A DNA stretch of 32,718 nt from Pseudomonadota bacterium (GTDB lineage Bacteria; Bdellovibrionota; Bacteriovoracia; Bacteriovoracales; Bacteriovoracaceae): the NCBI GenBank assembly GCA_027487685.1, contig JAIYDC010000037.1, positions 1 to 32,718 of the forward strand, in the 5' to 3' direction. Shown here one piece after another: positions 1 to 32,718 of the stretch (position 1 is the first letter of the stretch; each line of letters opens with the position of its first letter). A program made the translations under genes and the position numbers. Under the pieces are notes generated by a model. The model saw only the letters and a program-made list of their open reading frames with translations, had not been told where the DNA came from and did not search any database.

Positions 1-127
1 ATCTCTCTCCGCAGGTTTTGCAGCGGTAGCGTTGGATGAGTTTTGAGTCCTCTTTTCGACGGAAGAATCCGTCTCGGTTAAAGTTTTGGGGAGATGCGCA
101 GGATTTATTGGGGCAGGTGATTCTCAT
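1..127 (-). CDS. Zinc-ribbon protein, probable transposase N-terminus (partial)
   Basis: Only the first ~42 codons are inside the window; the gene runs off the left edge. The reading frame starts with a CPNKSC motif and, about 30 residues later, has QRYRCKTCGER, so four cysteines form a C-x4-C / C-x2-C zinc ribbon. Zinc ribbons ending in 'QRYRCK.CG' are typical of the N-termini of IS1/IS1595-like insertion sequence transposases, where the domain binds the element ends. An in-frame ATG also exists at 151, and neither start has a well-spaced ribosome binding site. The catalytic domain is not visible, so a non-transposase zinc-ribbon protein is possible. Confidence 0.45.
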   Translation of the reverse strand, partial: MRITCPNKSCASPQNFNRDGFFRRKEDSKLIQRYRCKTCGER

Positions 128-276
128 TCCCTCAGCCCTGCAAAACCTCATCCCACGAGGGGAAAGCTAAGTCGTCGTTTCTGAAGGAGATCGACAATGC
201 TAGTCAAAATTTTTGATCGAAATAATTCCCTTAATCGATCTTGTTGCCACCAATTTTAGATGGCAGTTAGTTCCCG

Positions 277-1305
277 TTATGTTCCTACAAAGAAGTCTTT
301 CGGTAGCCCCGCTTTCTGAAGCTTGGGGAAACAAGCTGGGACTAATCCCGTAAAGCAGAGTTCACCATTTTTTTGAAGACCTATGTCCTGAAGAAGAATC
401 CTATCTCCTTCAACACCTGAAATTTCTGTCAGTTGATGGACAATCCTTGATCCGGATTTGTCCCGACGGATTTGGATGATGAAATCCAGGGCGGTAGAGA
501 TCTGATAGCGCAGGGCCCTCAGGGGAAGGTCGTGGCCTGAGAGCATGTAGAGATTTTCTAGGCGCAGCAGCGATTCGCTGGGGGAGTTGGAATGAACACT
601 CGTCATAGATCCTTCGTGCCCGGTATTCATCGCCTGTAAGAGATCGAAGACCTCCCCGCCGCGGACCTCTCCAACGATAATCCGGTCAGGTCTCATGCGG
701 AGGGTGTTTTTAAGAAGATCTTGAATTGAAAGACCTCGTTGGTCTCCCAAAGCTGGTCTAGCCTCAAGGCGCACGACATTAGGGAGATTGAACTGAAGCT
801 CGCGGGTATCTTCGATAGTGATGATTCGCTCCCGTGGGGAGATCTCCTGAAGCAGAAGGTTAAGGAACGTGGTTTTTCCCACGCCAGTGCCGCCGGAAAC
901 TACGACGTTCATACGAGCTTTGACGAGAAGTTTAAGGAACGTAACCCAGGGGGCAGAGAGGCCAAAGATATCAGGAGCTCCATCAAAATTTTTGATTGCT
1001 GGTGAATAGCGCCGGATCGTAACGGCGTGAGTTGTGTTGGTATAGTCCCGATGAATAAGGTTAACTCGCGAACCGTCGGCCAGGTTTCCATCGAGGATAG
1101 GATGACGAGCATCGAAGTCCTTCCGATTAAAGAGCGCAACCTCTTTGCAAAAAGCGTCGATTTCCTCTTCGGTGAATTTCGCATCGATCCGGATCATTTC
1201 ACCATCTTTCTCGACGTAAACATTATCAGTTCGATTGATAATTAATTCGGAGATACCGGTCTTTCGTGAGAGCTCATCAATGAAGTCATTGATCCGATTT
1301 TTCAT
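277..1305 (-). CDS. cpaF: CpaF/TadA-family secretion ATPase
   Basis: Predicted cytoplasmic hexameric ATPase that powers Flp/Tad-type pilus or type II/IV secretion assembly. Visible motifs are Walker A GGTGVGKT (residues 138-145), the Asp box TIEDTREL (163-170), Walker B IIVGEVRG (209-216, Glu213) and the His box with [13 protein letters not shown] (228-240). At 342 residues it is shorter than classical CpaF (about 450), because the region before the N-terminal sensor domain is reduced. The C-terminal part keeps the family's DIG...G...FTGLVP pattern. An AGGAAA site lies 6 nt before the ATG. It follows the 229-residue gene after 8 nt, so the two are probably cotranscribed. No other tad gene (prepilin, TadB/C, secretin) is in the window, so its machine partners must be elsewhere. 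Confidence 0.9.
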
Positions 1306-1313
1306 GAGATTTC

Positions 1314-2003
1314 CTATATCCTATCGTCGAGGAACATGTCTGGTTCCCGGATGCTGGCCCCGTAAGTGAGAAGGTTTTTAAACATCCACTCACGATGGGT
1401 GGTTGAGAGCAACGGGTAAATCGCATCCATGGGCTCGCCGGCGGCAAGGGCCCTAGAAAGCATGGTCTCTCCAAGGCCTTCGAGAAGATGGGTCACGATT
1501 AGGAGCACCCAGTCCAGCTTCTCTGAACGTCCTTGCGTGTGCTTCAGGAGGCCATCGACCTCAACCGGGATCCGCAGCTCCAGAAACTTTCCGGAAGCTT
1601 CGTTCAGGAGCTTTAAGTTTGAGAGTTTCAGATACAATCCCAACAAAAAAACACGGGAGTTCCCACTTGTGCCGTAGGGTCCAAATCTCACTTCTAAGGT
1701 GCGTACCTCGTCCACAAGGTCGAGATACGTTAACGTCGGATAGATGCCATGAATCGTCTTGTAAATGTAGAGACTCGCGAACCGATCCCGGAAACCAGGC
1801 CACCCTAGAGCAGTCAGAGCTTTCTCGAGACTTCGACCTCCATGGAACTCGGTCATCGTGCGCTCGAGGAGTAATTGCACCGCGGGATTGGCACTTATCG
1901 TCTGGAGGATGGTCTCCGGAGCAACATTCGTGGGCAAGTTAAGCTTAAGCAGGTTCAACAGCTCGGCCGGAAGAATGACGTGTGGTAACTGCAGCATATC
2001 CAT
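1314..2003 (-). CDS. Helical protein of unknown function, upstream partner of cpaF
   Basis: A 229-residue protein without signal peptide or obvious membrane helix, rich in Leu and predicted mostly alpha-helical. The segment around residues 25-75 (PETILQTISANPAV ... SLEKALTALGWPGFRDRF) loosely recalls the HDOD pattern, in which a 'DPxL' helix is followed by 'Ai..LG...lr'. That resemblance is weak and may be coincidental. The gene ends 8 nt before cpaF on the same strand, so it probably works with that ATPase, perhaps as an accessory or regulatory subunit. No strong ribosome binding site precedes the ATG; a GAGAG lies about 14 nt upstream. I do not recognise the family. Confidence 0.7.
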   Translation of the reverse strand: MDMLQLPHVILPAELLNLLKLNLPTNVAPETILQTISANPAVQLLLERTMTEFHGGRSLEKALTALGWPGFRDRFASLYIYKTIHGIYPTLTYLDLVDEVRTLEVRFGPYGTSGNSRVFLLGLYLKLSNLKLLNEASGKFLELRIPVEVDGLLKHTQGRSEKLDWVLLIVTHLLEGLGETMLSRALAAGEPMDAIYPLLSTTHREWMFKNLLTYGASIREPDMFLDDRI

Positions 2004-2099
2004 AAATCCGACTATTTCTCTCGCGGCGTAGAGTGGGAGGAAGTATTCCTATTAAATCATGAGTGTGGACTTTCACCAAGGCTTTCTAAATAATAAGAT

Positions 2100-2600
2100 A
2101 TGACGTTACCGACGTATCAACACCTCACTCTGAAGACCTCATCTCTTGAGGAACTTGAAGCAATTCTCGACACCGGTATGAATCTGCGTCACCCAGTGGT
2201 TATGAATCTCAAGGCCCTGACACTTGACCAGCAGCGAGAGGCGATCGGTGTGGTAGAAAACTTCTTCGTCAGTAACAATGTTTCTTTCCGGTTTCCCTAC
2301 TCTATCTACGTCGTCAGCGATCACGAGCCCAGCATATCCAGGCTCTCTCTTATCGACGATGTCGCCAGGCTTCCCAAGTTCTTCTCCCCAAGAGACTCGA
2401 AGATCAATGTGAAGGAGACACAGCTCGCCGCCCGTAACAAGCTCCTCCAGCAGGAAGTAAAAAACACGGATACATCCTCAAGTGCAGCGGAACTCGATTT
2501 TTACAGCGAGGCCCACCGTAAGATTAATGAACTCGAGCAAGAAAGATCTTTCTATCATACGATCCTAAACTCACTTAAGAAGGGTCACCCCCATGGATAA
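2100..2600 (+). CDS. Unknown protein with possible SepF-like domain and C-terminal coiled coil
   Basis: A 166-residue cytoplasmic protein, first gene of a two-gene operon divergent from the cpaF pair. Residues 12-75 follow the pattern of the SepF fold: a helix 'SLEELEAILDTG', a strand 'HPVVMNL', a helix 'TLDQQREAIGVVENFF' and two strands ending 'SIYVVSD'. SepF tethers FtsZ to the membrane in Gram-positive bacteria and archaea. The resemblance is in pattern only, and the usual N-terminal amphipathic membrane anchor is absent. Residues 132-160 look like a short coiled coil. The last 8 nt overlap the start of the next gene, which suggests translational coupling. The ribosome binding site is weak. 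Confidence 0.65.
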   Translation: MTLPTYQHLTLKTSSLEELEAILDTGMNLRHPVVMNLKALTLDQQREAIGVVENFFVSNNVSFRFPYSIYVVSDHEPSISRLSLIDDVARLPKFFSPRDSKINVKETQLAARNKLLQQEVKNTDTSSSAAELDFYSEAHRKINELEQERSFYHTILNSLKKGHPHG

Positions 2601-2970
2601 GAAGAAGCTGGTCATCGACGATACTGAGGATCTGCGAGGGTTTGAGGAATTCATCCAAGGTCAGGACGGAGATTCACATTTCCTGCCTCGAGGCGTGGGT
2701 GGTAGCACGAGAAAAAATGAAACCGGCTTCGAACATTTCACTTTCCTTACCAATGACGCCTCTCGGCTCCATAAGATCAAAGATCTTCTCGCAAGAAAAC
2801 TGCCTTTCGCCTATAAATTTGAGCAAGGACGCAAGATCGTTAAAGACCAAACCACTGAGGTGGAGCTTCTGCGTAGTAAAATCTATCAGCTCTGTCAGGA
2901 ACCCAATTCCGGTTATCGCAAGGCCCTGGCCGAAACCTTCGATCCCTTTTTTACCCCACCCAAGATCTAA
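2593..2970 (+). CDS. Hypothetical protein, translationally coupled to the preceding gene
   Basis: A 125-residue acidic-to-neutral protein with no signal peptide or membrane segment. It starts inside the end of the preceding gene (8-nt overlap), so the two products are probably made in fixed ratio and may interact. The middle (residues 45-90) contains alternating hydrophobic positions (FEHFTFLT, KIKDLLARKLPFAYKF) consistent with a small alpha/beta fold. I do not recognise a family. The TAA stop overlaps the stop codon of the convergent gene on the other strand (shared CTAA), leaving no room for a terminator between them. Confidence 0.65.
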   Translation: MDKKKLVIDDTEDLRGFEEFIQGQDGDSHFLPRGVGGSTRKNETGFEHFTFLTNDASRLHKIKDLLARKLPFAYKFEQGRKIVKDQTTEVELLRSKIYQLCQEPNSGYRKALAETFDPFFTPPKI

Positions 2971-4697
2971 TTTCGAGAGACGTTCAAAAGAATGGGTCCA
3001 CCAATATGTCGGTAGTCCTCTTCCCCTAGTTTATCGACCTCGTAACCATTAAGCTGCTCCACCATAATCTGGTAGAGGTAACGCTCAAAATCCGGAATTT
3101 CTAAGAGGCCAAAACGCTGGATGAACTGCCCGATCTGTTGCCGAAGAACCGGATCCTCTTCGCCCTTAATGAGGTACTCATCACCACGCTTCTGAAAAAA
3201 CGCATGATAAAAACGGCGGAGTTCGTCGACCGTGACACCCATCTTTCCAGGGGCATCCGAGTCGTAGAAGCCATTTATAAAATTGATGAAGCTAGAGATC
3301 ATGATCGCCTCGAAGTCAATATTCTCCACTTCATAATTAAGATAGAACTGATCATTAAGCTGGCCATCAGACTTAAGCTTCTCGAGACTTTTAAAGAAGG
3401 TCTGAATGAATGGTAGCGCAGCTTCAAATGTTTCGGCCGCTCGATTCCAAAGCCCATAGGTCTCTAGATCCGAAATATCACGGGGCTTTGAGCTTCCATC
3501 GAATTTATACCGGGCAACATCTTGTTCCCCATTCTCAAGGAAGCTATTCCAGTACGTGCCTAAAAAATAGGCAAAGTCATCGGCCTCAAACGGGGTGGCC
3601 GCAAGCGCACGGGTAAGACGCCGGCGCGTGAGTTCGATTAGACTATGCCCCACTCGTGAAAGATCAAAGAAGTCGAAGGTTTCAAAAAGGCGCACGCGCT
3701 CGCCTTCCGGTAGTTTAGTCTGGATGTAACAGAAGCCGAGTTCTAGGCGCTGCCGGGTCTGGGCCCCAACTTTTGCCATCGCTAATGAGCCGTTCTTCAA
3801 CGCCTCATCCAGGGCGATCCGAGCGTTCACGAGGCGCACGAAGCTAAACTGAAGAAACTCTCTGCGCTTAGGGTCTGCCACCGTCGCAAGGGCATCCTTC
3901 ATGTCATCCATACCTGTTTGATACGGAACAAGGGAGGAGGCGTGAAGGCCCTGATTACGAGATACGGGATCGAGCTCTGGTGTCGTCCCCTTTTTTCGGC
4001 GGATGAACTGCTCCACCTCTGACTCTCGATGAAAAGGTCCACTGTTCTCGAGGGCCTCGTAATAGTCAACGAATCCAAATTCACGGAGCCGCTCGAGTTT
4101 GGCACCATAGGCCTCTTCTTCCATCAGAAGGTAGGAGTCAACGACCATTTTAAAGAGGAACGCGTAAGCGTGCTCAACGCCGAGATCTCCATAGAGACGC
4201 CGGATCAGTTCCCGAAGTTCCTGCACCTGGGTGAAAGATTCAGGGTATTCCACCAGAAGAAGATTATCGTCCGTCAGGAAGTAGTTATCTCCCTCAGGGT
4301 ACTCGGGTTCTTCGACGTCAAAGGTCTGAATCGTAAACTGGTTTTTAAGCGAGAGAAGAAAATCCTCGCTCTTGACGAATTCGAGCACAACCTCGTCATC
4401 CGGGCATTTAGAGAAAACGTCGATCCAATGGAAAGCTGCGGCCGGATCCACCTCGTCTTTTTTCCACAGGTCAATGTCCCGCAGCGCCTGCCGCTGTTCT
4501 TTAGAAAGCTTTGGTAGGATCAGCGCGACCTGTTCAGTAGGAACCTTCTGCAGTGATACATAGAGTGGCTGAATAGGAAGTGCCGAGAGGTCGACTCCAG
4601 AGTCCACGAGCTTCTCAATATCTTCGAAACGTCGATAGGCCTGGGCCTCGTAAAGAAGCTGGCTTAATAGATCTTTCTTGACCTCGGAATCACTCAT
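2967..4697 (-). CDS. Conserved 576-residue protein, probable DUF6178 family
   Basis: A large soluble, strongly acidic and mostly helical protein without signal peptide. The N-terminal region carries the pattern 'P..vslqklp.eqvalilpkLSKEQRQALRDIDLWKKDE', followed by 'AAFHWIDVF'. I associate this with the DUF6178 family of delta-proteobacterial-type genomes (about 550 residues, function unknown). This assignment is from memory of the pattern. GAGG lies 7 nt before the ATG. The gene is divergent from the HAD phosphatase and convergent with the 125-residue gene, with which it shares stop-codon bases. No catalytic motif is evident, so no function is proposed. Confidence 0.8.
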   Translation of the reverse strand: MSDSEVKKDLLSQLLYEAQAYRRFEDIEKLVDSGVDLSALPIQPLYVSLQKVPTEQVALILPKLSKEQRQALRDIDLWKKDEVDPAAAFHWIDVFSKCPDDEVVLEFVKSEDFLLSLKNQFTIQTFDVEEPEYPEGDNYFLTDDNLLLVEYPESFTQVQELRELIRRLYGDLGVEHAYAFLFKMVVDSYLLMEEEAYGAKLERLREFGFVDYYEALENSGPFHRESEVEQFIRRKKGTTPELDPVSRNQGLHASSLVPYQTGMDDMKDALATVADPKRREFLQFSFVRLVNARIALDEALKNGSLAMAKVGAQTRQRLELGFCYIQTKLPEGERVRLFETFDFFDLSRVGHSLIELTRRRLTRALAATPFEADDFAYFLGTYWNSFLENGEQDVARYKFDGSSKPRDISDLETYGLWNRAAETFEAALPFIQTFFKSLEKLKSDGQLNDQFYLNYEVENIDFEAIMISSFINFINGFYDSDAPGKMGVTVDELRRFYHAFFQKRGDEYLIKGEEDPVLRQQIGQFIQRFGLLEIPDFERYLYQIMVEQLNGYEVDKLGEEDYRHIGGPILLNVSRN

Positions 4698-4785
4698 GCA
4701 TACCTCGTTTTAAATCCACGATTAGTACCCCACAAGAGATCCTTTGGCCATTGCATACACTCTGCATCATTGATATCCTCGAGAG

Positions 4786-5445
4786 ATGAAGGCCATGCCA
4801 GTACCCTTTAAATCACCCCCTCGTCTCCATCAGCTACTTACAACCTTCCCAGGAATAAGCGCACTCTTCTTCGACATGGACGGAACACTCTTTGACACTG
4901 AAGGGATCCACGCCGATGCCATGCTCGCGATGGCCGCACGGTACGATATCAAGGCCCCTTTTACTCCGGAAGAAGTCCATAGACTGATGCTAGGCAAGGC
5001 CGATCAGATGGTCTTTGAAATCATCAAAGACTGGCAGGGCGTCCCGCGGCATTGGGATGCAGGCACCTTTATCGCTGAGAAAAACGCTAACGTTATCGAA
5101 CTTTTGAAACGGACTCCGGTTGAGACATACCTCTCACCGGCGGTCACGGAACTGCTCATCGAAGCGAAAACTCATCCACTTTACATGGCCCTTGTGACTT
5201 CTAGCGAGCGGATTGTAACCGATGAACTTCTCTTAAGTACAGGCAACCATTCCTACTTTGACCTGACCTTAACTCGAGACGACTGTCCTCGGCATAAACC
5301 TGATCCCTGGCCCTACCTTCGGGCACAGGAGCTCTCAGGCAGGGCCCCCCATGAAGTCCTGATTTTCGAGGATTCGCCTGTGGGTCTGGCCGCAGCCGTT
5401 GCAAGCGGGGCACATGTCGCAAAAGTCGAATGGTATGGTGCTTAA
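4786..5445 (+). CDS. HAD-superfamily phosphatase (beta-phosphoglucomutase-like)
   Basis: Predicted cytoplasmic Mg-dependent phosphatase or phosphomutase of HAD subfamily IA. The four motifs are visible: nucleophile and acid Asp30/Asp32 in FFDMDGTLFDTEG, Thr138/Ser139 in LVTSSER, Lys171 in HKPDP, and Glu195/Asp196 in VLIFEDSPVG. A helical cap lies between residues 40 and 110, as in beta-phosphoglucomutase and sugar-phosphate phosphatases. Substrate cannot be told from sequence. The length (219) is normal. A CGAGAG sequence precedes the ATG, and a second in-frame ATG lies three codons later. The TAA stop overlaps the stop of the convergent gene (shared TTAA). Confidence 0.9.
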   Translation: MKAMPVPFKSPPRLHQLLTTFPGISALFFDMDGTLFDTEGIHADAMLAMAARYDIKAPFTPEEVHRLMLGKADQMVFEIIKDWQGVPRHWDAGTFIAEKNANVIELLKRTPVETYLSPAVTELLIEAKTHPLYMALVTSSERIVTDELLLSTGNHSYFDLTLTRDDCPRHKPDPWPYLRAQELSGRAPHEVLIFEDSPVGLAAAVASGAHVAKVEWYGA

Positions 5446-6998
5446 GGCCTAAGGATAAAAAGCTGCCACTGCCGACCGGTCGTCTCATTGTTCAAGAGCT
5501 GCACGAGCTCTGGGGCAGGCTTAAAGGGTGCGTCGATTTCGTTTGAAACGTAAAACCTATCCCCCATGACCGAGATAATATTCCAAAGCCCATGGTGCTC
5601 CTCCATGTCGATCATGTATTTAAGAAACAAAAGTGGCACAGGGCCCTCGCGCGTTCCGAGCTTGTCGTAGGCCGTCATTTCCTGCAGGGCCTCCAGTGTC
5701 ATGAAGGTCTTAAGGCGCTCTGAGAGAGAGTTAATCATGTTAAGACTAAAAACGTAATCGTACTTGAGCTTGAGCATGTCAACCTCTACCCGGTCTAATC
5801 CGCTGCCGAGACGGATTTCGGCCGCTTGAAGGAAAGCGCTCTTCAGCGGCGCCTGAATTTCCTTAATCATCGCCTGTTTCGCATCCTCAGGCTGGGCAAC
5901 CACGACCGGGTTGGCCGCAACTTTGACTAAGGGCTTCGCCGGTGCCGTCGCAACCTCAGCCGCTTCCTCGGCCGGAAACTTCTCGAGCTTGAGCGGCTGG
6001 GCCTTAACGTGCAGGTCCCGTAGTCCCTTCTCCTCAAATTCTTTGGCGGACCCTAAAAAGAACACTCGCCCCTGAAGAAACCGTTCCTGGTGCTTCTCTC
6101 TGAGAAAAGTTTGAAGTGATGGAAACAGGAAGTTCAGTACCGGGTAGCGCGCCTCCCGGTGGGCCATGACTTCAGAGAAGCGCCTGAGACAACCCGGGGC
6201 CTCGCCACGCTTATTGTAAGTATTAATAACGTTTGAAAGACCAAGGAGGAAATAGGCGTCTCGATTGTTCGAGAGTCCGTAAAGATCGTCCTCTTCCGAG
6301 CAGATAAGAGTCATGAGCCTCCGATCACTTTCGCATGCCCTCCGAAAGCGCTCCGCGATGTTTGACTCGGAACAACTACTCCCCCTGCACAAAGGCTTCA
6401 GGCGGTAATGGGAATACTGCGTAAAGTTGCCTGCAGTAAACTCTTTCAGCCAGTCCTGCTTTTTATACTCCAGCGGGAGCTTCTCCTCATAGCGCGGAAG
6501 AATGGTAGAGAGCCCTTCAACAAACTTCTTCATCTCGGGAGAGCGGGGTTTACATTCCCCGAGCCAGCGCTTCAGGTCAAAACCACAGCCCGCCCTGAAA
6601 CCGAAGTGGTCTGATGCGAGTTTGAGATGCCATTGGCCCTCCAGCAGGTAGCTGAGTGTAATGAGGCGGTAGGAGTAGCGTATGTCATCGAAGTGCTGGG
6701 AGAGGAGTTCGTTAGAGCAGAGGAGTCCACCCGTGAGTTCAGACTTAAGAAAGAAGCCGTAATCGAGCTCAGGAGCGAATAAGTAGGGCCTGAAAAAGTC
6801 CTGGAAGTGGAGTTCGTCCAGGAAAGTCATCTTTCCCCGGTATAGGTCCTGATAGATCAGCGGCTGATAACGATCGGCATAAGTCTCAAGGTCCTTCTCA
6901 CCAAGGTACCCCTCGGTATATACCCGGTCCACCGCGCCCGAAGCGGCGGAGACCGGGAACAAAAGAATTAGCGTCAGAACCAGAGTAAAGTTAACCAT
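5442..6998 (-). CDS. Secreted/periplasmic protein of unknown function at the end of the TRAP operon
   Basis: A 518-residue protein with a signal peptide: Met, a hydrophobic core of about 13 residues, then a likely cleavage near ASG-AV (around residue 22). The N-terminal domain has many cysteines (for example CGFDLKRWLGEC and CRGSSC), consistent with disulfides outside the cytoplasm. An Ala/Pro/Val-rich linker near residues 350-372 separates it from a helical C-terminal domain. I do not recognise either domain. The start overlaps the end of dctM by 25 nt, so it is probably translated from the TRAP transporter transcript and may be an extracytoplasmic accessory, although no published TRAP component of this type comes to mind. 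Confidence 0.75.
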   Translation of the reverse strand: MVNFTLVLTLILLFPVSAASGAVDRVYTEGYLGEKDLETYADRYQPLIYQDLYRGKMTFLDELHFQDFFRPYLFAPELDYGFFLKSELTGGLLCSNELLSQHFDDIRYSYRLITLSYLLEGQWHLKLASDHFGFRAGCGFDLKRWLGECKPRSPEMKKFVEGLSTILPRYEEKLPLEYKKQDWLKEFTAGNFTQYSHYRLKPLCRGSSCSESNIAERFRRACESDRRLMTLICSEEDDLYGLSNNRDAYFLLGLSNVINTYNKRGEAPGCLRRFSEVMAHREARYPVLNFLFPSLQTFLREKHQERFLQGRVFFLGSAKEFEEKGLRDLHVKAQPLKLEKFPAEEAAEVATAPAKPLVKVAANPVVVAQPEDAKQAMIKEIQAPLKSAFLQAAEIRLGSGLDRVEVDMLKLKYDYVFSLNMINSLSERLKTFMTLEALQEMTAYDKLGTREGPVPLLFLKYMIDMEEHHGLWNIISVMGDRFYVSNEIDAPFKPAPELVQLLNNETTGRQWQLFILRP

Positions 6999-8233
6999 GG
7001 GATGTACGTTATGATGATCAGGGCAAAGAGCATGAGAAACAAGTACGGAATACTTATCCGGTAGAGATCGACCACTGGCTTATTAAATCGGTACGAACTG
7101 ATGAACAGGTTAATCCCGACCGGAGGGGTAATGTACCCGATTTCGAGGTTAGTCAGAAAAACAATCGCCAGGTGAAGCGGATTCACGCCGAACTGCTCGG
7201 CAATCGGAAGAATCAGCGGCACGACAACGATGATGGCGCTGAAAATATCCATCAGGCAACCGACGATCAACAGGAAGATGTTCAGGACAAGGAGGAAGAC
7301 GTACTTGTTGGTAATCATCGTTCTCATCGCCTCGAGAATCTTCATCGGGATCTCTTCATCGACGAGGTAGTTCGTAAGCCCAAGGGCGCAGCAAAGAATG
7401 AGAAGAATAGCGCCCACGAGTGTCAGAGATTCAACGATAACCCGTGGAAGGTCACGCGTAAGAGAAAGGTCCCGAGTAAGGAAGCAGTTGGCGATGAGGA
7501 CGTAGAATGCACTGAGGGCCGAAGCTTCAGTTGCTGTGACGAAACCACCGTAAATTCCCCCCAGAACAAAGATCGGAAGAGGAATCTCGTAGCGCGCCTC
7601 CCAAAGGGCCAAACGAATTTCAGTCCAGGAGAGAGTGCGCGTGGGACGTGGAATATGGCGGGCGTTATAAACTGCATAGGCACCCAAAATCAACATCAGA
7701 ACGAAGCCTGGAATGAGGCCCGCTAGGAAGAGCTGATCGATATCAACCTTGGCGATAATACCGTAGAGAATAATCGGAAGGCTTGGGGGGAAAAGAAGAC
7801 CCAGAGAACCACAGGTCGTGATAAGGCCTAAAGAGAATTTTTCTGAGAATCCCTCTTGGGTGAGGATGGGGTAGAGCAGCCCTCCAAGAGCGATAATAGT
7901 GACGCCAGAGGCACCAGTGAAGGCCGTGAAGAAGGCACAAACAAAGAGGCATACAATGGCCACCCCACCAGGCATCCAACCCAGGAGTGCCTGGGACAAG
8001 CGAAGCAAGCGAACCGGCGCCTTGGATTCGGCCAAGACGTAGCCCGCGAAAGTGAACAGAGGGATAGTGAGAATCGTCGGCGCAGAGGCAAGGCGGTAGA
8101 TCTCAACAGCCACTGCGGAAAGTTCAATGCCACTGAAGCTGAAAGCAACTAGCGCAAGTGCGGCCATAACCGCGAAAATTGGCGCGCCCAGAAGAGCAAA
8201 GAGGACGATGGCGCTATACGCGATGACGCTCAC
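6974..8233 (-). CDS. dctM: TRAP transporter large membrane subunit (DctM)
   Basis: Inner-membrane translocation subunit of a tripartite ATP-independent periplasmic transporter, which imports an organic acid or similar solute with an ion gradient. The 419 residues form about 12 hydrophobic helices. Family landmarks include the N-terminal APIFAVMAALALVAF segment, GASGVTIIALGG, LLFPPSLPIILYG and the C-terminal LEIGYITPPVGINLF. Length matches DctM/SiaM. It starts with GTG, preceded by AGGGAGA, and overlaps the end of dctQ by 20 nt. It is the fourth gene of tatT-dctP-dctQ-dctM. Because dctP is interrupted in this sequence, the transporter may lack a complete binding protein. Confidence 0.93.
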   Translation of the reverse strand: MSVIAYSAIVLFALLGAPIFAVMAALALVAFSFSGIELSAVAVEIYRLASAPTILTIPLFTFAGYVLAESKAPVRLLRLSQALLGWMPGGVAIVCLFVCAFFTAFTGASGVTIIALGGLLYPILTQEGFSEKFSLGLITTCGSLGLLFPPSLPIILYGIIAKVDIDQLFLAGLIPGFVLMLILGAYAVYNARHIPRPTRTLSWTEIRLALWEARYEIPLPIFVLGGIYGGFVTATEASALSAFYVLIANCFLTRDLSLTRDLPRVIVESLTLVGAILLILCCALGLTNYLVDEEIPMKILEAMRTMITNKYVFLLVLNIFLLIVGCLMDIFSAIIVVVPLILPIAEQFGVNPLHLAIVFLTNLEIGYITPPVGINLFISSYRFNKPVVDLYRISIPYLFLMLFALIIITYIPWLTLLWF

Positions 8234-8726
8234 GTGAGTCTCCCTGAAAGAGGCCTAGGATCAGACGATTAAAGAATCGGAGGGCGATGAGTCCCATCCC
8301 AACCGGAATAATGGCCACGAGCCAGGCGCTATGGATCTCAAGAAATGCCGGTGCTCCGTATTCTCGCTCCACCAGAAAAAAGTCCCAGGAAGCCTTCACA
8401 AGGGAGATGGTTGTTATAAGACAAAACAGCACGACGAGATTGCGATGAAGCCAATGAACGACAGGCGAGCGAGAGCGCTCCACTAAGTGGGTAAGGAGGT
8501 CGACCTTGATGTGTGCACCCTTGCTAGTCGCAAGGGAGCCCCCAAGGAAGGCGGTCGCGAAAACGAGGTGGCGAACCAGGGGCTCGATCCACAACGGACT
8601 CGATCCTAACCAGCGCAGCACAATGGCCGTGACGGCCAGACCAAGGATCAAAAAAAGCCCCGTCACAAGACCGCGACGCGACAGTGTCTCGAGCCAACCG
8701 TCGAAGCGAAGCAAGAACCGTACCAT
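8214..8726 (-). CDS. dctQ: TRAP transporter small membrane subunit (DctQ)
   Basis: A 170-residue inner-membrane protein with four hydrophobic helices, matching the DctQ/SiaQ small permease that pairs with DctM. Family-like features are the G(G)SLATSKGAHIKVDLLT segment after helix 2 and the C-terminal 'SAWLVAIIPVGMGLIALRF'. The ATG start shares one nucleotide with the TGA stop of the dctP C-terminal part (TGATG), typical translational coupling. It overlaps dctM by 20 nt. Confidence 0.9.
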   Translation of the reverse strand: MVRFLLRFDGWLETLSRRGLVTGLFLILGLAVTAIVLRWLGSSPLWIEPLVRHLVFATAFLGGSLATSKGAHIKVDLLTHLVERSRSPVVHWLHRNLVVLFCLITTISLVKASWDFFLVEREYGAPAFLEIHSAWLVAIIPVGMGLIALRFFNRLILGLFQGDSRERHRV

Positions 8727-9304
8727 CAGTTCGCCTCTTTCTCGAGCGCTTCGAGCATCTTGGCCGAGATGTTTTTCCCTTTAAGCCGAGCGATCACTTT
8801 CCCCCGAACCGATGCTGCCTGCTTAATATCGGCTTCAGGGAAGGAGACGAATTCAACGCCACCTTTCTTCAGTTGCACTCGCGCGGCTTCGTTCTCGGCC
8901 ACGGATTTATCGTTTGCTTCTTTGACGAACTTATCAGCTATGGTGAGAATTTTCTGCTGGTGCTCAGGCGAGATCTTAGACCAAACCTTATCTGATACGA
9001 GAAGTGCTCCGATGGAGTAAGCGGTCGGAAAATCCACCAGATACTTTATTTTTGTATGCCACTGGAGAGCGAGAATTCCGAGTGGAGGCGCGTAAGCGGC
9101 ATCGATGATTCCCGTTGAGAGCGAAGATAGGACATCCGGAAGTGCTAGAGGGACACTCACAAGTTGGAGTGTTTCAAGAAGAGCGCCCACAAGGGGGTCC
9201 CCTTCCCAGGACCAGATTTTGATACCTTTGAGTTCATTCAGGTTAGCGACCTTCTTTGTGGACACAACATAGACCTGGCCTATCTCATAGAAACCCAAGT
9301 TCAC
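8726..9304 (-). pseudogene. dctP: dctP, C-terminal part (after the internal stop)
   Basis: This is the C-terminal two thirds of a TRAP periplasmic solute-binding protein. Landmarks are GFYEIGQVYVVSTKK, LNELKGIKIWSWEGDPL, LSTGIIDAAYAPP and SDKVWSKISPEHQQKI, all standard for the DctP fold. The frame stays open upstream from 9304 to 9382 and is the same frame as the N-terminal part at 9383-9697; the two are separated only by one TAA codon. 9304 is merely the first possible (GTG) start, without a convincing ribosome binding site, so it is unlikely to be an independent gene. Either dctP is a recent pseudogene or the TAA is a base-call error at the edge of a long homopolymer. Confidence 0.8.
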
Positions 9305-9368
9305 GAAGCCCTTGGACTTTAGTGCCTGGTTAAATTGAGGCGCCAGGCGACTGAGGGCGGTCGAAGCC

Positions 9369-9384
9369 TTTTTTTTTTTTTTTT
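9369..9384. repeat. 16-nt homopolymer tract inside dctP
   Basis: Sixteen consecutive Ts on the plus strand (A16 on the coding strand) directly abut five As (T5 on the coding strand). The tract encodes a run of lysines where related proteins have a mixed hinge sequence, and it creates the TAA stop at its edge. It is the longest mononucleotide run noticed in the window. Confidence 0.95.
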
Positions 9385-9697
9385 AAAAAGTGAATGGTAC
9401 CTCCATCGCACGGACATCTCCGTGAATATCACCGAGGGTCTTGCCTGTAAAAATACCTCCGTGGAGCTGACCGATCCTCACTTTCCGTAAGACATCAGGC
9501 TCATCACCGGAAACGCCCCCGTAATAGACCTTAAAGCTGACACCTCCGGCAGTGGCAGTGTCGACCTCACGGGAGAGTTTTTTTAGGCTGTTGCCCCAGG
9601 TCGTCCCTTCCGGCACCAGAACGGCGAGCTTAATTTGCTGAGCGGAAAAGGCATTGAGGGAAAAGAGGATACCGAGGAGTGCGATTAACTTGAACAT
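9383..9697 (-). pseudogene. dctP: dctP, N-terminal part (ends at internal TAA)
   Basis: This is the first 104 residues of the TRAP solute-binding protein. It has a signal peptide (MFKLIALLGILFSLNAFSA) and the mature start QQIKLAVLVPEGTTW, followed by KVYYGGVSGDEPDVLRKVRIGQLHGG, the usual DctP N-terminal domain. It ends at PFTF-stop, exactly where homologues continue with the 'PF.F+' hinge. AAGGTG precedes the ATG, 11 nt after tatT ends. The stop is TAA at 9385-9383, formed by the last T of a T5 run and the first As of an A16 run (minus-strand sense). One T-to-A change would give a full-length protein of about 323 residues with the normal spacing to the next conserved Leu. Confidence 0.85.
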
Positions 9698-9708
9698 ATG
9701 TCACCTTG

Positions 9709-10644
9709 TTAAAAGATTTTGTCTTTGTACTTCTCTACCACCAGAAACCGCTTCTTCGCGATGCTGTTAAAGAGGTTGAGTTCCCGAACGCGACGGTAGG
9801 GCGACGTATTCTCGAGGTTATCTCGGTTCAGGTCATCCCACTTCGCAAGCTCGGCGCGAAGTTCTTTGGCCTCACGCTCGTACTTGTCACGGTCCATTGC
9901 GGGTATAAGAAGATACTGAATATAACTCATTCTGATGAGCAAATTCTGCGGATTCTTCACAATCGCTTCTCGAAAGAGCGCCTCCCCCCGTTCTGGATTT
10001 CCACCGAGCATTTTCGGCCGTGAGGCTTCATACTGAGCATAAAAGATGTCACATACGTTGTGCTCGATCTTCGGGTCCAACTCGCAGACCCGGTCAAAGA
10101 TCAACTTCACCTTGGGCACCTGGGCAATGAGCGCGATATTGTCCCGCTGAAGGTTAATCAAACTGCCCCAGGCCTGGGCAGTATAAAGAAGTGGAATCAC
10201 CTGCTCCTTCCCTAAACCCTGAAGCTTTTTGAGGAGGTTTTGTTCGTCCCCAAGAAGATCGGTGCGTGAAATGCTATGCTCAGCAAGAAAGGTCACTCCC
10301 AGGTCGAGGGCGCGAGTGTAAAAGGTGATTGCGTCCCGCCTTGCCTCAGACTCCTCCACTCCCTTGAGCTCGTCCTCAAAGGCCAGGGTCTCCGGAACAG
10401 CAAAAGCGTAGCCAGCGTAGCTTTTGACCAACACCCCAAGGAGGGCCGTGTTACCCGGGTCTTGTTCCCATAAAAGCTCGAGAAGCTTTATGTTGGCCGG
10501 GGCCGAAGCCCGGAAGAAATCCCAGTTCCCTTCCTTTGTAATTCCATCGGAGGACTTCATAAAGACCGGTGCTGAAGCTCGAATGGCCATTTTTTGAAGG
10601 GAGCAAGAGCTCAATAAAAGTAGCACAGGAAGGAATCGATGCAT
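9709..10644 (-). CDS. tatT: TRAP transporter T-component lipoprotein (TatT family)
   Basis: Predicted lipoprotein of the TatT family, which in tetratricopeptide-associated TRAP transporters (TPATs, described in Treponema) binds the periplasmic solute-binding protein. The lipobox LSSC ends at Cys14 after a short hydrophobic signal. The mature part is about 295 residues of helical hairpins resembling TPR repeats, including KSYAGYAFAVPE, YTRALDLG and FDRVCELDP...DIFYAQYEASRP...GNPERGEALFREAI. I chose the ATG at 10644, preceded by AGGGTGG, over the in-frame GTG at 10653, which has no spaced ribosome binding site. It is first in the operon and lies 11 nt before dctP, supporting a shared transporter role. 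Confidence 0.85.
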   Translation of the reverse strand: MHRFLPVLLLLSSCSLQKMAIRASAPVFMKSSDGITKEGNWDFFRASAPANIKLLELLWEQDPGNTALLGVLVKSYAGYAFAVPETLAFEDELKGVEESEARRDAITFYTRALDLGVTFLAEHSISRTDLLGDEQNLLKKLQGLGKEQVIPLLYTAQAWGSLINLQRDNIALIAQVPKVKLIFDRVCELDPKIEHNVCDIFYAQYEASRPKMLGGNPERGEALFREAIVKNPQNLLIRMSYIQYLLIPAMDRDKYEREAKELRAELAKWDDLNRDNLENTSPYRRVRELNLFNSIAKKRFLVVEKYKDKIF

Positions 10645-10653
10645 TATACCCAC

Positions 10654-10958
10654 CCTAACTCATCAATTTTACGTTCCTTAAAGTTTAGTAAAGTTCAATA
10701 GATTCGGGTACAAAATAAGCAATCGGTAAAAATTCACCGGATTTCCAAGTCCGTCACGATGAGTGCTATACTCATAACAAAGACGCAGAATTGAAGAATT
10801 GGCTCAAGAATCCTTTAGTCAGCTCCGAAAAGTTTTTTACGTCATAACAGGAGTAGCGAATTGGGATATAAAACCCCTGATCGTAGCGCCGCCTAGAACG
10901 ACTCGTCGACAGCTGAGGGTTCAGGCGCCATTAAAAACGCACTTAACCCGAGGTTATT
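10654..10958. other. Intergenic region between tatT (minus) and a small gene (plus)
   Basis: About 300 nt hold divergent control regions. I see a good extended -10 for the plus strand at 10764-10772 (annotated separately) and a leader of about 180 nt before the small gene. An imperfect hairpin CGGT...ACCG lies near 10725-10739. No gene was found. Short plus-strand frames here lack ribosome binding sites. Confidence 0.5.
10743..10772 (+). promoter_or_regulatory. Candidate extended -10 promoter for the 57-residue gene
   Basis: TGC-TATACT at 10764-10772 is an extended -10 element (five of six matches to TATAAT plus the TG). A poor -35, TTCCAA at 10743-10748, lies 18 nt upstream. The expected transcript has a leader of about 180 nt before the ATG at 10959. 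Confidence 0.35.
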
Positions 10959-11132
10959 ATGAAAACGAAAGAGACCCTAGAACCGAAGTTCCTTCCCCTT
11001 GAAAAAATGCAGAAAACAAAGCCTAAGAGCCTTCGCCCGATGCGCTCGATGGTTGCCGTGCGAAGCCTTAAACCGCGAACGGCCGTCGCAACTCTTGTCA
11101 CCAAAGACGAGGTTGAACTCTCCCGCGACTAA
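10959..11132 (+). CDS. Small basic protein of 57 residues, unknown
   Basis: A short frame with a good ribosome binding site: GAGG ends about 6 nt before the ATG. The product begins MKTKETLEPKFLPLEKMQK, is rich in Lys, Arg and Pro (for example KPKSLRPMRS and RSLKPRTAVATLVTK) and ends ELSRD. It has no signal peptide or membrane helix. Its basic, extended middle would suit a nucleic-acid- or ribosome-associated peptide, but that is a guess. The TAA stop overlaps the stop of the convergent gene (shared CTAA), the same arrangement seen at two other convergent pairs in the window, which supports it being real. Confidence 0.55.
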   Translation: MKTKETLEPKFLPLEKMQKTKPKSLRPMRSMVAVRSLKPRTAVATLVTKDEVELSRD

Positions 11133-11557
11133 AAATTCTTCTCGATGTCGGCCCGCAACCGGGTCTGGATCTCAGAAAGCTTCCTGAGCTGCCGCTCGTG
11201 GATGAATCCGAGGTATTTCTTTTTGGCATCAAACATAACGGCCGTTGCTTCTATGTAGGCCTTCTTAAGCTCACGCATGCAGAGCTGCTTCTGACTAGGC
11301 TCGACAGTTTTTCCAGATGCATTCGCCGCTTCTCCGGCACAGTATAGCTTCTCTTCCTCAACAGCGTTTTCAATCCCCTTCACTGTCTGGTTAAAGAGTT
11401 CCTCAAACTCGGGGCCATCTTTCATTTCCAGGCCTCGGAGCTTTTGCACCAAAACCGGGATCCGGGAATTTGCTGACTTCTCGCCTGCGAAATCGAAGAG
11501 ATCTGCACTGGCGGGAAGTGAGAGGAAGAATAAAACTAAGAGAATAAGTTGTGCCAT
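11129..11557 (-). CDS. Small secreted protein of unknown function
   Basis: A 142-residue protein with a clear signal peptide (MAQLILLVLFFLSLPASA, cleavage after residue 18). The mature part is helical and charged, with two cysteines (YCAGEA and QLCMREL) that may pair. I do not recognise the family. Its start lies inside the end of maf (22-nt overlap), making it the third gene of a FecR-like/maf/secreted-protein operon. The charged repeats near the C-terminus (RQLRKLSEIQTRLRADIEK) suggest a helical bundle or coiled coil. Confidence 0.7.
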   Translation of the reverse strand: MAQLILLVLFFLSLPASADLFDFAGEKSANSRIPVLVQKLRGLEMKDGPEFEELFNQTVKGIENAVEEEKLYCAGEAANASGKTVEPSQKQLCMRELKKAYIEATAVMFDAKKKYLGFIHERQLRKLSEIQTRLRADIEKNF

Positions 11558-12189
11558 ATTTTTTCATCCGGGTGTTTTAAAGCAAGGAACGATGCCGTTT
11601 CGCGAACAAAGCGGCTAAGTGGAAAACCGACGACATTAGCGTAGTCGCCTTCAACACGGGAAATAAACGTAAGTGATGGGCCCTGAATCCCATAGGCGCC
11701 GGCCTTGTCAAGCGAGTCTCCGGTATCAAGATAACGCTCGAGAAGGGGCGAAGGAATCTTGTCAAAAGTAACCCTAGACTCCTCGACGAAGCTAAATCCA
11801 TCGACTTTGCCGCCATGAGCGTAGCGGACTGCAACCGCAGTGAAAACCGAATGAGTCTTTCCTTCAAGCTCCAGCAAAAAGCGTCGTGCCTCGTCCCGGT
11901 CCTTGGGCTTTCCATAGATTCGAGTCCCAAGAGTGACGATGGTATCGGCCGAAACGACGAAGAGTCCGTCGGCGCTGATTCGGCACTGGTCAAACACCGC
12001 CGCTCCCTTGGCCTGAGCGATCTCGAGTGAAAAAACCGCCGGATCCGTCGCCGATGATTCTTCAGGCACATTGAGGCTCAGGACCTCAAATGGGACCTTA
12101 AGGTGACCTAAGAGTTCGCGCCTACGAGGTGACGCTGAAGCGAGAATGAGTTTTAGCTTAGAACTTTCCATGCGTAAGGATCCAGACAT
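11536..12189 (-). CDS. maf: Maf-family nucleoside triphosphate pyrophosphatase
   Basis: Predicted cytoplasmic house-cleaning enzyme that hydrolyses dTTP/UTP and modified nucleotides to monophosphates and pyrophosphate. Family motifs are complete: LASASPRRRELLG near the N-terminus, FVVSADTIV with the catalytic Asp, YGKPKD, DKAGAYGIQG and VEGDYANVVGFPL. These favour the YhdE-like dTTPase/UTPase group. Two in-frame ATGs are possible: 12189 gives 217 residues and 12171 (MESSKLK) gives 211; the second begins just before the core and is plausible. It overlaps both the upstream FecR-domain gene and the downstream secreted-protein gene. Confidence 0.92.
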   Translation of the reverse strand: MSGSLRMESSKLKLILASASPRRRELLGHLKVPFEVLSLNVPEESSATDPAVFSLEIAQAKGAAVFDQCRISADGLFVVSADTIVTLGTRIYGKPKDRDEARRFLLELEGKTHSVFTAVAVRYAHGGKVDGFSFVEESRVTFDKIPSPLLERYLDTGDSLDKAGAYGIQGPSLTFISRVEGDYANVVGFPLSRFVRETASFLALKHPDEKIWHNLFS

Positions 12190-13669
12190 AGTACTTCAGG
12201 TCATTGAACTCGCGGACTCGAATATTCTTCTTATCATAGCGGGACTTGAGCCCCAAAAGATAGTGGTTTAAGCTCGCACGGTAGAGATCTTCCGGAAGCT
12301 CCTTCTGGATCGCCTCTCCACTTGCTTCGAGTCTTGTCAGGAGATTTTCCACTGAACGCAGATTCGTGGTTTCGACCCTGCGGGTATATTCAATGAGGAA
12401 TTGGAAGCGGCGATTAGCCTCCTCTCCCCAGACGGTGTAACCAAAGTTCTGGGCCAGCGTATCGGGGAAGTTTAGAGCGCCCACGACAGGGAGTGTAAAT
12501 TTCTGGACCCACCGTTCCCGGGCGAGTTCGATGGTCCGAATCCGACGCGTCAAAAGTTCAAGCAACTGAAGGGTTCCGTTGCCACCAGGAACCGGTGCGT
12601 AGCTGCGCCCTGCTGCACCGATACTGTACCACTGATCGTCTTTAATACTCATCGCCTCCGCTTGAGCGTACCCTCTGAGAAACAGAGCAACGTCTGCATC
12701 ACGACCTAACCTGCGCTTAAAAAACGACTCACCACCTACCTGATGGACAACATTGAGGCTGACGTTCTTTGCCACCAGTGTTCCATTTGGTGCCACCATC
12801 ATGAGTTTGGTCGGAAGTGTCAGGCGTAAATTATTTTCTTCAATCAGCGAGTTCAGGGCCATGACCTGTTTTTCCACCGCCTGACCCTCCAGATCCATGA
12901 ACTGTGCAACACGTTCCCGGTCTGATCCTTTTTGGAACTGCTCCCGTTCGAAAAACTGCCGATTCGCGTCTCGCACCATAAGAGGAAGACTCAGGGAATC
13001 TGTCTCCGGGGCCTGTTCGATCTGTAAAGGCATGCGGCCTCGAGGATGCCAGAACACATGGCCTTGATTAAGACGAAGAAGGAAGAAAACTTCCGTTTTC
13101 GTAAAGTTCAGCTCCTGGAATGAGACCGAAGTCTGGGCCGAAAGACGAATGAGGGTGCCGTCCATTAGGTAAACCCAGGCAACAGTGTCTGGGCCGGTTC
13201 GGAGTTCATCGCCCTCAAGGACTCGTGATAAGTGTTGGACCTTAGCACCCCTTGATCCGCGATAAATGGAGCAGGAGCCGCGGCACTGCAGGACTTTTCC
13301 GAACAGTCCGCGCAACTGAGACTGCCGGACCCGGAGCTTCCAGTCGGGAGTTACATCTTTTATCTCCCGCTCCAAAATCCACTTCGAGATCGAGAGGAAC
13401 TCCTCAGGATCCTGACCTTCCCATGGGATGATCGAGTGGCCCTGACCTTTGTGCGGTACTTCGAGATCAATGATCGTCTGCTCTGGAGTGACCTGCCAGT
13501 CTTCCTTCTGATTGAGCTCTGGAGTGGTGAATCTTTGCTCCCCTTTGAGTTCCGGAAGAACCTCAGTCTCAAGACCAAGGAAATCATCTACTGCTTCGGT
13601 TTGCGCTAAGAGCGCTCCCGGCAGAAGTAATAGACTCAGGGCATAAGCTGACCAAATCAGTTTTTTCAT
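12158..13669 (-). CDS. Periplasmic FecR-domain protein
   Basis: A 503-residue exported protein with an N-terminal signal peptide (MKKLIWSAYALSLLLLPGALLAQ). Residues about 125-215 match a FecR domain: GKVLQCRGSCSIYRG, then LEGDELRTGPDTVAWVYLMDG and LIRLSAQTSVSF. This fold occurs in periplasmic signalling or scaffold proteins, often with peptidoglycan- or sigma-factor-linked functions. Unlike true FecR it has no N-terminal cytoplasmic anti-sigma segment, and no sigma factor is nearby, so classical iron signalling is unlikely. The C-terminal 270 residues are unrecognised and mostly helical. It heads an operon with maf and a small secreted protein. Confidence 0.8.
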   Translation of the reverse strand: MKKLIWSAYALSLLLLPGALLAQTEAVDDFLGLETEVLPELKGEQRFTTPELNQKEDWQVTPEQTIIDLEVPHKGQGHSIIPWEGQDPEEFLSISKWILEREIKDVTPDWKLRVRQSQLRGLFGKVLQCRGSCSIYRGSRGAKVQHLSRVLEGDELRTGPDTVAWVYLMDGTLIRLSAQTSVSFQELNFTKTEVFFLLRLNQGHVFWHPRGRMPLQIEQAPETDSLSLPLMVRDANRQFFEREQFQKGSDRERVAQFMDLEGQAVEKQVMALNSLIEENNLRLTLPTKLMMVAPNGTLVAKNVSLNVVHQVGGESFFKRRLGRDADVALFLRGYAQAEAMSIKDDQWYSIGAAGRSYAPVPGGNGTLQLLELLTRRIRTIELARERWVQKFTLPVVGALNFPDTLAQNFGYTVWGEEANRRFQFLIEYTRRVETTNLRSVENLLTRLEASGEAIQKELPEDLYRASLNHYLLGLKSRYDKKNIRVREFNDLKYYVWILTHGKF

Positions 13670-13712
13670 TGCGATATCCTGTAGTTTTCTCTTCGGTACT
13701 GGGACTAGAAAA

Positions 13713-13741
13713 TTTACGGAAAGGGCCCGGTCTGATAACTT
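13713..13741 (+). promoter_or_regulatory. Candidate promoter of ileS
   Basis: TTTACG at 13713-13718 and an extended -10 (TGATAACTT, hexamer 13736-13741) are separated by 17 nt, about 43 nt before the ileS start. Both hexamers are imperfect. No T-box-like leader fits in this short space. Confidence 0.35.
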
Positions 13742-13783
13742 AGGTGCACATTCTTACCCTTTTCACGCACCCCCGGAGACCGT

Positions 13784-16700
13784 ATGGAACCAGAGACTGC
13801 CCGCGAGACCGAAAACTTTTCCTTTTCCCAGGCCGAGAGATCCATTCTGAAGCTCTGGCAAGAGAGAGACATCTTTAAGAAAACTCTGGAGAAGACTCGG
13901 CAAGGTAAGAACTACATCTTTTACGACGGGCCCCCTTTCGCCACTGGTCTTCCCCACCATGGGCACATTGTGGCCTCAACTTTAAAAGACGTCGTCCCTC
14001 GCTACTTTACGATGAAGGGTTTCTACGTTGACCGCCGCTTCGGCTGGGACTGCCACGGTCTTCCGATTGAGCAGGAGATCGATAAGAAGTTTCAGATGTC
14101 GGCTTCAGACTTCGTCGCCCTTCACGGAGTTAAAAAGTATAACGATGAATGCCGGGGAATCGTTGACCGGTATGTAAATGAATGGGAAAAAACCATCAGT
14201 CGCTTAGGTCGCTGGGTCGATTTTAAGAACGACTACAAGACCATGGACCTGAAATTCATGGAATCCACCTGGTGGGTTTTCAAGTCCATCTGGGACAAAG
14301 GCCTCATCTATCAGGGAAATAAGATTGTTCCTTACTCCCCCACCCTACAAACCGCACTCTCAAACTTTGAGGCAGGACAAAACTACCAGGACGTCCAGGA
14401 TCCAGCAGTCACGATCCTTTTCAGAACTGCCCAGGATCCAAACACCTACCTCGCGGCCTGGACGACCACTCCATGGACTCTTCCGGCCAACCTCTCTCTT
14501 TGCGTTCACCCTGAAATCGAGTACATCAAAATCCGGGATCTAGAAAAAAATCATTTCATCATCCTCGCCAAGGAGCGGCTTGAATCCTACAAGAAGGTCC
14601 TGAAATACGAAGAAGTCGAAACCATGACTGGGGCCCAGCTCAAAGGCCTCTGCTACGAGCCCCTTTTCCCCTATTACTCAGAGCTCGCTACGAAAGGTTA
14701 TTTTGTCGTCCTAAACGACGAGTATGTCACCACTGGCGACGGTACGGGAATCGTGCATCAGGCACCGGGCTTTGGTGAGGACGATAACCGGGTCATGAAG
14801 GCCGCTGGCCTGAGTGAAGTCGTAGTTCCTCTCGACTCTTCGGCGAGGTTCGTGGCCCCGGTTTCGGACTTTGCCGGTAAATACATCAAAGATGCAGACA
14901 AAGAGATCATCAAAAGCCTCAAGGACAGAGGCCAGCTCCTTCTTCAGTCGACTCTCGTGCATAGCTACCCGATGTGCTACCGCACAGACACCCCGCTGAT
15001 TTATCGAGCGATGCCACAGTGGTATCTGGCGGTCGAAAAAATCAAGGACCGGATGCTTAAGGCCAACCAACAAATCACTTGGGTTCCGGAGAGCATAAAA
15101 GAAGGACGCTTTGGAAAATGGCTTGAGAATGCCCGAGATTGGGCCATCTCTCGAACCCGCGTGTGGGGAACACCCCTGCCGATCTGGCTCAACGACGAAT
15201 CGGGCCAGGCCATCTGCATGGGTTCAATCGCCGACCTCAAAAAGTATACCGGAGTAGAGGTCACTGACCTCCATCGGGAGTACGTCGACGACCTGACCTT
15301 CACACTAAACGGAGAGACCGGGACCTACCGGCGGATCCCAGAGGTTCTTGACTGCTGGTTTGAGTCAGGCTCTATGCCCTACTCCCAGCTCCACTACCCG
15401 TTCGAGAATCAAGATGTTTTCAAGGACGGATTCCCGGCCGAGTTCATTGCCGAGGGCCTGGATCAAACCCGTGGTTGGTTCTATACTCTCACCGTGCTCT
15501 CGACCGCTCTCTTCGACAAGCCTGCGTTTAAAAACGTGATCGTTAACGGCATGGTCCTGGCGGCCGACGGCAAGAAGATGTCCAAGCGTCTTAGGAACTA
15601 CACTCCGCCGGACGAGCTGATTGAGACTTTCGGCGCAGATGCCCTGCGCCTCTTCCTGATCAACTCTGGTCTCGTGAGGGCCGAAGAACTCCGCTTCACT
15701 GATGACGGGGTGAAAGATATGGTCCGCCGGGCCCTTCTTCCTTGGTACAACTCGTTTAAGTTCTTCACCACCTACGCCAGAGTGGACGGCTGGAAGGCCC
15801 AGGCCGCGATCACGCCGACGGATAACATCCTAGACCGGTGGCTACTCTCGAAACTCCAAACCCTCGTGAAGAACGTCGATCATGAGATGCAAAACTACCG
15901 ACTCTACAACGTAGTGCCCGAGCTCTTTAATTTCATCGAAGACCTCACGAACTGGTACATCCGACTCAACCGCCGCCGGTTCTGGGATGAGGGGATGTCT
16001 GCAGACAAGTCAGCCGCTTACGCAACCCTCTACACCACCCTCGAAGGTTTATCGCGCCTCATGGCCCCATTCACGCCATTCCTGGCCGACTACATCTACC
16101 AGGAACTGCGTTCCTTCGGTGCCAAGACCGAAGAATCGGTTCACCTCTGTGCATACCCTGAGGCCCGCCAAGAGCTCATCAACGGAACTCTCGAGGTCGC
16201 GGTTGGTCGAATGCAGCAGGTAGTTCTCTTAGGGCGGCAGAAGCGCATCCTGGAAGGTGTTAAAGTCAAGACACCCCTGAAAACCCTCACGGCCATTCAC
16301 CAGGACGCAGAACTCCTCGCTGAGCTTCGAAAGCTTGAGGAGTATGTGAAGACGGAGCTCAACGTGAAGACCGTTGATTACAAAACCAATGAGGAAGACT
16401 ATGTCGTTCTCTCAGCAAAGCCTAACCTGCCGGTGCTCGGAAAGAAACTCGGTAAAGAGATGGGGGCCTTCAAAGCACTGATCGAAAAACTTTCCTCTGC
16501 CGACGTCCAGAAAATTGAGGCCGGAGGGAAAGTGACCCTAAAAGGCATCGACTTTGATGCTACGGAGATCCTCGTGCTTCGGAACGCTAAGCCGGGGACT
16601 CAGGCGCTTACCAACCGGCTCATGACCATCGATTTAGACTGCACTCTTGATCAGGATCTTATCGAAGAAGGCCTGGCGCGAGAAATGGTCAACCGAATCC

Positions 16701-16918
16701 AGAAGACCAGAAAGGACGCGAACTTCAATGTCGCCGACCGCATCAACATCGTTATCCATTCTTCGCCAGAGCTGGCCGCAATTTTCGAGAAGTACCGCAG
16801 TTATATCGCGGCCGAAACACTTATGGTCACCGGAACTCTTTCAGACACAAGACCCCATGGCGCCATCCTGCATGAGATCGACGAGGCCCCGTTTGAAGTT
16901 TTAGCGAGTAGAGTCTAG
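13784..16918 (+). CDS. ileS: Isoleucyl-tRNA synthetase, long (type 2) form
   Basis: Class I aminoacyl-tRNA synthetase that charges tRNA-Ile in the cytoplasm. The HIGH-type motif is GLPHHGH (residues 55-61) and KMSKR is at 598-602. The editing domain lies between them (TTTPWTLPANLSL and GIVHQAPGFGEDD are visible). The anticodon-binding region follows from about residue 690. At 1044 residues, with the 'FxxGPPFATGLPHHGH...GWDCHGLPIE' signature and no C-terminal zinc cysteines, it is the eukaryote-like IleS2 type. Members of that type are often insensitive to mupirocin; resistance here is inferred, not shown. GGAG stands 7 nt before the ATG. Confidence 0.97.
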   Translation: MEPETARETENFSFSQAERSILKLWQERDIFKKTLEKTRQGKNYIFYDGPPFATGLPHHGHIVASTLKDVVPRYFTMKGFYVDRRFGWDCHGLPIEQEIDKKFQMSASDFVALHGVKKYNDECRGIVDRYVNEWEKTISRLGRWVDFKNDYKTMDLKFMESTWWVFKSIWDKGLIYQGNKIVPYSPTLQTALSNFEAGQNYQDVQDPAVTILFRTAQDPNTYLAAWTTTPWTLPANLSLCVHPEIEYIKIRDLEKNHFIILAKERLESYKKVLKYEEVETMTGAQLKGLCYEPLFPYYSELATKGYFVVLNDEYVTTGDGTGIVHQAPGFGEDDNRVMKAAGLSEVVVPLDSSARFVAPVSDFAGKYIKDADKEIIKSLKDRGQLLLQSTLVHSYPMCYRTDTPLIYRAMPQWYLAVEKIKDRMLKANQQITWVPESIKEGRFGKWLENARDWAISRTRVWGTPLPIWLNDESGQAICMGSIADLKKYTGVEVTDLHREYVDDLTFTLNGETGTYRRIPEVLDCWFESGSMPYSQLHYPFENQDVFKDGFPAEFIAEGLDQTRGWFYTLTVLSTALFDKPAFKNVIVNGMVLAADGKKMSKRLRNYTPPDELIETFGADALRLFLINSGLVRAEELRFTDDGVKDMVRRALLPWYNSFKFFTTYARVDGWKAQAAITPTDNILDRWLLSKLQTLVKNVDHEMQNYRLYNVVPELFNFIEDLTNWYIRLNRRRFWDEGMSADKSAAYATLYTTLEGLSRLMAPFTPFLADYIYQELRSFGAKTEESVHLCAYPEARQELINGTLEVAVGRMQQVVLLGRQKRILEGVKVKTPLKTLTAIHQDAELLAELRKLEEYVKTELNVKTVDYKTNEEDYVVLSAKPNLPVLGKKLGKEMGAFKALIEKLSSADVQKIEAGGKVTLKGIDFDATEILVLRNAKPGTQALTNRLMTIDLDCTLDQDLIEEGLAREMVNRIQKTRKDANFNVADRINIVIHSSPELAAIFEKYRSYIAAETLMVTGTLSDTRPHGAILHEIDEAPFEVLASRV

Positions 16919-16932
16919 TGGTCTAGGCGGGG

Positions 16933-17676
16933 TTAAGGCCCCAGCTTGGCCACTCCCATGTAAGATAAGAGTAAATTACGAGTCAGGGCGAACTCAAGCT
17001 CCGGGCAAACGATTCCGGTCCGGAGCATGTTCCAGCTTATGGTCGAGAGCTTGGGTCTGATCCCCGTGAGCGCCATGACCTCCATCCCTGCCTGGGCACA
17101 GTACGCACGAAGCTCTTCGGGTTTTATAAAGAGTTCGATCACGTGCATATTCTTTGGCGTGTTCTGAATGAACCACTCGAGAAGCTTGATCACAACCAGA
17201 TGCGCGAGAGGATTGCGGTTGAACGTGTGGAAAAAGAAGAGGCCTCCGGGGGCAAGAACACGGGAGAATTCACGGATCGCTCGCGCGGGGTCATCCACGT
17301 GCTCAAGGAAATCCATCGCCGTGACGACATCAAAACTCCGGTCTGGGTACGGAAGCTCGTAGGCGTCAGCGACGTCGTAACGGACAGTACCGCTCGTATC
17401 GTATCGTTTAGCGACTCTGAGGGATTCGGGAGAAAGATCAACTCCGGTTACGGCATAACCTTGGCGCGCCAGCTCGTTAGAGAGGAAGCCTCCTCCGCAG
17501 CCTACATCGAGAATTTGCTGGCCGCTGTGACCCATCGCCTGAAGTTTATTCAGGATCCATGGAAACTTGACCCGGTTTTCTGCGCGCAGAAGAGCGACAG
17601 GATCGTCATAGGCGGTATACCAACGGTCCCCATAAGTTTCGTAGATACTATTGTCTATCTGGCGATCGGTTTCCAC
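16933..17676 (-). CDS. UbiG-like SAM-dependent methyltransferase
   Basis: A 247-residue class I methyltransferase. Motif I ILDVGCGGG is at residues 55-63, the SAM-binding acid is Asp80 (VTGVDLS), and FDVVTAMDFLEHVDDP follows. The C-terminal part (GLFFFHTFNRNP, IKPEELRAYC) resembles UbiG, which O-methylates catechol rings of quinones. I chose GTG 17676, with GGAG 7 nt upstream; the frame is open further upstream, but that part overlaps the preceding gene. It overlaps that gene by 22 nt and is last in an operon with a type III polyketide synthase. It therefore more likely methylates a polyketide-derived phenol or pyrone than ubiquinone. Confidence 0.85.
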   Translation of the reverse strand: METDRQIDNSIYETYGDRWYTAYDDPVALLRAENRVKFPWILNKLQAMGHSGQQILDVGCGGGFLSNELARQGYAVTGVDLSPESLRVAKRYDTSGTVRYDVADAYELPYPDRSFDVVTAMDFLEHVDDPARAIREFSRVLAPGGLFFFHTFNRNPLAHLVVIKLLEWFIQNTPKNMHVIELFIKPEELRAYCAQAGMEVMALTGIRPKLSTISWNMLRTGIVCPELEFALTRNLLLSYMGVAKLGP

Positions 17677-18095
17677 AGGTAGCTCCAGAAAATGATTTGA
17701 TAAAAGAAGAATAGGCCCAAGACCACAGGCTGCGTAGCCAGCACGATATCTGTCGGATCGGTCCACCAAAGAAAGCCGGTGGCAACGAAGACCAAAGGGT
17801 GAAGGACGAAAAGGACTGCGTGGACCCAATGCTCACGCGCATCACACTCGCGGGCATGGACGAATTCGTCTTTTGTTACCAAGACGCAGGAAACGGCAGA
17901 GGCAGCGATAAAAATCTGAAGATGTGTCTCGGAGAATTCGAGGAATGCCGCCAACGAGATTGGAATAAAGACCGAGAGAGTATCCAACGGATGACCCATC
18001 CGCTCCCACGCACCTAAACCTCGACGGCGATGAATCCCCTCGTCATAAATCATGAGCATTCCCTGAAGCAATAATGGAAGGTAGAGAAGCTTCAC
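17655..18095 (-). CDS. His/Glu-rich membrane protein in a type III PKS operon
   Basis: A 146-residue integral membrane protein with four hydrophobic segments. Two cytoplasmic-face-like stretches are unusually rich in metal-type ligands: residues 19-38 with Glu19, His22, Glu31, His35 and Asp38 (DEGIHRRRGLGAWERMGHPLD), and residues 76-99 with Asp76, Glu77, His80, Glu83, Glu88, His89, His92 and His99. This spacing suggests a membrane metalloenzyme, such as a hydroxylase or desaturase-like protein, but no named family fits with certainty. It begins at GTG, overlapping the PKS stop by 4 nt (GTGA), and its end overlaps the methyltransferase start. It is therefore tightly coupled to both and probably acts on the same product. 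Confidence 0.75.
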   Translation of the reverse strand: MKLLYLPLLLQGMLMIYDEGIHRRRGLGAWERMGHPLDTLSVFIPISLAAFLEFSETHLQIFIAASAVSCVLVTKDEFVHARECDAREHWVHAVLFVLHPLVFVATGFLWWTDPTDIVLATQPVVLGLFFFYQIIFWSYLWKPIAR

Positions 18096-19183
18096 AAGTT
18101 AACCTCGAAGACTGATCCAAAGATCGTGAGACCGGGCCCAAAGGCAAAGCTCACGATAAGGGTGCCGGCCGGTGGCCCTGAACTTAGGATCTCCTGCCAA
18201 ACGTGGGGAAGGGTGGCCGACGACATGTTCCCACGAGCGAAGAGGACGGCCTTACTTTGCCGTACCTGATCATCCCCGAGTTCAAGCTTCTTCTGGACCG
18301 CTTCGATGATCTTAGGTCCACCTGGATGTACAGCGAAGATGGCCTTCGTACGAAGCTCGGCCGACGAAACCCCGGCCTTCTGAGAGAGCTCTTCGAGAAA
18401 ATCCGGCAAATAATCACGGATCTTGAACGGAACTTCCTTAGATAGAGTCATCATCATTCCCGTGGGCCCCGGGATCCATGTCATATCGTCTGAAGAATCT
18501 GGGATCATGCGCTCACGGATCGCAAGGATTCGTAGACCTCGGGGAGCAAGTCCTACCGTGTACTTGATATGACCATCGGCAAACAAGCTCTGAACCACCA
18601 TCTGCTCCGGGGTCGAAACCATCGGATCAAGGTGAAGAGAGCAAAGTTCATTATGGACAACGTCGACGTCTTCGCCACTCCCGAGCACAAGTCCGCGCCC
18701 AAGTCGGATAGCTGGGAGTGAGGCATAGCAGCCCATATGGTAGGCGTGAGTTACCGCCGTGGCACCGGCCCTGTTAGAAAAAAAACGTTGGACTGGGCTT
18801 GGAGAAAGATAACCCGTACAGCTGACGTGAACGACGTGGGCCGGAGTCTTATTGCTGTAGAGCTCTTCTAGAACTCTATCCACCGCCCGACCATAAAAAA
18901 GATTGCGCTCTCGAGAAGACACCCCGCTGGGCGCCTGTGCAGATATCCGGTAGATGGCGTGGGACTCCCAATCTTCATCCAAATCGTCGCATTCATAATA
19001 GCGCTCCCGGATGTAGCTAGCGGGTAAACAAAACCGGGCGAGCCGATCGACGTCGATGGCCTCACCTCGCACTTGTGCCGAACGCAAGTGCGCTTGTAAA
19101 AGCCAACGGGTTGTCTTTTCCTGCGGAAGATGGTGAGGGGGTAGAACGGATTTGAAATCATAAAGGTAGGTATTTATTTCCAT
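18092..19183 (-). CDS. Type III polyketide synthase (chalcone/stilbene synthase family)
   Basis: Homodimeric ketosynthase that extends an acyl-CoA starter with malonyl-CoA and cyclises the chain to an alkylresorcinol, alkylpyrone or similar product. The catalytic triad is in place: Cys152 (HMGCYASLPAIRLG), His286 (AVHPGGPKI) and Asn319 (ARGNMSSATLP), with spacing close to chalcone synthase. The FGPG loop (FAFGPGLT, residues 346-353) is also present. The 363-residue length is normal. The N-terminal 60 residues are less conserved. It is the first gene of a three-gene operon followed by a membrane protein and a methyltransferase. Starter and ring type cannot be read from sequence. Confidence 0.93.
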   Translation of the reverse strand: MEINTYLYDFKSVLPPHHLPQEKTTRWLLQAHLRSAQVRGEAIDVDRLARFCLPASYIRERYYECDDLDEDWESHAIYRISAQAPSGVSSRERNLFYGRAVDRVLEELYSNKTPAHVVHVSCTGYLSPSPVQRFFSNRAGATAVTHAYHMGCYASLPAIRLGRGLVLGSGEDVDVVHNELCSLHLDPMVSTPEQMVVQSLFADGHIKYTVGLAPRGLRILAIRERMIPDSSDDMTWIPGPTGMMMTLSKEVPFKIRDYLPDFLEELSQKAGVSSAELRTKAIFAVHPGGPKIIEAVQKKLELGDDQVRQSKAVLFARGNMSSATLPHVWQEILSSGPPAGTLIVSFAFGPGLTIFGSVFEVNL

Positions 19184-19303
19184 GAACGGTTTCTAGCACA
19201 TATCCTTGGCCACGGAATGGCCCAGGCCAGCGGAGCGAAGCTATGTCTGAGGTAAAAATGCTAAATCTTGTAGAGAAGTGGTGATCGAGTGCATAATTGT
19301 CTC

Positions 19304-20086
19304 ATGCGATTCATTATCTTTCTTCTGCTCGCCCTTAGTTTTTCACCCTTGAGCTTTGCTCAGAAGAGCCTTAGTCGTGAGTCTTTCATGGTAAACGTTC
19401 GGCCAACACTAAGCGGCATCCTGAGTGATTTCTATCAGATGGTGACACTCTTTCCCGAATTTCCCCGGGAGCTCATTCCTGTTATCCAGGGCCTCGATGA
19501 TCTCACTCCCCAAAAGGAGCTCCTCCTCTCGACTTGCCCAAGGCGAATAGATGCGAAGTGCAAAATGACTCTCAATGACATCAGGAATCGACTGGCACGG
19601 CTTCGCGCTCAAACCATCGTGCTTCTAAACGCTCAAAGACCCTCGTCTTCTCTCTACATCAATTCTCTGGCCGGATTGCGCCTGGTCACTGAGTTTGATG
19701 AGGAACTTGAAGAAGTGAAGGGGCTTCTCGACAACACCTCATTCCTGATCTCTGCCGCTATCCCACAGAAGCGTGAGACCTACCTCATTCTCAAAGAGCT
19801 CGATGAGTTGAACACTCTCCTCTCCCTGGCCGTTGTTGAACACATACCCTTTCTTTACAAGGAAGACTTCCGCAACTTTTTCTTTAACTTCGTCCACCCG
19901 ATCCAGCAGCAGATTTCGAAAAACAGCAATCATCAGTACGTGAATAGGAACATCACGGCCCTCAATTTTGCGGTGAACCTTCTTAACCAGACACTCACAA
20001 AAAAGAAGAAAACTCCCGAAGGTATGGGTCCTTTTCTGGCCGCCATTCACAACCGGTGGAACTCAGTCTTGCGCAACTACCTTTAA
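19304..20086 (+). CDS. Secreted helical protein of unknown function
   Basis: About 260 residues with an N-terminal signal peptide (MRFIIFLLLALSFSPLSFAQ). I prefer the ATG at 19304, where the signal peptide is compact; an in-frame GTG at 19289 would add five residues. The mature part is helical with a repeated Leu pattern, and its two cysteines (STCPRRIDAKC) may form a disulfide. No family is recognised. It is divergent from the type III PKS gene across about 120 nt and ends just before a strong terminator hairpin shared with rpsU. Confidence 0.7.
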   Translation: MRFIIFLLLALSFSPLSFAQKSLSRESFMVNVRPTLSGILSDFYQMVTLFPEFPRELIPVIQGLDDLTPQKELLLSTCPRRIDAKCKMTLNDIRNRLARLRAQTIVLLNAQRPSSSLYINSLAGLRLVTEFDEELEEVKGLLDNTSFLISAAIPQKRETYLILKELDELNTLLSLAVVEHIPFLYKEDFRNFFFNFVHPIQQQISKNSNHQYVNRNITALNFAVNLLNQTLTKKKKTPEGMGPFLAAIHNRWNSVLRNYL

Positions 20087-20093
20087 AACAGGC

Positions 20094-20124
20094 AAAAAAA
20101 AGGCCGCCTTTCGGCGGCCCCTTT
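20094..20124. terminator. Bidirectional intrinsic terminator between the secreted-protein gene and rpsU
   Basis: GGCCGCC (20102-20108), a 4-nt TTTC loop and GGCGGCC (20113-20119) form a perfect 7-bp stem. On the minus strand it is followed by eight Us, a textbook terminator for rpsU. On the plus strand the tail is CCTTTC, so it probably works less well in that direction. Confidence 0.9.
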
Positions 20125-20158
20125 CACATGGTCCTGAGGAGGGATCCTGCGTAAAAAC

Positions 20159-20374
20159 TTAGTACTTGGTACGAGATCTTCCGCGAACGTCAGTCTTGTG
20201 ACGGCGCTTATCAGCGTTTTCAAGTTTTTCTTTCATCTTAACAGAAGGCTTTCTATACTCAGAGCGAGCGCGGTATTCCTTCACGATGCCGTAAGCATCA
20301 CAAAGGCGCTTAAATTTCTTAATCGCTTTTTCTGCGGGAAATCTGTCGTCAATTGAAATCATAATTGTAGACAT
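20159..20374 (-). CDS. rpsU: Small ribosomal subunit protein bS21
   Basis: A 71-residue very basic protein of the 30S subunit platform, needed for mRNA recruitment during initiation. It matches bS21 in the pattern 'AEKAIKKFKRLCDAYGIVKEYRARSEYRKPS' at residues 14-44, followed by a Lys/Arg-rich helix (ENADKRRHKT) and a RTKY end. I chose the ATG at 20374, which gives exactly the usual length; AAGGGGG lies 11 nt upstream. The frame is open back to 20401 without adding conserved sequence. It is transcribed alone and is divergent from rarA. Confidence 0.93.
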   Translation of the reverse strand: MSTIMISIDDRFPAEKAIKKFKRLCDAYGIVKEYRARSEYRKPSVKMKEKLENADKRRHKTDVRGRSRTKY

Positions 20375-20428
20375 GCTCTTACACCCCCTTCTGCATGACA
20401 TTCGTAAGCCGAAACAGCTTAATAAAAC

Positions 20429-20487
20429 TTAGGTTGAAGAACTTAACCTTTATGATATTGCACGTCAAGAAATGACTTCGTGCAAAA
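20429..20487 (-). promoter_or_regulatory. Candidate rpsU promoter with overlapping dyad
   Basis: On the minus strand TTGACG and TAAGTT stand 17 nt apart, roughly 70-100 nt before the rpsU start. The -35 lies inside a dyad TTGCACG (20458-20464) / CGTGCAA (20479-20485), which encloses a TCA/TGA inner match. A second dyad, AGGTT/AACCT (20431-20449), covers the -10. The dyads could be operators or RNA structure; neither is proven. Confidence 0.35.
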
Positions 20488-20513
20488 ATGCGAAATATTT
20501 GATAGAAGGGGTA

Positions 20514-21752
20514 ATGCAACTCAACGCTTTTGATACCGGATTGCTCCATGACATGCCTCTTGCCGCTAAGCTGAGGCCCAAGACCCTCGATCAGTTTTTC
20601 GGTCAGCCGAAGATCCGGACTCAACTCGAGAAACTCACCTCACACCCAAGGCACGTTGTCTTTTGGGGCCCGCCAGGTACAGGTAAAACAACACTCGCCC
20701 ATATCGTTTCCGGGAAAATCGGCCGGGAGCTTCACCTTTTCAGTGCCGTAACTTCCGGAATTCCAGAGCTCAAACGACTTATTCAGGAAATGCTGGACCG
20801 TAGGAATCAATTCGGGAAAGAGGCGATACTCTTTATTGATGAAATTCACAGGTTCAATAAATCCCAACAAGACGCACTCCTGCCATATCTGGAGAATGGG
20901 GATTTTCTCTTCATTGGTGCAACTACGGAGTATCCTCACACCTCGCTCAACAAGGCGCTCATCTCTAGAGTATCACTGATCGAACTGGTTCAACTGACGG
21001 GAAACGATCTCGAGCAAATCCTCAACCGAGGATTGGCAGACCTGGGCCGCCCTGAGCTTTCTGCGTATGTCCCTGAGCTTGCCCGGCTTTCTAACGGTGA
21101 CGCTCGCTTCGCTTTAAACCAACTCGCACGCCTTGCCGCCTTTACTGAACATGAGCTTACGCAAAAGGAGCGGGTCCTCAAGGAACTGTTTGAGCACGCC
21201 CGCCAATACGACCGAAACGCAAACCGCCACTACGACGTTATATCAGCTTTCATTAAATCCATACGCGGTTCCGATCCGGACGCGGCCCTCCTCTACCTGG
21301 CGATCATGCTCGATGGAGGAGAGGAGCCAGAGTTCATCGCCCGCCGCCTGATGGTTCTCGCCTCAGAGGATGTGGGTCTGGCCAATTCGCAGGCGCTCCA
21401 GGTCACAAGCAACGCTCACTATGTGGTTAAGCAGCTCGGAATGCCTGAGGCACGGATAACTCTTGCGCAGGCGACGGTCTTCCTGGCCTTGTCTCCTAAG
21501 TCAAACTCAGTTTATCTCGCTGTGGATGCTGCCCTTGCGTTCGTAAAAGAAAATCCCACGATCGAAGTTCCTGGCCATCTTTCTAACGTTTCGCCGGACA
21601 AGAAAAATTATAAGTATCCGCATTCCTACCCTCTCCACTGGGTAGAACAACGCTATTTACCTGTGGCGGTTCGAGAGAAGTTTTTAATCCCCGGGGAGAC
21701 TGGATCGGAGAAAGTTCTGGTCGAACAATGGAAATCGGTAACGAAGAAATAG
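20514..21752 (+). CDS. rarA: Replication-associated recombination ATPase RarA (MgsA)
   Basis: AAA+ ATPase related to clamp-loader subunits and eukaryotic WRNIP1, acting at stalled or gapped replication forks. Walker A is GPPGTGKT (residues 52-59), Walker B with the DEIHRF signature is ILFIDEIHRF (105-114), and sensor 1 is IGATTE (134-139). The C-terminal part has the MgsA tetramerisation features LDGGEEPEFIARRLMVLASEDVG and YKYPH. The ATG at 20514 has GAAGGGG 5 nt upstream; an upstream in-frame ATG at 20472 lacks a site and lies in the rpsU promoter dyad. At 412 residues it is slightly shorter than E. coli RarA. Confidence 0.95.
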   Translation: MQLNAFDTGLLHDMPLAAKLRPKTLDQFFGQPKIRTQLEKLTSHPRHVVFWGPPGTGKTTLAHIVSGKIGRELHLFSAVTSGIPELKRLIQEMLDRRNQFGKEAILFIDEIHRFNKSQQDALLPYLENGDFLFIGATTEYPHTSLNKALISRVSLIELVQLTGNDLEQILNRGLADLGRPELSAYVPELARLSNGDARFALNQLARLAAFTEHELTQKERVLKELFEHARQYDRNANRHYDVISAFIKSIRGSDPDAALLYLAIMLDGGEEPEFIARRLMVLASEDVGLANSQALQVTSNAHYVVKQLGMPEARITLAQATVFLALSPKSNSVYLAVDAALAFVKENPTIEVPGHLSNVSPDKKNYKYPHSYPLHWVEQRYLPVAVREKFLIPGETGSEKVLVEQWKSVTKK

Positions 21753-22047
21753 CATCTTCATCTACAAGCAGATTTAACCTTAACCATACGGTAGGTCCTC
21801 AGCTTAGTGGCCGACTTTTGAGCTTAAAAACCAAGTCCATCGTTTCGGAGAAGTTGAGAAAACAATCTTCGTCACTGTGGCATTTTGGGGAGCAGAAAGA
21901 GCAAGAGGTGGGACAATGGGGCACACAGGGACATGAGAATGATAAAACGAGGCCATAGAGATCAAAAAGCTTGGTTTGGAAATTGCTTCATTCATTTGTC
22001 TCGTCGAGGGTCATTTCTCCAAAAGACGCTACACAGAGGAAGACAAA
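21753..22047. other. Intergenic region downstream of rarA, no gene seen
   Basis: About 295 nt without a convincing gene or terminator. It contains two direct GGGACA copies (21910-21933) around ATGGGGCACACA. Frames crossing it lack ribosome binding sites. It probably carries the promoter of the membrane-protein gene that follows, but I cannot place the hexamers. Confidence 0.4.
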
Positions 22048-22575
22048 ATGGATTCAGATTTAAAGGCAACAGAGACAGCAGAACTAAAACACTGCACGCA
22101 AATCATCAGCCTTTTCGTCGGCGGCCTTCTGTTTATCTTGGGTCTCTCAGGAATTCTTTTTGAAGGCTTTGCTGGCCTGCACTTGAGTACCATCTACAGC
22201 ACTATAATCGTGGCGTCTGGAACGCTCCTCTTCTATACGGGATATAAAAACAAAAGCCTTGACGCCTTCCTTTCCTGTCTATGTTTTTCAGTATTCTATG
22301 GCCTCCAGGCCATCGCCGGGTGGGTCTTTGGAAGGCCGGGAGTGCCGAGCATTGGCCTGGATAACTTTGATAGTAAGTGGATCAAGATCATCCCGAATGT
22401 TCACGAATTAGGTCGAAACGATCACATCTTAAACTCTATCCTATCTCTGGTACTCCTGGGCGGCGCGATCGACTGGTGGCGACGGCACAGTGAGGGAGGC
22501 CACCAAAAAGAGACTATCCGAGAGGTTCAACGAGGGGTGATGGGACGTGTCCGAGACTACTCAGGAAGGGCATAA
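22048..22575 (+). CDS. Four-helix membrane protein, DUF4383-like
   Basis: A 175-residue inner-membrane protein with four hydrophobic segments at about residues 20-40, 50-68, 76-96 and 128-146. The start at 22048 has GAGGAAG 7 nt upstream; the frame is open to 21976 but without a site. The arrangement (an 'F.GGLLFILGLSGILF' first helix, a 'HLSTIY' loop and a final helix after 'NDHILNSILSLVLLGGA') resembles DUF4383 membrane proteins of unknown function. This is a pattern match at moderate strength. It is monocistronic and convergent with the E2/lpd operon, separated by a hairpin terminator. Confidence 0.7.
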   Translation: MDSDLKATETAELKHCTQIISLFVGGLLFILGLSGILFEGFAGLHLSTIYSTIIVASGTLLFYTGYKNKSLDAFLSCLCFSVFYGLQAIAGWVFGRPGVPSIGLDNFDSKWIKIIPNVHELGRNDHILNSILSLVLLGGAIDWWRRHSEGGHQKETIREVQRGVMGRVRDYSGRA

Positions 22576-22603
22576 GACCTTAACGAAGTCTTATCGAAGG
22601 GTA

Positions 22604-22636
22604 CAAATAGAAGAAGGGCCTCAAAAGAGGCCCTTC
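22604..22636 (-). terminator. Intrinsic terminator of the lpd-E2 operon
   Basis: A perfect 10-bp stem, GAAGGGCCTC (22613-22622) and GAGGCCCTTC (22627-22636), with a 4-nt loop. On the minus strand it is followed by TTCTATTTG, a fair U-rich tail. On the plus strand the tail is A-rich, so termination of the convergent gene is less certain. Confidence 0.8.
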
Positions 22637-22641
22637 AAAAA

Positions 22642-23958
22642 CTAGATCAATGTGTCGATATTCATGGTCTCAAGATAGTTCTTCACACTGGCGAGGAACT
22701 TTGAACCGAGTTCACCGTCGATAAGGCGATGGTCGTAGGTATGAGTCCCGTACATCATATGGCGGATAGCAATCGCATCATCATCCATGACCATCACGCG
22801 CTTCTTTATCACACCCGTGCAGAATATTCCGACCTGGGGCTGAAGGATGACCGGAGTTGCGATGAGCGTGCCGAATGAACCATTATTGGTAAATGTGTAC
22901 GTTCCTCCTGAGAGGTCGTCCATGGTGAGCTTCTTCGTCCGTGCCTTATTTGCCAGAACATCAAGCTGGCGGGCAAGACCCGTAAGATTGAGATCGCCGG
23001 CATTTTTAACAACAGGCACAACAAGACCATTCCCTGGAACCGCGACAGCACAACCGAGGTGGATATCCTTTTTTATAACAATGTTATCGCCCTCGATCGA
23101 GGCATTAACCAGTGGATGTTCCTTCAAGGCTTGAACGAGAGCATAAAGGATGAAGTGGGAGTACGTAAGGTTGATACCTTCGCGTTTTTTAAAGTCGTTC
23201 TTAATCTTTTCCCGCTGCTTCACCAGATTGGTCATATCGATCTCATCAATTGAGTTCACGTGGGGTGAAGTCTGCTTGGAGATGACCATATTCTTCGCGA
23301 TCGCCCTGCGCATGTTGTCCATAGCAATAACTTCAACTCGACCAGAGGAGCGAGTTTCCGTAACACCAGAGAGGACAGGGCCAGTAGATGAAGCCGCCGG
23401 TTTTGCAGCACTTGCCTGTGGCGCTGCCGCCTTCGATCCGCGGGAGGCGATATAAGTTTCGAGATCGGATTTGTTAACGCGACCGCCGGCACCAGAACCT
23501 TTTACGCTCTTAAGCTCAGCTAACGGAATTCCTGCGTCCCGGGCCAGGGCCTTAACAAGAGGAGTGTAGAAGCGGAAGCCTTGTTCAGCATCCTCAGCAG
23601 CATGGGCAGACGCTTGGTTGTTTGCAGAAGGATTTGCCGATGTAGCTCCAGTGCTTTTCTCAGGCGCACTTGCGACTGGCGCTGATGCAACAGGAGCGGC
23701 ATCAACTTTGGCGTTCATATCATCTTCGATAATAGCTATCGGTCTACCGACATCAACGGTCGTGCCCTCAGGGTAGAGAAGCTGAACAATTTTACCGTGA
23801 ACAGGAGACGGAATTTCAGATTCGACCTTGTCGGTTGAGATCTCGAGGAGGATTGCGTCGAGTTCGATCACTTCTCCGGGTTGCTTGTGCCATTTCGTGA
23901 TAGTACCCGTCGTGATCGACTCTCCCATCTGAGGCATGACGACTTCAATTTTTGCCAT
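22642..23958 (-). CDS. 2-oxoacid dehydrogenase complex E2 (dihydrolipoyl acyltransferase)
   Basis: Core enzyme that moves acyl groups from lipoamide to CoA. Domains in order: a lipoyl domain (residues 2-80, lipoyl Lys44 in STDKVES), an Ala/Ser-rich linker, a peripheral subunit-binding domain (131-170) and a catalytic domain with His410 and Asp414 in TYDHRLIDGELG. The C-terminal NNGSFGTLIATPVI region resembles branched-chain or Bacteroidetes-type E2s as much as SucB, so the acyl substrate is left open. AGGAG is 6 nt before the ATG. It lies 16 nt after lpd; no E1 gene is in the window, so E1 must be encoded elsewhere. Confidence 0.92.
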   Translation of the reverse strand: MAKIEVVMPQMGESITTGTITKWHKQPGEVIELDAILLEISTDKVESEIPSPVHGKIVQLLYPEGTTVDVGRPIAIIEDDMNAKVDAAPVASAPVASAPEKSTGATSANPSANNQASAHAAEDAEQGFRFYTPLVKALARDAGIPLAELKSVKGSGAGGRVNKSDLETYIASRGSKAAAPQASAAKPAASSTGPVLSGVTETRSSGRVEVIAMDNMRRAIAKNMVISKQTSPHVNSIDEIDMTNLVKQREKIKNDFKKREGINLTYSHFILYALVQALKEHPLVNASIEGDNIVIKKDIHLGCAVAVPGNGLVVPVVKNAGDLNLTGLARQLDVLANKARTKKLTMDDLSGGTYTFTNNGSFGTLIATPVILQPQVGIFCTGVIKKRVMVMDDDAIAIRHMMYGTHTYDHRLIDGELGSKFLASVKNYLETMNIDTLI

Positions 23959-23974
23959 ATGATTCTCCTAAAGT

Positions 23975-25366
23975 TTAAAGATTAAGTGCTCGGCCCTTCG
24001 CCGCCAAAACCGCTTCGCCCAGGAACTCTCCCAGAGTAGGGTGCGGATGGATGGTAGCGAAGATTTCTTCGTCGATACCTTCCATGGTTCGGAAAAGCAC
24101 ATATTCGTGGATCAGTTCGGTGGCTTGGGTTCCGACGATGTGGGCACCCAGTAATTCGCCGTGTTTGCCGGTAAGAACCTTGATGAATCCAGTGTTCTCA
24201 TTTGAAGCGATCGCCTTGCCGTTGGCCATGAACGGAGCTTTCCCGACCTTGTACTCGATGCCTTTCTCCTTCAGCGCGCGCTCAGTGAATCCGACGGATG
24301 CGACTTGGGGCTGGCAATACGTACAGCCGGGGATATTCATTTTGTCGATGGCGTGAGGATGCTGACCGGCCAAGTGCTCGGCGGCGACCACTCCCTCATG
24401 AGACGCAGCGTGCGCGAGAAGAGGAGGTCCCGATACGTCGCCGATGGCGTAAATACCAGGTACCGAAGTCTCGTACATGTTGTTAACGGCAACAAATCCT
24501 CGCTCAGTTTTTACACCGATTTTTTCAAGGCCAAAGCCCTCCGTGACGCCGGTCATACCGACAGCGATGAGACCCATTTCAAACTTGTGCTCAGCCTTTT
24601 TACCACCTTCGGTGACTGTGAAGGTGACGTCGTTACCATTGTTCTTAGCGGTGACGCCTTCGATACCGAGGTGAAGCTTTATACCCAGCTTTTTGTAGGC
24701 ACGCTCAACCTCGACAGAGCAATCGGTGTCCTCGATAGGGAGGAGATTTTTTTGCATTTCAAAAATCGTTACTTCAACCCCAAAGGCGTTCCAAAAATAG
24801 GCAAACTCCACGCCAATAGCACCTGCTCCGACGATGCCAACCGACTTAGGAAGTTTTTCAATCTTCAACGCCTCCCAGGCACCCACGAGACGCTTGTTGT
24901 CGTGCTCGAGCCCAGGGAAGGTCCGGTATTTAGCACCGGTTGCGATAATCGCGTTTGTAAAATTAAGAGTTTCCTTTTTGCCGTCAGTCATTGTGACTTC
25001 AAGAGAGGTTTTAGAGGTAAAAACGCCCTTACCATTAATGACTTCAATTTTATTCTTCTTCATGAGGAAGGAGATGCCCTTCGACATATTTTCAGCGATG
25101 GTATTGGCACGCTTCACTGCGACGGTAGCGTCGAGACTTTTGAGTTCGACGTTGATTCCGAGGGCCTTCATGTCGTGAACCTCGTGGACAGCGTGGGCGG
25201 ACTTGAGGAGAGCTTTGGTCGGAATGCAACCTCGATTGAGGCATACCCCACCGAGCTTATCAGCTTCAACGATCGCAACTTTTTTTCCTAACTGGGTAGC
25301 GCGAATGGCAGCAACGTAACCGCCGGGACCAGCGCCCAAAACTACCACATCAAACGTTTTGGCCAT
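23975..25366 (-). CDS. lpd: Dihydrolipoyl dehydrogenase (E3)
   Basis: FAD flavoprotein that reoxidises dihydrolipoamide of 2-oxoacid dehydrogenase complexes with NAD+. The FAD motif GAGPGG is at residues 11-16, the redox disulfide is Cys42/Cys47 (GGVCLNRGCIPTKA), the NAD-binding motif is VGAGAIGVEFA near residue 180, and the C-terminal catalytic pair is His442/Glu447 (HPHPTLGEF). The 463-residue length is standard. AAGGA precedes the ATG by 9 nt. It is the promoter-proximal gene of a two-gene operon with E2 and is divergent from the exonuclease operon. Confidence 0.96.
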   Translation of the reverse strand: MAKTFDVVVLGAGPGGYVAAIRATQLGKKVAIVEADKLGGVCLNRGCIPTKALLKSAHAVHEVHDMKALGINVELKSLDATVAVKRANTIAENMSKGISFLMKKNKIEVINGKGVFTSKTSLEVTMTDGKKETLNFTNAIIATGAKYRTFPGLEHDNKRLVGAWEALKIEKLPKSVGIVGAGAIGVEFAYFWNAFGVEVTIFEMQKNLLPIEDTDCSVEVERAYKKLGIKLHLGIEGVTAKNNGNDVTFTVTEGGKKAEHKFEMGLIAVGMTGVTEGFGLEKIGVKTERGFVAVNNMYETSVPGIYAIGDVSGPPLLAHAASHEGVVAAEHLAGQHPHAIDKMNIPGCTYCQPQVASVGFTERALKEKGIEYKVGKAPFMANGKAIASNENTGFIKVLTGKHGELLGAHIVGTQATELIHEYVLFRTMEGIDEEIFATIHPHPTLGEFLGEAVLAAKGRALNL

Positions 25367-25498
25367 AATCAGAAATCCTTTGTTTCCAGACTAACTCTAA
25401 ATGTCCCGAAATCATGGGCTTTGCGCTCCGCACTTGTCAATCAACAGGAGACCCTTTTCTCTAGACGAAACAGCGTTAGAAAAGCTATAAGACACTCT

Positions 25499-26401
25499 AT
25501 GTCAAGATCTCACTCTGCCCTCTCTATTTCCCCCGAAGAGGTCGCCTCACTGCTGAAGCTCTTCCCTAAGGGAATTGTGGCCGTTGATCTTGAAACTACA
25601 GGTCTTTCGCCGCTGGTTGATAAGATCATTGAGATAGCGGCCGTGAAAATCAGCGAGACCGGAGAAATCTCAACCTACCACCAATTGATCAACCCACTGA
25701 TCGACGTGCCTGAGTTTACCGTACAGTTCCATGGTCTTCGTACCGAGGATCTCGCGGCGGCGCCTACCATCCGAAAACCACTCCGGGCGGTTTGGGACTT
25801 CGCCGAAAGGCTACCGATCATCGCCCACAATTCAACCTTTGATCTGGGTTACTTGATCAAAGCGTCCCACGATTTTCAAATTGATTTTCCTCCCCTCGAT
25901 GTCTACGACAGCTGCCGCTACGCCCGTGCTGTATACAAAAATGTGGAAGGCGGCCCCGTGAATTTCAAACTCTCAACGCTGGCAGAGTTTGTCGGCTTCA
26001 CTCTTCAGCATCACGTAGCAATTGAAGACACTTTTGCATGCCTTAAGATCATGGCATTTGCAGCACGGGCCACTATGGAACAGAAGCTTGCCATGGAAAA
26101 GAGCTTTGTCTTTCGACTTTCTCACTTCGATCGGAGCGAATGCTTTAACCTCTCCGAACGTTTGAAAGGTCTCGCTCTTCTAGTGCAAGAAAAAGAATTG
26201 GTGCAACTCGACTACCGCGGTGGCTCTAAAGAGGGCCGCAACAGGCCGGTGCGCCCCATCGGTCTCATGCCGCTCCCCAAGGGCCCGGTACTTTTTGGTG
26301 AATGCCTCATTTCAGGCATGAATAAATCTTTTGTCCTTAAAAAAATTAAATCCTACCAGAAGCTAGAGGCGAGCATCTGGCGACAAGGAGCTAACCCATG
26401 A
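25499..26401 (+). CDS. DnaQ-family 3'-5' exonuclease with C-terminal WYL-like domain
   Basis: A 300-residue cytoplasmic protein. Residues 25-190 form a DEDDh exonuclease: Asp30 and Glu32 (VDLETTGLSP), Asp115 (HNSTFDLGYL), then His172 and Asp177 (HHVAIED). This fold is shared by DNA polymerase III epsilon and RNase T-type nucleases. Residues 222-285 look like a WYL domain: 'LALLVQEKELVQLDYRGG', 'NRPVRPIGLMPL', 'FGECLISG' and 'KSFVLKKIKSY'. WYL domains sense ligands or nucleic acids. I use the ATG at 25499; a TTG 78 nt upstream is unlikely. It overlaps the next gene by 4 nt (ATGA). Confidence 0.85.
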   Translation: MSRSHSALSISPEEVASLLKLFPKGIVAVDLETTGLSPLVDKIIEIAAVKISETGEISTYHQLINPLIDVPEFTVQFHGLRTEDLAAAPTIRKPLRAVWDFAERLPIIAHNSTFDLGYLIKASHDFQIDFPPLDVYDSCRYARAVYKNVEGGPVNFKLSTLAEFVGFTLQHHVAIEDTFACLKIMAFAARATMEQKLAMEKSFVFRLSHFDRSECFNLSERLKGLALLVQEKELVQLDYRGGSKEGRNRPVRPIGLMPLPKGPVLFGECLISGMNKSFVLKKIKSYQKLEASIWRQGANP

Positions 26402-26658
26402 GAGGCTTTATTAACCGGGAGAATCTGGGTCCGCGGCTAACGCAACTTGTGATTCTTATCGCTCATCTTGTGCTTTTGAAATGGATTCTCTACACCCTTT
26501 ACGAAGGTGGGGTACTGCCTTTCTCTACCCTCCTTTACCACTTTCTGGGAATCAGCATCTACGGCGCGGTCCTTATTCGGACCTGTGCTTACATATATAA
26601 GCGCCAGTACCTGAAGGAGCTCGAGCAAAGTGGAAAAGAACCTAAGCTGGACGAATGA
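26398..26658 (+). CDS. Small two-helix membrane protein
   Basis: An 86-residue inner-membrane protein with two hydrophobic segments (about 16-36 and 43-63) and a charged C-terminal tail (KRQYLKELEQSGKEPKLDE). I do not recognise a family. It overlaps the exonuclease stop by 4 nt and the KamA-family start by 29 nt, so it is translated within a three-gene operon. No functional link to either neighbour is evident from sequence. Confidence 0.75.
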   Translation: MRGFINRENLGPRLTQLVILIAHLVLLKWILYTLYEGGVLPFSTLLYHFLGISIYGAVLIRTCAYIYKRQYLKELEQSGKEPKLDE

Positions 26659-27697
26659 GTTGGCAGGGGCCTTCCGAGACTTGCCAGAGCTCTACCGCTT
26701 CCTAGGTTGGGAGCCTAAGTCAGAGCTCGTCAACGTCGTGCGGACTTTTCCGGTCTTTATTCCCCAGGGTCTAGCAGAGAGGATAAAGGCCGATGGCCCA
26801 GAGGGAGTACTGGCCCGCGAGTTCATTCCCCAGGGATTAGAACTTGAAATGGGAGAAGGACTTATTGACCCCATCGGCGACCGGACCTTCCTTAAGGCCC
26901 CACAGCTTATCCATCGTTACAAATCTCGCGCTCTATTCACTCCCACGAGTGTCTGCCCTGTTCATTGCCGTTACTGTTTTCGAAAAAATGAACTCGACGC
27001 AAGTCACGACCTTTTTCAACGTGACTTCGATCAGACCCTCGCCTACCTCGCCTGCCACCCTGAGATCACAGAGCTGATCTTCACTGGCGGCGACCCTCTC
27101 ACACTTTCTAATGACCGCATTAAAACCTACTTGAAGGCCTTCGCGGAGCTGGGAACAATAAGGGATGTGCGCTTCCACACTCGGTATCCGGTCATTCTTC
27201 CGCAGCGACTCGACGCTGGGTTCGGAGAATTCCTGAGTGAATTCGGTGAGCGATTCAGGACACTTTCCCTGGCGATTCACGTCAATCATTCGCGCGAGAT
27301 CGATGATGCAGTCCGCGATAGGATCAGACCCCTGCGCAAACTTCCCATCCAACTCCTCGCACAGACCGTCCTCCTTCGTGGAGTCAATGATAACGAAACC
27401 GCGCTCCTCGACCTGATGGAGGAACTTATCTCGCTGGGGATCAGACCGTACTACTTGCATCATCCGGATCAAGTGAAGGGAGGCCTCCACTTCTATTTAC
27501 CCCTCGAGGAAGGTCGTCGCTTGTATCAGACATTACGGGATCAGCTTCCCGGCTGGGCCCTCCCCCAATATGTCATCGACATTCCTGGGGGGCATGGGAA
27601 AGTTGGGGCCTTTAACCCCGAAGCCTATGCCTTTAGTGGTCGCCTCATGAACAGGCAGGGGATCCTCGTTGATCATCGGGAGCCTATACGTCTTTGA
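26630..27697 (+). CDS. KamA/EpmB-family radical SAM protein
   Basis: Radical SAM, PLP-dependent enzyme of the lysine 2,3-aminomutase family. The iron-sulfur motif is Cys109-x3-Cys113-x2-Cys116 (CPVHCRYC), followed by FTGGDPLTL. A C-terminal PGGHGK (319-324) places Lys324 at the PLP-lysine position of KamA proteins, where PGGGGK is usual; one Gly is His here. At 355 residues it is closer in size to EpmB, which beta-lysylates EF-P in partnership with EpmA, than to clostridial KamA. Neither epmA nor efp is nearby. GTG start with AAGGAG 10 nt upstream. It is last in the operon. Confidence 0.88.
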   Translation: MEKNLSWTNELAGAFRDLPELYRFLGWEPKSELVNVVRTFPVFIPQGLAERIKADGPEGVLAREFIPQGLELEMGEGLIDPIGDRTFLKAPQLIHRYKSRALFTPTSVCPVHCRYCFRKNELDASHDLFQRDFDQTLAYLACHPEITELIFTGGDPLTLSNDRIKTYLKAFAELGTIRDVRFHTRYPVILPQRLDAGFGEFLSEFGERFRTLSLAIHVNHSREIDDAVRDRIRPLRKLPIQLLAQTVLLRGVNDNETALLDLMEELISLGIRPYYLHHPDQVKGGLHFYLPLEEGRRLYQTLRDQLPGWALPQYVIDIPGGHGKVGAFNPEAYAFSGRLMNRQGILVDHREPIRL

Positions 27698-27892
27698 GAA
27701 GCGGAACTGAAACATTCTGGTACCTTAACTCCTACAAATACTGTTTAACCCCCCTCACCTTTCCCCTAGGCCTGTTCTAGGATGGCCGATGCTCCCGGGC
27801 CCCTGCCTGACTTTTTTGACAGGTTATAGCGGAAAACCTCGCATTCTACTGAATCTCCTTGGAGCTGCTGCGAGTCGTGATAAGATTCCTGA

Positions 27893-29221
27893 ATGAGCCA
27901 AACGATCCTTATCGAGACGAATGAAGACCTCCGAAAGATTTACTCACTCAATTTAAGCACTTTCGTCGGAACCGATGTCATTATTCGTCACAACGCAGAC
28001 GATGCACTGGCCCTCCTCAAAATCCTTCCTCAGGTATCGCTGATCATAACGCGCGCTCAAGTGGATAGTGAGGAGACGGCGGTCAGACTCTATCAGTACA
28101 TTCGGAATCAGGCCTTGAACACTGCTCTCATCGTTCTAGGAGAATGCCCGCCCCTTGCCTCTGATCTCCTGTGCCTTCAGGAGCCGGTAAGCTGGGAGAT
28201 CCTCATCAAGCAGGCAGCGCAACATCTCGGAGTAACGATTCAGGATGCAGTCGGTAAGATTAAACCTGATTTTCTCCCTATCGGTCTTCATTACTTCTAT
28301 GACATTAAAAAAACACCCTGTGATATCTATATTCGCATTAAAAAAGGTCCTAACGACTACCAGTTTGTGAAGCGAATACACTCTAAAGATACCTTTGACC
28401 GAACCGTGATTAAAAATTACGAGGATCAAGGACTGAGCGAGTTCTACATCTCAAAAGACTACGTTCAGTACTTTACGACATTCGTCACAAATAATCTTGT
28501 TCAGAAACTCGAGCGCAATGACCTGACACTTGAGGACCGTATTCTCACAACTGCCAACGCTCATGAAATCGTCCGGGAATCGATCCAGCAGCTGGGCATA
28601 GACCAGGCCTCGATAGACCTCTCCGAGGCCTCGATTAACTCGATGGTCAAGTCGGTTAAGAACTCACCGGAAGTTGCGAACCTTCTTAAGTTTCTCTTTT
28701 CGAATAAAGTGACCTACGCCTACCAACACTGTCATCTCCTAGCACTCATGTGCCACTACGTTCTTTCAAAACAAAGCTGGTATAAGCCAGATCACCTCCA
28801 TATCCTTTCGTTCGTTGCATTCTTCTCCGATGTGACACTAAAGTCCCATCAGCAGATGCAGATCGGAAGCATGCGGGACCTCTTTGAGGCCAACCTGACA
28901 GATGAGGAGAAGCGAGCGGTCATGAACCATGCCTCCGAAGCGGCCAAGATTCTCGAAGAGCATCCCGAGGCCAGCGATTACATCCGCACGGTATTGATCC
29001 AGTCTCACGGAAAGCATGACGGTATAGGCTTTGAAGATAATCCCGGAGAAGACCTTCATCCTCTTTCAAAAGTTTTCATCGTCGCCGATATGTTTATTAA
29101 AATTCTCCTTAATCCGGCCCTTCCCTCCAAGAAACAAGAGATTCTTCCTATGCTTTCGGAGCGGTTACGTAACCCGAGCTATCAAAAAATAATTAAAGCA
29201 TTGGAGCAGAAGTTCCAGTAA
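27893..29221 (+). CDS. Degenerate receiver/HD-GYP-like regulator
   Basis: A 442-residue cytoplasmic protein. Residues 1-120 have a receiver-like fold (TILIETNEDL, ALIVLGE), but the phosphorylated Asp position holds Thr53 (LIITRAQV). Residues 125-205 form a middle alpha/beta domain I cannot name. Residues 270-410 match HD-GYP, the c-di-GMP phosphodiesterase fold, with losses: the HD pair is Ser312-Asp313 (FFSDVTLKS), the HHE...DG.GYP motif reads SHGKHDGIGFE, and only His346 and some other ligands remain. Phosphodiesterase activity is therefore doubtful; a c-di-GMP-binding or scaffold role is more likely. It stands alone, with about 200 nt upstream and no strong ribosome binding site. Confidence 0.8.
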   Translation: MSQTILIETNEDLRKIYSLNLSTFVGTDVIIRHNADDALALLKILPQVSLIITRAQVDSEETAVRLYQYIRNQALNTALIVLGECPPLASDLLCLQEPVSWEILIKQAAQHLGVTIQDAVGKIKPDFLPIGLHYFYDIKKTPCDIYIRIKKGPNDYQFVKRIHSKDTFDRTVIKNYEDQGLSEFYISKDYVQYFTTFVTNNLVQKLERNDLTLEDRILTTANAHEIVRESIQQLGIDQASIDLSEASINSMVKSVKNSPEVANLLKFLFSNKVTYAYQHCHLLALMCHYVLSKQSWYKPDHLHILSFVAFFSDVTLKSHQQMQIGSMRDLFEANLTDEEKRAVMNHASEAAKILEEHPEASDYIRTVLIQSHGKHDGIGFEDNPGEDLHPLSKVFIVADMFIKILLNPALPSKKQEILPMLSERLRNPSYQKIIKALEQKFQ

Positions 29222-29528
29222 CCCTACGTCTTGTACCTTGGCGCTTCCCAAACTAGTGATGACTGTATTTCCGCCGGCGCGGGATGAGACTCTCCGGTCT
29301 CAAAAAGGGTTCCTTCTGCTTGAACATACCATCAGAGATTGCCCTATAACAGGCCTGGCCCGGGTTATCCATGGCAAGGTTCAGATCACCACCTGAGAGT
29401 CCAATTCCCGGAAAACAAGGTCCAAGCGGAAGTTTTCTTTAGAACCCTTGAATCTGAGTCTCGCAACTGACTCTCAGAATAAACTCATCATGCACTCAAA
29501 AAAACTATCAATATCAACAAGTATGAGA
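29222..29528. other. Intergenic region before the tRNA, with a possible gene remnant
   Basis: About 300 nt without a proven gene. On the minus strand a frame is open from 29438 to the TAG at 29253 and reads like protein (LSGGDLNLAMDNPGQACYRA and so on), with an ATG at 29372 but no ribosome binding site and a stop just upstream. A TGAGAC/GTCTCA hairpin lies at about 29287-29302. No terminator of the preceding gene is clear. Confidence 0.4.
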
Positions 29529-29558
29529 TTGACAGTATCAGACGGTCAGAATTATTAT
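29529..29558 (+). promoter_or_regulatory. Promoter of tRNA-Gly
   Basis: A perfect -35 TTGACA (29529-29534), an 18-nt spacer and TATTAT (29553-29558, five of six matches). Transcription would start near 29565, about 8 nt before the mature tRNA. Confidence 0.75.
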
Positions 29559-29572
29559 CAACACCACTTAAT

Positions 29573-29648
29573 GCGGTTGTAGCTCAGTTGGTAGAGCGTC
29601 TGCTTGCCATGCAGAAGGTCGTCAGTTCGAATCTGATCAGCCGCTCCA
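29573..29648 (+). tRNA. tRNA-Gly (anticodon GCC)
   Basis: A 76-nt cloverleaf can be drawn by hand. The acceptor stem is GCGGTTG/CAGCCGC with one G-U pair, the D-arm is GCTCAGTTGGTAGAGC, the anticodon stem is TCTGC/GCAGA with loop TTGCCAT (anticodon GCC), and the T-arm is GTCAG-TTCGAAT-CTGAT. The discriminator is U73, as expected for glycine, and CCA is encoded. An integrase gene follows in opposite orientation, so the 3' half is the likely attachment site. Confidence 0.95.
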
Positions 29649-29675
29649 AATTAATTCCTTTAGTTCCTGATAGAT

Positions 29676-29709
29676 AAAGGGCCACGTCATGTGGCCCTTT
29701 TCTTTTTCG
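29676..29709. terminator. Terminator between tRNA-Gly and the integrase gene
   Basis: AAAGGGCCAC (29676-29685) and GTGGCCCTTT (29691-29700) form a 10-bp stem with a 5-nt loop. On the plus strand it runs into TTTCTTTTTC, a good terminator for the tRNA. It could also stop transcripts from the convergent integrase gene. Confidence 0.88.
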
Positions 29710-29744
29710 TCATCAAGATGTCCCAAATCTGTCCCAAGAGGATT

Positions 29745-30893
29745 TTATTTAATCATCTTGAGCACCTTTTCTCCTGCATCACTCACGTTCAAACTCGGCA
29801 TCTCTCCGATTTCTTCAATGTCCTTCCCTATTACGTGCACGTACCTCATGGTGGTTTTGATATCCTTATGTCCGGCAATTTTTTGAATCACTGGTAATAG
29901 GACACCCTTTTTCACCATCAACGTTAAAGCAGTGTGTCTGAGGTCATGAAAGCGTATGGCACGAACTCCACACTCCTTCGTATCCTTCTTAAAGACTCTT
30001 TCCTTAAAGTTGTCGTGATCAATGGCAGTACCGGATCTGGACATGAATAACGTCGACTCCAGCGCTCTTAGCTCAGATTCTTGCATGAGCATGGAATTAA
30101 GTTCTTCGCGCAAGCTCTGACTGAAGGGAACGAACCTTGCGTCCTTCCCTTTCGTGGGAGCAAAAGAATTTCCTCCAAGGCTCTGCCTTAAAACTTTGAG
30201 CTTAGTTCCAGATCCAGGAATATCTGAGACTTTTATCCCCCAGAGCTCCCGGGCCCTCATTCCCGTTTCAAGCGCCATCAGATAAGCGCAGTAAACCCAA
30301 CGTTTCTCCGAGCCCCTTGGGTATATAGAATTGGTGTAGCCTAAAAAGCGCTGTACCTCTTCTGCGTCCCAAAAAAGCATCTCTTCTCTTATTTCCCGAG
30401 CCTTCTCGTAACCAAAACAAGGATTGGAATTAATTCTTCGCTGTTTGTAGGAGAAATTAATAATCCTTGTCACGAGATCGGCGTACCTATTCTGAGTGGC
30501 GGGACTTAATCCTTCGCTTTTCAGAAAAAGCCTGAATTCTAAAAGTAGAGAGGGTGTGAACCTCGAAACTGGATAATGTCCAAAGAGCTTCCTAACCTTT
30601 TTCAAGCACGGATTAATTGAACGGTAGTATCCCGGCGTGAATTCTCCACCTTTCTTTAAAAGCCAATAGTCTGCTTCCTCATTAAAGCTAGTCCCTTCGA
30701 TATCAGAAGTTGGCCTAATCGAATGTGGTAATAAGGCCTCACGTTTTCTAAATTTGAGAGAATCTAAGAATTCCTGCGCATCCACTTTCTTTTCAAAGCG
30801 TCGCCTGATCTTTTTATCTCCCATTCCTGGCAAGCGTTCAGTAACCTCCCACCGAATTAAATTGTTGGGGAGGGCAATTTTTTTAATAGGCAT
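29745..30893 (-). CDS. int: Tyrosine recombinase (phage/island integrase)
   Basis: Site-specific recombinase that integrates and excises a mobile element. The catalytic residues are visible: Arg213 (ETGMRARELWG), Lys near 250 (PTKGKDARFVPF), His316 and Arg319 (FHDLRHTAL), His342 (AGHKDIKTTMRYVHV) and nucleophile Tyr351. Residues 65-160 form the SAM-like core-binding domain, and the N-terminal 50 residues an arm-type DNA-binding region. AGGAG precedes the ATG. It lies about 100 nt from the tRNA-Gly 3' end, convergent with it, the classic arrangement for an element integrated in a tRNA gene. It is AT-richer than the genes to its left. Confidence 0.95.
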   Translation of the reverse strand: MPIKKIALPNNLIRWEVTERLPGMGDKKIRRRFEKKVDAQEFLDSLKFRKREALLPHSIRPTSDIEGTSFNEEADYWLLKKGGEFTPGYYRSINPCLKKVRKLFGHYPVSRFTPSLLLEFRLFLKSEGLSPATQNRYADLVTRIINFSYKQRRINSNPCFGYEKAREIREEMLFWDAEEVQRFLGYTNSIYPRGSEKRWVYCAYLMALETGMRARELWGIKVSDIPGSGTKLKVLRQSLGGNSFAPTKGKDARFVPFSQSLREELNSMLMQESELRALESTLFMSRSGTAIDHDNFKERVFKKDTKECGVRAIRFHDLRHTALTLMVKKGVLLPVIQKIAGHKDIKTTMRYVHVIGKDIEEIGEMPSLNVSDAGEKVLKMIK

Positions 30894-30905
30894 AGTTTCT
30901 CCTCT

Positions 30906-31190
30906 TTATAAGGAGGAACTTCGATCAGATACCCATGCACATAGAATATCTTTTCTCAAGTAAAGCCCGCCGCCCACTTTCAGGAACAAATTGGATGGGA
31001 TCTTTCTCTTTCTCGTCTTTCCCCGGTAATGCCAGTCATAAAGTGTTTTTACAGATTTGTTTAACACTCTCGCCGCATCTTCCGGTATCATCAATTCAGG
31101 CAAATTTTCAAAGAGCTTTCTGATTCCCACAATACCAGAATTCCCCTCACCCTCATAGGCCTCATTTCTTTTTTTCTCGCTATCTCTCAA
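30906..31190 (-). CDS. Excisionase-like helix-turn-helix protein
   Basis: A protein of up to 94 residues with a winged helix-turn-helix of the MerR/excisionase type: 'MIPEDAARVLNKSVKTLYDWHYRG', then a basic wing 'TRKRKIPSNLF' and 'YLRKDILCAWV'. Such proteins (Xis, AlpA-like) bend DNA at attachment sites to favour excision. It ends 12 nt before the integrase start, so the two are cotranscribed. The start is uncertain: TTG 31190 is the farthest, GTG 31130 has GAGGGG 12 nt upstream, and an ATG lies just before the conserved domain. Confidence 0.8.
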   Translation of the reverse strand: MRDSEKKRNEAYEGEGNSGIVGIRKLFENLPELMIPEDAARVLNKSVKTLYDWHYRGKTRKRKIPSNLFLKVGGGLYLRKDILCAWVSDRSSSL

Positions 31191-31325
31191 TCCTAACCCC
31201 CTGTTAACTTCCTAATCCCATCACTCCTTCTTCGTCACCATCCTTCGTTATTGTTTTTATTACTTCTATCTGAAGCAAATCCTTATTTTTCCCTCCAACC
31301 CAATTTTTGTTCTCATCTCCCCCTT

Positions 31326-31390
31326 CCGCCTTCATCACTGACCACCTACCTTCAACAACGTTGGGGGTAGGTGGTCAGTGATGAAGGCGG
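31326..31390. repeat. Perfect 25-bp inverted repeat (long hairpin)
   Basis: The arms at 31326-31350 and 31366-31390 are exact reverse complements over 25 nt. They are separated by a 15-nt loop that itself contains CAAC/GTTG. The hairpin starts 8 nt beyond the stop of the replication-relaxation gene and has no T-tract on either side, so it is not an ordinary terminator. Its position in a mobile element suggests an origin, recombination or mRNA-stabilising role, which remains unproven. Confidence 0.95.
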
Positions 31391-31398
31391 TTCATGTA

Positions 31399-32247
31399 TT
31401 ATGGGGGTGAAGTTAAAATTGGTGTTTGATTACTGTCAGTTATTAGATTATTTTGATTCGTTGTTTTTACTTTCTGCCTGCTCACCCCATGAGCACCTAG
31501 TGGTACAGCTTTCATGATCCAGGATTCGCCTAAGGTAAGAACTGGTTTCGTGCCAAGAAGCCTGGCCTTAGGAGGAGATTCCACGATCTCTTGCAATAAT
31601 GAGCCGTAAAATTTAACTTTGCTTTTCAGTCCCCCACAGATTTGCCATTGCTTCCAAACACTACTTAAAATGGATAATTTCGGGGCCACGTACCAAAGTG
31701 CGTAGAAGCCTCCTTTAGAAATATACCTATGAAGTGTTTTCTTAATTCGAGTTTGGTTTTTTAAATTCAGCTCTAGTTCCAAAGCTACAGATTCATTTTT
31801 ACCATTCACTTGAATACCAATTAGACCATCTGGAACAATGCGCTCATGAATGTCCTTGGCGCCATGCTTCCTGAAAATCTCAGAACGAATGAGATGTTCA
31901 GGCATCCATGAATGAGCAATTCCTGATACTTCTAAATTAAGCCGAAGATCAACGAGAAGGTAATCATGCTCAAGCATGTTCTTACTCCAATGGGTCTTAG
32001 GTATTGTCACCCTCATCTCTCTGCCTCCCTTTGTTGTGAGCATCCATAGGAGTTCTTGAGACTCAAGACCCATGACCCGTTTGATGAGCCCCTTACTTTC
32101 CAAAAGTCGAAGACGCCGCAAAACTGTCGTTCTCGCGATTCCCCCGAAGAAGTGGTTCTTGATATGAGAACTACCGAGCATTCCATATGTAGAAAGCGAC
32201 TTCATGAGGTATGCATCACGTTTAGTCTGTTGATATGAAATTCTCAT
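31399..32247 (-). CDS. Replication-relaxation family protein
   Basis: A 282-residue protein matching the Replic_Relax family of plasmids and integrative elements. The N-terminal 90 residues form a winged helix: 'STYGMLGSSHIKNHFFGGIARTTVLRRLRLLESKGLIKRV'. Next come the family signatures 'MLEHDYLLVDLRLNL', 'SWMPEHLIRSE', 'IVPDGLIGI' and 'ALELELNLKNQTRIKKTLHRY', which recall a nuclease-like fold with acidic residues. Proteins of this family are associated with replication or conjugative processing, and their exact activity is poorly known. The ATG overlaps the preceding stop by 4 nt. A 25-bp hairpin follows the stop after 8 nt. Confidence 0.75.
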   Translation of the reverse strand: MRISYQQTKRDAYLMKSLSTYGMLGSSHIKNHFFGGIARTTVLRRLRLLESKGLIKRVMGLESQELLWMLTTKGGREMRVTIPKTHWSKNMLEHDYLLVDLRLNLEVSGIAHSWMPEHLIRSEIFRKHGAKDIHERIVPDGLIGIQVNGKNESVALELELNLKNQTRIKKTLHRYISKGGFYALWYVAPKLSILSSVWKQWQICGGLKSKVKFYGSLLQEIVESPPKARLLGTKPVLTLGESWIMKAVPLGAHGVSRQKVKTTNQNNLITDSNQTPILTSPP

Positions 32248-32537
32248 AAGAGGGCCTCAAGAGCTTCTTTATTTGCCTCCTCAGGTGTCCGTTTGTTTCG
32301 CTTCTTCTCATCATCGAGAGCGTCTTCTAGAAATGAAATCAACCTTTCCATTTGCTCCATCTCAGACTTAAGACCATCGACCTGAGTTTTGAGCTGTGCC
32401 CTTTCTTGGGCTAATGGAACCTGAGCATCATGAAGTTTCCCAAACTCATCTTTTAAATCGTCACGGTATTTCATCTGCAAGACTGCAAATGTCTTGGTCT
32501 GGTCTTTAGCAAACTGATAAGCAAGCCAGAACCCCAC
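32244..32537 (-). CDS. Membrane-anchored coiled-coil protein (start uncertain)
   Basis: A 97-residue frame from GTG 32537. Residues 25-80 form a charged coiled coil (LAQERAQLKTQVDG, MEQMERLISFLEDALDDE). The frame stays open upstream of the GTG and there encodes the rest of a membrane helix (TISFILFFVCVGFWLAY), so the real product probably starts earlier. No ATG exists in that frame before the upstream TGA, but a +1-shifted frame starts at ATG 32637 and meets this one at a CTT-TGA sequence (32569-32574). It overlaps the replication-relaxation gene by 4 nt. The function is unknown; it may be a membrane partner of the element's replication or mobilisation protein. Confidence 0.6.
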   Translation of the reverse strand: MGFWLAYQFAKDQTKTFAVLQMKYRDDLKDEFGKLHDAQVPLAQERAQLKTQVDGLKSEMEQMERLISFLEDALDDEKKRNKRTPEEANKEALEALL

Positions 32538-32718
32538 ACAGACAAAGAACAGAATGAAACTAATGGTCTCAAAGGCCGTAAGCCATTGCCATGTTGCTGG
32601 TGTGCTGTCCGAGCACCCCTGACACAGATGAGGTCATAATTTAAGTCAACAGCATCCAAGCGACCGGTTTTATAAATTACTCCAATAAATTCTTCTTCTG
32701 TCGTCCGTCGATTGTCTA

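Follow-up and report, generated by a model that had tools for sequence, protein, structure and literature searches.

The closest solved relatives of the enzyme at the head of the operon studied here are ArsB and ArsC, the type III polyketide synthases (PKS) of Azotobacter vinelandii, whose ars operon works with fatty acid synthases. We know of no description, in that operon, of the small membrane protein reported below and hereafter called MEM. The srsABC genes of Streptomyces griseus, coding for a PKS, a methyltransferase and a hydroxylase, lead to methoxylated alkylresorcinol-derived quinones; the methyltransferase, SrsB, is a membrane protein, and the hydroxylase, SrsC, a flavoprotein. The latter has been described as a stand-alone hydroxylase (PMC8086630). 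Hierridin B is both hydroxylated and O-methylated on its ring, and its gene set comprises a methyltransferase, an oxidoreductase and a PKS; the oxidoreductase of planctomycete clusters showed no demonstrated role when expressed (PMC10896814).

We analysed a 32,718-nucleotide stretch of bacterial DNA (the window), in which a PKS, MEM and a methyltransferase (MT) are encoded together. In hidABC and in the planctomycete methyltransferase-FAD-PKS operons, an FAD oxidoreductase is found where the window operon has MEM, and the gene order differs (PMC8086630, PMC10896814); unlike in the hidABC type, no FAD-dependent oxidoreductase gene lies beside the PKS gene in the window operon. The operon also departs from srsABC in its UbiG-like methyltransferase and in MEM, which is not a membrane methyltransferase and not a flavoprotein. 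Type III PKS clusters have been counted by genome mining in Chlamydiae and in Bdellovibrio LR3, with no product named in the accessible parts of these papers (PMC9666466, PMC12843806, PMC13229535), and the accessible part of a paper naming both Bdellovibrio and alkylresorcinol mentions them separately. No published description of MEM was found in the literature searched. The combination of a type III PKS with tailoring genes is thus a known kind of cluster, while MEM and the three-gene set are undescribed as far as our searches show. Compared with the known systems, this locus brings a three-gene pathway that is conserved, a core predicted to be an alkylresorcinol, and a membrane family with fourteen invariant or nearly invariant charged or histidine residues.

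Organization and conservation of the three-gene set

Reading of the sequence and its open reading frames places three overlapping genes on the minus strand of the window, in the order PKS, MEM, MT. The features discussed below are:

19183-18092, minus strand: PKS, an ArsB/ArsC-like type III PKS of 363 residues, predicted from Pfam, PDB matches and key residues to be an alkylresorcinol synthase
18095-17655, minus strand: MEM, a 146-residue protein of an undescribed family with five predicted transmembrane (TM) helices; its GTG start overlies the PKS stop
17676-16933, minus strand: MT, a UbiG-like SAM methyltransferase of 247 residues, with a GTG start at 17676 and its stop at 16933
18476-18478, minus strand: Trp236 codon of PKS, the position of the ArsB Trp281/ArsC Gly284 cyclisation switch in the alignment with 3vs9 and 3vs8
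17982-18044, minus strand: MEM hairpin 1, residues 18-38, D18 E19 xx H22 xx R25 ... E31 xxx H35 xx D38
17799-17873, minus strand: MEM hairpin 2, residues 75-99, K75 D76 E77 xx H80 ... E88 xxx H92 ... H99

The PKS and MEM genes overlap by 4 nt (GTGA) and the MEM and MT genes by 22 nt; re-reading of the window bore out these overlaps, as well as the coordinates and strand, as given in the initial annotation. Its neighbours on either side are an ileS-like gene, converging from the plus strand, and an unrelated plus-strand ORF, both identified by eye. A promoter and terminator scan of the operon gave no signal exceeding that of shuffled sequences, and outside the operon no neighbour is common to the loci across the window's phylum. 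Elsewhere in the window, a tRNA-Gly gene (29573-29648, plus strand) is followed by a tyrosine-recombinase-like ORF (29745-30893, minus strand) and a replication-relaxation-like ORF (31399-32247, minus strand), the identities of both ORFs being read by eye; the region 29573-32247 is possibly an element integrated at the tRNA gene.

A single-protein search of 369 genomes of the window's phylum yielded 84 genes for the PKS-linked type of MEM, and in 79 cases an ArsB-like PKS gene on the same strand stands immediately upstream. The gene-order survey proposed in the initial annotation thus finds the membrane gene next to most homologous PKS genes. MEM occurs in 82 of the 89 genomes that have an ArsB-like PKS, a co-occurrence with a Fisher p of 6e-71 over the 369 genomes, which is to be taken as descriptive since related genomes are not independent. 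Orthologues of MT are found downstream of MEM in relatives. A close counterpart of the set occurs at L002/L025, with a MEM that shares 81% identity with that of the window. Beyond this phylum, a profile search of Chlamydiota detected MEM in 58 of 192 genomes, and PKS-MEM-MT was present, in unchanged order, at each of the 20 chlamydial loci that were read completely. The set is thus retained in predatory-type bacteria as well as in environmental chlamydiae. MEM and MT are fused in frame in four genomes (L037, L068, L075 and L099); the L037 fusion, modelled as one chain, reached a pLDDT of 94.5 and a pTM of 0.79. The set is split, with all three genes retained, in genomes G268 and G190, and in Bdellovibrio-like genomes (group g71) PKS and MEM stay together while an MT orthologue with 49-52% identity is located elsewhere. 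The pairwise distances measured for the three proteins are correlated (r of 0.71, 0.61 and 0.51; 0 of 500 permutations), shared ancestry of the hosts contributing to these values. The seven PKS-bearing genomes with no full MEM match are G316, where a MEM fragment adjoins the PKS gene (L095), three of group g9, the one with locus L090 and two with a lone PKS.

The polyketide synthase and the methyltransferase

PKS matches the Pfam family Chal_sti_synt_C (E 3.4e-18), and its closest PDB matches are the ArsC entries 3vs9 and 3vs8 (E about 1e-61 to 1e-60). The initial annotation described an intact catalytic triad; indeed Cys152, His286 and Asn319 are present in PKS and in 95 of 95 homologues, and the same triad is carried by ArsB and ArsC. 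Trp236 aligns with a Trp of 3vs9 and a Gly of 3vs8, and a Trp occupies this site in 94 of the 95 homologues. Entry 3vs9 is the G284W variant of ArsC and 3vs8 the wild type; Trp281 of ArsB directs synthesis to alkylresorcinols and Gly284 of ArsC to alkylpyrones (PMC6274091). As Trp236 stands at the ArsB-type position, the first product of PKS is predicted to be a 5-alkylresorcinol, and a pyrone is unlikely. The O-methylated phenolic, quinone or pyrone lipid initially proposed is thereby narrowed to one built on an alkylresorcinol, the pyrone being dropped.

MT (METHYLTRANSFERASE) scores 143 bits against the NCBIfam UbiG model TIGR01983, with a cut-off of 103, and matches Methyltransf_11 (5e-30); it is the only protein of its own genome to exceed the UbiG cut-off. 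In the same genome, no UbiH-family gene comes near its cut-off (best 23 of 225 bits) and no MqnA was found, and a MenD-like gene aligns in two pieces, under the cut-off of that model. These genes present and absent point to menaquinone as the quinone of this bacterium, so MT, although UbiG-like, probably does not act in a ubiquinone pathway. The hydroxyl that UbiG methylates has a second one in the ortho position, which makes a hydroxylase acting before MT chemically sensible.

Sequence conservation and predicted fold of MEM

MEM matched nothing in Pfam (E up to 1), in NCBIfam, in PHROGs or among the PDB sequences when searched with a 70-row profile, and plasmid records contained no MEM. The length of 146 residues stated in the initial annotation is correct. 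The AlphaFold model calculated from the 70-row alignment (pLDDT 94.5, pTM 0.88) has long helices at residues 2-25, 29-51, 56-74, 86-112 and 117-136 and, beyond a kink at residue 75, a short helix at 76-83. It therefore predicts five TM helices plus one short helix, in place of the four helices counted initially. Foldseek returned no match to the model with an E below 1. The best VIA-align rows fall on a bacterial bestrophin, in its TM region, with Z 10.1 and 3.5 Å over 129 residues; the identity is 5% and the Foldseek E exceeds 1. Z values below 13 are common for helical bundles, and bestrophin, Gip1 and sensor domains all score within this range.

Conservation was assessed on 87-89 MEM sequences from two phyla, sharing roughly 40% identity. 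Asp18, Glu19, His22, Arg25, Glu31, His35 and Asp38 are invariant (87-89 sequences), as are Lys75, Asp76, Glu77, His80, Glu88 and His92 (89/89), while His99 is kept in 88 of 89; 13 of these 14 acidic, basic and histidine positions are thus fully invariant. The two clusters of Glu, Asp and His noticed initially are therefore genuine, and the loss of these residues in homologues, named beforehand as grounds for abandoning a metal site, was looked for among the 87-89 sequences and not seen. The two clusters align as a repeat: the halves of MEM share the pattern D-E-x-x-H ... E-x-x-x-H (hhalign probability 82%), with a score of 26.7 compared with a maximum of 20.7 among 150 class-preserving column shuffles. 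Since the halves align above the shuffles, a two-helix hairpin was probably duplicated to give MEM.

In the helix register of hairpin 1, Glu19 is level with His35 and His22 with Glu31; in hairpin 2, Glu77 is level with His92 and His80 with Glu88. The model would thus bring the side chains into two layers separated by one helical turn, each with two Glu and two His, a clustering argued from helix register only. Mean Lys plus Arg counts are 3.8 in loop 1, 2.2 at the C-terminus and 0.2 in loop 2, so that, by the positive-inside rule, the side of the cluster is predicted to be cytoplasmic. The Glu/His cluster shares this side with the C-terminus, to which four genomes have MT attached.

Fatty-acid hydroxylases, COQ7 and AOX share with MEM Glu/His clusters at the membrane surface and E-xx-H motifs, and act on lipids or quinones. 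Ferritin-like di-iron enzymes of the COQ7/AOX type bind two irons through Glu and E-xx-H ligands of a four-helix bundle; in MEM, Glu19-xx-His22 and Glu77-xx-His80 lie on helical hairpins, and no sequence or Foldseek match was obtained. MEM differs from membrane di-metal and ferritin-like enzymes in having no histidine box and no Pfam match, and from fatty-acid hydroxylases, COQ7 and AOX in that its candidate ligands are spread across four TM helices, which form a repeated pair of hairpins each combining E-xx-H and E-xxx-H. Assignment to the histidine-box hydroxylases and desaturases was rejected: the pattern is DExxH...ExxxH, present twice, and not HxxxH or HxxHH.

Possible roles of MEM and variant clusters

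We tentatively favour, with a nearly even chance of being right, a role for MEM as a membrane di-metal oxygenase that hydroxylates the alkylresorcinol before O-methylation, in place of the flavoprotein of hierridin-type pathways. In this scheme, for which we infer the topology, metal binding, oxygen chemistry, order of steps and product, PKS would join a long-chain acyl starter to three malonyl-CoA units and release a 5-alkylresorcinol after aldol closure. MEM would be embedded in the inner membrane, its Glu/His cluster facing the cytoplasm, and would bind two metals, probably iron, through the ligand layers E19/H35/E77/H92 and H22/E31/H80/E88; it would then hydroxylate the ring of the alkylresorcinol lipid within the bilayer. 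MT would next O-methylate the catechol or hydroquinone so formed, in the manner of UbiG in ubiquinone synthesis. The operon product would be a membrane-resident, hydroxylated and O-methylated alkylresorcinol lipid, ending as a redox lipid of the methoxy-(hydro)quinone type.

A hydroxylase is suggested by the invariant residues, by a membrane site suited to a lipid phenol, by the UbiG-type partner and by the oxidising proteins found in MEM-less clusters. Against an oxygenase stand the lack of any sequence or significant fold match to a known oxygenase, the loss of His35, His80 and often His22 in the paralogous MEM-2 branch, which yet keeps the acids and His92/His99, and the g9 clusters of PKS, MT and UbiA, which do without MEM. 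The metal site itself is doubtful, because Arg25 and Lys75 are as invariant as the acids and a salt-bridge network could explain the cluster. The wider proposal, to which we give a somewhat less than even chance, is that MEM represents a new class of integral-membrane di-metal monooxygenases, born from duplication of a DExxH...ExxxH hairpin and replacing flavin hydroxylases in the synthesis of alkylresorcinol or quinone lipids in two phyla, including many environmental chlamydiae. Were MEM an oxygenase, it would be a new structural solution for ring hydroxylation, and obligate intracellular bacteria would possess a phenolic or quinone-like lipid of their own.

The MEM::MT fusions and the tight gene coupling suit an enzyme and a non-enzymatic partner equally. 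MEM could be a membrane scaffold, extractor or exporter that docks PKS and MT at the inner membrane and delivers the phenolic lipid onward or flips it, in which case the charged residues would form a structural or proton-coupled network. The invariance of Arg25 and Lys75 beside the acids would fit such a role, as would the bestrophin channel region heading the VIA-align rows, although that match has 5% identity and a Z common in helical bundles, and Foldseek gave no E below 1. We consider this role unlikely, since four fully invariant Glu-His pairs are more than docking requires and MEM is absent where PKS is accompanied by P450 or FAD proteins. It also seems rather improbable that MEM is a membrane enzyme of another kind acting on the alkylresorcinol, such as a metal-dependent transferase, hydrolase, isomerase or decarboxylase, or a quinol oxidase. 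Invariant acids, histidines and bases on one membrane face would fit many catalytic types, and UbiA prenyltransferases, which join the operon in some genomes, place non-oxidative tailoring nearby; but they occur both with and without MEM, and MEM matches no transferase or hydrolase family of Pfam. The spacing R25-x8-G34-x3-D38 equals that of part of the CDP-alcohol phosphatidyltransferase motif; the agreement is only partial, the motif is missing from hairpin 2, and the resemblance was judged to be due to chance. That MT is an ordinary ubiquinone UbiG, and the three genes mere neighbours with no common pathway, is very improbable: MT does pass TIGR01983, but the quinone genes of its genome argue against this, as do the gene order kept across two phyla, the fusions and the correlated distances.

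The variant clusters bear on the oxygenase proposal as follows. The three g9 genomes (L082-L084) carry PKS-MT-UbiA with MEM absent, so MT can work in a MEM-less pathway. A UbiA-family prenyltransferase gene follows MT, with a gap of -4 to 32 nt, in L082-L084 and also in L080 and L068, which have MEM; UbiA therefore does not simply replace MEM, and its position beside MT suggests prenylated product variants. At L090, which has no MEM, a P450-flavodoxin fusion gene (476-2755, minus strand) abuts the end of an ArsB-like PKS gene and encodes a possible alternative hydroxylase. L086 and L088, from the window's phylum, combine an FAD oxidoreductase and a methyltransferase with a PKS in the absence of MEM; these methyltransferases are not closely UbiG-like, and the PKSs accompanying them are distantly related (E about 1e-28 to 1e-34).

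MEM-2 (L042-L061; for example L044, 4054-4506, minus strand) is about 30% identical to MEM. Its genes are not beside PKS or MT, and no neighbour common to these loci shows a role. MEM-2 retains Asp18, Arg25, Glu31, Asp38, Lys75, Glu77, Glu88, His92 and His99, with Glu19 in 18 of 20 sequences; His35 is lost, His80 is almost always lost (Tyr in 19/20) and His22 often. The additional histidines therefore go with the PKS pathway, and the acidic core with two histidines is, judging from this distribution, older or more general.

A few neighbours of the operon are weak hints of redox biology. In the chlamydial loci L142, L149, L151, L106 and L116, MT is followed on its own strand, after 6-47 nt, by a gene for a thiol peroxidase (Tpx); further chlamydial genomes have one within about 2.2 kb of the operon. 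A DoxX-family gene is divergent from a separate MT gene in L135 and L137, and in the Bdellovibrio-like L062 (1577-2863) and L063 an NDH-2-type NADH dehydrogenase gene stands just upstream of PKS-MEM.
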